Shown: positions 1 through 48,986 of the stretch, piece by piece | How the letters are laid out: each line of letters starts with the position of its first letter | How positions within the stretch are numbered: position 1 is the stretch's first letter | Assembly: GCA_023954745.1 (NCBI GenBank) | Contig: JAGSHC010000018.1 | Coordinates: forward strand, 1-48,986 | Source of the DNA: Deltaproteobacteria bacterium | GTDB taxonomy: Bacteria; Myxococcota_A; UBA796; UBA9615 | Direction of reading: 5' to 3' | Length of the DNA: 48,986 nt | Made by a program: the position numbers and the translations under genes | The notes under the pieces: model-generated | Database searches by the model: none | Seen by the model: the letters and a program-made list of their open reading frames with translations, nothing else | Told to the model about the DNA's origin: nothing

Positions 1-1050
1 CTCAACGCCCTGCCCGCGCTGGCTCTCATCGCGGTCCTCGCCGCCCGCGGCGGGAGGGCATCCCTCGGGAGCGCAGCCGCCGTCGCGGGGGTCACCGGTG
101 GTGTCGCCGCGCTGCTCTTCTGGCCGCTGGGCCTGAGTCCCCTCGGCTGGGACCCTGGCGGCCTCGGCAGCTTTCCCGCCGACGGGCCGCGCTGGGAGCG
201 GGCCATCGACACGCTGCACTTCGCCTGGGTCCGCGGTCTCGACGGTGTCCGGCTCGGTGACGACCTGGGCCGTACCCATCGGGTCCTGCTGCTCCTCGGG
301 GTGTTGGGCGCTGCTCTCTCGTGGATGCCGGCCCGGGAGTCCTCCCCCCCTTCGCCCGGAGCGGACGCTCGCGTCGCCCGACGCGACATCGCGCGATTCG
401 CTTCGCTCTGGGCGGTCCTCGCCCTCGCCGCCCCCGTACTGACCGGAAACGGCACGCCTCGCTACTTCATCCCCGCCTTTGCCGCCTGCACCCTGAGTCT
501 CGCGTCGCACCTCTCCAGCTCGCGTCACGGGCTCCAGGCCGTGGCAGGTGGCGCTCTCCTGGCTCTCGCCGTGCTGGGGGGCCGCGAGGTGACCCCCCTC
601 ATTGACCCGGGCGTGTGGAGCCGGGAGATGCCCAGGCACGACCTGTGGTTCGTGCTCGAACTCGACACCCTCGACGCCGACGAGTTGCCGTACTACCGCC
701 GCATCCTGACCGAGGGCCGCGGAAGCCCGTGGGTGGGCCGCAGCTCGCACCACGCCAGCAACCGCTGCGGGCGTTGGCCCGGCACCGGCCCCGGACACGC
801 GCCTCCCGACATCGATCACTGCCAAGGGTGGGGCCCGGGGGAGCTCGCCACGGTGGTGGCTGACGTGCAGCGCCGCACCACGGAGGCCGACCGGCGGCGC
901 GCACTGATGGACCTGGGCCGGGGCGCCTGGATTCGCTCGAACCGCGCGCTGGCCGAGGTGGCGCGCGCCATCGAGGGGACCGACCCGACGCTCGCCGAGC
1001 CGGTGCTCGCAGGGGCCCGGGACGAAGCTCGGCGTTGGCAGGACCGCTAG
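1..1050 (+). CDS. Membrane protein of unknown function, C-terminal part (cut by window start)
   Basis: The frame is open from base 1, so the start lies outside the window; 349 codons remain. The visible part opens with hydrophobic Ala/Leu/Val-rich segments (about residues 1-20, 25-45, 93-107, 133-150 and 160-190 of the fragment), consistent with several membrane spans. A soluble C-terminal domain follows, with conserved-looking acidic and Cys/His-bearing stretches (ELDTLDADELPYYRRIL, SNRCGRWPG, DIDHCQGWG). The layout resembles the end of a polytopic glycosyltransferase or related envelope protein, but no catalytic motif is visible and I do not assign a function. It converges on the amidase gene with only 12 nt between the two stop codons, and its stop codon lies inside an inverted repeat. 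Confidence 0.6.
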   Translation, partial: LNALPALALIAVLAARGGRASLGSAAAVAGVTGGVAALLFWPLGLSPLGWDPGGLGSFPADGPRWERAIDTLHFAWVRGLDGVRLGDDLGRTHRVLLLLGVLGAALSWMPARESSPPSPGADARVARRDIARFASLWAVLALAAPVLTGNGTPRYFIPAFAACTLSLASHLSSSRHGLQAVAGGALLALAVLGGREVTPLIDPGVWSREMPRHDLWFVLELDTLDADELPYYRRILTEGRGSPWVGRSSHHASNRCGRWPGTGPGHAPPDIDHCQGWGPGELATVVADVQRRTTEADRRRALMDLGRGAWIRSNRALAEVARAIEGTDPTLAEPVLAGARDEARRWQDR

Positions 1051-1060
1051 CGGGCGGTCC
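1041..1060. terminator. Inverted repeat spanning the convergent gene ends, possible bidirectional terminator
   Basis: GGACCGC and GCGGTCC form a perfect 7-bp stem around a 6-nt loop. The repeat carries the stop of the rightward gene and lies 2 nt before the leftward amidase stop at 1063-1065. There is no T-tract on either strand, so intrinsic termination is uncertain. Confidence 0.35.
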
Positions 1061-1062
1061 CG

Positions 1063-4000
1063 CTAGAGACTGATGTCCAAGGTGTAGGCACCGCTGAACG
1101 CCGTGCCGCTCGCGTTCACCCAGCTGTCGATGACGACGTACCAGACCCCCGGAGTCACTGCCGTGGACGCCGACCAGTGCCCGCGGACGACACAGGCGTT
1201 CGGGCTCAGCGCGCTCAACACGTGCACGTCGACGTCGATGCCCGCCGCATGGTTGATGGACGCCGACAGCGTGCCGCTGGACGGCACCGTCACCCGGTAC
1301 ACCCGCTCAGGTCCCGACTCGTCCGTGCCCGGAGCACAGGAGTAGCTGTCGAAGAGCGAGCTTCCGCCCGTGGTGTTGTTGCCGTCGCCAAAAGGCAGCT
1401 GCTCCACGCAGATCTGGCCGCTGGGGCAGGAGCTTCCGCCGCCGGTGGACCCCGTGGACGAGGGGAGGAGCTGAAGGTCGAGGCTGTAGGCCCCGGAGAG
1501 GGCGGTTCCGCTCCCGGTCACCCACGTGTCCACGACCACGTAGACGGTGCTCCCGCTGACGTCCGCCGACGCGGTGTGGTGCCCGCGCGCGAGGCAGTCC
1601 GAGGGGTCCAGAGAACCCAGGATGTGCACGTCCACGTCCACCCCCACGCCGTCCATCACCGTCGCCGTCAGCAGGCCATCACCGGGCAGATCGATGGCAT
1701 ACACCCGCTCGGGGCCCGACTCGTTCGACCCCGGCGAGCACGAGTAGCTGTCGAAGTTGTCCTGGCCGCCCACGGTGGTGGAGCTGTGATTGAACGGCAG
1801 GGAGTCGAGACACACCTGCCCGGCTGGGCACGAGGTGCCACCACCACCCGCCGATGGCTGATGGCTGATGGAGACGGAGTAGGCACCGCTCTGCACGTTG
1901 CCGCCCGCGCTCACCCAGCTGTCCACCACCACGAAGACCTGCCCGGCCGGCACCGCGGCTTCGGCCGTCACGTGCCCTCGAGCGAGGCACGCGCCAGGGT
2001 CCGGGGCCGAGAGGATGTGCACGTCTACGTCGACCCCTGACCCATCCTGGATGGTCGCGGTCAGGATCCCGTCCGACGGAACCTCCACCACGTACGTGAC
2101 CTCCGGCCCCCCCTCGTTGATGGAGGGCGCGCAGCTGTACCCCTGCAGGTTGCTCACGCTGGAGAGCGCGGTGTTGCCCGAGGCCGAGTACGGCAGGGCC
2201 GACACCGACACGGTGCTCGGAGGCGGTGGGTCCCCTCCGCCAGCGTCGCTGCCGATGACCGGCATCAGGGTCGCGTAGGTGTCCAGAGTGGCGCCGTTGG
2301 CGTCGAGGGCCTCGGCCGTCAGGGAGCGCACGCCAGAGTTGGCGAAGAGGTAGTCGAGAGCAAAGTCTCCGGGCACACCCTCCAGTGCCCCCGTGGTCCG
2401 GTCCTCGAGGTCGAAGCCGTCCACCGCATACGTCACCGACTCGGTGCCGGCGGGGGCGGTCGCTGTGAAACGGTAGGCACCGTCGGGGAGGGCGGACCAG
2501 CTGACCAGAAGGTCACTGCTCGGCACCACCGCGGTGCCGCTCGCGACGTCCACCAGGTCGCCCGAGGCGTTGAACGCACGGAGCTGAATGGCACGCGGTC
2601 CGGGGTACAGGAACGGGAAGTCGAAGGTGAAGAAAGGCGCTGTGCCCTCGCCGGCGCCCGTGGAGGGGTTCACCAGCTTGTACTCGTTGGCCCAGTACTC
2701 GATGGACTCCACCTCGCTGGTGGCCGAGGCACTGAAGCGCAACGTGCTGCCGCCCTGGGGGGTCACCCACCAGTCGAGGATCGACCCCTGCCCGGTGGCC
2801 ACGGGTGTGATCTCGAGGACCTCGCTCCCCTCGGCGATGAGGTCTCCGCTGCCGTCGAACGCCCGCGCCTGAATCAGGTGGGTTCCGCCCGCCTGGGGGA
2901 GGTCCACATCCATGGCGAAGCCGATGCCGGAGGAGACTGTCACCAGGGTGCTGCCATCGAGCACGTAGCGCACGAACGCGGGGTTGCCGGTCACGTTGGC
3001 GGACAGGCGCCACGTGGCGCCGCTCAGGGGCGCAGCCGAGAGGTTGAGGGCGGCCAGTTGCCGCACCTCCACGGCGACATCCGACTCGCTCACGAGCACT
3101 CCCGAGGGGTCGAACCCCTTGGCCGACAGCGTCCGAAGCCCGGCCGTGCCGACCCCGTGCGCGGCGTGCAGCGGGCTGCCAAGCAAGCCGCCGGCGAGGA
3201 GCTGAGGGCCCGACCACAGCTCGGTGTGGTGCGTCTCCTGCGCGGTGACGCGCATCACGACCGGGTCGCCAACCACGTCGCCGTCGCGCGGGACCGAGAA
3301 CGCGACCGGACCGCCGACGGCCACGGGCCCGGAGAGGATCTCCTCGACGCGTCCCATGTACCAGTCCCAGGGGAAGTACGGGCCTGGATCCGAGCGGCCC
3401 GCGCAGCTCGAGGGTTGGATCTCGCCGTGGCCCACGATGTGCTGCCGGTCCAGCGGGATGTTGTATTCGCTCACCAGCCAGGCCGTCAGCTGGGCGGAAG
3501 ACTCCAGGATCTGCGGCGTCCACTGGGAGCTGTTGAAGCTCTGCCCTTCGTGCTCGAGGCCAATGGTGTCGCTGTTGTTCTGACAGGCGTGCCACGCCTT
3601 GCGGTTGTCGCGCACCATCTGCGTCACGTGACCGTCGGAGCGACGCAGCACATAGTGCGAGCTCACGTTGGAGACGCTGTTGCGGAACCAGTTGATGGCG
3701 CTGCTGTACGACCCCTCGGTGGTGTGAATGACCACGCGCTGCGGGGGTCCACCCCGGGAGCTCTGGTTGCTGCTGTGGGCGGGGGTCCAGGCATCCGCGC
3801 CGGGGTAGTCGGTGTTGCTGGAGAAGGTCTCTCCCCGCACGCCGGGGGGACGGACGTAGGCCACGCTGTCCAGGCCCTCGATGACTCGGGGGGCGATGGC
3901 CACAGACTCGCCCTGTTCGTCGTGCACGGAGAGGCCGCGCTGCAGACTCGCGAAGACGTCGAAGGCGAAGGCGTGGCTCAGCCAGAGCTCGTCGTGGTCG

Positions 4001-4470
4001 AGGAACGCGGCTGTAGCGGACCACCACGCGCTCTCCACGACGACGGGATCGGCATCGCCGGCGTGCTCGGCCAGCCGGGCGGCGGCGGCGAAGGTGGCCG
4101 CTGAGTGATAGCCCTGCACTTCGTCCAGGCGATACCCCGCGGTCTCCGCGGCGTCGGGCAGCTGCGCGAGCTCCAGCCCGAGCAGCCCAAACACCGGGGG
4201 CCCGTGCCCTTCCTCCTCGGCGAACTCCTCCACCTCGGGAACAAAGAAGCTGGTCTGCTTCCAGGCCATCGCCACGAGCAGGTCGCGCGGGACTCCAAAG
4301 CGATCCGACGCCGCCTCGATGATCTCCATGGAGGTCCGGCCGTCGAGCTCAGCGAACTGATCGGCGTACGAAGGAAGCTCCGAGCTGGGCGCGTCTTCCT
4401 CGAAGGGGGACGGAAGGGAACAGGAGGTCACTAGAGTGACCATCAGGACGGCGAGCAACCGATACAGCAT
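1063..4470 (-). CDS. N-acetylmuramoyl-L-alanine amidase lipoprotein with three C-terminal PPC-like repeats
   Basis: This 1135-residue protein probably cleaves the amide bond between MurNAc and the stem peptide. I chose the ATG at 4470 because GGGGAG lies 7 nt upstream and the product starts with a lipoprotein signal (lipobox VTSC, Cys17). Residues about 45-75 resemble the start of an SLT-like helical domain (FGVPRDLLVAMAW). Residues 225-375 are an Amidase_2/PGRP domain with predicted zinc ligands His249 (VVIHTTEG), His348 (VGHGEI) and Asp361 (SDPGP). Ig-like beta-rich segments follow. The last ~340 residues are three copies of a ~115-residue beta domain with the signature DVDVH(I/V)L...C..RGH. 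The length far exceeds ordinary amidases (200-300 residues), suggesting a surface-anchored, multidomain wall hydrolase. It could act in wall remodelling or on other bacteria; the sequence does not decide. Confidence 0.85.
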   Translation of the reverse strand: MLYRLLAVLMVTLVTSCSLPSPFEEDAPSSELPSYADQFAELDGRTSMEIIEAASDRFGVPRDLLVAMAWKQTSFFVPEVEEFAEEEGHGPPVFGLLGLELAQLPDAAETAGYRLDEVQGYHSAATFAAAARLAEHAGDADPVVVESAWWSATAAFLDHDELWLSHAFAFDVFASLQRGLSVHDEQGESVAIAPRVIEGLDSVAYVRPPGVRGETFSSNTDYPGADAWTPAHSSNQSSRGGPPQRVVIHTTEGSYSSAINWFRNSVSNVSSHYVLRRSDGHVTQMVRDNRKAWHACQNNSDTIGLEHEGQSFNSSQWTPQILESSAQLTAWLVSEYNIPLDRQHIVGHGEIQPSSCAGRSDPGPYFPWDWYMGRVEEILSGPVAVGGPVAFSVPRDGDVVGDPVVMRVTAQETHHTELWSGPQLLAGGLLGSPLHAAHGVGTAGLRTLSAKGFDPSGVLVSESDVAVEVRQLAALNLSAAPLSGATWRLSANVTGNPAFVRYVLDGSTLVTVSSGIGFAMDVDLPQAGGTHLIQARAFDGSGDLIAEGSEVLEITPVATGQGSILDWWVTPQGGSTLRFSASATSEVESIEYWANEYKLVNPSTGAGEGTAPFFTFDFPFLYPGPRAIQLRAFNASGDLVDVASGTAVVPSSDLLVSWSALPDGAYRFTATAPAGTESVTYAVDGFDLEDRTTGALEGVPGDFALDYLFANSGVRSLTAEALDANGATLDTYATLMPVIGSDAGGGDPPPPSTVSVSALPYSASGNTALSSVSNLQGYSCAPSINEGGPEVTYVVEVPSDGILTATIQDGSGVDVDVHILSAPDPGACLARGHVTAEAAVPAGQVFVVVDSWVSAGGNVQSGAYSVSISHQPSAGGGGTSCPAGQVCLDSLPFNHSSTTVGGQDNFDSYSCSPGSNESGPERVYAIDLPGDGLLTATVMDGVGVDVDVHILGSLDPSDCLARGHHTASADVSGSTVYVVVDTWVTGSGTALSGAYSLDLQLLPSSTGSTGGGSSCPSGQICVEQLPFGDGNNTTGGSSLFDSYSCAPGTDESGPERVYRVTVPSSGTLSASINHAAGIDVDVHVLSALSPNACVVRGHWSASTAVTPGVWYVVIDSWVNASGTAFSGAYTLDISL

Positions 4471-4546
4471 GCGATCTCCCCAGATGCGCCGGCATCGTGG
4501 CAGGGAAATCGTTCGTCGGGAACCCGCGGACGGACTCCACAACTCC

Positions 4547-4558
4547 TCAACATGTTGA
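4547..4558. promoter_or_regulatory. Perfect 12-bp palindrome upstream of the amidase gene
   Basis: TCAACATGTTGA is a perfect dyad in the 135-nt gap between holA and the amidase start, 77 nt upstream of the amidase ATG. It is AT-richer than its surroundings. It could be an operator for a dimeric regulator; no second copy was noticed in the window and no clear -35/-10 pair accompanies it. Confidence 0.25.
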
Positions 4559-4605
4559 CGCAGGCGTCGTCGCCCGTCGCGTCGTCTCGGTTCCTCGCGA
4601 ATCCC

Positions 4606-5640
4606 TCAGCGCAGCACGTCGAGGACGGCCGACTCCAGCGCCATCCGAGGGTCGACGCGGAGACCGCCCTTCATGTCGCTCTCTGCCTGGACCATGCGGG
4701 CGATGGCCCACCGCAGCTGCGGCGGCCTCCACGCCCGGATCTGGCCGTCGAACTTCCAGGCGATGGCGCCAGGGATCCCCGCCGCGATGGCGGCATCCCG
4801 GGGCGACATCCCCTCGTCGAGCCCTACCCTCGCCCGCCGCAGCTCGCGCAGGCGCTTGCTGATCAGGCGCAGCATGGAGTGGGGTTCCTCCCCTTGGCGA
4901 GAGAGCTGCTGCATCGCACGGACGGCACGGGGAAAGCGCCGCTCGCCGATGGCGTCGAGCATGTCCCACAGGGCGTCCTGCTTCCGTCCCGCCACGACCT
5001 CCTCGAGGTCACTGAGGAGGATCCGGTCCTCCTCGCCCACATAGAGGGCGGCGATCCCGAGCGCGTTGGCGATCTGCGACAGATCGTTGCCCATCAACCC
5101 CTCGAGGTACCCCGCGCACATGGGCTCGAGCTTCTTCTCCAGACGGCGGGCCTCCTCGCCGATCCAGCCCTGCAGATCCCGCCCGTACATGCGCTTGAAC
5201 TCGCAGTAGCGGCCGTTCTTCTTGATGGCCTTGGGGAGCTTCGTCCGACCGTCGATCTTCTTGCTCGGGTCGTCGCTCATCATGAGGATGAGGACCGTGG
5301 TCGGACTGGGATTGGCGCAGTACTCCGCCAGCTGGTCCTGGTGTTCCTTCTTCATGCGCTCGATCTGGCGCACGACCACCACCCGGCGCTTGCCCATCAT
5401 CGGCAGCGTGTTGCACGCGCCCGCAATGGCGGCGCCAGACGTCTTGTCTCCGAGGAACGTCTGCTCGTTGAAGCCGCGCGGCCCCGACCCAATGGCCGCG
5501 GGATAAAGGAGGTCGTAGGCGCGCCGGGAGAGAAAGCTCTCCTGTCCACCGAGCAGGTAGAGGGGCATGAGCTCCCCCGACTGCACGTCGGCGACCACAT
5601 CACGCCAGGGGTTTGCCTTCGGTTTGCGCGCGCGCGCCAT
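4606..5640 (-). CDS. holA: DNA polymerase III delta subunit
   Basis: The 344-residue product matches the HolA clamp-loader delta subunit, which opens the beta sliding clamp. The N-terminal half has the expected order of elements: LYLLGGQESFLSRRAYD (degenerate nucleotide-binding fold), the FNEQTF strand region, LPMMGKRRVVVVRQ, a VLILMMSD strand, and the helical middle and collar domains with LMGNDLSQIANAL and LLSDLEEVVAGR. The length is normal for the family. The start ATG has GGAG 5 nt upstream. The order leuS - methyltransferase - holA recalls the enterobacterial leuS-lptE-holA arrangement, with a methyltransferase where lptE would be. It is probably co-transcribed with its upstream neighbours. 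Confidence 0.92.
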   Translation of the reverse strand: MARARKPKANPWRDVVADVQSGELMPLYLLGGQESFLSRRAYDLLYPAAIGSGPRGFNEQTFLGDKTSGAAIAGACNTLPMMGKRRVVVVRQIERMKKEHQDQLAEYCANPSPTTVLILMMSDDPSKKIDGRTKLPKAIKKNGRYCEFKRMYGRDLQGWIGEEARRLEKKLEPMCAGYLEGLMGNDLSQIANALGIAALYVGEEDRILLSDLEEVVAGRKQDALWDMLDAIGERRFPRAVRAMQQLSRQGEEPHSMLRLISKRLRELRRARVGLDEGMSPRDAAIAAGIPGAIAWKFDGQIRAWRPPQLRWAIARMVQAESDMKGGLRVDPRMALESAVLDVLR

Positions 5641-5741
5641 GGCTGCTCCGGTCCCGGGTCGAGCCGCCCGGGGCCCGCATCATGCCGCGTCGGCTTCGTC
5701 CCAGCGAGCGCTGCCTCGGCGGTGATCGCGGGACCAGCGTG

Positions 5742-6662
5742 TCATCGGGGGCGGCGGCCGCGCACGAACCATGCCCCGTGGGGATAGACGAGGGACCCGC
5801 CGCGGTCGAGCACCTGGTTGCAGGTAGACAGGAATGCAGCCCGGAGTCGCTCGACGGCCTCGGGTCGAGCCCCGAGGATTCGGTAGCGCGCTGCGCTCGA
5901 GAAGTGCAGCGAGAGCTCCCAGAACTCTTCGGGGTCTTCGATCCCGTCCACGTGCCCGCGCCAGGACGAGCGCAGCTCGGTGAACCCGGTCTTGCGCAGG
6001 AGCGCCTCCGTGCGCGGTCCCGACCTCGTCGAGAGCGCGCTGCTCCCTTCGGTCCCGTGCAGGCGGGGCTCCCCGCAGAGGTGGCTCTCCACCATCTTCA
6101 GGATGAACTGGGGGGCGAGGAGAGACAGCCCCAGACGCTCCTCCACGAGCACCCGCAGCCGCCTGGCGCGATACCGAGTGCCCCGAGCCGAGACCCAGGG
6201 CCCTGCGCTCCCGACCCCAACGACGAAGCGGCCTCCGGGGCGGAGAACGCGCAGCATCTCCCGCGCCGCGAGCTCGGGGTGCGGGAGGTGCCGGAGGAGG
6301 AAGAGGCTCGTGACGAGGTCGACGCTGCTGTCAGCGACCTCGAGCTTCTCGGCGTCACCGCGGGCGAACTTGACGATGTGGGGCGTGAGCCCCAGCTTGC
6401 GCCCCCGCTCGGCGGCGTACTCCAGCATGCCCTCGGACAGATCGACGCCGAGGACCTTGCCGCTGCCGCCGAGACGCGACCCCAGAGCACGCGCCATCAT
6501 CCCGGTGCCCGTGCCTACATCGAGGGCCTGTTCTCCCGCGTGCACGCCGGCGAGGTCGCACGCGTAGTCCGTATAGGCGGCGCTGTAGCGTTCGCTCAAC
6601 CGGTCGAACACGACGGCGACGTCATGTTCGTAGCTGGCCGCCTCGTCTCTCTTTGTTCCCAC
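5742..6662 (-). CDS. SAM-dependent class I methyltransferase (UbiE-like)
   Basis: The 306-residue protein has a Rossmann-type methyltransferase core. Motif I is ALDVGTGTGMMAR (about residues 46-58), an acidic ribose-binding strand follows (VLGVDLSEGM), then ARGDAEKLE and VTSLFLLRHLPHPELA (motifs II/III), then a glycine turn (RVLRPGGRFVVGV). This fold uses S-adenosylmethionine; the substrate cannot be read from sequence, and the C-terminal third is not diagnostic. The start is a GTG with no convincing Shine-Dalgarno. As read, the gene overlaps the 3' end of leuS by 67 nt, but that overlap disappears if the leuS frameshift described below is corrected. Confidence 0.8.
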   Translation of the reverse strand: MGTKRDEAASYEHDVAVVFDRLSERYSAAYTDYACDLAGVHAGEQALDVGTGTGMMARALGSRLGGSGKVLGVDLSEGMLEYAAERGRKLGLTPHIVKFARGDAEKLEVADSSVDLVTSLFLLRHLPHPELAAREMLRVLRPGGRFVVGVGSAGPWVSARGTRYRARRLRVLVEERLGLSLLAPQFILKMVESHLCGEPRLHGTEGSSALSTRSGPRTEALLRKTGFTELRSSWRGHVDGIEDPEEFWELSLHFSSAARYRILGARPEAVERLRAAFLSTCNQVLDRGGSLVYPHGAWFVRGRRPR

Positions 6663-9379
6663 GCGCAGCGATCGTAGCCGTGACCAACCCCCTTCTGGGG
6701 AGCTAGCCGGGAATGATGTTTCAGTCGGCCCGGCACGTAGATGACACGCCGGGGCGGCGCCTCACCCACCCACTTCGCGGCGGCAGCCAACGCCGCCGCC
6801 TCGATGGCGGGCTGGTCGGCGTTGGCGGCGACGGCGATCGAGGCCCGCTTCTTGCCCTTGATCTGCACGACGATCTCGATGGAGTCGTCCGCTGCAGCGG
6901 ACGCGTCAGCCTCCGGCCAGGACACGTCTTCCAGGACGTCGGCGCGACCCATCTTCTCCCACAGCTCGTTGGTGAAGTGCGGCGCGAAGGGGCTCAGGAG
7001 GCGCAGGACCGTCTCGAGGGCCTCGACCATCACCGAAGACACCACGCCGCCCGCGCCGATCTCCGCGGTGTGAGCAGCCTCGTACTTGTACAGCGTGTTC
7101 ACCAACTCCATCACCGCTGCGATGGCGGTGTTCAGCTGGAGCCGCTCCTCGACGTCGACGGTCACCCGCACGATGGTCTGGTGCACGGCGCGACGCAGAG
7201 CGACGGCGTCGGAGTCCAGATCGCTGCCGTCTCCGCTGTATGCGGCCACGGGACCCAGAGCATCCGTGTGGCGCCGGACCAGGCGCCACACGCGCCCGAT
7301 GAAGCGCGAGGCTCCCTCGACGCCGGCGTCGGACCACTCGAGGTCCTTGGTTGGCGGCGACGCAAACAGGCAGAACAGACGCATGGTGTCGGCGCCGTAG
7401 TGCGCGATGAGCGTCTCGGGGTCCACGGTGTTGAGCTTGCTCTTGCTCATCTTCTCGATGCGGCCGATGGAGACCTCGCGGCCCGTCTCCTTGTGGGTGG
7501 CCCGACGGACCACGGTCTCCTTGCCGTCGACGGTGACCGCCTCGGACCGGATGTCGATGTCGGTGGGCAAGACCCACTCCCCATGTTCATCCTTGTAGGA
7601 CTCGTGGTTGACCATGCCCTGGCAGACCAGGCGGGTGAACGGCTCGTCCACCGCCGGGATGTGACCCAGGTCCCGCAGGATCTTCGTGTAGAAGCGCGCG
7701 TAGAGCAGGTGCATGACTGCGTGCTCGATGCCGCCTACGTACATGTCCACGGGCAGGAAGCGCGCGGCCATCGCGGGGTCCACGAGGCCGCCTTCGTAGT
7801 GGGGGCTGCAGTACCGCATGAAGTACCAGGACGACTCCATGAAGGTGTCCATCGTGTCCGTCTCGCGGCGCGCAGGCCCGCCGCACGTGGGGCAGGTGGT
7901 CTTCCAGAAGGCCTCGTGGCGCGCCAGGGGCGAACCGCCTTCGCCGCCGATCTGCACGTCCTTGGGCAGCACCACGGGCAGCTGGTCCTTCGGAACGGGG
8001 ACCATGCCGTCGACGTCGCAGTAGATGACCGGCACCGGGGCACCCCAGTAGCGCTGACGGGAGATCCCCCAGTCGCGCAGGCGGAAGTTGACGGTCCCCT
8101 TCCCTGCGTCCTTCTCCTCCAGCTCCGCGATCACCGAGGCCTTGCCTGCCTCGTTGGCGGTGCCGTCGTGAGTCCCGGAGTTCACCATCGTGCCGGCCTC
8201 GACGAACGCTTCGGTCATCGTCGAGGCGTCGAGCGTCGCGTCCCCCGGCGGGTCGATGACCACGACCTTGTCGATGCCGTACTTGGTGGCGAACTCGAAG
8301 TCGCGCTGGTCGTGAGCCGGCACCGCCATCACCGCGCCCGTGCCGTAGTCCGCCAGGACGAAGTTGGCGGTGTAGATGGGCACCTCTCGCCCGTTCACGG
8401 GGTTGATGGCGTAGCGCCCGACGAAGACCCCCTCCTTCTCGGTGGCCGCATCGGTGCGGTCGGCCTTGTCGGTGCGGCCCATGCGGTCCACGAAGGCGTT
8501 GACGGCCGCTTCCTGCTCGGTGCCCGCAGCCAGGCGCTTGGTCAGCGGGTGCTCGGGGGCGAGCGACATGAAGGTGCAGCCGTAGAGCGTGTCGGGGCGG
8601 GTCGTGAAGACCTCGATGACCCCGTCGCTGCCGTCGGGCACGTCGCCGGACAGCGCGAAGCGGATGGACGCACCCGTGGAGCGGCCGATCCATCCCACTT
8701 GTTGGGTCGTGACCGCGTTCGGCCAACCGTCCATGGAGCCCAGGCAGTCCAGCAGTTCCTGGGCGTAGTCAGTGATCCGCAGGTACCACTGCTCCAGCTC
8801 CTTCTGGATCACCGGGTTGCCACACCGCCAGCAGTTGCCGTCAGCGTCCACCTGCTCGTTGGCCAGGACGGTCTGGCAGCTCTCGCACCAGTTCAGCATC
8901 CCGCCCTTCTTGTAGGCGAGGCCCTTCTCCAGCAGGTCGAGGAACACCGCCTGCTCCCACCGGTAGTAGGACGCGTCGCACGTTGCCAGCTCCCGGTCCC
9001 AGTCGTACGAGAAGCCCAGGCGCTGCAGCTGGCGCCGCATCACCGCGATGTTCGAGTAGGTCCAGTCGGCCGGATGCACGCCGCGCTTGATGGCGGCGTT
9101 CTCGGCAGGCAGGCCAAAGGCATCCCACCCCATCGGGTGCAGCACATCGAACCCCCGGGCGCGCTTGAACCGCGCCATGACGTCCCCGATGGAGTAGTTC
9201 CGCACGTGGCCCATGTGCAGCTTGCCGCTGGGGTACGGGAACATCTCGAGCATGTAGAACTTCGGCTTGTCTCCCGCTTCCTCGGGGACCGCGAAGGTCT
9301 TGTCCTTCTCCCAGTGGGCCTGCCATCGGGCCTCGACTGTGGCGGGATCGTACTGCTGCTCGTCGGAGTGGTCGGACAT
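6596..9379 (-). CDS. leuS: Leucyl-tRNA synthetase, frameshifted at the extreme 3' end
   Basis: The product charges tRNA-Leu. Visible hallmarks are the HIGH-type motif (KLHMGHVRNYSIGD), two Cys clusters (CESCQTV...CWRCG and CPTCGGPA), the CP1 editing domain (TTRPDTLYG), the tryptophan-rich WGAPVPVIYC segment and the KMSKS loop (EKMSKSKLNTVDPE). The anticodon-binding and C-terminal domains are complete up to VIYVPGRL (Leu886). After that the frame runs on for 41 atypical residues into the methyltransferase gene. Reading two bases further gives VNIIPG and a stop at 6703-6705, the ending expected of the family; the corrected protein would be 892 residues. This could be a real mutation or a sequencing/assembly error. 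The N-terminus is typical for LeuS. Confidence 0.93.
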   Translation of the reverse strand: MSDHSDEQQYDPATVEARWQAHWEKDKTFAVPEEAGDKPKFYMLEMFPYPSGKLHMGHVRNYSIGDVMARFKRARGFDVLHPMGWDAFGLPAENAAIKRGVHPADWTYSNIAVMRRQLQRLGFSYDWDRELATCDASYYRWEQAVFLDLLEKGLAYKKGGMLNWCESCQTVLANEQVDADGNCWRCGNPVIQKELEQWYLRITDYAQELLDCLGSMDGWPNAVTTQQVGWIGRSTGASIRFALSGDVPDGSDGVIEVFTTRPDTLYGCTFMSLAPEHPLTKRLAAGTEQEAAVNAFVDRMGRTDKADRTDAATEKEGVFVGRYAINPVNGREVPIYTANFVLADYGTGAVMAVPAHDQRDFEFATKYGIDKVVVIDPPGDATLDASTMTEAFVEAGTMVNSGTHDGTANEAGKASVIAELEEKDAGKGTVNFRLRDWGISRQRYWGAPVPVIYCDVDGMVPVPKDQLPVVLPKDVQIGGEGGSPLARHEAFWKTTCPTCGGPARRETDTMDTFMESSWYFMRYCSPHYEGGLVDPAMAARFLPVDMYVGGIEHAVMHLLYARFYTKILRDLGHIPAVDEPFTRLVCQGMVNHESYKDEHGEWVLPTDIDIRSEAVTVDGKETVVRRATHKETGREVSIGRIEKMSKSKLNTVDPETLIAHYGADTMRLFCLFASPPTKDLEWSDAGVEGASRFIGRVWRLVRRHTDALGPVAAYSGDGSDLDSDAVALRRAVHQTIVRVTVDVEERLQLNTAIAAVMELVNTLYKYEAAHTAEIGAGGVVSSVMVEALETVLRLLSPFAPHFTNELWEKMGRADVLEDVSWPEADASAAADDSIEIVVQIKGKKRASIAVAANADQPAIEAAALAAAAKWVGEAPPRRVIYVPGRLKHHSRLAPQKGVGHGYDRCAWEQRETRRPATNMTSPSCSTG

Positions 9380-9468
9380 GGGATCTCTCGGTGTGTGCTG
9401 GGTTCGGAATCGTCGGCCCCGGACCCCGCCCGGTCAAGGCGCGGCAGCAACAACAGTGACGAGGGCGT

Positions 9469-10455
9469 CTACCAGGAGAGCTCGAGCCAGCCGTTCCCCA
9501 GGTTCACCCCGGTGTCCGTCGAGGTGACCGTGTTGCCCGCGGCGGAGGTGTACGACGAGCCTCCCCCACCGCCAGCAAAGCCGCCCGTCCCCCCGCCGAA
9601 CCAGCCCCCGCCACCCGCACCACAGCCCGCTCCGTCGAACCAGCACGCGCCCCCGGCCCCGAAGGAGCCGGGTTCATTCGGGTAGTCGGGCTCACGGGCC
9701 CACCCCACCGCGCCTCCGGCGTCCTGGAGTCCCCCGCCGCCTGCGGTGAACTCCGGATCCGTCGACGTGCCGTCGCCCCCCACCGCCCCACCGCCATCAC
9801 CACCAAAGCCATCGCGCGCCGTCCAGCCGCCGCCGCCGCCGCCTCCAGCCACGAGCAGCCGGTCCTCGAGGTCTTCGCCGCGACGCAGATCCGTCGCTCC
9901 GCCGCCGAGGCCGCTGAACCCGCCACCGCAGCACTCCATGGCGCCTCCGCCCCCGTTGAAGCCCCCTGTCTCCGTGGTGACGGTGACCGCCGAGAGGCCG
10001 CTCCCCCCCACCAGGACGAGCAACCTCTCCCCAGGAGTGACCGGGATCGTGGCGCGAGCGACTCCGCCCCGGCCCCCCGTGATGCCGGAGTCGCCGTCGC
10101 CGCCGGACGCCCCCACCGCGCACGCCTGGATCGAGGTCACCCCCTCGGGGACATCGAACGTCTCGGCGGCGCCGGTGTACTCGAACACGACGATTGGGTT
10201 CAAGGTGTCGAAGACGCAGGCTTCTTCGACCATGTCGTCGTCATCACCAGTGGCGTCATCGTCGTTCGCAGTCGCGTCGTCGTCGTCGGCGGTCGCGTCA
10301 TCGTCGTCCGCGGTCGCGTCATCGTCGTTCGCGGTGGCGTCGTCATCGTCCGCGACGACCCCCGGTTCGTTCCTGAGCACGGGCGGACATCCCCACAGGA
10401 GGACCGCGAGCGCGCCGAGGAGGAAGCGGGACGAGGTGACTGCGGGACCGGTCAT
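9469..10455 (-). CDS. Gly-rich lipoprotein with Asp-rich repeat linker (copy A)
   Basis: The 328-residue protein starts at the ATG at 10455, where a lipoprotein signal ends in AVLLWGC. An acidic low-complexity stalk follows, made of 7-residue units such as DDDDATA and NDDDATA and encoded by six 21-bp repeats. The remaining ~240 residues form a Gly-rich domain (FNGGGGAMECCGGGFSGLGG, DLRRGEDLEDRLLVAGGGG) resembling the Pfam Gly_rich domain also found in ALK/LTK receptors. It lies 8 nt downstream of a close paralogue (copy B) and is likely co-translated with it. Its function is unknown; the architecture suggests an outer-membrane-anchored surface domain held on a charged spacer. Confidence 0.75.
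   Translation of the reverse strand: MTGPAVTSSRFLLGALAVLLWGCPPVLRNEPGVVADDDDATANDDDATADDDDATADDDDATANDDDATGDDDDMVEEACVFDTLNPIVVFEYTGAAETFDVPEGVTSIQACAVGASGGDGDSGITGGRGGVARATIPVTPGERLLVLVGGSGLSAVTVTTETGGFNGGGGAMECCGGGFSGLGGGATDLRRGEDLEDRLLVAGGGGGGGWTARDGFGGDGGGAVGGDGTSTDPEFTAGGGGLQDAGGAVGWAREPDYPNEPGSFGAGGACWFDGAGCGAGGGGWFGGGTGGFAGGGGGSSYTSAAGNTVTSTDTGVNLGNGWLELSW
10234..10359. repeat. 21-bp tandem repeat, about 6 copies, encoding an Asp-rich stalk
   Basis: Six consecutive 21-bp units of the form GTC-GTC/ATC-GTC-GTC/TTC followed by a short variable part lie inside lipoprotein copy A. On the coding strand each encodes a 7-residue Asp-rich unit. The copies differ at several positions, so this array is older or less homogenised than the one in copy B. 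Confidence 0.85.
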
Positions 10456-10463
10456 TGGGCGAC

Positions 10464-11507
10464 CTACCAGGAGATGGTGATCTCGCCGTGGCCTGACTGC
10501 TGGCCTGCCAGGGTGGACCCGTTGGTGGTCCCGGGGGCAGCGACGTAGGACGACCCACCGCCCGCGCCGGCGAACCCTCCGGTGCCGCCGCCATACCAGC
10601 CGCCGCCGCCCCCTCCGCATCCAGCACCATCGATGTAGCAGACCCCGCCCTCGCCAAACGAACCGGGGGTGTTGGGGTAGCCCGAGCCGGTCCAGCCCAC
10701 CGCGCCGCCCGCCGTCTGCGTGCCCCCGTTGCCCGCGGGGAAGCCGGGATCGTTGGAGAACCCATCGCCGCCGATGAGCCCACCGCCGTCGCCACCGTCG
10801 CCGTCGCGGTCGCCCCAGCCACCCCCGCCGCCGCCGCCGGCCACCAGCAGTCGGTCAGAGAACGTGCTCCCGCGCCGGATGTCCGAGCCGCCGCCGCCGA
10901 GGCCACTGGCCCCGCTCCCGCAGCACTGGATGATGCCGCCGCCACCGTTGAACCCACCGACGGGTGTGGTGCTGGTCACCAGCGATGCCCCGCTCCCACC
11001 GACGTACACCTCGAGGGTCTCGCCGGGGGTCACTGCGACTTCGCCATAGGCGTAGCCTCCGAGACCGCCGACGGCGAGGACGCTGTCTCCGTCCCCGCCG
11101 GCTGCGCCATAGGCGTCGACGAAGAGGGTCGTCACCCCCGAGGGAACCGCGAAGGACTGCACCCCGCCGGTGTAGGAGAAGGTGATCGTCCCAGGGGAGG
11201 CGTCGTCGTCGTCACCGGTCGCGTCGTCGTCATCGCCCGTCGCGTCGTCGTCGTCACCCGTCGCGTCGTCGTCGTCACCCGTCGCGTCGTCGTCGTCGCC
11301 CGTCGCGTCGTCGTCGTCACCCGTCGCGTCGTCGTCGTCACCCGTCGCGTCGTCGTCGTCACCCGTCGCGTCGTCGTCGTCGAGGGCGCTGTCGTCATCG
11401 TTCGCGTCGTCGTCGTCGTCGCCTCCGCCCCGACCGCGAAGGGAGAGGCACCCTCCAAGGGAAAGGGCGAGCAGGAGCACGAGCAGAGAGGTGAGGCGCG
11501 AGGTCAT
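10464..11507 (-). CDS. Gly-rich lipoprotein with DDDDATG repeat linker (copy B)
   Basis: The 347-residue protein starts at the ATG at 11507, giving a signal peptide with lipobox SLGGC. An in-frame extension further upstream only reads antisense through the dciA/tsaC region and is not credible. After the lipidated Cys comes a long acidic linker with eight DDDDATG units, then a Gly-rich domain (GGFNGGGGIIQCCGSGASG, DIRRGSTFSDRLLVAGGGG) that aligns along its length with copy A, including a CCG pair and the IRRG/LRRG motif. The two genes are evidently a tandem duplication. Function is unknown; a surface or matrix role is inferred from the lipid anchor and low-complexity spacer. Confidence 0.75.
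   Translation of the reverse strand: MTSRLTSLLVLLLALSLGGCLSLRGRGGGDDDDDANDDDSALDDDDATGDDDDATGDDDDATGDDDDATGDDDDATGDDDDATGDDDDATGDDDDATGDDDDASPGTITFSYTGGVQSFAVPSGVTTLFVDAYGAAGGDGDSVLAVGGLGGYAYGEVAVTPGETLEVYVGGSGASLVTSTTPVGGFNGGGGIIQCCGSGASGLGGGGSDIRRGSTFSDRLLVAGGGGGGGWGDRDGDGGDGGGLIGGDGFSNDPGFPAGNGGTQTAGGAVGWTGSGYPNTPGSFGEGGVCYIDGAGCGGGGGGWYGGGTGGFAGAGGGSSYVAAPGTTNGSTLAGQQSGHGEITISW
11200..11388. repeat. 21-bp tandem repeat, about 9 units, encoding DDDDATG
   Basis: Near-identical 21-bp units (core GCGTCGTCGTCGTCACCCGTC) run for nine units; the last is partial. Several central units are identical, which favours slippage, so the copy number may vary between strains. On the coding strand each unit gives DDDDATG. 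Confidence 0.9.
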
Positions 11508-11569
11508 GGCGCAGACGATATGCGACGCGCCGATCCCAGACCACCGAACCGAGCGGGCGGTCTCGCGCC

Positions 11570-11872
11570 CTACTTGGGAGGCGCGTCCGGCGACAGCTTG
11601 ATCACCAGCCGAAGGACGTCGAGCCCCTCCGCTTGCACGCGGGGAAGCAGGCGCGCCTTCATCCCCAGGGCCTGCTTCTGCCAGTGCAGAGTGTCCGCCT
11701 CGAGCATGAGCGCTCCGTTCTTGCGGCCCACTGGGCGCACGTGACGCGCCAGGAGCTCTCCCGCCGCCCGCTCCCAGGCGGCGTGCTGCAGCAGCGCGTC
11801 CTCGAGACCCGCCTTCCGGAGGAAGCCGTGCAGCGCGCTGTCGATCCCCACGGTGGGCCGCGGCTTGCTCAT
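11570..11872 (-). CDS. dciA: DciA-like DUF721 protein
   Basis: This small protein (100 residues) matches the DUF721/DciA family, whose characterised members help load the replicative helicase DnaB. The family pattern is visible: a helical start (IDSALHGFLRKAGLEDAL), a central W..AAGELLARHVRPVGRKNG turn, and the paired strand and helix GALMLEADTLHWQKQALGMKARLL. It lacks the longer tail of some homologues but is close to normal size. The ATG at 11872 overlaps the upstream tsaC stop (ATGA), so it is probably translationally coupled to tsaC. The longer upstream frame was rejected because it runs antisense through tsaC. Confidence 0.72.
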   Translation of the reverse strand: MSKPRPTVGIDSALHGFLRKAGLEDALLQHAAWERAAGELLARHVRPVGRKNGALMLEADTLHWQKQALGMKARLLPRVQAEGLDVLRLVIKLSPDAPPK

Positions 11873-12510
11873 TCGCTCGCCGCCTCGAGCAGCTGTGGGT
11901 GCCACGCCCCCTGCCTGAGGACCCGCGGGGGATCCTCGACGACGGTGAGGACCGTCGATGGCTCTCCGCCCGGGCACGACCCGGCCGCCAGCAGCAGGTC
12001 CGGCGACAGGGACTCCAGGTCGACGGCGGCGAGGTCCACGGGGGGAGGGCTCCCGGCTGGATTCGCCGAGGTGGAGAGCAGCGGCTCGCCCAGGCGCCCG
12101 ATGAGCTGCCGCAACGCGGGGTCTCCGGGCACCCGCACCGAGACGGTCGAGACCACGCCGTCTGGGCCATCGCTCTCACCCAGCAAGCCCTTGGGCAGTC
12201 CTTGCCGCGCAGGCCCCACGAGCGTCAGCGGCCCCGGCCACTCAGACGTCCCCAGGATCAGCCCCACCGGCGGAACCTCAGACCAGAGCGAGAAGGCCAT
12301 CTCCCGGGACGCAGCGAGCACGAGGAATGGCCTCCCAGGCGGGCTGCCCTTCGCCGCCCGGACCCGCTCGATTCCAGCCTCGCCAGCCGACAACACGCAG
12401 CCGATCCCGAAGACCGTCTCGGTGGGGTAGACAACGAGGGCACCGCTGCGCAGCGCGGACAACGTGGGGCCCACGTCGTCCCGATGCAGCGGCCACGGAA
12501 CGCGGTGCAT
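11869..12510 (-). CDS. tsaC: L-threonylcarbamoyladenylate synthase (TsaC/Sua5/YrdC family)
   Basis: The enzyme makes threonylcarbamoyl-AMP from threonine, bicarbonate and ATP for the t6A modification of ANN-decoding tRNAs. The 213-residue protein is YrdC-domain sized. It shows the signature VVYPTETVFGIGC near residues 27-39, the substrate-site stretch RAAKGSPPGRPFLVL, TLVGPARQGLPKG, and the STSANPAGSPPP motif that lines the active site. A Sua5-type C-terminal domain is absent, so TsaC is the better name. The start is an ATG at 12510, 9 nt after purE, and the stop overlaps dciA. It is probably part of the purD-purE-tsaC-dciA transcript. Confidence 0.9.
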   Translation of the reverse strand: MHRVPWPLHRDDVGPTLSALRSGALVVYPTETVFGIGCVLSAGEAGIERVRAAKGSPPGRPFLVLAASREMAFSLWSEVPPVGLILGTSEWPGPLTLVGPARQGLPKGLLGESDGPDGVVSTVSVRVPGDPALRQLIGRLGEPLLSTSANPAGSPPPVDLAAVDLESLSPDLLLAAGSCPGGEPSTVLTVVEDPPRVLRQGAWHPQLLEAASE

Positions 12511-12519
12511 GGAGTCTCG

Positions 12520-13038
12520 CTAGCGGTTCGCGTGGCGGCGGGCGACCTCTTCGGCCAGCTCCGCCGACGCAGCGTGAATGGTCTCGCGCATGGCCGCCCG
12601 GTCGTCCTCGAGGGCCTGGCGAAGCGCGTCGTCCGACAACGCCATCATCTGAATCGCGAGGTACGCAGCGTTTCGGGACCCCGGGCTTCCAATAGCCACC
12701 GTGGCCACGGGGATCCCGGGGGGCATCTGCACCGTGGCCAGCAGTGAGTCGAGCCCGTCGAGCGCCCCGTTGATGGGCACCCCGATGATCGGGAGTGTCG
12801 TCGCAGCCGCCGCTGCCCCCGCGAGGTGAGCGGCGAGGCCCGCCCCGCAGATGATCACCTGGATGCCGCGCTCCCGAGCCGTCGAGACGTACTCGTGGGT
12901 GGCGTGCGGCGTGCGGTGGGCAGAGCTCACCTTCCACTCGTAGTCGATTCCGAAGCGGTCGAAGACGTCCGCTGCGCGACCCATGACGTCTCGGTCGTTG
13001 ATGGAACCCATGAGGATGGCGACGCGGGGCTGGCTCAT
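12520..13038 (-). CDS. purE: 5-(carboxyamino)imidazole ribonucleotide mutase or AIR carboxylase
   Basis: PurE acts in purine synthesis on (carboxyamino)imidazole ribonucleotide. The 172-residue protein has the expected motifs: [10 protein letters not shown] at the phosphate site, [41 protein letters not shown] and VATVAIG. Asn replaces the usual second Ser of the MGSxSD motif, and Leu/Ala replace the Gly/Pro of GGAAHLPG. I see no purK in the window, so whether it is a class I mutase or a class II CO2-fixing carboxylase cannot be settled here. The ATG at 13038 overlaps the purD stop (ATGA); the longer frame upstream lies inside purD and was rejected. Confidence 0.9.
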
Positions 13039-14315
13039 TGTGTGGTCTCTCCCTGAAGGGCTCGCCAACCGATGTCCTCTCGGAACGCGGCGCCTTCCCA
13101 TTGAATCATTCGTACGACGTCGTAGGCCCGGGAGCGCGCCTGCGCGAAGCTGTCGCCCCGCGCGGTCACTCCCAATACCCGGCCCCCGGAGGTCACGAGG
13201 TCGCCTTCATCGAGCCGAGTGCCCGCATGAAATACAACAACGTCCTCGTCGTCCACCGGAATCCCCGAGATGGTCATGCCTTTGGGGTAGGAGCCCGGGT
13301 AGCCGCCGGACACCATGACCACACAACAGACTGCGCCATCACGTACCGACGGCAAGGGCTGGTCGGCCAGCACCCCGCGGGCCGTGGCATCGAGCAGCGG
13401 GAGGAGGTCCGAGGTCAGCGCCAGGATCAGGGGCTGGCACTCCGGGTCCCCGAAGCGGCAGTTGAACTCCACGACGCGCGGGCCAGTGGACGTGAGCATC
13501 AAGCCCGCATAGAGCACACCCCGGTACGGCGTCCCGTCGGCCACGAGGCCACGCGCGGCAGGCTCGAGGACCTCCCGCACCGCCTGGTCGATGAGGCCCT
13601 GGGTCATTGCGGGCACGGGCGAGTAGGCCCCCATGCCTCCGGTGTTCGGGCCCTCGTCCCCATCGAAGCGGCGCTTGTGGTCCTGCAGCGGTGGGAGGAC
13701 GACGACCGTCTCTCCATCCACCAGGGCCAGCAGCGAGGCCTCCTCCCCCTCCATGAACTCCTCGACCACCACCCTCGCGCCGGCGGCGCCGAAGCGGTGC
13801 TCGCGCGCCATGGCCTGTCCCGCAGCCACGGCCTCCGCGCGGTCCATGCAGATGAGCACGCCCTTGCCACCCGCGAGCCCGTCCGCCTTGACGACCACCG
13901 GCACCGGGCAGCTGGCGAGGTGCGCGATGAGCGCCTCGCCGTCATCGAAGACGTCGTAGGCCGCCGTGGGGATGCCGTGGCGGGCCATGAACTCCTTGGC
14001 GAACGACTTGCTGCCCTCCAGCTGGGCCGGCGCGGCGTCGGGGCCGAACACCGCAATGCCGGCGGCGCGCAGCGCGTCGGCGAGACCGTCGACCAGGGGT
14101 TGCTCGGGCCCGACGACGACGAGATCGATGCTTCGGGCCTCACACGCCGCGACGACGGCGCGATGGTCGGTGACGTCGAGGGGGAAGCTCGGGGCCACTG
14201 CCTGGGTGCCACCGTTGCCAGGCACGCAGAAGACCTGGGAGCACCGCGGAGATCGGGCGATCGCCCAGCTGAGAGCATGTTCGCGACCGCCGCCACCAAG
14301 CACGAGAATCTGCAT
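13035..14315 (-). CDS. purD: Phosphoribosylamine-glycine ligase (GAR synthetase)
   Basis: PurD ligates glycine to phosphoribosylamine using ATP, the second step of de novo purine synthesis. The 426-residue protein is full length. It opens with the family N-terminal motif MQILVLGGGGREHALSWAI, followed by PGNGGT and VVGPEQPLVDGLADAL. The ATP-grasp domain shows VVKADGLAGGKGV, VVVEEFMEGEEASLLAL and the metal-binding segment VVEFNCRFGDPECQ. The start is an ATG. Its stop overlaps the purE start, so purD and purE are translationally coupled. Confidence 0.96.
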   Translation of the reverse strand: MQILVLGGGGREHALSWAIARSPRCSQVFCVPGNGGTQAVAPSFPLDVTDHRAVVAACEARSIDLVVVGPEQPLVDGLADALRAAGIAVFGPDAAPAQLEGSKSFAKEFMARHGIPTAAYDVFDDGEALIAHLASCPVPVVVKADGLAGGKGVLICMDRAEAVAAGQAMAREHRFGAAGARVVVEEFMEGEEASLLALVDGETVVVLPPLQDHKRRFDGDEGPNTGGMGAYSPVPAMTQGLIDQAVREVLEPAARGLVADGTPYRGVLYAGLMLTSTGPRVVEFNCRFGDPECQPLILALTSDLLPLLDATARGVLADQPLPSVRDGAVCCVVMVSGGYPGSYPKGMTISGIPVDDEDVVVFHAGTRLDEGDLVTSGGRVLGVTARGDSFAQARSRAYDVVRMIQWEGAAFREDIGWRALQGETTQ

Positions 14316-14374
14316 GGCGCGGACCCTAACTCACCAGGAAGCGGGCTCCACCGCGATCCAAGATCTCCCGCGAG

Positions 14375-16900
14375 TCAGGAGGGGATGTCGTACTTCGCGC
14401 GCTTCGGCAGGATGGCCTTGGGGTCGCCGTCGAGGGCCTCGTCGAGCTTCTCACGAGCGTCGTCGTCGCGTCCCGCCTTCGTCAGCGCAGCTGCCTGCCG
14501 GGTGAGAGACCAGGCGCCCTTGCCGCCATAGGCCATGCCTCGCTCGAAGGAGCCGAGGGCCTCGTCCACCTTGCCCGAGGAGAGGAGCGCATCGGCGAGG
14601 TACACGTACAGCACTCCGCTGCTGTTCACGACGCCCATCACTTCGCGGAAGTAGTTCACCGCAGCGCTCGCACGCCCCTTCTTGTGGGCGATCAGACCCT
14701 GATAGAACAGCGCCCCACCGGCGCGAGGATCCTGTTCGACCGCGGCCTTGAGGAACGCATCGGCCTTCTCGTCCTTGCCCGCGTGGAAGAGTGCGACACC
14801 CACCGCGGCGTTGAGTTCCGGGGCGAAGTTCTCCCCCTCGAGGGCCTTGAGGAAGACGTCCGCGACGGGCTGGGCCGAGGGCACCGGAGCCCACCAGTCA
14901 CCGACGTTCCGGTCACGGACGTAGTCCAGCGGGTCATCCTTGATGTGGTCCATCAAGCTGGTGGCGGCGAGCTTCACGTCCCCCATCTCGCCCTTCACCT
15001 TGGCCGCCCACAGCGACAACGGCGTGTAGGACGAGTCCGTGTCGAGACCACGCTGGAAGGCCTCAGCGGCCTCCTGCAAGCGCCCCGCCTTGTAGGCGGC
15101 GTGACCGGAGTAGAAGAGAACCCGCGCGAGCTCGTTGGGCTCCAGACCGGAGTCCTCAGCCTTGCTGAACTCCGGCATCGCGTCCTGGGGACGACCCGCC
15201 GCTACGAGGGCGAGCCCACGCTGGAAGTGCGCTGCGCCGTACGTGCGGTCCTTCTTGATGACCTCGTCCGCGGCGGTGATTGCCTTCTGGGGGTTGCCCG
15301 ACAGGCGGTACGCCGCGCTGAGGTGCGTCCCGATCTCCTTGCGCTCCGCGATACGAAGCTCCGGACCGTCTGCGACGAGGAGCTTCTCGAACAGCATCAC
15401 CGCCTTCTGGGGGTTTCCCTCCACCTGGTAGGCGAGCACCCCCCGCGACAGAAAGGCCTCCTTCTCACGCTTGTTCAAGGCGATGGCGGAGTCGTAGTGC
15501 GAGATGGCGGTCTTGTACCGGCCGACCGAGCGGAAGATGTGGCCCAACCGGGTGTGGCTGGCGGAGCTCGCTGCGTCCGTCGCGATCTTCTTCTTGTAGT
15601 AGGCCACCGCCTTGCCGAGGTGCCCCGAGGCCTCCTCGGCCCGCGCCAGGGCGTACCAGACCTGGTGGAACTTCGGGTCCAGTTCGATGGCCTTGTCGAA
15701 GTGCCCCTGCACCTCGTCCGTGACCTCTTCCCCCCCGGCCATGGCTGCGATGCCGAGCAGGTAGTGCAGCGACGGGTCGGCGGCGTTCTTGCCGAGCGCC
15801 TCCAGAGCAATGCCCCGGCCTTCGGCGTAGTTGCCCGAGTAGATGAGGAACGCGGCCTTGCTGCGCAGCGTCGCGGCGGGGTAGTTGCCATCGGACTCCG
15901 CCATCTGGATGAGGTAGATGGCCTGCCGCTGCAGGTCCAGGGTGTCGTAGCCGCTCCAGGCGAGGAGGTTGTAGACCTCCGAGAGGCCGGTCAGGGCGAG
16001 CACGTTGGACGGGTCCAGAGCGACGGCCTTCTCGAGCTCCTTGCGGGCCTGGACGAGGTTGCCGTAGTTGTCCCGGAGCATGAGCGTGCGCCCGCGGAGG
16101 AACAGCTCCATCGAGTTGCCCGTGGCGCCCCTGTTCTGTTCGAGAAGCGTCATCAGCAGGTTGCGCGCGTCGGGCGACATGGAGGGCGAAGACGCCTGGT
16201 TGCTCGCGGAGAGGTCTCCGACCCTCTCCACCACCCTCTCCAGGGTGGACTCGGGGAGGACGAGGGCGTGATTGGAGACGGCGTACCAGACACCGAATCC
16301 GATGCCCCCGATGAGGAGGAGCGCAATCCCCGCAACGCCGAAGCGGCCCAGCGCATCGCGAATAGGGGTCTTCCGACGGAAGTCGAGGTCCGTCGGGGCC
16401 CCCACCGGCGGTGCGCTCTTCGGCTTCTCGAAGTAGCTCCCGAACTCCTCGTGTGAGCCAAAGAGGCGCCAGGCCCCGCCGATGTGAGCGACCTCTTCGT
16501 CGGCGTTGATCTTCCGCGCGTGCACCCACTCGACGATGGTCTCGGAGGGGAACGGGCCGTAGACGTTGCCGTTGGCCTTGCGGATCATCCAGTCGGCGAC
16601 GGGCTCGTCGGGCTCGGGCTCGAGGCCGGCGCCGGGCACGGGCCCTCCCTGTTCGGCGCGGCACTCGTCGCACACCGGGATCAGCTCGCCCTCCTGGGGC
16701 GTCATTCCCTTGCCACAGTTGAAGCAGTAGACCCGGTTGTCGGTGCCCCCGACGATGTTCAGGCCCGAGTCACCACCCCACACCTCCTCGGCGGGCGTGT
16801 CGCGGCCGCAAGAGGGACAGACGGTGCTTCCGCCGGGCTGAGCGAAGCTCGGAACTTCGTGGTCGAACCTGTGGCTGCAGTGAATGCAACTGACCTGCAT
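14375..16900 (-). CDS. Zinc-ribbon / GYF / single-TM / TPR-repeat protein
   Basis: The 841-residue protein begins with two Cys4-type zinc-ribbon segments (CIHC...CPSC, residues 5-33; CFNC...CDEC, about 69-86). A GYF_2-like domain follows (WMIRKANGNVYGPFPSETI, about 113-165), then one transmembrane helix (AGIALLLIGGIGFGVWYAV, about 190-210). Residues from about 265 to the end are tandem TPRs (AVALDPSNVLAL, AIELDPKFHQVW and similar). The topology implied is cytoplasmic zinc-ribbon/GYF and a periplasmic TPR solenoid. The N-terminal order recalls the myxobacterial gliding protein GltJ/AgmX, here with TPRs instead of a TonB-type tail. A strong GGAGG lies just before the ATG. It sits between purH and purD; its role is unknown. 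Confidence 0.8.
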   Translation of the reverse strand: MQVSCIHCSHRFDHEVPSFAQPGGSTVCPSCGRDTPAEEVWGGDSGLNIVGGTDNRVYCFNCGKGMTPQEGELIPVCDECRAEQGGPVPGAGLEPEPDEPVADWMIRKANGNVYGPFPSETIVEWVHARKINADEEVAHIGGAWRLFGSHEEFGSYFEKPKSAPPVGAPTDLDFRRKTPIRDALGRFGVAGIALLLIGGIGFGVWYAVSNHALVLPESTLERVVERVGDLSASNQASSPSMSPDARNLLMTLLEQNRGATGNSMELFLRGRTLMLRDNYGNLVQARKELEKAVALDPSNVLALTGLSEVYNLLAWSGYDTLDLQRQAIYLIQMAESDGNYPAATLRSKAAFLIYSGNYAEGRGIALEALGKNAADPSLHYLLGIAAMAGGEEVTDEVQGHFDKAIELDPKFHQVWYALARAEEASGHLGKAVAYYKKKIATDAASSASHTRLGHIFRSVGRYKTAISHYDSAIALNKREKEAFLSRGVLAYQVEGNPQKAVMLFEKLLVADGPELRIAERKEIGTHLSAAYRLSGNPQKAITAADEVIKKDRTYGAAHFQRGLALVAAGRPQDAMPEFSKAEDSGLEPNELARVLFYSGHAAYKAGRLQEAAEAFQRGLDTDSSYTPLSLWAAKVKGEMGDVKLAATSLMDHIKDDPLDYVRDRNVGDWWAPVPSAQPVADVFLKALEGENFAPELNAAVGVALFHAGKDEKADAFLKAAVEQDPRAGGALFYQGLIAHKKGRASAAVNYFREVMGVVNSSGVLYVYLADALLSSGKVDEALGSFERGMAYGGKGAWSLTRQAAALTKAGRDDDAREKLDEALDGDPKAILPKRAKYDIPS

Positions 16901-16946
16901 GAACCCTCCGTCATGGCATACGCCGGACGTAACTCGCCTTGTAATC

Positions 16947-16962
16947 GGTAGAGAATTCTACC
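16947..16962. promoter_or_regulatory. 6-bp inverted repeat in the AT-richer leader of the TPR gene
   Basis: GGTAGA-GAAT-TCTACC is a perfect stem-loop in the 131-nt gap between purH and the TPR gene, 47 nt upstream of the TPR gene ATG. The gap is noticeably AT-richer than the genes, as expected of a promoter region. It could be an operator or an RNA hairpin; there is no T-tract. Confidence 0.25.
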
Positions 16963-17031
16963 AATGAAGCCGAAGTCGTGCCGGCGCCGCTGGTCGACCG
17001 GTCGGGGAAGGGCTGCAGGCCCCGTGCAAAC

Positions 17032-18579
17032 TCAGTGACGGAAGTGGCGTGTTCCGGTGAACACCATGGCCAAGCCGTGCTCGTTGGCGGCGCCGATGAC
17101 CTCGTCGTCGCGGATGGACCCACCGGGCTCGATGACGGCGCAGCACCCGCTCTTCGCGGCGGCGTCGAGACCGTCGCGGAACGGGAAGAACGCATCGCTG
17201 GCGAGGACGCAGCCAGTCGTGTCGATGCCGGCCTTGCTCGCCTTGAGGACCGCCAGTTCGCTCGCGTCGACGCGAGACATCTGCCCTGCGCCCACGCCGA
17301 TGGTGCGGGTGCCTTTCACGAGCAGGATGGCGTTGGACTTGACGTGCTTCGCCACCTTCCAGGCGAAGTCCATGGAGGCGTGCTCTTCGTCCGTGGGGGC
17401 CCGCTCGGACACCACGCGGCGTTCTTCGGGCCCGCCCTCGTCCCAGTCGGACACGAGGTACCCGCCCATCACACGGGCGACGTAGTGCGCTCCCGAGCGC
17501 GGCTCACTCATCTCCGGCACCACGAGGAGGCGCAGGTTCTTCTTGCGCATCATCTTCGCCGCCGCGTCCTCCTCGAAGGCCGGCGCGAGGATGACCTCGA
17601 AGAAGTGCTTCCCGATGCGCTCCGCCAGCTCGAGGGTGAACGGACGGTTGATGGCGAGGATCCCGCCGAAGGCCGAGATGGGGTCGCAGGCCAGCGCGTG
17701 GTCGTAGGCGGTGATCAACTCGTCCGCCGACGCCACTCCCGAGGGGTTGGCGTGCTTGATGATCACCGCGGTGGGCTCGGTGAACTCGAGCACGATGCGC
17801 AGGGCGGAGTCCGCGTCGTTGATGTTGTTGTAGGAGAGAGCCTTGCCATGCAGCTGCTTCGCCTTCGCCAGCGACGGCCCGCTCCAGCCAAGCTCGCCGT
17901 AGAACGCGGCGCGCTGGTGCGGATTCTCGCCGTACCGCATGTCCTGGATCTTGCTCATGGGCACGCTGAGGCGCGCTGGGAAGGGTGCGTCCTCGGGCTG
18001 GAGCCAGGCCGCGATGGTGGCGTCGTAGCCCGAGACGCGGGCGAAGGCGTGGCGGGCCAGGCTCGCGCGGGTGGCGCCGGTGACGGAGCCGTCGTTGTCC
18101 TCGAGCTCGACCCGGAGCATGCCGTACTGCGCAGGCTCGATGACCACGGTGACGGCGGTGTGGTTCTTCGCCGCGGCGCGAATCATCGTCGGCCCACCGA
18201 TGTCGATGTGCTCCAGGGCCTTTGCGAGGTCGCAGGAGGGATCCGCAGTGACCGCTTCGAAGGGGTACAGGTTCACCACCACGAGGTCGATGGGTGGGAT
18301 GCCGAGCTCGCCGGCCTCGTCTGCCTGATCGTGCCGGCGGTACAGGATCGCGCCTTCGAGCTTCGGGTGCAGCGTCTTGACCCGGCCCGCGAAGATCTCG
18401 GGATGCCCCGTGAAGTCCGCCACCGAGGTCACCGGGATGCCGGCCGCCGTCAAGGTGCGGAGCGTGCCGCCCGTGGAGAGGATTTCCACCCCGCGGTTCG
18501 CGAGGTCCTGGGCCAACTCCACGATCCCGGTCTTGTCCCAGACCGAGAGAATGGCGCGTCGAATCGGAGTGTCCTGCAT
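17032..18579 (-). CDS. purH: Bifunctional AICAR formyltransferase/IMP cyclohydrolase
   Basis: PurH carries out the last two steps to IMP. The 515-residue protein is the normal length. The N-terminal IMP cyclohydrolase (MGS-like) part shows [28 protein letters not shown] and [15 protein letters not shown]. The transformylase part contains the catalytic Lys-His pair in [11 protein letters not shown] and ends with [20 protein letters not shown] and TGTRHFRH, the expected C-terminus. The start is an ATG. It follows an unknown lipoprotein gene by 15 nt and precedes the TPR gene by 131 nt. Confidence 0.97.
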
Positions 18580-18594
18580 CGTCTCTCCCGGCGC

Positions 18595-19086
18595 TCAGCG
18601 GGGGATGAGGATCCCCCAGTGGGCTACGAGCAGGGTCTGGGGACCGACAACCGAGCCGGTGACCCAGATCCGCGCGCCATGCTCGGCCCTTAGTTTCGCC
18701 AGCGGTTGCCCCCGAAGGGCGAGCCGCGTGCCCGTCACACTGTCCGCTAGCTGGACTCCCGACTGGTCGACGATCAGCCATCCGACCAGCGGGCGAAGAC
18801 CGTCCCCGGCGTCGATGATCTCGAAGTCCTTCACGCGCACCGTGGTGGTGGTGCCCGCACCGACAACAGAGACATAGGCCCCGGGGATCCTCGCCAGCTG
18901 ATCCAGCAGTTGGCGAGGCCCGGCAAGGGTACGGATCAAGCCCTGTTCGTCCAGCCTGATCGCGGCATCCTCGGAGGAGGTCACGACGATGCCGCGGATC
19001 GGCGCAGTCCCCTGCCCCGCCCGGGTCGTGGCGCAGCTGGGGAGGAGCCACAGAAGACAGGCGATGACGAGGAGATGGCGTGTCAC
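18595..19086 (-). CDS. Small lipoprotein of unknown function
   Basis: I start this 163-residue protein at a GTG at 19086 because it has AAGGA about 8 nt upstream and produces a clean lipoprotein signal ([14 protein letters not shown], Cys near residue 17). The longer frame upstream lies in the intergenic region and is rejected. The mature part is beta-rich ([22 protein letters not shown]) and ends in [24 protein letters not shown], which resembles an OB-fold-like strand pattern. No known family is recognised. It is 15 nt upstream of purH and may share its transcript, and it is divergent from the Ser-rich secreted protein. Confidence 0.65.
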
Positions 19087-19261
19087 GAGCGGATCCTTGC
19101 AGCCTTTTTTGCCTGCTGCTGAATGAGACTGCGACCTGCTCCGTCTGATGTGCATGGACCCGTTGTTCCCTGGTGCGCCCCCGAGCCGCGCCCTATGCTT
19201 CACCCGCTCCGTGCCCCGGGGCGGCGGACTTGACCCGACCGTCCCGCGGAGGACCCCGACC

Positions 19262-20773
19262 ATGACCCGTCCCCGACCCTCTCTCTTCCCTCGTCTCACC
19301 TCGTTGTTCACGGCGATGCTCGCCTGCGCCGCCATGATCGTGGCGTTCGCGCCGGGGGACGCCGAAGCCCATCGCACCGTCACGATGTACGAGTACGACG
19401 GCAACCACCCGATTCCGGAGCCCTTCGACGGGTGGTGCGAGGAGGCTGGGATCCACGTCCACTCCTACTATCTCGACCCGGACGAGTTTCCGATCTACGA
19501 GGTCGACGGGGTCATCCACTTCATGGGTGATCCCATGCTGTATGGGTATCAGGGCAACGTGAACTGGTACTACGACCCCCACCCGGTGGGTCACATCAGC
19601 AACCACTGGTGCATCCTCGAGGGGCCGCACTCCCACCGCTGGTCACCCGTCTGGGGCCACCGCCACTACGGGCGGCCCTACTGGAGCACGCACGACCGCT
19701 ACTACGTCTACACCGGGCTCTACGACGGCTGGTTCACCTACTCGTGGGACCTCTATTACACGAGCGTGTGGGGCGTCCACATTCGGGTCGTGAATCGGCA
19801 CCGGCACCACTACGGTCACCACCACCCCGTCTACCGCTACCAGGACCGCAGCTACCGCCGACCGAGCTACTCCGGCCGCCATCGCCACCGAAGCAACCAC
19901 TCGTCGGCGCGGCCTCGTGACTCCTGGGGCGGAAGCGCCGACAGCAGCCAGGCGCGGCCTCGAAACGACCGGGACCGAGACGACCGTGACCGCGCGCGGG
20001 GCGAGCGATCCGACAGCTCTCGCTCCTCGGGGGCGGCAAACGGGCGCGCCACCTGGGACGGCGGCAGCCGCGCCGGGAGCCGGGACTCCGTGGGCCACGA
20101 CAAGCGCGCCTACGGCGAGCGCAGCGACAGCAGCCGCACGTCGCGAGAGGCAGCGGCCGACTCCCAGCGTCGGTCCGCGGACTCTTCGCGCACGAACGAC
20201 CGTGCACGGAGCCGGGCCTACGGCGGCGGCACCTACGGCGGAAGCTCGTCGAGCAAGAGCTACGGGTCCAGCCGACCGAGCAGCAGCTCCCGGACCTACG
20301 GCGACAGTTCGTCGAGCAAGAGCTACGGGTCGAGTCGCAGCAGCAGCTCCCGCACCTACGGCGGGTCCTCGTCGAGCAAGAGCTACGGGTCCGGTCGCAG
20401 CAGTAGCTCCCGCACCTACGGCGGAACCTCGTCGAGCAAGAGCTACGGGTCCAGCCGGCCCAGCAGCAGCTCGTCGCGCAGCTCGAGTTCCTCGAGCAAG
20501 AGCTACGGATCCAGCCGGCCCAGCAGCAGCTCGTCGCGCAGCTCGAGCTCGTCGAGCCGGAGTTACGGAACCCCGTCCCGCAGGAGCAGTTCCACCCGCT
20601 ACGGGTCGGGAAGCAGCAGCCGGAGCAGTTCCAGTGGCGACAGCAGCAGCAGCAGCAGCGGCAGCAGCAAGAAGAGCTCTTCCTCGTCGAAGAGCCGGTC
20701 CAGCAGCAGCAAGAGCAAGAGTTCCAGCTCCAAGCGGTCGAGCAGCAGCTCGAGCCGAAGCAAGCGTCGCTGA
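19262..20773 (+). CDS. Secreted His/Tyr-rich protein with long Ser/Tyr/Lys repeat tail
   Basis: The 503-residue protein starts at the ATG at 19262 (GGAGG 9 nt upstream) with a signal peptide likely cleaved after Ala36 (DAEA/HR). Residues about 37-200 are rich in His, Tyr and Trp (HVHSYYLDPDEFPIYEVDG, HRHHYGHHHPVYRYQ), which suggests metal or polymer binding. From about residue 220 the sequence becomes Arg/Ser/Asp-rich, then a 20-residue repeat of the form SSSKSYGSSR-SSSSRTYGG, and finally an almost pure Ser/Lys/Arg tail. The composition suggests a surface or matrix polymer or a cationic adhesin; no function is recognised. Its stop is 3 nt before the lytic transglycosylase start, so the two are probably expressed together. 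Confidence 0.7.
   Translation: MTRPRPSLFPRLTSLFTAMLACAAMIVAFAPGDAEAHRTVTMYEYDGNHPIPEPFDGWCEEAGIHVHSYYLDPDEFPIYEVDGVIHFMGDPMLYGYQGNVNWYYDPHPVGHISNHWCILEGPHSHRWSPVWGHRHYGRPYWSTHDRYYVYTGLYDGWFTYSWDLYYTSVWGVHIRVVNRHRHHYGHHHPVYRYQDRSYRRPSYSGRHRHRSNHSSARPRDSWGGSADSSQARPRNDRDRDDRDRARGERSDSSRSSGAANGRATWDGGSRAGSRDSVGHDKRAYGERSDSSRTSREAAADSQRRSADSSRTNDRARSRAYGGGTYGGSSSSKSYGSSRPSSSSRTYGDSSSSKSYGSSRSSSSRTYGGSSSSKSYGSGRSSSSRTYGGTSSSKSYGSSRPSSSSSRSSSSSSKSYGSSRPSSSSSRSSSSSSRSYGTPSRRSSSTRYGSGSSSRSSSSGDSSSSSSGSSKKSSSSSKSRSSSSKSKSSSSKRSSSSSSRSKRR
20245..20550. repeat. About five 60-63 bp tandem repeats encoding SSSKSYGSSR...TYGG
   Basis: The block with core TCGAGCAAGAGCTACGG recurs every 60-63 bp, five times, within the Ser-rich secreted protein. 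Units differ mainly at synonymous or conservative positions (Ser/Pro, Gly/Asp). The following Ser codons (AGC/TCG/TCC) continue as a degenerate trinucleotide tract to the end of the gene. Confidence 0.85.
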
Positions 20774-20776
20774 TCA

Positions 20777-23125
20777 GTGCTGCTGCGCCTGGGGTTGCCT
20801 TCCCTTCTCCTGGCGGTAGCCCCACTGGGCCGCGGCTGCGTCCCCGACACCACGACCTCGGTCGGGGCGGAACAGGCTGAGGCCGTCGTCGAGGCACCGA
20901 CGCCGGAACCGGAGCCCGCGACCCCTCCCCCACCGGCCCGGGCCTCCCTCGCCCCCAGCGAGGTACGTCCAGCGGCCCCGGAGACCGCGGACGGGCAAGC
21001 CGGCGGCGCCGTGAAGGCGGCGATCGTGGCGCTCGAGGACGGGCGCTTCGACGACGCCCTGACCCTCGCCCCCCGCCTGGATGGCGGCCCCCTGGCCACC
21101 CTCTCCGACTGGACGCGAGCGCGCGCCCTGCGGGCCCTGGATCGCCCCGACGAGGCATTCACCGTGCTCAGCGCGGTGCCGGAAGGAGGCCGCTATTCGT
21201 CCGAGGCCCTCCTGGCCCGCAGCGAAATCTCGCTTGAGTTGGGTCGCGCCGACCAGTCTCTGGAGCTACTCGGCCCCCCGCGCGACGACGGGTACGACTC
21301 GTTCGAAGCCCGGGCGGACCTGATTCGGGCCAGGGCCTACGACGCCCGCCGGGGTAAGGGGGACGTGGAGGCAGCAGTGGCTGCTGCGAAGCGGGTCTGG
21401 CGGGGCGCCCCGGGCAGCCAGGCCGATGGTGACGCGAAGGTGCTCCTGGGAGCTCTCGAACCGAAGGTGGGGCAAGGACTCCGCCGCAGCCTCGTGGACT
21501 CGGTCGCCCGGGCGAAGAGCCTCGGGACCCGGCACGGCAAGAAGTCCATCGTCAAGCTACTCAGCGGCGAGACCGAGGCCATGGTGACCCTCGGCGCCAC
21601 CGACCCGGCGACCGCGTGCACCGGCCTCTTCGAGCTCGGACGCGCCTACCACAAGCAACGCACCTACGGAGAGTCCGTCCCAGTCCTCTCCCTCGCCGAC
21701 AGCCTCTGCGCGGGGAACGAAAAGGTAAAGACCGTCTACCTCCTCGCCCAAGGCAAGGCCCGCTCCGGCAACGTCAGCGGTGGCATCACCACGTTCGTCC
21801 GCCTCGCCGACGACCACGCCGAGCACACCTACGCCGACGACGGACTGTGGCAAGCGAGCCGGTTGGCCCTCGACGAAGGGCGGAACGACGAGGCCGCTCG
21901 CCACGCCCAGCGCCTCGTGGACGAGTTCCCCGACGGTGACATGCGCGGGAGCACCTTGTGGAACCTCGCTTGGAGCGCGCTGGCCGATGGCCGCCCCATG
22001 GACGCGCTGCCCTGGCTCGAGGTCATGGCCGCCGGGGACCCCCGCGGCCACGATCGAGAACACGTACTCCAAGGACGCTACTGGCAGGCCCGCGTCCTCC
22101 TGAAGTCGGCGCCCGAGCGCTCGGACGAGGCGCTGCGAGCCCTGGAGTTGCTCGCGACGGAGCACCCGCTGCACTGGTACGGCACCCTCGGGGGCTGGCT
22201 GCTCTCGGCGAAGGCGCCGGACCGCGCAGCCGCCGTCGACGCCGCCGTGCGGAGCCGAGCCGGGACCATGCAGGCGGCCGCGAAGGAGCCCGCCCGCTTC
22301 GAGCCGCTCCAGGAGTTCGTCGACCTGCCCGGAGTCACCGACGGCATGGTCCTGCTCCGGGCCGGACTGGGGGAGGAGGCCGCCCAGGAGTTCGCGCGGG
22401 CGCTGGGCACGAAGCCCCACGAGACATGGGCCGACCCCGCCACCCTGCTCTTCGCCGCCCACCTCTACGAAGAGGCCGGCGACCCAGCCCGCAGCCACAA
22501 CCTGCTGCGCCGGGCCTGCAAGACCGCCTTCCCTGAGGCCGAACCGGCCCAGGCAGCCACCCTCACCCACGCCTGGCCACGGGCCTTCGCCGCAGAGATC
22601 GACGGACACACCGCCGACTACGACTGGGACTCGTTGCTGTTCCAGGGCTTGGTCCGCGAGGAGTCGGCGTTCTCCCCCACCGTGGTGAGCTGGGCGGGCG
22701 CCATCGGCCTGTCGCAGCTCATGTGGCCCACGGCGAAGGAGACCGCGCGCCGCATGGGTATCCGGGTCCGCCGCGCCGACCTCAACGACCCGTCGCTCAA
22801 CGTGCGGATCGGCACGACGTACTTCGACGGCCTCGCCAAGCGCTGGAACGGCCACCTGCCCCTGGCGGTGGCCAGCTACAACGCGGGCCCCGGCGCCGTG
22901 AAGCGCTGGGTGGATGCCCGTGGGCACCTCGAGCTGGATGCGTGGGTGGAGACCATCCCCTACGACCAGACCCGCCACTACGTCAAGCGGGTCGTGAGCT
23001 CCTGGCAGGCATACGCCTTCCTGTACGGGGACACCGGCGGCTGGGTGCCGCTGCGGGTCGGCCCCGTGGCCCAGGCGATCAAGGGCAGCGACCCCACGGT
23101 GCCGCCCGCCTCATCCGGCGGCTGA
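20777..23125 (+). CDS. Soluble-type lytic murein transglycosylase (Slt70-like)
   Basis: The 782-residue protein has an export signal (MLLRLGLPSLLLAVAPLG), a long alpha-superhelical region of TPR-like repeats, and a C-terminal SLT domain (about residues 615-735). The catalytic Glu is predicted at 629 (VREESAFSPTVVSWAGAIG), followed by GLSQLMWPTAKETARRMG, LAVASYNAGPGAVKRWV and ETIPYDQTRHYVKRVVSSWQ, all typical of Slt. It cleaves the MurNAc-GlcNAc bond with 1,6-anhydro product formation. The start is a GTG 3 nt after the preceding stop with no clear ribosome site, suggesting translational coupling. A Cys at residue 21 could be lipidated, but the lipobox (GRGC) is poor. Confidence 0.88.
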   Translation: MLLRLGLPSLLLAVAPLGRGCVPDTTTSVGAEQAEAVVEAPTPEPEPATPPPPARASLAPSEVRPAAPETADGQAGGAVKAAIVALEDGRFDDALTLAPRLDGGPLATLSDWTRARALRALDRPDEAFTVLSAVPEGGRYSSEALLARSEISLELGRADQSLELLGPPRDDGYDSFEARADLIRARAYDARRGKGDVEAAVAAAKRVWRGAPGSQADGDAKVLLGALEPKVGQGLRRSLVDSVARAKSLGTRHGKKSIVKLLSGETEAMVTLGATDPATACTGLFELGRAYHKQRTYGESVPVLSLADSLCAGNEKVKTVYLLAQGKARSGNVSGGITTFVRLADDHAEHTYADDGLWQASRLALDEGRNDEAARHAQRLVDEFPDGDMRGSTLWNLAWSALADGRPMDALPWLEVMAAGDPRGHDREHVLQGRYWQARVLLKSAPERSDEALRALELLATEHPLHWYGTLGGWLLSAKAPDRAAAVDAAVRSRAGTMQAAAKEPARFEPLQEFVDLPGVTDGMVLLRAGLGEEAAQEFARALGTKPHETWADPATLLFAAHLYEEAGDPARSHNLLRRACKTAFPEAEPAQAATLTHAWPRAFAAEIDGHTADYDWDSLLFQGLVREESAFSPTVVSWAGAIGLSQLMWPTAKETARRMGIRVRRADLNDPSLNVRIGTTYFDGLAKRWNGHLPLAVASYNAGPGAVKRWVDARGHLELDAWVETIPYDQTRHYVKRVVSSWQAYAFLYGDTGGWVPLRVGPVAQAIKGSDPTVPPASSGG

Positions 23126-23152
23126 GAGCGGTCGCTCCCGCGCATCCTCAGC
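23121..23152. terminator. Weak inverted repeat between convergent genes
   Basis: GCTGAG and CTCAGC face each other across the 22-nt gap between the transglycosylase and the acyl-CoA ligase stops, with a small inner AGCG/CGCT pairing. There is no T-tract, so a termination role is speculative. Confidence 0.25.
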
Positions 23153-24692
23153 GGGCGCGGAGCTCGCGTCGCAGGATCTTCCCGGAGGCAGACTTCGGGA
23201 TGGACTCCACGAACTCCACGATGCGCACCTGCTTGTAGCTCGCCACGTGCTCCGCCACGAAGGCTTGCACCCCCGCCGCGTCGATGTCGGCGCCTGGAGC
23301 GCGCACCACGAACGCCTTCGGCAGCTCGCCCGCCTCGTCGTCCGGCACGCCGATCACCGCGGCATCGACGATGCGCGGCTCCGCCAGGAGCAGAGCCTCC
23401 AGCTCCGCCGGCGGCACCTGGAAGCCCTTGTACTTGATGAGCTCCTTGAGCCGGTCGACGATGAAGGTGTGGCCGTCGTCGTCGATGACGCCCACATCGC
23501 CGGTGTGCAGCCAGCCCTGCGCGTCCACCGTGGCTGCGGTTGCTTCTGGGTTGTTCAAGTACCCCTTCATGATCTGGGGCCCGCGCACCCAGATCTCCCC
23601 ACGCTCGCCCCGGAAGGCATCAGTCCCCGTCTCCGGGTCGATGAGTCGGGCCTCGGTGCCGGCCACCAAGGTGCCCACGGAACCAGCGCGGTACTCGCCC
23701 TCAGCGATGGAGTGGGTCACCGGCGAGAGCTCCGTCATGCCGTAGCCCTGAGCCATGGAGCAGCCCAGGCGCTTCGCGGCCGCCTCGGCCACGTCACCCC
23801 CCAAGGGGGCGGCGCCACTGAAGATCTGACGCACGGAGCTCAGGTCGTATTGATCGATGAGCGGGTGCTTGGCGAGGGCGAGCACGATAGGAGGCACCAG
23901 GAACAGACGGGTGATTCCGTGGCTCTGGGTCAGCTCCAGCATCTGGACGAGGTCGAACCGCGGCACGGTCACGACCGTGGCTCCCGAACGCATCATCGCG
24001 TTCATGAGGATCTGCATCCCGTAGATGTGGAAGAACGGCAGAACGGCAAACACCACCTCGTCGTCCTTCAGGCTCATGTGCCCAAAGAACTGCTCGAGGT
24101 TCGCCACGAGGTTGTGGTGCGTAAGCATCACGCCCTTGGGAAAGCCAGTGGTTCCCGACGAGTACGGAAGAACGACCACGTGGTCCTTCAAGTCCACAGG
24201 CACCTGCGCGGGCAGGGGCTCGCCAAACAACGAGGAGAACGGCGTCCCCTCCCCGGGTCCGATGACGATGACCTCCTGCACATCGCTGTGCTTCGCTGCC
24301 TCGTTCGCGGTCTCGAGGAACAGCCCCACCGTGATGATGGCCGTCGCCCCGGAGTCGCGAAGCTGGGTGGCGACCTCCTCGGGGCCATAGGTCGGGTTCA
24401 GGGTCGTGGTCGTCGCTCCGCACAGGGCGAGGCCGTGAAACGCGATGACGTACTCGGGCAGGTTTGGGGCGAGCAGCGCCCAGGTGGTCCCTGGCCCCAC
24501 TCCCCGGGCCGCCAGACCGCCGGCGAGGCTGTGAATCCGAGCGTTCAGCTCGGCGTACGTGATGACCCGTCCGGTAGCGCCCTCGATGAGGGCTGGCCGG
24601 TCGCCTCGGGCGGCGGCGCCAGCGAGGATGTACTCAGTGACGGACTGGTCGGGCACGACCGGATCGGGGCGGCTGCTGGTGTAGACGGTCAC
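23148..24692 (-). CDS. AMP-dependent acyl/aryl-CoA ligase (4-coumarate-CoA ligase-like)
   Basis: The 514-residue protein is an ANL-superfamily enzyme that activates a carboxylic acid to the acyl-AMP and then the CoA thioester. Motifs are LPYSSGTTGFPKGVMLTH (P-loop), YGMTELSPVTH, GWLHTGDVGVIDDDGH, VDRLKELIKYKGFQVPP and the C-terminal catalytic Lys505 in SASGKILRREL. The arrangement is closest to 4-coumarate- and medium/long-chain acyl-CoA ligases; the substrate cannot be read. I use the GTG at 24692 because AGGAG lies 7 nt upstream; the longer frame antisense to other sequence is rejected. It is the last gene of the leftward nine-gene unit, 46 nt after the PilZ-like gene. Confidence 0.87.
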   Translation of the reverse strand: MTVYTSSRPDPVVPDQSVTEYILAGAAARGDRPALIEGATGRVITYAELNARIHSLAGGLAARGVGPGTTWALLAPNLPEYVIAFHGLALCGATTTTLNPTYGPEEVATQLRDSGATAIITVGLFLETANEAAKHSDVQEVIVIGPGEGTPFSSLFGEPLPAQVPVDLKDHVVVLPYSSGTTGFPKGVMLTHHNLVANLEQFFGHMSLKDDEVVFAVLPFFHIYGMQILMNAMMRSGATVVTVPRFDLVQMLELTQSHGITRLFLVPPIVLALAKHPLIDQYDLSSVRQIFSGAAPLGGDVAEAAAKRLGCSMAQGYGMTELSPVTHSIAEGEYRAGSVGTLVAGTEARLIDPETGTDAFRGERGEIWVRGPQIMKGYLNNPEATAATVDAQGWLHTGDVGVIDDDGHTFIVDRLKELIKYKGFQVPPAELEALLLAEPRIVDAAVIGVPDDEAGELPKAFVVRAPGADIDAAGVQAFVAEHVASYKQVRIVEFVESIPKSASGKILRRELRAR

Positions 24693-24738
24693 GGGCTCTC
24701 CTGAGTCGAGGACAGTGGGGGCGTTGCTCGCCCGGGGT

Positions 24739-25521
24739 CTAGATGAGGGCGCCGAGGCGGCGCACGACCTCGCGGTGCTCGTCGGCGGAGGTCGAGGCCC
24801 CCACGTCGCCGAGGGCCATGCCCACGAGCACCTGATCACCGTGGCGGTGGGCCACGTCGACGCGGGCCTCCACGGTGGTGCGCAGGCCGTCGTCGGGCAA
24901 CTCGAGTTGCAGCTCGAGGCGTGCCCCTGGCAAGAGGGCAGGAGCGTCAGCCCGAGCGAGGCTCAATGTGAGGCTGCGACGGCTGAGTTCGACGAGATGC
25001 CCCCCGCCCCGGGCGCTCCATGCGCCCGCGGGCTCGAGCCAGCGCTCCAACAAGGTGGTGCGCCCCATGGGGCCGTCTTCGTCGAGGACCGCTGCGCTGA
25101 TCCGCAACGAGACCCCCTCGGTCCGCACCGAGCGGAACAGGAGCGAGCCGCTCTCGAACAGACGCCGCGGAAGCCGCACGCTTGCAGCGACGACGGGCCC
25201 AGCGCTCCTCGACTCGGCGACGCCGGCTCCAAGAACAAAGCCCGACGCGGTGAATGGCCTGGAGTCGCGCACGCTCCAGATTCGGACGGACTCCCCCGCC
25301 TGAAGGGGCCGAAGCTCCCGGGTCAGGAGGTCGGAAGGCTGAGCCACAGCCAGCGCGGGGCGCGGACCGCCTTCACGGAGATCAATGACGTACGAGCGCC
25401 CCCAGATCCGGCGCCCCGGCAAGACCACGACGCAAGGCAGCATCTCGCGCGCGGCCCAACGCAGCGTGTCGCGGTCCGAGTCGTCGATGACCTCGGGCTC
25501 GTCGGACTCGCGATCGATCAT
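24739..25521 (-). CDS. PilZ-like domain protein
   Basis: The 260-residue protein contains a C-terminal beta-barrel pattern like PilZ: HLVELSRRSLTLSLARADA, ALLPGARLELQLELPDDG, then VEARVDVAHRHGDQVLVGMAL. The classic RxxxR and (D/N)xSxxG c-di-GMP motifs are not clear, so nucleotide binding is doubtful. The N-terminal half (VVVLPGRRIWGRSYVIDLREG and following) may be a second, divergent copy of the same fold. The ATG overlaps the stop of the NSS symporter gene (ATGA), indicating coupled translation. Confidence 0.5.
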   Translation of the reverse strand: MIDRESDEPEVIDDSDRDTLRWAAREMLPCVVVLPGRRIWGRSYVIDLREGGPRPALAVAQPSDLLTRELRPLQAGESVRIWSVRDSRPFTASGFVLGAGVAESRSAGPVVAASVRLPRRLFESGSLLFRSVRTEGVSLRISAAVLDEDGPMGRTTLLERWLEPAGAWSARGGGHLVELSRRSLTLSLARADAPALLPGARLELQLELPDDGLRTTVEARVDVAHRHGDQVLVGMALGDVGASTSADEHREVVRRLGALI

Positions 25522-26879
25522 TCGCCGCCCAGCACCCCGAGCTTGTTGAGGATCACGAGGGCGACCAGGACCGGCGTCACGAACCGGATGATCACCGTCC
25601 AGCCCTTGGCGAGGACGTCTCCGATGGGGCCGAGGGCGCGGAAGCCGGCTTCGCGATCCTCCTTCGTGAGCAGCCAGCCCGCGGCAATCGCGATGCCGAG
25701 CCCCCCCAGAGGCAGCATGTACTTCGTCGTGATGTTGTCGAGGAGGTCGAGCGCAGACGTCGACCGAGCGGGCCAGATACCGAGCCCCCAGATGGCGAAC
25801 CCCGCTCCGAGGGCAGCCATCTTCCGGTCCAGCTTCAACGAGTCCACGAGGAACGCCACCACCACCTCGAGCAGCGAGATCGCCGAGGACCAGGCGGCAA
25901 ACACCAGCAACACGAAGAACGCGAAGCCGAACACCTGGCCACCGGGCATGTCGGCGAAGAGACCAGGGAGGGTGACGAACACCAATCCTGGGCCAGCGCC
26001 GGGCTCTGCCCCCTCGTGGGAGAACACCACCGCAAAGATCACGAGCCCCGCGACCAGGGCGATGACCGTGTCGAGGATGGCGACGATGATGCCGTCGCGG
26101 ACCACCGCGACCTCCGATTTGAGGTAGCTGCCGTAGGTCACCATGGCGCCCATGCCGAGGGACAACGTGAAGAAGGCATGGCCCAGGGCTTCGAGGATCG
26201 CGTCGGGCTTCAGGCCTCCGTCCTCCGCCCGCAGCAGACGGTCGAAGTCGGGCTTGAAGAGGAAGGTGAAGGACTCGCTGAGCCCCCCGGTGACCCCGAC
26301 GTAGACGAGCAGGATCCCGAGGATCGCAGCCAGCATCGGCATCAGGACCTTGCAGGCCCGCTCGATGCCGCCGTTCACCCCGGCGGCGACGACGCCAACG
26401 CTCAGGACCATGAAGAACGTGTGCCAGGGCAGGCTCTTGTTCTTGCCGTACAGCGACCCGAACATGTCGCCGCCCGCCTCGAGCGGGAAGAGCCCGGCGT
26501 AGGCGAGGGCGTAGTAGACGGCCCAGCCTGCGACCACCGCATAGAAGCTCAGGATCAGGAAGCCCGATGCGACGGCCATGCCGCCCACGGCGTACGACAC
26601 CGCAGCGCCCGCTGGCCCCGAGGACTGGGTGAGTTTCCGCAAGCTCCCCAGCACGTCGCTGCCGCCTCGGCGACCGATGATCAGCTCGGCGTACATGAGC
26701 GGCAGGCCCACGAGGGCGATGCAGAACAGGTACACGAGCACGAAGGCCCCGCCACCGTACTCGCCGGTGATGTAGGGGAACTTCCAGATGTTGCCCAGGC
26801 CTACGGCGGACCCTGCAGCGGCCAAGACGAAGCCGATGCGGGTGGCAAATCCACCTCGCGGCTGCGGCGCATCACTCAT
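25518..26879 (-). CDS. Sodium-dependent NSS-family (SNF) symporter
   Basis: The 453-residue protein has the LeuT-fold signature in TM1: GFVLAAAGSAVGLGNIWKFP, followed by GGGAFVLVYLFCIALVGLP and the ELIIGRRG loop. About eleven to twelve hydrophobic segments follow, matching bacterial NSS transporters, which import amino acids or related amines with Na+. The substrate is unknown. The ATG at 26879 has an excellent ribosome site (GGGGGAGGAG); the longer upstream frame is non-coding in composition. It lies 38 nt downstream of the metallophosphoesterase and overlaps the PilZ-like gene. Confidence 0.92.
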   Translation of the reverse strand: MSDAPQPRGGFATRIGFVLAAAGSAVGLGNIWKFPYITGEYGGGAFVLVYLFCIALVGLPLMYAELIIGRRGGSDVLGSLRKLTQSSGPAGAAVSYAVGGMAVASGFLILSFYAVVAGWAVYYALAYAGLFPLEAGGDMFGSLYGKNKSLPWHTFFMVLSVGVVAAGVNGGIERACKVLMPMLAAILGILLVYVGVTGGLSESFTFLFKPDFDRLLRAEDGGLKPDAILEALGHAFFTLSLGMGAMVTYGSYLKSEVAVVRDGIIVAILDTVIALVAGLVIFAVVFSHEGAEPGAGPGLVFVTLPGLFADMPGGQVFGFAFFVLLVFAAWSSAISLLEVVVAFLVDSLKLDRKMAALGAGFAIWGLGIWPARSTSALDLLDNITTKYMLPLGGLGIAIAAGWLLTKEDREAGFRALGPIGDVLAKGWTVIIRFVTPVLVALVILNKLGVLGGE

Positions 26880-26917
26880 TGAGACTCCTCCCCCCTCAGC
26901 GGGGATGACGGCGCATC

Positions 26918-27853
26918 CTACACCGGGTCTGAGAGCCTCTCGTCGTCCACGAACCCCCCGGTCTCTCCCCCCCGGCGACGACGGTGAATGCGATTCACTC
27001 CATTGGCGTCGAGGTCGATGAGGTAGTAGCCCGCTGCCCGCTCGGGGAGGGGCGAGACCGCCGAGGTGGTTCCGCACCCGAGGATGACCACGTCCGTTCC
27101 GTCGTCGGCGGCGAGGGTCTGCCGGAAGGCGGTGTGCTTGTGGCCATGGAGGATGAGGTGGGGCGGCTGGCGCTTGAGGCTGGCGACCAGCTCGTCGATG
27201 TCGTCGAGGGAGTGTCCCGGGTCCCGATAGACCGTGCCGTCCGGCTCGAGCACCGGGTAGTGCAGCATGTAGACCACGGCCTGACCGGCAGCGCGGCTCT
27301 CCGCCACCAGGGCCTCCGCACGAGCGATGGCGCCGGCGTCAAAGCGACCCGAGGCGCGCAGTCCCGGGCGGCAGGGGTTCGTGGCGATGACGTCCACGTC
27401 GCCGAAGCGGAACCGCGTGGGCCAGTCCACGGGTCCCACCGAGGGGGGCGTCGCCGTCCACGAGCCGGCGGAGCCATCCCAGTCCCCTCCCGACATGAAC
27501 GCGCCGAACGTCTTCTCCATGCGGGCGGCACGGTGAGCTCCGGTCGTGTAGACGTCGTGGTTCCCGGGGATGACGACCGATGGCAGGGTGTCCAGCAGCG
27601 GACCGAAGGCCGCGCGCGCCTCGGCGAACTCGGCGGGCGAGCTGAGGGCAGTGACATCCCCGGTCATGCAGAAGAGGTCCGGGGAGAAGGTCCTGGCGTC
27701 CTCGATGGCGGCGGGCACCACCGCGGCGGCGTCGAAGTAGTGGCGGCGCCCGCGAATCCACAAGTTCGCGAGCCCCAGCGTCCTCTTCCCGAGCTTTCCC
27801 CGCAGGGAGCTGGGACCGAGGAAGTGCACGTCGGTCATGTGCAACAGCCGCAT
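26918..27853 (-). CDS. Calcineurin-like metallophosphoesterase
   Basis: The 311-residue protein shows the dimetal phosphoesterase motifs in order: MTDVHF (Asp8, His10), MTGDVTAL, VIPGNHDVY, the MLHYPVLE histidine and LILHGHKHTAF. It resembles the CpdA/YvnB-type small phosphodiesterase group; the actual substrate (cyclic nucleotide, nucleotide or lipid) is not evident. The start is an ATG that shares one base with the stop of the RNase HI gene (TGATG), so translation is coupled. The longer frame upstream is an antisense-like shadow of RNase HI. Confidence 0.85.
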   Translation of the reverse strand: MRLLHMTDVHFLGPSSLRGKLGKRTLGLANLWIRGRRHYFDAAAVVPAAIEDARTFSPDLFCMTGDVTALSSPAEFAEARAAFGPLLDTLPSVVIPGNHDVYTTGAHRAARMEKTFGAFMSGGDWDGSAGSWTATPPSVGPVDWPTRFRFGDVDVIATNPCRPGLRASGRFDAGAIARAEALVAESRAAGQAVVYMLHYPVLEPDGTVYRDPGHSLDDIDELVASLKRQPPHLILHGHKHTAFRQTLAADDGTDVVILGCGTTSAVSPLPERAAGYYLIDLDANGVNRIHRRRRGGETGGFVDDERLSDPV

Positions 27854-28563
27854 CAGGTCTCCGAGCGCCAGTCGGCGCGGTTGGAGATGGCCTGGCGCGC
27901 CAGGGCGTCGCAGCGCTCGTTCAGTTCGACGCCCTCGTGCCCGCGCACCCAGTGCCAGACCACGCGCGGAATCCCGCGGAGTTCTCGCTTGATCTGTGCG
28001 ATGAGCTCGACGTTCTTCTTTGCCTTCCAGGCCTTCGCGAGCACCCCGATGCCGTATTGCGAGTCCGTGTGCACGACGAGAGTGCGACGCACCGGCCGGC
28101 TCAGCTCCTGCAGTCCGTGAAGAATGGCCGTGAGCTCGGCGATGTTGTTGGTTCCCTGGCCCAGCCAGGAGGCGATCTCCAGGCGCGCGTCGCCATCGAT
28201 GAGCACCAGCCCCGAGCCCGCTGGCCCGGGGTTCCCGCTGCACGCGCCGTCGGTCCACAAGTGGATGGCGTGCTCGTCCTCGATGTCCGAGGGGCCACCC
28301 CCGAAGATCGTGGAGTTCGCCTTGGCGCCGCTCTTCTTGCCGCCCCGCCCCCGCGTCGAGGGGTTTGCCTGGGCCGCGGGGCCTTCTTCGGGGGTCGCGC
28401 CCGGCAAGGGCTTCACCCGATCGGCGAACGTGGTGTAGCCCTTTCCGCCGAGGGCATAGACGACCGTCGTCTTGCCAGAGCTGTCCGCCTTGATCTTGCC
28501 GTCCGCGCCCGCCTCGGCCCACACGTCCTTGCCTTTGAACTTCACCTTGAGCCAGCTGGCCAT
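27853..28563 (-). CDS. rnhA: Ribonuclease HI with an unusual N-terminal domain
   Basis: The enzyme degrades RNA in RNA-DNA hybrids. Residues about 98-230 are the RNase HI domain with all four carboxylates: Asp105 (WTDGACSGNPGP), Glu143 (NNIAELTAIL), Asp167 (VHTDSQYG) and Asp219 (NERCDALAR); His209 (VRGHEG) is also present. The first ~55 residues (WLKVKFKGKDVWAEAGADGK, VVYALGGKGYTTFADRVKPL) form a small, probably beta-rich domain that I do not recognise and that is not the usual hybrid-binding domain. A Gly/Lys/Pro-rich linker joins the two parts. Start and stop each overlap a neighbour by one base (TGATG). Confidence 0.9.
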   Translation of the reverse strand: MASWLKVKFKGKDVWAEAGADGKIKADSSGKTTVVYALGGKGYTTFADRVKPLPGATPEEGPAAQANPSTRGRGGKKSGAKANSTIFGGGPSDIEDEHAIHLWTDGACSGNPGPAGSGLVLIDGDARLEIASWLGQGTNNIAELTAILHGLQELSRPVRRTLVVHTDSQYGIGVLAKAWKAKKNVELIAQIKRELRGIPRVVWHWVRGHEGVELNERCDALARQAISNRADWRSET

Positions 28564-29639
28564 CACTCTCCCTGGGTTGCGGGCGGTGCCGCGAGCTCCT
28601 TGCGTGCTGCCTCTCGTATGCGGCCCCGGGTGCGCAGGTCCCACAGGCCCATGCCGGGCTCGGGGTAGTCGTGCGCGCGGAACCAGTCGATGGCGTCGGC
28701 GAGGGTCTCTTCGATCGGACGACGGGTGTAGCCAAGCTCCGTTTCGGCTCGACTGCAGTCGTACGTGAGGTGCTGCGAGGTGTACATCACCGCCTTGCTG
28801 TCCACCAGGGGCTCGGTGAAGCGGCCCACCTGATCTCCGATGCGTCCCAGGGCGCGCATGAACCAACCCGGCACCGACAGCAGCGGCCGCGAGACCTGCC
28901 CCACCTCGTGGGCCAGCTTCAGAAAGCCCTTCATGGTGAGGTGGTGCCCGCTCAGCAGGTACCGGCCCCCATCGGGAGCGTTCTCGAGGGCGAGCAGGTG
29001 GCCCCGCGCCACGTCGCGCACATCGACGGCGTTGACCGAGCCCGGGCCCGCCGCGAAGTAGGCGCCACCCAGAGCACGCAGAAGAAGCATCCCCGTCGGG
29101 GTCGGCCGGTGGTCCCCGGGGCCAAAGGGCATGGCCGGGTACACGGTCACCACGGGCGCGCCGGCTCGCTGGGCAGCTCGCACGCGCCGCTCGGCGTAGT
29201 GCTTGCTCAAGATGTAGTGCGCGCAGCGTCCATGCTGGTCGAACTCGGTGTCCTCGTTCGCCGGGGCGAGGCCGGCCGGCACTCCGAGGGCGGCGATGCT
29301 CGAGGTGTAGACCACCCGGTCCACGCCGGCATCTTCGCAAGCGCGCAAGACGTTGGCCGTGCCCTGCACGTTGACGTCGTACAGCGGCGTCCAGTCCTTC
29401 ATCCAGAGCGAGTAGATGGCGGCCATGTGCACCACGATGGAGTGCCCCGCCACCGCTCGGTCCAGCGCCACGAGGTCTCGCACGTCGGCCACCGTCGACG
29501 GCAGATCCATCCGGTCAGTGGATGCGCTCGACTCCCCCGGCGCGAGCATCACGGTGACCTCGTACCCCGCGTCCCGGAGCTGCTCGCTCACGTGCCTCCC
29601 GATGAAGCCCGCGCCCCCCGTCACGAGCACCCGGGTCAC
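28563..29639 (-). CDS. NAD(P)-dependent sugar epimerase/dehydratase (HpnA-like)
   Basis: The 358-residue protein is an extended SDR. The N-terminal dinucleotide motif is VLVTGGAGFIGRHVSEQL, followed by VVHMAAIYSLWMKDWTPLYD, NVQGTANVLRACEDAGVDR and VVYTSSIAALG. The catalytic YxxxK pair is in YILSKHYAER. The IYSLWMKDW segment resembles the hopanoid-associated HpnA subgroup, but there are no hopanoid genes nearby, so only the general family is assigned. The GTG start overlaps the stop of the sigma-54 regulator (GTGA). Confidence 0.82.
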   Translation of the reverse strand: MTRVLVTGGAGFIGRHVSEQLRDAGYEVTVMLAPGESSASTDRMDLPSTVADVRDLVALDRAVAGHSIVVHMAAIYSLWMKDWTPLYDVNVQGTANVLRACEDAGVDRVVYTSSIAALGVPAGLAPANEDTEFDQHGRCAHYILSKHYAERRVRAAQRAGAPVVTVYPAMPFGPGDHRPTPTGMLLLRALGGAYFAAGPGSVNAVDVRDVARGHLLALENAPDGGRYLLSGHHLTMKGFLKLAHEVGQVSRPLLSVPGWFMRALGRIGDQVGRFTEPLVDSKAVMYTSQHLTYDCSRAETELGYTRRPIEETLADAIDWFRAHDYPEPGMGLWDLRTRGRIREAARKELAAPPATQGE

Positions 29640-31270
29640 GACTGGTCTCTCCCCACCGACTCCAGGCCGAACCGCTTGATCTTCCGCCAGAGGGTCGCCT
29701 TGCTGATCCCAAGCGCCTTCCCTGCTTCGGTGCGGCTGCCCTTGAACAGATGCAGCGCCGCTTCGATGTGCCGGCGCTCCATCTCCTCGATGCTCGGGAA
29801 GCGAGCCTGTTCGAGCTCTCGATTGAAGGGACCACCGCCCACCGCCCCGGGGCCCGTCAGCGGGCGCCACACCGCGGGACCTCGGCTCTCCCCTACCTCG
29901 CGGGGGCCCACCGCCGGTGAGGCCGAGCGACCGAACATGGCCGCAGGGTCGTCCGACCGCGCTGGGTTGGGCTGACGCTCGGAGTCCCAGGAGACCCGAG
30001 GACGCGGACGTGGAGCGGGCTGAGCCAACCAGCCCCCGCTCGGCGTCGTGCTCCACGAGCCGGTGGTCGACTCCTCCGCTCGGCGGGGGCCCCGATCGAA
30101 CGACGGCAGGTCCTCCCGATGCAGGATGGGCCCGCGGGCCAGGGTCACCGCGCGCTCCACGGCGTTCTCGAGCTCCCGCACGTTGCCGGGCCAGTGGTGC
30201 GCTTTCAGCGCGCGCATGGCCTCTTCGGAGAAGACCTTCACCTCGGACTTGAGCTTCCGCGAGTATCTCTGCAGGAAGAACGAAGCGAGGAGCTCCAGGT
30301 CGCCGTCCCGGTCCCGAAGCGGAGGAACCTCCACCGCCACGATGTTCAACCGGTAGTAGAGGTCTTCGCGAAACGAGCCCTCCTCGATCATGTCGACGAG
30401 GTCGCGGTTGGTCGCCGCCACCAGGCGCACGTCCACATTGACCGAGCGGGTCTCCCCGACCTTGCGCACCTCCCCCTCCTGCAAGAAGCGCAGCAGTTTC
30501 ACCTGGGTGGCGAGGCTGGTCTCACCCACCTCATCGAGGAAGAGCGTGCCCTTGGAGGCCTGCTCGAAGAGGCCCATCTTGGTGCGGATGGCCCCCGTGA
30601 ACGCGCCCTTGGCGTGCCCGAAGAACTCCGACTCCTGCAGCGTCTCGGGGATGGCGCCGCAGTTCACGGCCACGAAGGGGCCGTTCTTGCGAGGCGACAG
30701 CTGATGGATCGCCCGGGCGACGAGCTCCTTGCCGGTGCCGCTGTCTCCGATGACCAGGGCCGTGGCGTCCGTGCGCGCGACCTGGGTCACGAGCCGCATC
30801 ATCTGCATCATCGCTGGGCTCGACCCCACAATCTGGGTGGGCCCGTCGGGCTCGGGGACCTGGCCTTCGAGCTTCTGTTCGAGGGACCGCACCTGCTCGG
30901 CGAGGTGTGCCTTCTCCGACGCGCGCTCGGCCAGGAGCAACACCTCCTCCCCCTTGAAGGGCTTGGTGATGTAGTCGTACGCGCCACCGCGCATCGCGAG
31001 CACCGAGCTCTCCACCGAGGAAAACGCGGTCATGATCACGACCTGGGCCCGCGGCTGGATGGACTTCACCATCTCGAGAACCTCGAGGCCGTCGTAGGGG
31101 TAGCCCAGCCTCAAGTCGGTGAAGACCACGTCGTACTCGGTGCCCTGAAGCTGCTCCCGCGCTTGCTCACCGTCGCTCATGACATCGACTTCGTAGCCCT
31201 CCTTGACGAAGAGCTTCCTCAGGAGCTCCAACGTCGAGGCCTGGTCGTCAATGACGAGGATGCGGGTCAC
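29636..31270 (-). CDS. NtrC-type sigma-54-dependent response regulator
   Basis: The 544-residue activator has a receiver domain (Asp8/Asp9, phospho-acceptor Asp52 in FTDLRL, Thr81, Lys103). An AAA+ domain follows with Walker A GDSGTGKE (175-182), the sigma-54 contact loop GAFTGA (222-227), Walker B TLFLDE and the arginine-rich sensor region. A Fis-type helix-turn-helix closes the protein (GSRTEAGKALGISKATLWRKI). About 100 Pro/Arg/Ser-rich residues separate the AAA+ domain from the helix-turn-helix, longer than usual. No histidine kinase gene is adjacent, so its sensor is elsewhere. Start (GTG) and stop both overlap neighbours. It may control promoters using RpoN; no -24/-12 site was noticed here. 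Confidence 0.95.
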   Translation of the reverse strand: MTRILVIDDQASTLELLRKLFVKEGYEVDVMSDGEQAREQLQGTEYDVVFTDLRLGYPYDGLEVLEMVKSIQPRAQVVIMTAFSSVESSVLAMRGGAYDYITKPFKGEEVLLLAERASEKAHLAEQVRSLEQKLEGQVPEPDGPTQIVGSSPAMMQMMRLVTQVARTDATALVIGDSGTGKELVARAIHQLSPRKNGPFVAVNCGAIPETLQESEFFGHAKGAFTGAIRTKMGLFEQASKGTLFLDEVGETSLATQVKLLRFLQEGEVRKVGETRSVNVDVRLVAATNRDLVDMIEEGSFREDLYYRLNIVAVEVPPLRDRDGDLELLASFFLQRYSRKLKSEVKVFSEEAMRALKAHHWPGNVRELENAVERAVTLARGPILHREDLPSFDRGPRRAEESTTGSWSTTPSGGWLAQPAPRPRPRVSWDSERQPNPARSDDPAAMFGRSASPAVGPREVGESRGPAVWRPLTGPGAVGGGPFNRELEQARFPSIEEMERRHIEAALHLFKGSRTEAGKALGISKATLWRKIKRFGLESVGRDQS

Positions 31271-32439
31271 GCAGTGCTCCCCCTGGGCTCCGAGAAGAGG
31301 GCCTTGAAGGCGACGGGCAACACCACGCTGAGGATGATGGCCAGCAGGACGATGGCGCTCTCGGCCGCTTCATCGAGGATCCCGAGGCTCCCGCCCAGCT
31401 CGGCGATGGCGACGAGCAGGGTCAGCGGGGCTCCGAGGAGGAGCGCGACGCCGAGCGCATCGCGGGGGCTGACGTCGCCGCGCACCAGGAAGATGGACGG
31501 CAGGAGGCGCGCGGTCACGATCAGGAAGGCGAGGATTCCTGCCTTGCCGAGTCCCGGGAGGGAGAGCTGCGCCAAATCGAAGGACACGCCGACGGAGATG
31601 AAGAAGATCGGGATGAAGAACCCCGACGAGAGCGCGCTCATCTTGTGTTCGAGCACATGCACCTCGCGGAACACGAAGCGGAACACGGCCCCCGCGATGA
31701 ACGAGCCGAGGATGGCCTCGACCCCCAGCACCACCGCCAGGGCCGTGAAGATGAAGCAGATCACCAGGGCGAGCCGGACGCCGACCTCGCTGGCGTCGTG
31801 GGTCTTGAAGACGCGTTGGAAGACCCCGGGGTGCCACCACGCCCACCCGCGCAGGTACCGCAGAAACACGCCACCGGCGACGAAGAGGGCTGCGAGCTTG
31901 CCGACGTCGATGAACAGCTGGGCCGAGAAGCCCACGCGCGACGCCACTCCAAAGACGGTCATGGAGATGAGGGTGATGAACTCCCCGATGGACCCCACGA
32001 GCAGCACCCACTGCCCCACGGGTGCGGTCAGGAGCCCTCCCTCGCGGAGCACTGCGACCCCGAGGCCGACGCTCGTCGCGGCCAGGACGACCACGTAGAA
32101 GACCGGCAGCTTGAAGATCACCACCAGGCCCAAGGACACGATGCTGAAGCCGGCGGCGACGCCCAGGCCCCGTAAGAGCCCTGCCCGGCCCCCGCGCTCG
32201 ATGGCGGAGAAGTCGATCTCCAGCCCGGCGCCGAACATGAGGAGGATGAAGCCCAGCTCAGCGAGGAGATGCAGGACCTCTTCGGGGGCGCCGTGGTGGC
32301 CGATGCCGAAGATGCCGATGACGATGCCGTAGGCGATCTGGAGAATCGCTTCGGGGACCCCGAGGCGCGGCGCGATCACCGGCGCGATGGCCGAGCCGAT
32401 GACGAGGAGCAGGAGGAGGGCGGCTACGTCGGTGTGCAC
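31267..32439 (-). CDS. Kef-type (CPA2) monovalent cation/proton antiporter
   Basis: The 390-residue membrane protein has the CPA2 layout of about 12 hydrophobic segments, with family stretches such as LGVPEAILQIAYGIVIGIF, LAELGFILLMFGAGLEIDF, AVLREGGLLTAPVGQWVLLV, VEAILGSFIAGAVF and SGFFIPIFFISVGVSFDL. It lacks its own C-terminal RCK domain; the preceding gene, 4 nt upstream, supplies an RCK protein instead. I use the GTG at 32439; the extra upstream residues overlap the RCK gene and look like a shadow. Its stop overlaps the regulator start (GTGA). Potassium or sodium specificity is not readable. Confidence 0.88.
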   Translation of the reverse strand: MHTDVAALLLLLVIGSAIAPVIAPRLGVPEAILQIAYGIVIGIFGIGHHGAPEEVLHLLAELGFILLMFGAGLEIDFSAIERGGRAGLLRGLGVAAGFSIVSLGLVVIFKLPVFYVVVLAATSVGLGVAVLREGGLLTAPVGQWVLLVGSIGEFITLISMTVFGVASRVGFSAQLFIDVGKLAALFVAGGVFLRYLRGWAWWHPGVFQRVFKTHDASEVGVRLALVICFIFTALAVVLGVEAILGSFIAGAVFRFVFREVHVLEHKMSALSSGFFIPIFFISVGVSFDLAQLSLPGLGKAGILAFLIVTARLLPSIFLVRGDVSPRDALGVALLLGAPLTLLVAIAELGGSLGILDEAAESAIVLLAIILSVVLPVAFKALFSEPRGSTA

Positions 32440-32443
32440 GCGA

Positions 32444-33886
32444 TCAGTCCCGGGTGAGGAGGATCGCGCTGCAAGGGCAGCCGAGGACCATGCGCAGGCC
32501 GATGTCGGGCTGCAGGTAGCTATTGGACTGGCCACGGCCTCTCGCGACGACGAGCAGCTCATGATCTTCCGCGAGCTTCTGGACCTCGCGGACGGGGTTC
32601 CCCTCCATGAGCAGGCACTCGAGGTCCACCTCGAAGAGCCGGGCGAGCTCGTTCACTCGTGCCTGGACCTTCTTCGCCGTCTCCTCAGCCCGGTCGCCGC
32701 CGATGAATCGCGGCGGAGAGACGTGCACAGCAGTGACTCGGGAGCCCAGCAGTCGAGCGATGTCGAAGGCGAGCTCGAGACCGCGCCAGCTCGAGGCGCT
32801 GTCGGCGACGGCCACCAGAATGCGGGAGTAGGGATGGGTCCCGCGGGCGATGAGCAGGGGCGCGTGCGCCACGTCGAGGAGCGAGCGCACCGAGGCCATG
32901 CCGCGCTCCTTGAGCAACCCGCGCTTCGGCGGCGGGAGCACATAGATCCCCGGCTGGACCTTCAGGAGCGGGCTCAGAGCCTGAGGCGTAGCGCTGCCAT
33001 CCCCCCGCATGCCGTCGGCGAGCAAGTGCACCGGCCACGGCTCCGAGGTCCCCGCGGGCTCGTCGGGCAGGGCGACGCGCATGAACGAGGCGGTGCTCGT
33101 CACCTCTCGCAGCCAGCGCGCCTCTTCGGTGGTCGTCGCGTCGTCAGGGGGGGCCCACAACATCACGGTGCGTCCGAACTGACGGGGGAACTGGGCCCCA
33201 CCGAGTCGGAAGTAGGAGGCCACCGCCCCCAGAGTCTCGGGCTCTCCCACGAGCAGCACCTGATCGCCCGCATTGATGACGGTGTCGCCGTGAGGGATCA
33301 CCAGATGCCCGTCGCGATAGATGGCGGCGATGAGATAGGCGCGCGTCGCGATGTCCTTGATCTGGTTCCCCACGACCGGACTGCCCGGCAACACCAGCAC
33401 CTGAAGAATGTCCCCCTGGCCCAGGCCCACCTGGGATGTGGTCACCACCACACCGGGGATCCGGCTGACGATCGCGGACGCCATGGCTTCGGGGGCCGAG
33501 ACCGCGCGGGCTCCCAAGGCGACCGCCTCGTGCACCCGGCTGGGGTCCCGCAAGCGGCACAGGACTTCGGGGACGCGGGCCTTGACCGCGAGCCGAGACG
33601 CCTCCAGGTTCACGTCATCGTTCCGCGTGGTCGCGATGAACGCGTAGCACGCGTCGATGCCCGCCTCCTTGAGCACCAGGCCCGAGGTGCCGTCGCCGCG
33701 GATGTAGCGGGCGTCGGTCAGGCCCTCCTGCAGCTCCCCCTCGGGCAGCTCCTTCTCGATGAGGGTGACGGACATCACGTGCACGACCCGGCGCGCAACG
33801 TCCTGGCCGGTGTGACCCGCGCCGACCACTACCACTCCGTGTCGGCCATCCGGCCGCCCGGTCTCCTGCTTCCCCATGTCGCTCAT
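32444..33886 (-). CDS. RCK (TrkA-N/TrkA-C) regulator fused to a universal-stress-protein domain
   Basis: The 480-residue cytoplasmic protein begins with a Rossmann RCK-N domain ([17 protein letters not shown], then [22 protein letters not shown]). An RCK-C/TrkA-C-like domain follows (about residues 150-240: [32 protein letters not shown]). The last ~140 residues resemble a universal stress protein ([38 protein letters not shown]). RCK domains usually gate K+ channels or transporters by sensing NAD(H), ATP or c-di-AMP. Immediate linkage to a Kef-type antiporter lacking such a domain suggests it gates that partner, with the Usp module adding nucleotide or stress input. The ATG has no Shine-Dalgarno and sits 7 nt after a good -10 element. 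Confidence 0.85.
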
Positions 33887-33893
33887 TGCACCG

Positions 33894-33899
33894 ATGATA
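33894..33899 (-). promoter_or_regulatory. -10 element abutting the start of the nine-gene unit (leaderless candidate)
   Basis: On the minus strand TATCAT (5 of 6 to TATAAT) ends 7 nt before the RCK-Usp ATG at 33886, which has no ribosome site. Initiation at the normal distance would fall at or beside the A of the ATG, giving a leaderless mRNA. No strong -35 hexamer is visible at 17 nt. Confidence 0.4.
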
Positions 33900-33954
33900 G
33901 TCCACCGGAACGACCGGGACCCGCGCTGGGTGGCCGACCTCCTGCGGGACAGGG

Positions 33955-33983
33955 TTGTGCGCCCCCAGCCCCAGCACTACAGT
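33955..33983 (+). promoter_or_regulatory. Candidate sigma-70 promoter for rpoD
   Basis: TTGTGC and TACAGT are separated by exactly 17 nt, ending 93 nt upstream of the rpoD ATG. Matches to consensus are 3/6 and 4/6. It is the best-spaced pair in the 190-nt divergent gap. Confidence 0.4.
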
Positions 33984-34076
33984 GCCCGCCGCCCGGATGC
34001 CAGCCCTGGCAAAGAAGGCCGGCAGAGACCTATTGGTGGGGCCCCCGCAGATCAAGCGCGCATTGGACGAGGTGGC

Positions 34077-35762
34077 ATGAGCAAGCAGAGCGAACGTTGG
34101 TTCGACACCCTGGTCGAGTCCGGGCGCCGCAAGGGCGGCACTCTTACCTCCGACGACGTCAACCAGGCCCTCCCCAAGGGCATGACGGACCCCGAAGCCA
34201 TCGAAGAAGTGATGGATCGGCTGTCGGAGCTCGGCGTATCAGTCACCGACTCCGAGGCGTCCGCGGCGAAGGTGCGCAAGGCCGCCCTGAAGAAGAAGAC
34301 CGACGCGCTCTTCGACATCGCGCGCCGCCGTCGCGAAGAGGACCTGCACGCGAGCCCCCGCCCCGACCCCCTGCGGGTCTATCTGCGCAAGATGGGGGGC
34401 ACCTCGCTGCTCTCCCGCGACGGCGAGGTCGAGATCTCGCGGCGCATCGAGTTCGGCGAGACCATCGTGCGTCGCGCGCTGCTCTCCACGAGCTTCGGCG
34501 CTGACTTTGCGGCCCCGCTGCTCAACAAGGACGGCCCGGTCCCGAAGGCGAAGCGCGCGCTGCTCGACGAGCTCGCTTCCCTGGAGACCCAGTACCTCGA
34601 CGTCGTCGCTCAGCAGCCCGCGACCGGCTCCTCGCCCGAGGTGGAGGCTCAGTTCTTCGACCTCCTCGAGACCATCCACGAGCAGAGCTTCGACGTGTTG
34701 ACCAAGCTCGGCATCGTGCGGAAGCACCACGTCGCGATGTTCGACACGTTCAAGGAGCAAGCCGACGCCATGCTCGACGCCGAGCGGCGCGCCTGGGGCG
34801 GAGCGCGGCGGGCCGGCATGAGCCTTCCCCAACTTCGCGAGACGCTCGCCCACGTGCGCAAGGCCCGGTCTCAGAAGAAGTCGACCCGGTCACTGATTCC
34901 CTCGGACGACCTCGCCTGGTTCGAGGAGCTGCTCGCCGAGACGGACCGTGACGTGGCCGAGGCCGCAGCCGCGCTCGCCCTCGATCCCGAGGTCTTCAAG
35001 ACGCTCTACAACCGCCTGCGGGACGCCGAGCAGGTGGCCGATGTCGCGAAGACCGAGATGGTCGAGGCCAACCTGCGGCTCGTCGTCTCCATCGCGAAGA
35101 AGTACACCAACCGCGGCCTCGACTTCCTGGACCTCATCCAGGAGGGAAACATCGGCCTGATGCGGGCGGTGGACAAGTTCGAGTACCGGCGCGGATACAA
35201 GTTCAGCACCTACGCCACGTGGTGGATCCGGCAGGCCGTGAGTCGGGCCATCGCCGACCAGGCGCGCACCATCCGTATCCCGGTCCACATGATCGAGACC
35301 CTGAACAAGGTCATCCGCACATCGCGGCAGATGACGCAGGACATCGGACGAGACCCGACCCACGAGGAGCTCGGGGAGCAGCTCGAGATGCCGCCCGAGA
35401 AGATCGAGGCGATCCTCAAGCTGAATCGGGGGCCCATCTCGCTTCAGACCCCCGTCGGTGACGAGGAGGACAGCCACCTCGGCGACTTCATCGAGGACAC
35501 CACGGCCATCTCCCCCGCCGATGCGGTGGCTGCGTCGTCCCTGAAGTCCCAGACCGACAAGGTGCTCGCGACGCTCACCCCCCGCCAGGAGCGGGTCCTG
35601 AGACTCCGGTTCGGCATCGGCGAGCTCGCCGACCACACCCTCGAGGAGGTCGGACGGGACTTTGGCGTGACCCGCGAACGCATTCGGCAGGTCGAGGCGA
35701 AGGCTCTGCGCAAGCTGCGGCACCCGAGCCGCTCCAAGCGCCTGCGCCCCTTCACCGAGTAG
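34077..35762 (+). CDS. rpoD: Primary sigma factor RpoD (sigma-70)
   Basis: The 561-residue protein has all regions of a housekeeping sigma factor. Region 1.1 occupies roughly residues 1-70, region 1.2 is at [12 protein letters not shown], and a non-conserved helical region follows to about residue 320. Region 2 contains [36 protein letters not shown] and [19 protein letters not shown]. Region 3 is the IRIPVHMIE segment, and region 4.2 is [20 protein letters not shown]. The start ATG at 34077 has a GAGGTGG ribosome site. It is divergent from the nine-gene unit and 2 nt upstream of a hydrolase gene; no dnaG is adjacent, unlike many genomes. Confidence 0.97.
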
Positions 35763-35764
35763 TC

Positions 35765-36946
35765 GTGTCCACCCCTGCCGTGATCCTGGCGCTCCTCGGA
35801 ATCGCCTGGGTGATCGCCATCGTGTGGTCCCTCGCCTGGACACGGGCGTTTCGGGCCCCCGACGGCGAGGTCCACGCCCTCCCCAGCGCCGACGGCTGGA
35901 CCGTGTTCGTCCATCGGTATCGGCCCATCGGCCCGCCGCGCGGGGGTCCCCCCGTGGTGCTCGGGCACGGGTTCACCATGAATCGCTGGTGCTGGTCCCT
36001 GAGCGAGGCCGGCTCGATGCCGTTGGCGCTGTCACGTCTGGGCTACGACGTCTTCGTGGCCGAGTATCGCGGCTCCGGTCGAGGCCGACAGCCCGACGCC
36101 CCCTCCCTGTACTCGCGGCGCCCCGGAGGCTTCGACGGGTGGGGCTTCGACGACCACGTCGAGCTGGACCTGCCCGCCATCATCGACGGGGTCTGCGCCA
36201 TCACCGGCGAGGAAGAGGTCCACTGGGTGGGGCACTCCATGGGGGGCATGCTCGGATACGCCTACGCGCTCTCCACCGGCGGCCGGCGCCTCGCGAGCCT
36301 GACGACCCTGGGCTCACCGACCCGCTTCGCGCACATCGTCACCCTCTTCGGCCCCACGGGCCCCCTCGCCTGGCGCGCGCTGCACTGGCTTCACCTCGTG
36401 CGGATGCGGCCGTTCCTGTTCCTCGCGCTCCCCTTCGCCATCTTCGCCCCCGGGGTGACGATGCGCACCTCGGGCACCCCGGAGTTCCTCAACCTCCAGG
36501 AGCGCATGTCGCTGATGTGCGAGGCGTTCGAAGACACCTCCCCGGCCCTCGCCGCGTTCTTCATCGACCACTGGCGCGAGGACCGGAGCCTCGTCCCCGG
36601 AGGAGCCGGCCCGAGCTTCGCGGACCTGCCGGTGCCCACCCTGGTGGTGGCAGGAATCCAGGATCGGCTCGCCCCTCCGAGCGCGGTGCGGGTCCCGTTC
36701 GATGAGTCGGGCGGTTGGGGTGAAACCGAAGAGGCCCCGGTGGCATACCGTCTGTTTGGGGACCCTGAGCTTCCGGCCGACGTGGCCGGTCCGCCGCTAG
36801 GCCACGCAGACCTGATCTCGGGAGAGATGGCCATCCAACACATCGTGCCTCTTCTCGACGAATGGCTTCGTGGCTGCGACCTCGGCTCGGTTCGAGGACT
36901 CCGACTGCACCCCGCTGCGCTGCCCACTCCCGCGAAGGCTGTTTGA
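35765..36946 (+). CDS. Alpha/beta-hydrolase with N-terminal membrane anchor
   Basis: The 393-residue protein starts at a GTG 2 nt after rpoD. A hydrophobic helix (VILALLGIAWVIAIVWSLAW) probably anchors it. The hydrolase fold shows the oxyanion stretch VVLGHGFTMNRW, the lipase-like WGFDDHVELDLPAII segment and the nucleophile elbow WVGHSMGGM. An acid residue near VVAGIQDRLAPP and a late His (GPPLGHADLISG) complete a plausible triad. The closest general type is the esterase/lipase or acyl hydrolase group; the substrate is unknown. Its stop overlaps the next ATG (TGATG). Confidence 0.82.
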   Translation: MSTPAVILALLGIAWVIAIVWSLAWTRAFRAPDGEVHALPSADGWTVFVHRYRPIGPPRGGPPVVLGHGFTMNRWCWSLSEAGSMPLALSRLGYDVFVAEYRGSGRGRQPDAPSLYSRRPGGFDGWGFDDHVELDLPAIIDGVCAITGEEEVHWVGHSMGGMLGYAYALSTGGRRLASLTTLGSPTRFAHIVTLFGPTGPLAWRALHWLHLVRMRPFLFLALPFAIFAPGVTMRTSGTPEFLNLQERMSLMCEAFEDTSPALAAFFIDHWREDRSLVPGGAGPSFADLPVPTLVVAGIQDRLAPPSAVRVPFDESGGWGETEEAPVAYRLFGDPELPADVAGPPLGHADLISGEMAIQHIVPLLDEWLRGCDLGSVRGLRLHPAALPTPAKAV

Positions 36947-38538
36947 TGCTGACCCTGCCCACTCTGGTCCTCGGTGCCTACTTCGTCACCGTGGGGATGC
37001 TCAGCATCTTCGGCATCCACCGGCTCACCCTCGTCATCCTCTACTACTGGAACCGGCGCAACGCCGCCGCGGTCACGGCGCCCGTCGCCGACGCCGACGC
37101 CCCGACGGTGCTGGTGCAGCTCCCCGTGTTCAACGAGCGGTACGTCGTCGAGCGCCTCATCGACAGCGTGGTGGCCCTCGACTGGCCTCGAGACCGCCTC
37201 GTCATCCAGGTCCTCGATGACTCCACCGACGACACCGTCGCCATCGCCAAGGCCGCCGTCGATGCCTGGGCCAGCAAGGGCATCCAGATCACTCACGAGC
37301 GCCGCGCGGACCGAGTGGGGTTCAAGGCCGGGGCCCTCGCAGAGGGCTTGCGACGGAACGATGCGCCCTTCATCGCCGTCTTCGACGCCGACTTCGTCGT
37401 CCCCTCGGACTTCCTGCGTCGGGTGATGGGCTCGCTCGTCGAAGACGACTCCGTCGGCATGGTCCAGGCCCGCTGGACCCACATCAACCGGAGCAGCACC
37501 CTGCTCTGTCGTGCTCAAGCGGTCTTGCTCGACGGGCACTTCATCATGGAGCACGGGGCCCGCTCGCGAAGCGGCCGCTTCTTCAACTTCAACGGCACGG
37601 CGGGCGTGTGGCGCCGCACCGCCATCGACGACGCGGGAGGCTGGTCTCACGACACCCTCGTCGAGGACCTCGACTTGTCGTACCGCTCTCAGCTGGCCGG
37701 GTGGCGCTTCGTCTACCGACAGGACATCGAGGTGCCCGCGGAGCTTCCCGAGGACGCGCGCGCCTTCAAGAGCCAACAGCATCGTTGGGCAAAGGGCTCC
37801 ATCCAGGCGGCCCGCAAGCTGCTCCCCGTCGTCTGGAAGGCTCCGGTCGACCTGAGCCGAAAGATCGAAGCCAGCTTCCACATGGGCAACAACCTCGCCT
37901 ACCCACTGATGGTGGCGCTCCTGATCGTGCTGCCGGTGGCGTTGCACTTCCGGGTGCGCAGCTCTCTCCTCGTGGGACTCGCGGTGGACTTGCCCATCTT
38001 CGTCTTCGCGACCCTCAACCTCGCCATCTTCTACGCGCTGTCGGAGAAGGAGGTCGGCGGCTGGCGAGCGTTCTGGACGCGGCTCCCCCTCGTCCCCTTC
38101 GTGTTGGCCCTGGGAGCAAGCCTCACCCCCAACAACGCCCGCGCCGTCACCGAGGCCCTCGCGGGGCAGGAGTCGCCGTTCGTGCGCACTCCCAAGAGCG
38201 GCGGCGCCGACGCAGTGCGCTACCGACTGCCGCTGAGCGCGCAGACCCTGGTGGAGATTGGCTTCGGGGTCTACTACACAGCGACGCTCGGCTATGCGCT
38301 CTTCCGCGGCTTCTGGCTGGCGGTCCCCTTCGTGGGCCTCTTTGCTCTGGGCTTCCTCCAGCTGGGGCTGGGCTCTCTCGTCAAGCCGTCTCCGGCGGCC
38401 GCCGCACCAGCCACGCGCCCAGCGCCAGCGCGAGGGGAATCCCATACTCGACCCACGGCACCCACCCTGGAGCCTCCCACGGTCCCCCCGCAAGTTGCGT
38501 CGTCCACGCGAGGTACGACAGCGGAAGCAGGGCGCTGA
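36946..38538 (+). CDS. Processive GT2 glycosyltransferase (CESA-like/glucomannan synthase-like)
   Basis: The 530-residue membrane protein begins with a hydrophobic segment and carries the D,D,D,QxxRW pattern of processive family-2 transferases: QVLDDSTDD, FDADFVVP, LVEDLDLSYR and QQHRWAKGS. Several transmembrane helices follow (about residues 308-345, 360-395 and 445-475). Such enzymes polymerise or transfer beta-linked hexoses from nucleotide sugars; they resemble the CslA/beta-mannan synthase group. From residue 479 on, a Pro/Ala/Thr/Arg-rich tail of 52 residues is encoded antisense to the end of the GT-C gene. The start ATG overlaps the hydrolase stop. Confidence 0.85.
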   Translation: MLTLPTLVLGAYFVTVGMLSIFGIHRLTLVILYYWNRRNAAAVTAPVADADAPTVLVQLPVFNERYVVERLIDSVVALDWPRDRLVIQVLDDSTDDTVAIAKAAVDAWASKGIQITHERRADRVGFKAGALAEGLRRNDAPFIAVFDADFVVPSDFLRRVMGSLVEDDSVGMVQARWTHINRSSTLLCRAQAVLLDGHFIMEHGARSRSGRFFNFNGTAGVWRRTAIDDAGGWSHDTLVEDLDLSYRSQLAGWRFVYRQDIEVPAELPEDARAFKSQQHRWAKGSIQAARKLLPVVWKAPVDLSRKIEASFHMGNNLAYPLMVALLIVLPVALHFRVRSSLLVGLAVDLPIFVFATLNLAIFYALSEKEVGGWRAFWTRLPLVPFVLALGASLTPNNARAVTEALAGQESPFVRTPKSGGADAVRYRLPLSAQTLVEIGFGVYYTATLGYALFRGFWLAVPFVGLFALGFLQLGLGSLVKPSPAAAAPATRPAPARGESHTRPTAPTLEPPTVPPQVASSTRGTTAEAGR

Positions 38539-39700
38539 GGGCCAGCAGAGGCGGCGACGGGATCAGCGGCAGCAGCACGACGATCCAGAGGCCGTACCAG
38601 GGGTGCACCACCGGGGAGAGCACCAGCAGCCCGGCGAAGAGCAGCAGGAAGCCCCGCGCGGGCTCCGGGCCGAGCCAGGTCAGCCACGCTGCCCAGAGAA
38701 GGAACAAGACGCCGACGACCTTGCGCGCCGGGTGATACCCGATCAGGTCGGCCAGCAAGGCGTGCACTGAGCCGTTGTGACCCCAGTGCTCCACGTAGGT
38801 GCCCAGAGACCCCACGGGCAGCGTCCCGTCCATGGCAAAGGGCAGCGCAAAGAGCACCGCCATGACCGCCGCGGTGGCAAGCCCCAAGAAGGCCTGGCCC
38901 GGACGCCCCTCGCCCAAGAGACGTCGCGCAGCAAACCAGGCCGCCGCACCGCCCACGTACTTGGTGGCGATGGCGGCTCCCCACAACAGCCATGAGCTCA
39001 TACCCCGCCGGCGCAGTCGCCAGGCGAGCAGGCCGCCAACCAGCGGCAACAACGCCAGCGGCTCGTAGTGCCCCGAGGCGGCGACCTCCGTCACCGCCAA
39101 GGGATGCCAGGCGTACAGCACCAGCCAGCGAGGGTCGCGGCCCGACACCACCAGCAGGGTGCCCAGCATGGCGATGAGCAGACAGTCCACGGCCACCATG
39201 GCGGCGCGGAAGAACCGAGGCTCGGGCGAGATGCTGGCCAGCATCGCGAACACCCACTGCGTGGCCGCCGGGTAGATGGCCGGGAGCTCCTTGTGGTTGA
39301 TCTGGCTCCACTCGGGCGAGTCCAGAGCGATGCGGGTCAGGGCTGGGCTGTCTGGAGGCATGTCGTATGGGTCGATCTGCATCGACACCATGCGCCCCTC
39401 CCAGACGTAGCGGTAGACGTCGTCCGAGAGGGTGGGGCCGGCAAACAGCAGGACGGGCAACCGGAGCAGCAGCCCCCAGACGAGGATGGCCAGGACCACG
39501 CGGCGTCGCCCAAGGGGGTGCAGCCCGCGCCCCCGCGCCGCCGCGACGCCGATCAGCCCGAGGGGAATCATCCCGAGGGCGCACGCCGCCAGGTACGCCG
39601 GCACGTGGGCCGCCAGGTCCCCCACCCACGCGACGCCGCACGCCGCCAGGAGAGCGAGCAGCCCCGCCCCGTGCAAGAGGAGGCGGGCCGCTCGGTTCAC
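38381..39700 (-). CDS. GT-C polyprenyl-phosphate-hexose-dependent (mannosyl)transferase-like protein
   Basis: The 439-residue integral membrane protein shows the GT-C acceptor-loop motif SDDVYRYVWEGRMVSMQIDPYDMPP-like segment near residue 90, then many hydrophobic spans, matching GT87/MptB-type transferases that use polyprenyl-phosphate sugars. The C-terminal spans (YGLWIVVLLPLIP, YGIPLALALGAWLVRR) look genuine. I use the GTG at 39700, which overlaps the upstream GT2 stop (GTGA). Its 3' end overlaps the convergent processive GT2 gene by 158 bp. Together with the ALG5-like neighbour it may act on a lipid-linked glycan. Confidence 0.78.
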   Translation of the reverse strand: MNRAARLLLHGAGLLALLAACGVAWVGDLAAHVPAYLAACALGMIPLGLIGVAAARGRGLHPLGRRRVVLAILVWGLLLRLPVLLFAGPTLSDDVYRYVWEGRMVSMQIDPYDMPPDSPALTRIALDSPEWSQINHKELPAIYPAATQWVFAMLASISPEPRFFRAAMVAVDCLLIAMLGTLLVVSGRDPRWLVLYAWHPLAVTEVAASGHYEPLALLPLVGGLLAWRLRRRGMSSWLLWGAAIATKYVGGAAAWFAARRLLGEGRPGQAFLGLATAAVMAVLFALPFAMDGTLPVGSLGTYVEHWGHNGSVHALLADLIGYHPARKVVGVLFLLWAAWLTWLGPEPARGFLLLFAGLLVLSPVVHPWYGLWIVVLLPLIPSPPLLALSALLPLSYLAWTTQLAGGPWEAPGWVPWVEYGIPLALALGAWLVRRPPETA

Positions 39701-40446
39701 CGAGTGCCCGGTGGAGAGATCGCGTAGCGGCCCCGCAGATGATTGGCGCGGATCCGCAAGACCTCCTTGAACATGCGCCAGGTGTCCCGCACGGGCTTCA
39801 CGGAGCTCACGTCGTCGTAGTACCAGGTGATGGGCACCTCGATCACCGACAGCCCGAGCCTGCGGGCCAGGTAGAGCACCTCGACATCGAAGGAGAAGCC
39901 ATCGATGGTCTGGTGCGGGAACAGCGCGTCCGCGGCCTCGGCCGTGAAGCACTTGAACCCACACTGGCTGTCCGCGATGCCGGGCAACAGCGTCGCCTGG
40001 ATGAGGCCATTGAATACGCGCCCCATGACGTGCCGGGACTCGGGCTCTCCCACCCGATGCGCTCCTGGCCCCTCGCGGGTTCCGATGGCCACGTCGTAGC
40101 CATCGAGATAGGGCGGCAAGAAGCGGTCGACCTCGTGCACCGGCATCGAGAAGTCGGCGTCGCAGAGGAACCGGTACTTCGCGTCGCTGGCGAGCATGCC
40201 CGCCTTGACTGCGCCTCCCTTCCCGCGGTGCGGCTCCCGCTGGAGAATCAGCCGGGGTTCGTCACGCGCAAACTCCTCGACCACACCACAGGTTCCGTCC
40301 GCGCTCCCGTCGTCCACCACCCTCACCTCCCAGGTGGAGTGCGTCGCGCGCATGTGCTCGAGCACCCCCGGAAGGGTGCGAGGGAGACGCTTCTCCTCGT
40401 TGTACGCGGGGATGATGAGCGCGAGGGTCGGGGCGGATTCTGAGAT
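39697..40446 (-). CDS. ALG5-like GT2 (polyprenyl-phosphate hexosyltransferase), no canonical start codon
   Basis: The protein resembles dolichyl-phosphate beta-glucosyltransferases: LALIIPAYNEEKRLPRTL, VRVVDDGSADGT, HRGKGGAVKAGML, FLCDADFSMP, ADSQCGFKCF and FDVEVLYLARR. Such enzymes charge a lipid carrier with a hexose from a nucleotide sugar. No in-frame ATG, GTG or TTG exists between the conserved N-terminal strand and the divergent tlpA-like gene. The only codon with a proper ribosome site (GGAG, 6 nt upstream) is an ATC at 40446, giving 249 residues. This start is a proposal; a base error or frameshift is the alternative. The stop overlaps the GT-C start (GTGA). Confidence 0.75.
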   Translation of the reverse strand: MSESAPTLALIIPAYNEEKRLPRTLPGVLEHMRATHSTWEVRVVDDGSADGTCGVVEEFARDEPRLILQREPHRGKGGAVKAGMLASDAKYRFLCDADFSMPVHEVDRFLPPYLDGYDVAIGTREGPGAHRVGEPESRHVMGRVFNGLIQATLLPGIADSQCGFKCFTAEAADALFPHQTIDGFSFDVEVLYLARRLGLSVIEVPITWYYDDVSSVKPVRDTWRMFKEVLRIRANHLRGRYAISPPGTR

Positions 40447-40489
40447 GAGGTTCTCCGACGGGAGTGGACCGAGGTTGGCCGCGAATCGT

Positions 40490-40505
40490 AGAGCGAACGC
40501 GCTCT
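40490..40505. promoter_or_regulatory. 6-bp inverted repeat in the divergent GT2/TlpA region
   Basis: AGAGCG-AACG-CGCTCT is a perfect stem-loop 44 nt upstream of the proposed ATC start of the GT2 and 100 nt upstream of the TlpA-like ATG. It could be an operator or a leader hairpin affecting the GT2. Confidence 0.25.
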
Positions 40506-40530
40506 GCTCGCTTGGTGGGGCCCTGTGGTC

Positions 40531-40559
40531 TTGCCGGGCGACAACCCGAGCATTAGTGT
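40531..40559 (+). promoter_or_regulatory. Weak candidate promoter for the TlpA-like gene
   Basis: TTGCCG and TAGTGT are 17 nt apart and end 46 nt upstream of the ATG at 40606. Each matches consensus at only three of six positions. Confidence 0.25.
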
Positions 40560-40605
40560 GCGCCGGGCCGGGCGTACCGCCGCGGCAGACTTCGGAGCAT
40601 CCAAG

Positions 40606-42018
40606 ATGAGCGATTCCTCGACCTCTTCGGCCCTTGGCCCCACCGGCATCGCCTTCGGGCTCGGCATGGCCATGGTGGGACTGATCTTCGGCTACATGAT
40701 CGGCACCTCCCGGAGCTCCGGCCCCTCGGACGCCGACCTCTCTGCGCAGATCGACAAGGCCGTGGAAGCGCGCATGTCCGGCCAGGACAAGGCCCGGGTC
40801 GTGAACAACTCCGGCGGCGAGCTCCGCAAGCTGTCCGACGCCGAGAAGAAGGAGCTGCTGAACAAGAAGAAGGCCCGCTCCGAGCCCGCAGCCCCCGCCG
40901 CTCCCTTGGACTCGCCGTTCCTGAGCGGCGACATCAAGGGCAGCTTCGGCGACAACTCTGCGGCGCTGGAGCAGTATTCCCAGGCCGTGGCTCTCATGGC
41001 CCAGGGGAACGCCCGCAAGGCCCGCCCCACGCTCACGGCGCTCCACAGCCAGTCCGATGGGAAGGCTTGGCGCGAGCAAGTGGGCGTATTGCTCGCCGAC
41101 GCCCGTGTCTCCGTGGGAGAGGTGGCTGAGGGCCGCACGATGCTCACCGAGTGGCGCGACGCCTACCCCATGAGCAAGCACATGGCCCTGGCGACCATCG
41201 CCGAGGGCAAGGCCGTGATGAAGGACGCCAAGCGCATCGCGGACTCGCCAGACGGTGGCCTCCCCCCCGCCAAGAAGAGCTCCTACAACGACGCCATCAC
41301 CCTGTTCGACAAGGCCATCACCGGCTGGCCCGAGGACCCGTCGCTCGAGCAGGCGTACCTCAACAAGGCCGCGCTGCTGGGGGAGATGGGCCAGATGGAC
41401 GAAGCCGAAGCAGCTGCCTCGGAGCTGGCCGGCAAGTTCCCCGGAGCGAAGCAGGCGCCGCGCGCCCTGTTCAACGTCGCCCGGGCCGCCTTCGACGACG
41501 AGGACTACCCCCGGGCCGAGCGCATCTACACCAAGCTCGTCGAGGCCTTCCCGAAGGACCGCCTGAGCAAGAGCGCCCGCAGCAACCTGTCCTCCCTGAA
41601 GCTGCTGGGCAAGCCTGCCCCGGAGCTCGACATCACCGAGTGGGTCGGCGACGACCTCGGCACGATGGCGAGCATGAAGGGCAAGCCCACGCTCCTCCTC
41701 TTCTGGGCCACCTGGTGCCCCCACTGCCGCAAGGCGATGCCCGGCATTGAAGAGAATGTCTGGCAGAAGTACCGGGACCAGGGGCTCAACGTGGTCGCCG
41801 TCACCAAGAACAGCCGGGGCCAGACCACCGACAAGGTGCGGGACTACATGACGGAGAACGGGTACACGATGCCCGTCGCCATCGACCCGGGCACCACGTC
41901 GCGCAACTACGGCGTGAGCGGAATTCCTGCGGCGGCCCTGGTGGACAAGGACGGCAACGTGGTCTTCCGCAACCACCCCTCGCAAGTCAACGACGCCCTC
42001 ATCCAGAAGCACCTGTAG
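40606..42018 (+). CDS. Membrane-anchored TPR-thioredoxin (TlpA-like) protein
   Basis: The 470-residue protein starts at the ATG at 40606 (GGAG upstream), has a single membrane helix (GIAFGLGMAMVGLIFGYMI), a Lys/Ala-rich linker and a TPR region (AYLNKAALLGEMGQ, ALFNVARAAFDDEDYPRAERIY). It ends in a TlpA/ResA-type thioredoxin domain. The redox motif is WATWCPHC with Cys371 and Cys374, followed by VVAVTKNS and the cis-Pro segment VSGIPAAALVD. It likely acts in the periplasm as a thiol-disulfide reductant, perhaps for cytochrome maturation or envelope proteins; the partner is not evident. It is divergent from the ALG5-like GT2. Confidence 0.85.
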   Translation: MSDSSTSSALGPTGIAFGLGMAMVGLIFGYMIGTSRSSGPSDADLSAQIDKAVEARMSGQDKARVVNNSGGELRKLSDAEKKELLNKKKARSEPAAPAAPLDSPFLSGDIKGSFGDNSAALEQYSQAVALMAQGNARKARPTLTALHSQSDGKAWREQVGVLLADARVSVGEVAEGRTMLTEWRDAYPMSKHMALATIAEGKAVMKDAKRIADSPDGGLPPAKKSSYNDAITLFDKAITGWPEDPSLEQAYLNKAALLGEMGQMDEAEAAASELAGKFPGAKQAPRALFNVARAAFDDEDYPRAERIYTKLVEAFPKDRLSKSARSNLSSLKLLGKPAPELDITEWVGDDLGTMASMKGKPTLLLFWATWCPHCRKAMPGIEENVWQKYRDQGLNVVAVTKNSRGQTTDKVRDYMTENGYTMPVAIDPGTTSRNYGVSGIPAAALVDKDGNVVFRNHPSQVNDALIQKHL

Positions 42019-42061
42019 GGGCATCGGACCGGGCCATCGCTCGGCAGGAGACGTCCCTCAC

Positions 42062-42083
42062 GAGCCGACCTCATCGGCGGCTC
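42062..42083. terminator. Inverted repeat between convergent tlpA-like and GH57 genes
   Basis: GAGCCG and CGGCTC pair across a 10-nt loop, in the 98-nt convergent gap. No T-tract follows on either strand. It is the best terminator candidate in the gap, but weak. Confidence 0.3.
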
Positions 42084-42116
42084 CGACGGGAGTCTGAGCG
42101 CCGCGACGAACACAGT

Positions 42117-44342
42117 TCATCCCAAGAGGAAGTCAATTGTGAGCTCGAGGCTCTGCGTGTCCTGTCCCCAGATCTCCAAGTCCCGGTGGAAGAGCAACGT
42201 CTGACCCTGGACCCTCTCCTGCCACCCCTCGTCCGTCTCGAAGACTGAGGTGACCGGAGTCCACCACACGCGCATGGGTTCAGGAGTCTCGAAGACGATG
42301 GCCAGCTCGGTCTCGGTGTCCTTGATCTCGAGCCACGTGACCGTGCCGAGGTCCTGGGCCCCATCGATGAGCTGGTAGGTGCGCTCGTCATTGTCTTCGA
42401 ACGCCGTCGCCCAGAGGTTCAGGTCCTCTCCCGACGGGAGCCCGAACGTCCACTCCAGCCCATGCCAGAGGGAGGCGGTGTCGCGCGAGCGGTTGGCGAT
42501 GCTGTGCTCGAGGACCATGCGCGCCCGATGGGGGTCGAACCGATACTCCTTGGTGATGCGGAGCAGCATGGTCTTGTCGACATCCTTGGCGACGCCGCTG
42601 CGAATGACCTGCACGACGCCGAAGGGGCTGTCCGGGAGCTCGGGGGCCGAAATGCGGGCCAGCTCGAAGCGCCCCTTCGCGAAGTCGCCGAGCTCGCGGA
42701 ACTGGCGGTGAGCGTACGTCTCCAAGGTGGTCTCGGGGCCCAGGATGTGGTCCTGGAACGCTCCTCGGGGCACGCGGTCCACCCGGCGCCGCGCGAGCTC
42801 GCGATTGCGGCTCGGCAAGGGAACACCAGGATTGGTCTTGGGGACCGCGCGGATGCGCTCGCGGGACAGCTCCTGGCCTTCGACGAGGACCACCTCGTTG
42901 CCGACCAGTTCGTCGTCGTAGGGCTCCTCCACGGGCGAGAGGGCCGTGAGGAGCGGAATGCCCTTCCGGCGGAGGTCGAGCTCCCAGAGCGAGCCTCCGT
43001 CCGCCGCGTGCACCACCGCGGAGAGGTGCTGGGTCATCACGATGGCCTCGTTGTTGCCGTCGGAGTCGTAGTCGCGCGCGCCCCCCCAGAACCCGTGCTT
43101 CGCCGGGTCGCCCAAGGCCTTCTCCACCATGCGCTGGGCTTGCATCAGCTGGCGCGTGGTGGCGATGCGCAGAGCGGGGTCGTAGATGCCGGCGTGGCCC
43201 TTGCCGCGGTGCCAGAAGACCGCGTGTGACTGGGCCCGCCAGAGGGCATCACAGGCCCGTTCGAGCACCTTGCGCGCGTGCGAGTCCGTCTTGCTGACCC
43301 GCTTCGCGATCTGCCGATCGCTGAGGATATTGCGCAGCCGATCGATGGAGTTCGACACCGACAGCATGCGTTTGTGCAGCCGGTTTGCCTCGCTGTACTT
43401 GATGAGGAAGTTGTCGAAGATGACGCGGTCCACGTGGTACTGGACCATGCTCCACACGTGGGCTTGGTCGAGGCGAAACTGCAGGTAGCGCCTGCGTTCT
43501 CGCGCCTCGGCCGTGCACGCCCACTCGGCGAGACCGGGGTCCGCCCCGGTCAGCAAGCTCACCGGGCCCCGGGTGGGGAAGGTCTCGAACGCCCGCTGCA
43601 GGGTGATGGTCTTGAGCCAGTGCCTGTTCTCGGAGAACAGAGGCCCCAGCTCGGCGAACCGGCCGCTCTGCACGAGCTCGTCCCCGTCGAAGGCGAGCAC
43701 CGCGATCCGGTCCCCTTCCCCCTGGTGGGCCTCGTTCGCCCGCTCGAGAATCTCTCGCGCTCGGGTGTTGCCGGCGTGGGCCACGGTCTTCGTGAGTCGA
43801 CGGTCGATGGGAAACACCGACACCGAGTTCCCGGCGCGGTGGTTGACGAAGTGGCCGTGCACGAGCCCCGGCTGGAGCCCGGCCCCAAAGAAGAGTGCGT
43901 CGTCGGCAAGTGTGTAGCGAACACCGGCCTGGGACAGCACACCAGGCAGAGTCGGGTCCCACGCCCGCAGGGCGAGCCAGGCTCCCGTCGGCAAGGCGTT
44001 CAGGTTGCGCTTGAGCCAGTTTCCGGTGAAGCGAAGCTGCCCCACGGCGTCCCGCTCGGGGACGGATCCGAGCACCGGGCTGAAGAACGCGCCGCCCAGG
44101 AGCTCGAGGCGGCCCTGCTGGGAGAGAGCGGAGATGCGGCCGAGGAGCTTCGGCCGGTGGGCGATGGCGTGCTCGAGGAGTCGGCCCGAAATGTGGACGA
44201 CCAACGACAGCCGGTCGTCGTTCTCCAACGAGCGGATGAGTGGCTCCACCGCGTTCTCGAACCTTCGATCCATGGACACCGCGCTCGCGGTGTACGGCTG
44301 GTCGAAGCAGAAGACGCAGGCGAGATGAAGACTCGACCGCAC
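42117..44342 (-). CDS. GH57-family (4-alpha-glucanotransferase-like) protein with degenerate active site
   Basis: The 741-residue protein follows GH57 4-alpha-glucanotransferases/alpha-amylases with DUF1925/DUF1926 C-terminal domains: LSLVVHISGRLLEHAI, GRLELLGGAFFSPVLGSVPERD, GVRYTLADDALFF and LTAPE-like beta-sandwich regions toward the end. The catalytic elements are altered. The HxHQP motif reads CFDQP (12-16). The WLTERV-type nucleophile motif reads WLALRA (122-127), so Leu125 replaces the Glu. The acid/base region FDGDE keeps Asp219. It may therefore be a non-catalytic glucan-binding or regulatory homologue. The GTG start has GGGAG 6 nt upstream. It is divergent from the SbcD-like gene. 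Confidence 0.75.
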   Translation of the reverse strand: MRSSLHLACVFCFDQPYTASAVSMDRRFENAVEPLIRSLENDDRLSLVVHISGRLLEHAIAHRPKLLGRISALSQQGRLELLGGAFFSPVLGSVPERDAVGQLRFTGNWLKRNLNALPTGAWLALRAWDPTLPGVLSQAGVRYTLADDALFFGAGLQPGLVHGHFVNHRAGNSVSVFPIDRRLTKTVAHAGNTRAREILERANEAHQGEGDRIAVLAFDGDELVQSGRFAELGPLFSENRHWLKTITLQRAFETFPTRGPVSLLTGADPGLAEWACTAEARERRRYLQFRLDQAHVWSMVQYHVDRVIFDNFLIKYSEANRLHKRMLSVSNSIDRLRNILSDRQIAKRVSKTDSHARKVLERACDALWRAQSHAVFWHRGKGHAGIYDPALRIATTRQLMQAQRMVEKALGDPAKHGFWGGARDYDSDGNNEAIVMTQHLSAVVHAADGGSLWELDLRRKGIPLLTALSPVEEPYDDELVGNEVVLVEGQELSRERIRAVPKTNPGVPLPSRNRELARRRVDRVPRGAFQDHILGPETTLETYAHRQFRELGDFAKGRFELARISAPELPDSPFGVVQVIRSGVAKDVDKTMLLRITKEYRFDPHRARMVLEHSIANRSRDTASLWHGLEWTFGLPSGEDLNLWATAFEDNDERTYQLIDGAQDLGTVTWLEIKDTETELAIVFETPEPMRVWWTPVTSVFETDEGWQERVQGQTLLFHRDLEIWGQDTQSLELTIDFLLG

Positions 44343-44448
44343 GATGCTCCCAGGGCCCCCTCGTAGAGAGGCCTGTGTAGCCCCCTGGCGAGTCTATCCG
44401 ATGGAGGCGCGGGAGTCAGATGGGACCAAGCGGCGTGGCGGCCCACGG

Positions 44449-44476
44449 TAGACACTGAACATGTGATCAGTGTAGC
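44449..44476 (+). promoter_or_regulatory. Candidate promoter for the SbcD-like gene
   Basis: TAGACA (5 of 6 to the -35 consensus) and TGTAGC are 16 nt apart in the 157-nt divergent gap, ending 24 nt upstream of the ATG at 44500. The -10 match is poor. Confidence 0.25.
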
Positions 44477-44499
44477 GTCACGAAACGAGGTACCGACCC

Positions 44500-45543
44500 A
44501 TGCGCCCCCTACGACTTCTCCTGCTCGCGGACACCCACATCGGCTTCGACTGCGCCGCTCGCCCCCGGGTGAAGCGGCGCCGACGAGGCCCTGACTTCCT
44601 CGCAAATCTCACCGAGGCCCTGGAGCCAGCGCTCCGGGGCGAGGTCGACGTCGTGGTGCACGGGGGGGACTACTTTCATCGACCGGGGGTGCCGGACGCA
44701 GTGGTCCGGGACGGCTATCGCCCCCTCCTCGAGGTCGCCGAATGCGGAGTCCCCGTCTTCATCGTCCCAGGGAACCACGAGCGAAGCCGCATGCCGCTCC
44801 CGCTCCTGCTCGTGCACCCCAACATCCGGGTGTTCGATCGGCCTCGCGCCTTCTCGGTCCGCGCCGGAGGGCATCGCCTCCAGATGGTTGGCTTCCCCAA
44901 CATCCGCAACGTCGCAGAAAAGGGCCTCGCCCGGGTCTTCGCCGGGGTACCTCTCGACGAGGGGGCGGACGTCCGGCTCCTCTGCATGCACCAGGCCTTC
45001 GCCGGGGCCCAGGTGGGGGCGCAGGACTACACGTTTCGGTTCGGGGCGGACGTGGTCGCGGCGGAGGACTTGCCGACGGGCTTCGCCGCAGTGCTCTCAG
45101 GCCACATCCATCGCGCCCAGGTGCTCGAGGAGAGCCTCGATGGGTCACCGTTGCGTTGCCCGGTCATCTATCCGGGCTCCGTGGAGCGCACGTCGTACGC
45201 AGAGCGGGAGGAAGCAAAGGGGTACGCCCGGCTTCAGTTCGCCGCAGACGGGAACGGCGGCCGGCTCCTCGACGCGGAGTTCGTGCCCCTCCCCGCTCGG
45301 CCGATGCTGGCTCTCCCTCTGCACGTGCGAGGGCTCACCGCTGCGAGCGTCGAAGCGGTACTGAGGGACCGGATCGCCGAGCTGCCCCAAGACGCCATCG
45401 TGCGGGTGCAGGTTCTCGGCTCCCCGGAGGCGGACATCGCGCGCGCGCTCACTGCGGCTCGACTCCGCAAGCTGGCTCCTCCGACCATGAACATCGACAT
45501 GCCGCGCGGTCGCACGATGGTGGGGAGGCACCGCATCGACTGA
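44500..45543 (+). CDS. SbcD/Mre11-like metallophosphoesterase (DNA repair exonuclease family)
   Basis: The 347-residue protein has the Mre11/SbcD motif order: LLADTHIGFD (Asp11, His13), VVVHGGDYFHRP, VFIVPGNHERSR, LLCMHQAF, VLSGHIHRAQV and IYPGSVERTSYAE, the last typical of the SbcD group. It probably acts as a Mn-dependent nuclease, but no SbcC/Rad50-type ATPase is present in the window, so this could be a stand-alone YhaO-type member. The ribosome site is weak (GAGG at 9 nt). A sugar nucleotidyltransferase gene follows 73 nt downstream. Confidence 0.85.
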   Translation: MRPLRLLLLADTHIGFDCAARPRVKRRRRGPDFLANLTEALEPALRGEVDVVVHGGDYFHRPGVPDAVVRDGYRPLLEVAECGVPVFIVPGNHERSRMPLPLLLVHPNIRVFDRPRAFSVRAGGHRLQMVGFPNIRNVAEKGLARVFAGVPLDEGADVRLLCMHQAFAGAQVGAQDYTFRFGADVVAAEDLPTGFAAVLSGHIHRAQVLEESLDGSPLRCPVIYPGSVERTSYAEREEAKGYARLQFAADGNGGRLLDAEFVPLPARPMLALPLHVRGLTAASVEAVLRDRIAELPQDAIVRVQVLGSPEADIARALTAARLRKLAPPTMNIDMPRGRTMVGRHRID

Positions 45544-45616
45544 GCGGGGAGCGCGACCGTCGGAAGGCCCGCCGGTTCCATGGCCGCTCACCGGCGGTGC
45601 TAGAACTCCGTCCACC

Positions 45617-46390
45617 GTGCTGTGCCCGCCCATCATCATCCCCGCCGCCGGACTCGGAACGCGCCTGCGCCCCCTGACCGACACCACGCCCAAGGAGTTG
45701 CTGCCGCTGGGAGGACGCCCGGCGCTGTTCGGAGCGCTCCTCGAAGCTCAGGCAGCCGGCGCCGATGATGTCTGCGTCGTGATCGCGCCTCAGAAGCAGA
45801 CCCTCGCCGCTTGGGTGGAGGAGGAGGCAGCAACCGGTACGTGGGGCTTCCGCATCACGACTGCGGTGCAGGAAGCTCCCACCGGCGTGCTCGACGCTGT
45901 GGAGCGCGGCCGAACCGTCCTGGGCACCCCTGGGCGCTATGTGGTCCTCTTTCCCGACTACGTCCACCTGCCAGACCAGCGAGGGCTCTCGCGCCTCCTG
46001 AGGGCAGCCCACGGTCGGCCGGGGACGTGGTTTGGACTGCGGGCGCCCCAGGCGGAGGCGAACGCGCGCATGGGCGGCACCGCCGCCGTGTGGACCGAGC
46101 CGCTGGGGGACGCGGAAGGATCGTTCCGCATCTCAGCCGTGGAAGAACGAGTCCAGCCGCCGCCTCATCGCAGCACCTTCGCGGTCCTGCGGTGCGCCGC
46201 CCACCAGAGGCTCATCGACGCAGCGCCCCCAGACGACGCGCGCATGCCCGCCCTGCTGAGCGAGCTCGCCCGTCAGGGCCTGCTGTTCGGAGCCACGCTG
46301 GGCGGAGAGGTCGTGGACCTCGGAGTACGACCGGGCTACGACGACGCCGTCCGACGGTTCACCACGGGAGAGGCCGCCTGGCGACCGTGA
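45617..46390 (+). CDS. Sugar-phosphate nucleotidyltransferase (GalU/RmlA-like)
   Basis: The 257-residue protein opens with the nucleotide-binding signature PAAGLGTRLRPLTDTTPKEL, then LPLGGRPALFGALLEA and VQEAPTGVLDAVERG, like UTP-glucose-1-phosphate uridylyltransferases and related enzymes. The metal-binding Asp is probably in VVLFPDYVHLP. It is shorter than GalU (about 290-300 residues) and lacks the usual later motifs, so the nucleotide and sugar are uncertain. The start is a GTG. It is likely to supply NDP-sugar for one of the glycosyltransferases, which is inference only. Confidence 0.75.
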   Translation: MLCPPIIIPAAGLGTRLRPLTDTTPKELLPLGGRPALFGALLEAQAAGADDVCVVIAPQKQTLAAWVEEEAATGTWGFRITTAVQEAPTGVLDAVERGRTVLGTPGRYVVLFPDYVHLPDQRGLSRLLRAAHGRPGTWFGLRAPQAEANARMGGTAAVWTEPLGDAEGSFRISAVEERVQPPPHRSTFAVLRCAAHQRLIDAAPPDDARMPALLSELARQGLLFGATLGGEVVDLGVRPGYDDAVRRFTTGEAAWRP

Positions 46391-46429
46391 GAGACTCTCG
46401 GGGCGTGCGCCTGGCCAGACTCCGCCGTC

Positions 46430-47953
46430 CTACCGACCGGCGACCAGCGCCTGCGCCGACTCCAGCGCCCAGTCCAGGGTGCCGCCGGGCATGAGGCCGA
46501 GGCCGACCGTCACCAGCACCGCTGCCACGAGGGCGACCCGCACCGTCCATGCCTGGCCCGTCGCCTTGGCCGTGCCCGCGGGGGCGTCGCTCATGAACAT
46601 CACCACGATGGGTCGCAGGTAGTAGGCCACGGAGATGGCCGACGTCAGCAGGCCGATGACCGTGAGCCACACATAGCCCTCGGTGACCGCCGCGCGGAAG
46701 ATGGCGAACTTGCCGAAGAAGCCGGCCAGCGGCGGGATCCCCATGAGGCTGAGCATCGAGATGCCCATGACGGCCCCCACCAGCGGCATCTTCGTGCCCA
46801 GGCCCTTGAGGTCGTCGAAGGTCTCCACCTCGTAGCCGACGCGGCTGAGGTAGATGAGCACCGCGAAGGCCGCCATGTTCCCGAAGGTGTAGGCGGCCGC
46901 GTAGAAGAGCACCGCCGCGCTGCCGGCCGAGGATGCGGCGAGCACGCCCACCAGCATGTAGCCGCCGTGGGCCACCGAGGAGTACGCGAGCATGCGCTTC
47001 ACGTTGTCCTGGGTCAGCGCCATGGTGTTCCCGAGGAACATCGTCAGCGCCGCGACCACCCAGAGGATGCCCTCGAGGTGCAGCGCGTCGAGGACCTCGC
47101 CCCCAAAGATGCGGAGCAGCACGGCGGCCGTGACCGCCTTCACGCTGACGGACATCCACGCGGTGATGGACGTGGGGGAGCCCTCGTACACATCGGGCGT
47201 CCACATGTGGAACGGCACCGCGCTCATCTTGAAGAGCAGGCCGATCATGGCGAGCACGCCGCCGAGCAAGGCGAATCCAGGCAGCTCTCCGGCCGCGCTC
47301 GCCGCGTTCACCGCCGTCACGACGGCGTCCAGTCGGGTGGTGGCCTCCCCCGTGTAGATGCCCACGAAGCCGTAGAGCAGCGCGAAGCCCATGAGCATCA
47401 CGGCCGTGGCGAAGCTGCCGAGCACGAGGTACTTCACGCCGGCCTCCACGGACCGGTCCTCCCACCGCAGCGCGGCCGCGAGGCAGTAGAGCGGGATGGA
47501 CATCAGCTCGAGGCCCACGAACACCATCACCATGTCGGTGGCGCTCAGCAGGTAGAGCATCCCCGTGGTGGCGAAGAGGATGAGGGCGTAGAAGGCGCCG
47601 GTGGGCAGGCGCTGGTTGCGCAGCCAGCCGTCGCTGAGCAGCACGCCCAGGATGGTCCCCAAGAGGGCCACCATCTTGAAGGCGTCGCCGAAGCGGTCGA
47701 CGATGAAGAGGCCCTCGAAGGTCTCTTGCGCGCCCGTCACGTCGCCGCGACCGAAGGCGATGAACGCTCCCGCGGCGAGCAGCCCCACCAGCGTGATGCC
47801 GAGGTTGATGCCCCGAGGGTCGTTCACGTCGCCGCGCGGATCGTCCTTGCCAGCCTCACGAGGCAGGAACGCGTCCGCGAGGAGGACCACGATGCCCGCC
47901 GCGATGAGCAGCAGCTCGGGGACCATGAGGCCGAAGTCCATGGAGGGAATCAC
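46430..47953 (-). CDS. nuoN: NADH-quinone oxidoreductase subunit N
   Basis: The 507-residue antiporter-like subunit of respiratory complex I has the expected ~14 membrane helices and the conserved Lys-bearing segment LFKMSAVPFHMWTPDVYEG plus SPTSITAWMSVSVKAV. Further family features are MLAYSSVAHGGYMLVG and the PLAGFFGKFAIF motif near the C-terminus. The GTG start overlaps the nuoM stop (GTGA); an internal ATG four codons later is an alternative. M-then-N order matches the usual nuo operon end. Confidence 0.95.
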   Translation of the reverse strand: MIPSMDFGLMVPELLLIAAGIVVLLADAFLPREAGKDDPRGDVNDPRGINLGITLVGLLAAGAFIAFGRGDVTGAQETFEGLFIVDRFGDAFKMVALLGTILGVLLSDGWLRNQRLPTGAFYALILFATTGMLYLLSATDMVMVFVGLELMSIPLYCLAAALRWEDRSVEAGVKYLVLGSFATAVMLMGFALLYGFVGIYTGEATTRLDAVVTAVNAASAAGELPGFALLGGVLAMIGLLFKMSAVPFHMWTPDVYEGSPTSITAWMSVSVKAVTAAVLLRIFGGEVLDALHLEGILWVVAALTMFLGNTMALTQDNVKRMLAYSSVAHGGYMLVGVLAASSAGSAAVLFYAAAYTFGNMAAFAVLIYLSRVGYEVETFDDLKGLGTKMPLVGAVMGISMLSLMGIPPLAGFFGKFAIFRAAVTEGYVWLTVIGLLTSAISVAYYLRPIVVMFMSDAPAGTAKATGQAWTVRVALVAAVLVTVGLGLMPGGTLDWALESAQALVAGR

Positions 47954-48975
47954 TGGTCACCTCCCTTCGAAGCGGAGTCCGGTGAGGCGAGCGCCGCCGC
48001 GTCGCCGGTGTCCGAAGACACGGGGTGCTCCGCGCGCCACTGACGCTCGGTGTGCCCCGTGACGGACTCCCAGGCCTCCCAGGACTGCATGCCAGGCGCG
48101 CCGAGGTCCGCCGGCAGCGCCGCCGTCGTCGTCTCGCCGTCCTCGACGTACTCGATCCAGGCGTCCACCGTGGGCTCCATCGCGTCGATGAAGGGCTTCG
48201 GGTAGATGCCGAGCCAGAAGATCATGACGAGCAGGGGCGCGAACACCGCCATCTCACGGGTCGTCAGATCCGGCAGGTGCAGGTTCTTCTTCATCGTGAC
48301 CTTGCCGTAGAACACTCGCTCAATCATCCAGAGCAGGTAGACGGCGCCGAGGATGACTCCCAGGGCGGCCCCCGCCGGGATGGCCCAGCTGCCGAGGAAT
48401 CCAGCGCCTGCAGCCGCGGCATCGCTGGCCCACAGGAACGCACCCAGCAGGGTGAGGAACTCGCCGACGAACCCGTTGGTGCCGGGCAAGCCGGCCGAGC
48501 TGAGGGCCACGATCACGAAGACCACCGTGTAGACGGGCATGACCTTGGCGAGGCCGCCGTAGTCCCAGATGCGCCGGGTGTGCGTGCGCTCGTAGACGAC
48601 GCCCACGAGGAGGAAGAGCGCGCCGGTGCTGATGCCGTGGTTGAGCATCTGCAGGATGCCGCCTTCGACTCCCTGGGAGTTGAGGGCGAACACGCCGAGC
48701 ATGATGTAGCCCATGTGACTCACCGAGGAGTACGCCACCAGCTTCTTCATGTCCGGCTGCACCATGGCGACGAGGGCGCCGTAGATGATGCCGATGACCG
48801 CCAGGGACATCATCACCGTCGTCCACTCGGCGACGGCGCCGGGGAAGAGCGGCATGCCCGTGAAACGGGTCGCCGCGAGCGAGATCATCCTGCCTTCGCG
48901 GACCATCCCCGCCGCCGTCACGATCTGGCTCGGCGGCATCCCCGCGATGGGCCCGACCTTTCCCTCGTCCGTCAT
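47950..48975 (-). CDS. nuoM: NADH-quinone oxidoreductase subunit M, C-terminal two-thirds, with foreign 5' end
   Basis: From about residue 46 the 341-residue frame is clearly NuoM: LAVIGIIYGALVAMVQPDMK, LVAYSSVSHMGYIMLGVFAL, LNHGISTGALFLLVGVVYER, LSSAGLPGTNGFVGEF. A normal NuoM has about 500 residues, so ~200 N-terminal residues are missing. The first ~45 residues (MPPSQIVTAAGMVREGRMIS, then LAATRFTGMPLFPG) do not resemble NuoM and look like the N-terminus of a cyclase/kynurenine-formamidase-type protein. They are preceded by a strong GGAGG site. The joint falls at MPLFPG, a stretch both families could share. I treat this as a chimeric or misassembled 5' end. The stop overlaps nuoN. Confidence 0.85.
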   Translation of the reverse strand: MTDEGKVGPIAGMPPSQIVTAAGMVREGRMISLAATRFTGMPLFPGAVAEWTTVMMSLAVIGIIYGALVAMVQPDMKKLVAYSSVSHMGYIMLGVFALNSQGVEGGILQMLNHGISTGALFLLVGVVYERTHTRRIWDYGGLAKVMPVYTVVFVIVALSSAGLPGTNGFVGEFLTLLGAFLWASDAAAAGAGFLGSWAIPAGAALGVILGAVYLLWMIERVFYGKVTMKKNLHLPDLTTREMAVFAPLLVMIFWLGIYPKPFIDAMEPTVDAWIEYVEDGETTTAALPADLGAPGMQSWEAWESVTGHTERQWRAEHPVSSDTGDAAALASPDSASKGGDQ

Positions 48976-48986
48976 CTCGCCTCCTC

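Follow-up and report, generated by a model that had tools for sequence, protein, structure and literature searches.

Aspartate-rich repeat stalks beside predicted membrane anchors are widespread in an order that probably belongs to the Myxococcota

An aspartate-rich repeat stalk, encoded here by two neighbouring genes of an uncultured bacterium, is a trait of the whole order to which this bacterium belongs and is not special to the gene pair. It lies mostly beside the predicted membrane anchor, at whichever end of the protein carries the anchor. We think it probable that the stalk is an acidic, disordered, anchor-proximal spacer which would hold extracellular domains off the membrane and which is remodelled by tandem duplication. 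The original prediction, made on the window (the whole stretch of DNA that was analysed, 48,986 nucleotides), was that the repeat arrays of two lipoproteins could change copy number and tune the distance of a Gly-rich domain from the membrane. This was supported in part and was too narrow, having missed a module of the whole lineage. Because the stalk is found on many unrelated proteins and at either anchored end, it probably serves a general function and not one tied to the Gly-rich domain.

The two genes, B and then A, lie head to tail with 8 bp between them, and the pair sits between leuS and a gene that is presumably DUF721/DciA-like, with 89 bp from the end of A to leuS. The features are as follows.

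6596 to 9379, minus strand: leuS, the downstream neighbour
9469 to 10455, minus strand: gene A, predicted lipoprotein with Asp stalk and Gly-rich domain, 328 aa (open reading frame translation; PF12810 at 3.6e-21)
9472 to 10185, minus strand: Gly-rich domain of A, the stretch aligned (Pfam match, alignments)
10234 to 10350, minus strand: stalk of A, residues 36-74, with 6 Asp clusters, 22 Asp and diverged units
10387 to 10455, minus strand: predicted signal peptide of A, ending in VLLWG-C (Cys23), with Pro at +2 (from the sequence)
10464 to 11507, minus strand: gene B, predicted lipoprotein with Asp stalk and Gly-rich domain, 347 aa (open reading frame translation; Pfam PF12810 at 4.9e-22)
10467 to 11156, minus strand: Gly-rich domain of B, the stretch aligned (Pfam match, alignments)
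11202 to 11420, minus strand: stalk of B, residues 30-102, with 11 Asp clusters and 44 Asp
11448 to 11507, minus strand: predicted signal peptide of B, ending in the lipobox LSLGG-C (Cys20) (from the sequence)
11570 to 11872, minus strand: presumed DUF721/DciA-like gene, the upstream neighbour

At these coordinates we recovered the two predicted paralogues with lipobox, acidic repeat stalk and Gly-rich domain, the domains being 65% identical. Both lipoboxes were read by eye, and a stricter lipobox rule takes that of B and rejects that of A, in which the Trp at -2 is unusual for the consensus. Cys20 of B is an invariant column in an alignment of 41 stalk lipoproteins, and an Arg-Gly stretch lies in B between this Cys and the stalk. 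Tandem Repeats Finder gave a period of 21 bp for both arrays, with 8.7 copies and 95% matches in B (11200-11381) and 5.7 copies and 82% matches in A (10234-10353), confirming that the units are near-identical in B and diverged in A. The eight ATG spacers of B have nearly identical codons, seven of them reading GCG ACG GGT or GCG ACG GGC. Both proteins end in the Gly-rich domain, and the C-terminal Cys motif, hydrophobic helix and Arg-rich end of MYXO-CTERM proteins are absent from them. In three other genomes (G001, G002 and G003; sampled genomes are numbered G, loci L and contigs C) leuS and the dciA-like gene adjoin without the pair, the matched stretches being about 110-170 nt apart as against 2190 in the window, with only partial dciA matches in G002 and G003. 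The pair was therefore either inserted here or lost there.

The likeness of the Gly-rich domain to that of the ALK and LTK receptors was upheld. PF12810 (ALK_LTK_GRD) matched A with 76.7 bits (profile positions 14-203 of 243) and B with 79.5 bits (12-239), against a cut-off of 24.5, so that the profile match runs along nearly the whole domain. When a profile of 15 bacterial domains was compared with the PDB, eight ALK/LTK sequences (7lrz, 7nx0 and others represent this domain) were matched at 5e-9 to 2e-8 and the next matches had E values of only 1.4 and 1.6; B alone as the query gave no PDB chain up to E 10. Since the Gly bias is high, it is the corrected score and its specificity that carry the relation to ALK. 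PF12810 is the sole Pfam match in A and B up to E 1, at which limit neither a kinase domain nor recognisable RTX, EF-hand or MopE repeats were found. A and B thus differ from the receptors in having no kinase or other Pfam domain and in their predicted lipid anchor. ALK and LTK have a TNF-like sandwich with packed Gly-rich strands; the likeness of A and B to these receptors is at the level of the profile, and an AF2 model from the two window sequences had a mean pLDDT of 35.5. The phage tail fibre Pam3 gp24 is described as having a TNF-like and glycine-rich head, its Gly-rich domain being structurally similar to an ALK ectodomain and the variable tip of the head being proposed to bind the receptor (PMC9608196). 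That protein is a trimeric phage fibre, whereas A and B are predicted lipoproteins, and a scan of viral contigs with two patterns turned up no relatives of A or B.

PF12810 was matched in 12 of 58 genomes, the source genome included, where A and B are its only two places; the same-genus genome G001 (95% complete) gave no match. Relatives inside and outside the family carry the domain in other contexts, behind what look by eye like MopE-like or hexapeptide-like repeats. The CC pair had been called conserved, and it is present in A, B and two relatives from the family (L045 and L039), but it is missing from the other 11 of the 15 aligned domains and is therefore a marker of this lineage, not of the domain as such. 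L045 (in G005) is the closest relative besides the pair itself, with a lipobox, the CC pair and an Asp-cluster stalk whose spacers are partly Pro-rich; as read from its sequence, it has kept the domain and has a different stalk. The best explanation of A and B is that they are lipid-anchored envelope proteins, lipidation being predicted from the lipobox, which would display an ALK/LTK-type Gly-rich domain. This would place such a domain on a bacterial lipid anchor. A receptor-like role would be a guess, and the relation to ALK is one of the domain only.

The stalk extends far beyond this locus. A codon pattern for D4-x3-D4 had 701 matches in the source genome and 0 in the reversed control, so the pattern is not due to chance. 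Among the 282 phylum genomes scanned, this strict pattern had 284-834 matches in each of the six genomes of the family and only 7 in the sister-family genome G006. On the strict pattern alone the stalk would appear to be a family-only trait, which we rejected because a homologue in the sister family (L269) has a long array of DDD units and because a relaxed pattern, D3-x(1-4)-D3-x(1-4)-D3, is found order-wide. The relaxed pattern had 1711, 1292, 359, 1697, 2367, 1482 and 1171 matches in G000 (the source genome) to G006 respectively, that is in all seven genomes of the order, and its reversed control gave 0 except for a single match in G002. Outside the order the highest counts were 65 within the same class (G008) and 193 among the remaining genomes of the 282 from the phylum (G230), some matches elsewhere in the phylum being plain poly-Asp. 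By extrapolation the source genome has roughly 130 to 200 stalk genes, the lower figure coming from 4 stalk lipoproteins in 217 kb and the higher from 29 clusters among the first 100 of the 701 matches. MYXO-CTERM was present in all 12 genomes searched, the source genome included, and it is reported as universal in Myxococcota (PMC11980579); the order probably belongs to this group. In a search of genome contigs, B gave no relative, and LeuS matched none of the 80 loci kept at more than 59% identity. We found no description of Asp-repeat stalks in these bacteria among the titles and abstract openings searched, and the strings DDDDSAGDDDD, DDDDATGDDDD, DDDDAADDDD and DDDDSGDDDD were absent from the literature text searched, subscription papers being mostly outside the scope of both searches.

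The position of the stalk was assessed with a fair sample of 28 stalk genes chosen regardless of Cys (those of the window and L052-L071). In this sample 20 stalks start within 45 residues after a predicted lipobox Cys, 2 end close in front of a MYXO-CTERM-type tail, contig ends truncate 4 of the genes and the last 2 have another arrangement, so that the stalk is anchor-proximal in 22 of the 24 uncut genes. A wider sample of 130 genes from two genomes had 91 stalks after a lipobox Cys (gap median 7, range 2-33), a count that is inflated because most of L096-L129 and all of L216-L255 were selected with a pattern requiring TGC within 30 nt of the stalk; the 20 of 28 is the fair count. Some of the other sampled loci came from the D4-x3-D4 scan, and L130-L135 came from MYXO-CTERM matches. 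A further 17 stalks of the wider sample stand ahead of a C-terminal tail whose first Cys is 0-25 residues away, and the other 22 are cut genes, bare C-termini, interdomain stalks or unclassified. Rules and inspection by eye, not SignalP, were used to assign lipoboxes and tails, and some true cases (L105, L252) escape the lipobox rule. NCBIfam was run on ten proteins. The stalk stands directly before the tail in seven of them, and six of these match TIGR03901 at E of 0.05 or less (four above the cut-off, namely L066, L100, L120 and L133, and two under it, L052 and L125), L111 giving no match; of the three with the stalk further inside, L106 is over the cut-off and L098 and L117 have no match. 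Among the exceptions, the stalk of L060, which has L235 as its reciprocal best match, joins two domains, and four stalks (L103, L104, L127 and L239) are at bare C-termini, followed only by SGN, SSN, SAR or SSKK. Figures for random placement (15% per gene and a joint probability) were discarded as circular, having been derived only from genes already classed as lipoproteins. The locus L236 (G001:C112) has two tiny lipoproteins consisting of a signal peptide, CPTG or CPTTG, DDDDSAADDDD and SAM, a stalk with no cargo. L057, L126 and L129 have a common mature N-terminus, C-x-L-C-W-P-R-G-G, before the stalk, and their DNA is related.

The stalk is acidic and almost free of balancing charge, with 2803 Asp, 5 Glu and 3 Lys or Arg among 4337 residues; the rule by which stalks were selected favours Asp and leaves the spacers free for any residue. 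A reading-frame test of GAC tracts by GC3 gave D 274, S 146, T 17, V 14, M 1 and R 1, counts that are confounded by the complementary Ser frame. Pro is at +2 in 49 of 91 stalk lipoproteins. Within G000 it occurs in 29 of 50 stalk lipoproteins versus 5 of 28 stalk-less candidates (p 0.0008), a list that contains several likely false candidates, and the contrast is weaker (p 0.0096) with the 22 stalk-less candidates kept by judgement. An Arg-Gly stretch between Cys and stalk, by a loose rule, is found in 13 of 50 in G000 and 6 of 41 in G001. In Escherichia coli, Pro at +2 can oppose release by Lol, and pullulanase is a type II client with a retention signal of this kind. It would be speculative to tie the Pro of the stalk lipoproteins to avoidance of Lol or to a type II route.

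What the stalk carries is very diverse. The 41 aligned stalk lipoproteins have little in common except Cys and Asp, and Pfam assigned them to 23 families, 19 of which occur in a single protein. Many of the domains are extracellular, and the families include fasciclin, C-type lectin, VWA, GDSL lipase and M43 and M66 peptidases. Homologues of two stalk lipoproteins were then sought by protein search with the stalk ignored, and their N-termini were read. In all 16 homologues that come from other orders the linker is short and has no Asp runs, often with Gly, Ser and Thr. Within the family, 7 of 12 homologues have two or more Asp clusters (L271, L272, L284, L256, L257, L259 and L260), 3 have one (L273, L274 and L275) and 2 have none (L285 and L258). 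Of the lipoprotein candidates, 4 of the 32 in 217 kb taken without selection had a stalk, and so did 4 of the 16 in G006. Among those without a stalk are housekeeping proteins (D-Ala carboxypeptidase, cytochrome c, TPR) as well as MopE, TSP3 and LTD proteins; as the latter kinds of cargo are also found on stalks, cargo separates the two sets only loosely. In a group of three paralogous stalk lipoproteins from G000 with two relatives from G001 (L122, L247), several members have long pure poly-Asp runs.

The codons of the arrays point to growth by local duplication. Where spacers in G000 have the same residues, codon identity is 0.72 within arrays and 0.80 between neighbours, as against 0.41 between arrays; 301 permutations gave a mean of 0.44 and a maximum of 0.51. 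The values in G001 are 0.83 within arrays, 0.85 between neighbours and 0.48 between arrays, with a permutation maximum of 0.69. Spacer codons are thus homogenised within arrays, and the part of the original prediction in which the arrays expand locally gains support from this. Between G000 and G001, each the one genome of its species in the set, 10 reciprocal-best pairs of stalk genes were compared: 3 have the same number of clusters, the residues of the units are different, and at least one pair (L071/L240) is unlikely to be orthologous. These sequence comparisons are consistent with a change of array length between the two species. Both sets were picked for stalks, so the sharing of the stalk in 10 of 10 pairs means nothing. 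As the units are multiples of 3 bp, slippage alters the length and does not switch off the gene. Copy numbers are provisional because the arrays break the assembly: 14 of 74 sampled G000 arrays are within 120 nt of a contig end, where 1.2 were expected (for example C9, C15, C29, C42, C119 and C120). Swapping of N-terminal anchor modules between genes was considered and is not claimed, the only DNA matches being short (21-87 nt).

Our preferred explanation is as follows. The stalk is a segment of Asp clusters and small residues, almost without balancing positive charge, that separates the folded cargo from the predicted lipidated Cys, or from the Cys of a C-terminal MYXO-CTERM. Repulsion between the clusters would keep this segment extended and unfolded, and the extended stalk would raise the cargo clear of the membrane with its polysaccharide. 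Each array would be lengthened, shortened and homogenised locally as in-frame units of about 15-24 bp are duplicated in tandem, and the stalk as such may be maintained by selection. Linkers beside lipid anchors are commonly regarded as filler. Here one acidic repeat is found on many unrelated proteins and at both anchored ends, and homologues outside the order have short linkers free of Asp runs. If the explanation is right, the stalk flags, from sequence, some of the proteins that uncultured bacteria are likely to carry on their surface, and the homologues are a natural comparative experiment on what is needed of a linker next to an anchor, as well as a clean test of signal versus spacer. The MYXO-CTERM proteins are similar in that TraA of Myxococcus has a disordered region beside the MYXO-CTERM (PMC11980579), next to a Cys proposed to be lipidated, and such proteins occur in the source genome. 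A and B differ in their predicted anchor at the N-terminus, and the main text of that paper uses none of the words linker, acidic or aspart-. The linkers described for outer-membrane lipoproteins are also segments between lipid and fold (PMC12846838), whereas the Asp stalk is long, repeated and mostly Asp.

Several observations do not sit easily with a spacer. The interdomain and bare C-terminal stalks are out of place, most unselected lipoprotein candidates have no stalk and the same kinds of cargo occur among them, 5 of the 12 family homologues have one cluster or none, and a generic spacer leaves the use of Asp over Glu unexplained. A bolder version, in which the stalk is an order-wide code for surface display on clients of both the lipobox and the MYXO-CTERM routes, one physical or recognised property of it setting where and how far more than 100 unrelated domains are shown and its length evolving by tandem duplication, seems doubtful to us. 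That the stalk might be a sorting signal, acidic residues near the lipidated Cys directing export to the surface as in the LES of Bacteroidota, is unlikely. The LES likewise places acidic residues after the lipidated Cys of surface lipoproteins, needs an overall negative charge, and is predicted in B. fragilis to be SDDDD after Cys, a sequence that works in C. canimorsus (PMC5080379). Stalks are also found before MYXO-CTERM tails, the known MYXO-CTERM proteins being described as type II-secreted surface proteins (PMC11980579). The source genome has a GspD gene, and the excess of Pro at +2 with the stalk hints at a shared route. Yet the LES is short and its position is critical, the optimum being C-X-K-(D/E)2-X (PMC5080379), whereas the first Asp of the stalk comes anywhere from 2 to 33 residues after Cys, the array reaches up to 98 residues, and stalks also occur at the other terminus and between domains. 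Moreover, homologues outside the order manage without one.

Neutral expansion, by which GAC-rich repeats would grow by slippage in tolerant linkers and the acidic character would have no function, has in its favour the strong homogenisation within arrays, the variation of unit sequence and number between species, and those same five family homologues. We nevertheless judge it quite unlikely, as the stalk is limited to one order though homologous lipoproteins exist outside, and as the unconstrained spacers have hardly any Lys, Arg or Glu. The near absence of Glu would also suit binding of calcium, as suggested earlier, or of other divalent cations by the Asp clusters, which might stiffen the stalk or bridge it to phosphate-rich lipopolysaccharide. 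The rule of selection already favours Asp, and mutation of GAC repeats would give an equal bias. With no EF-hand, RTX or MopE repeat recognised by Pfam in A and B up to E 1, we give cation binding very little credence.

A second tandem repeat, of 60 bp, is present elsewhere in the window, in the C-terminal part of a 541-aa open reading frame on the plus strand (19148-20773). The repeats are at 20229-20589 and code for Ser/Tyr/Arg-rich units, for example SSSKSYGSSRPSSSS.

Follow-up and report, generated by a model that had tools for sequence, protein, structure and literature searches.

The gene and its domains

The window, as we call the whole stretch of 48,986 nucleotides that was analysed, carries on its reverse strand an intact open reading frame of 741 amino acids with a GTG start, and its nearest relative (genome G001) starts at an equivalent position. 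Three Pfam matches follow one another in the order of the GH57 4-alpha-glucanotransferases (4AGTs), with E-values of 7e-19 for the GH57 domain, 6e-12 for the middle domain and 8e-27 for the C-terminal domain. The closest solved relative is TLGT of T. litoralis (E=5e-42), which is also the sole solved structure with a strong sequence match. The gene, its parts and its two neighbours lie as follows:

42117..44342, reverse strand: CDS, GH57 4-alpha-glucanotransferase-like protein with a lost active site, 741 amino acids, GTG start
43569..44258, reverse strand: GH57 (beta/alpha)7-barrel domain, PF03065 match, residues 29-258
43128..43421, reverse strand: middle helical domain, PF09094 match, residues 308-405
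43362-43379, reverse strand: LHKRML helix, inside the middle domain
43209-43214, reverse strand: W377/H378, the Trp/His of conserved region 5, inside the middle domain
42180..43073, reverse strand: C-terminal beta-sandwich domain, PF09095 match, residues 424-721, containing N617/R618
40525..42018, forward strand: convergent neighbour, protein with TPR and a TlpA/ResA-like thioredoxin part
44500..45543, forward strand: divergent neighbour, SbcD/Mre11-like metallophosphoesterase

An AlphaFold model built with 47 sequences reached a mean pLDDT of 91.7 and a pTM of 0.91, and a Foldseek search with this model ranked TLGT first, with a TM score of 0.90 normalised to TLGT. As modelled, the window protein is a complete 4AGT homologue predicted to fold like the enzyme, with the three-domain architecture (PF03065, PF09094 and PF09095) and the TLGT fold of the active 4AGTs; the earlier proposal that the whole fold persists over 741 residues is borne out by these matches. 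Both neighbours are probably outside the system in functional terms. The TPR/TlpA gene also adjoins the homologue in G001, G002 and G004, and no SbcC-like gene was found among the examined neighbours of the metallophosphoesterase. A 362-residue open frame runs antisense to the gene (43278-44366, forward strand); such shadow frames are common in this high-GC window and nothing supports its status as a gene.

Loss of the active site

Residues were mapped in a multiple alignment that included 32 intact proteins, TLGT among them, and the position of Asp214 was read from this alignment and not from phmmer. Four motifs of the window protein correspond to the conserved regions of the active enzymes:

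44295..44309, reverse strand: CFDQP, residues 12-16, at conserved region 1 (HxHQP in active enzymes), with H11 replaced by C12 and H13 by D14
44076..44087, reverse strand: FFSP, residues 86-89, at FYEP, with E87 replaced by S88
43962..43979, reverse strand: WLALRA, residues 122-127, at WLTERV, with the nucleophile E123 replaced by L125
43674..43694, reverse strand: AFDGDEL, residues 217-223, at HDDGEKF, with D219 aligned to the acid D214

Active 4AGTs carry the nucleophilic Glu on strand beta4 (WLTERV), together with the HxHQP motif and the Glu of FYEP. The sequence-only reading had placed Leu125 of WLALRA, CFDQP and the Ser of FFSP at these three sites, and all three assignments hold. In particular, WLALRA aligns with WLTERV without a gap and the flanking W, L, R and W are identical to those of TLGT, and no alternative Glu for the nucleophile site was found at the level of sequence. 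Leu is present in all five close relatives that could be read, i.e. the nearest one (58% identity), two further genera of the window's family and the sister family, and because it is shared so widely it is neither chance nor a sequencing artefact.

On the acid/base side, D219 aligns with Asp214 of TLGT, which active enzymes carry on strand beta7, the surrounding DDGEKFG reads FDGDEL, and the nearest relative has Gln at this site; Asp213 of TLGT is F218 in the window protein. Moreover, the acceptor-side loop that carries Trp221 in TLGT is deleted. By our own alignment this is the same Trp as W219 of the Pyrococcus enzyme, which a mutational study found essential to acceptor binding (PMC9582752). 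The Glu of the GQLE motif is retained (E79 in TLGT, E80 in the window protein). The substitutions predict a protein without catalytic activity, and the D219 and E80 that remain may leave it weak or altered activity.

Spread and age of the loss across the class

Relatives in contigs were recovered with an alignment as query (a single-protein query gave no confirmed relative), and conservation of LHKRM among L032-L111 was left out as evidence since this motif was the search pattern. Homologues were present in 43 of the 58 genomes searched, and PF09095 occurs in 50/71 genomes of the window's Myxococcota class versus 14/227 of the genomes sampled from the rest of the phylum (Fisher p=3e-27). The gene is single-copy in the class genomes that carry it. 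A dead paralogue kept beside a live 4AGT was considered and rejected, as no genome listed has a second 4AGT-type gene and the homologue is the one GH57 gene of the window's genome. Two records titled Klebsiella pneumoniae, L052 and L056 (MaH-04nov19-8 and ME-21oct19-254), match the Myxococcota-class genomes G039 and G032 by sequence, and their names look wrong.

None of the 44 class members readable at both sites keeps Glu123 together with Asp214, versus 32/32 of the intact comparators. The residue that stands at the Glu123 position differs from family to family. It is Leu in the window's family, in f2 (the sister family) and in f4, and every member of the order that could be read has Leu; f7 has Tyr, Phe, Cys or His at this position, f3 has Trp, His or Tyr, f5 has Gly, Ala or Val, and f9 has Gln. 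Family f8 (G019, G021, G038 and G058) keeps Glu123 and has Ser in place of the acid Asp214, so that the order of loss is reversed within the class. A maximum-likelihood tree from which the motif columns were left out places the class members in one clade (SH-aLRT 94), with intact enzymes around it. By this distribution the loss is ancient and class-wide, and the simplest history suggested by the sequences is that function was lost once, early on, after which the pocket drifted freely. The tree neighbour of the class is a partly eroded Myxococcota lineage, P13 (G114, G145, G184 and G266; L202-L205), which keeps Glu123, and Asp214 in three of its four members, with DDGEKFG eroded to GDVERL and similar; it is a possible intermediate stage of inactivation.

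Genomic context across the class

A GH57 branching-enzyme gene lies directly downstream of the homologue, often overlapping it or 4 bases apart, in f5, f7, f8, f9 and part of f3, an arrangement that links the gene to an active glucan enzyme there and not in the window's own family. A larger GH57 gene is found upstream in f5, f8, f9 and part of f7, and GlgA is encoded nearby in several loci. The downstream branching enzymes keep HGHLP, WLPEC and DAELFGH intact in 29/29 cases, and HMHQP is kept in the 12 upstream GH57 proteins that could be read (12/12). To judge from these motifs, it is the middle gene alone that has died within the operon. The same gene order is found with an intact 4AGT in two genomes from another lineage of the phylum (G073 and G078), which implies that the operon is older than the inactivation. 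Outside the window's family, 39 genomes have both the homologue and a GH57 branching enzyme, 5 and 7 have only one of them and 14 have neither (p=1e-5, which is not a strict probability since the genomes are related). A GH77 amylomaltase (MalQ) is present in 65 of the 71 class genomes, which may plausibly have allowed 4AGT activity to be dispensed with.

Other genes recur at these loci. An uncharacterised protein, usually of about 265 amino acids, is encoded after the branching enzyme in many f7 and f3 genomes (cluster 2; L210:5156-5962 and 14 further loci), without a Pfam match in the one scanned. A WD40-like beta-propeller of about 610 amino acids lies upstream on the opposite strand in f3, f5, f6, f8 and f9 (cluster 4; L184:10789-12615 and 10 further loci). 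In the draft genome G063, a single TAG codon lies in frame close to the end of the GH57 branching-enzyme gene (C734:3370-3687).

Selection and conservation

Close pairs of family f7 gave dN/dS values of 0.04-0.14 for the homologue, while the adjacent active branching enzyme gave 0.06-0.22 in those pairs; purifying selection is thus as strong on the homologue as on its neighbour. The barrel was no looser than the C-terminal domain. Divergent pairs were dropped because dS saturates in these high-GC genomes. Within the window's family the usable pairs give a dN/dS of at most about 0.36-0.39, with dS near-saturated, which indicates a constraint that is real but looser. The gene had been supposed to be under constraint from the persistence of its fold and domains; the close-pair ratios agree, and retention over the class extends the point far beyond the window. 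Altogether, catalytic residues were lost over the whole lineage under continued selection, the combination expected of a non-catalytic subunit like ISA2 of plants.

Mean pairwise identity within the class is 0.34 for the barrel and 0.33 for the C-terminal domain, as against 0.42 and 0.25 in the intact enzymes; by this measure the extra conservation of the barrel is lost over the whole class. At the same time, N617 and R618 of the C-terminal domain are kept in 100% and 96% of the class versus 42% and 30% outside.

The window's own family

The 42117-44342 homologue is the only GH57 gene of the window's genome, where no GH57 branching enzyme was found; this genome has glgC-glgA, GlgX proteins, an alpha-glucan phosphorylase and malQ. 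Across the six genomes of the family (G000-G005; L212, L213 and L215) there is a glgA-type synthase (clear in most), GlgX-like proteins and malQ, again with no GH57 branching enzyme, and G000 additionally has glgC and a phosphorylase. The GlgB model TIGR01515 had no match at its cut-off in the six, and the polymer of this family is either little branched or branched by another protein.

Along the cleft, W274, Y316, W377, H378, Y387 and R392 are invariant in 6/6 homologues of the family, and W122 in 4/4 of those that extend over its position, whereas the E123, H11 and H13 positions are not conserved, the catalytic carboxylates and histidines being gone. Chemistry lost with the aromatic platform kept is the pattern that would be expected of a glucan-binding pseudoenzyme, as read from a small sample of related sequences. 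Families f5, f7 and f9 have lost most of the cleft aromatics too, and glucan binding in the cleft therefore cannot be general.

A proposed role and its alternatives

The reading that we favour, with about as much confidence as doubt, is a non-catalytic subunit of glycogen metabolism that would bind alpha-glucan or tune a partner, both the binding and the partner being putative. The protein would be a pseudoenzyme descended from a GH57 4-alpha-glucanotransferase, whose retaining active site was presumably lost at or near the origin of the Myxococcota class, in genomes also holding a GH77 MalQ able to supply the reaction, if this is the order in which the events took place. It would then have been kept as a non-catalytic subunit, binding alpha-glucan chains through the remaining cleft and/or the C-terminal beta-sandwich and holding or tuning an active enzyme. 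For most of the class, the simplest candidate for this partner is the product of the next gene downstream, the GH57 branching enzyme; where that enzyme is gone, as in the window's family, the protein may act on the remaining glucan machinery (GlgA, GlgX and phosphorylase). Of the roles proposed from the sequence alone, a putative glycan-binding, regulatory or scaffold one fits best with the conserved glycogen operon and its intact GH57 neighbours outside the window's family. Against it, the window's family lacks the supposed partner, has a looser dN/dS and shows an eroded RxxExxH motif in the C-terminal domain (P470 and D476).

The other suggestion made at that stage, a different chemistry, is disfavoured because pocket residues vary among sub-clades. 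The protein could still be an enzyme, either a new glycosidase, epimerase or lyase working through E80 and D219/D221/E222 or one whose mutarotase-like C-terminal domain is active; this is unlikely in our view. E80 persists in 95% of the class; D424, E473, D522, R526 and K598 are retained in the C-terminal domain, where the class-specific N617/R618 have been gained; and a galactose mutarotase-like protein stands among the weaker Foldseek matches. However, the positions of E123, D214, E87 and H13 vary by sub-clade (L, Y/F, W/H, G/A, Q and E) to a degree that a shared new chemistry would not tolerate, and R470 and H476 of the C-terminal motif are missing from the window protein. Moreover, E80, E473 and D522 look structural, since intact enzymes conserve them equally.

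It is likewise improbable that the gene is slowly decaying in the window's family, as a relic of one that functions in the rest of the class but could be dispensed with here once the GH57 operon was gone. For this speak the loss of the operon partners and the relocation of the gene, the further erosion of the H11, H13 and E87 sites and of the C-terminal RxxExxH, and a dN/dS above that of f7. Nevertheless, the homologue is present in all six genomes of the family and no internal stop interrupts it (in two of the genomes it is fragmentary, lying at the end of a contig), dN/dS is clearly below 1, and the six do not vary at R392, D424 or the aromatic residues of the cleft. A non-catalytic glycan-binding or scaffold protein for another polysaccharide, such as a cell-surface glycan instead of glycogen, might be suggested by the two GT2 glycosyltransferases and the multi-spanning protein encoded within 6 kb in the window; these genes did not show up as conserved neighbours at the other loci compared and the class-wide conserved ones are glycogen genes, which makes this reading quite improbable. 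Finally, a working GH57 4-alpha-glucanotransferase with misaligned residues is hardly credible despite the matching architecture and fold and the Asp aligned with D214, given the gapless WLALRA/WLTERV alignment with its identical flanks, the Leu shared by relatives and the missing loop of Trp221.

Relation to known systems

With TLGT (PDB 1k1w/1k1x/1k1y) the window protein shares the same three-part architecture and fold and the residues E79, D97, Q101, W120, W278, W357, H358 and R370, and differs from it in having lost E123, H11, H13, E87, D213 and the acceptor loop of W221. The GH57 glycogen branching enzymes of the Thermus / Thermococcus type share the GH57 barrel, and in much of the class their gene follows that of the homologue directly; unlike the window protein, they have a BE_C domain and an intact active site, and they are absent from the window's genome.

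Bacterial 4AGT homologues lacking one or both catalytic residues were described, in the available text of Martinovicova & Janecek 2018 (PMC6037648), as GH57 "4AGT-like proteins", a group of 63 sequences reported from sequence only and with their function open. By the definition given there the window protein is of this 4AGT-like kind. The available text offers neither an operon context nor a selection analysis nor a Myxococcota clade; these are added here, and class-wide fixation, an operon with intact GH57 neighbours and selection data were not found in the searchable literature. The 2018 in silico survey thus listed inactive GH57 relatives and left the reason for their retention open; the operon context makes that question testable with one operon. 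The case is also a warning against annotating such genes as glucanotransferases.

The nearest likeness in way of working is the plant isoamylase ISA2 (GH13), which is non-catalytic, conserved since the ancestor of green plants and found in complexes with the active ISA1 (PMC12510319). In both cases an anciently inactivated glucan enzyme is kept over a whole lineage beside an active one, and ISA2 is proposed to act via glucan binding in its complex (PMC12510319). The two proteins are non-homologous and belong to different GH families and kingdoms; ISA2 binds its own paralogue, whereas the putative partner here is a GH57 branching enzyme. The likeness suggests that bacteria, like plants, may employ dead glucan enzymes as working parts. 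By this analogy the protein might even be a bacterial counterpart of ISA2, an obligate glucan-binding GH57 subunit, fixed in the class, that steers an active branching enzyme or glycogen synthase, a reading that we regard as possible, albeit doubtful; if it were true, glycogen branching in the class would depend on a pseudoenzyme.
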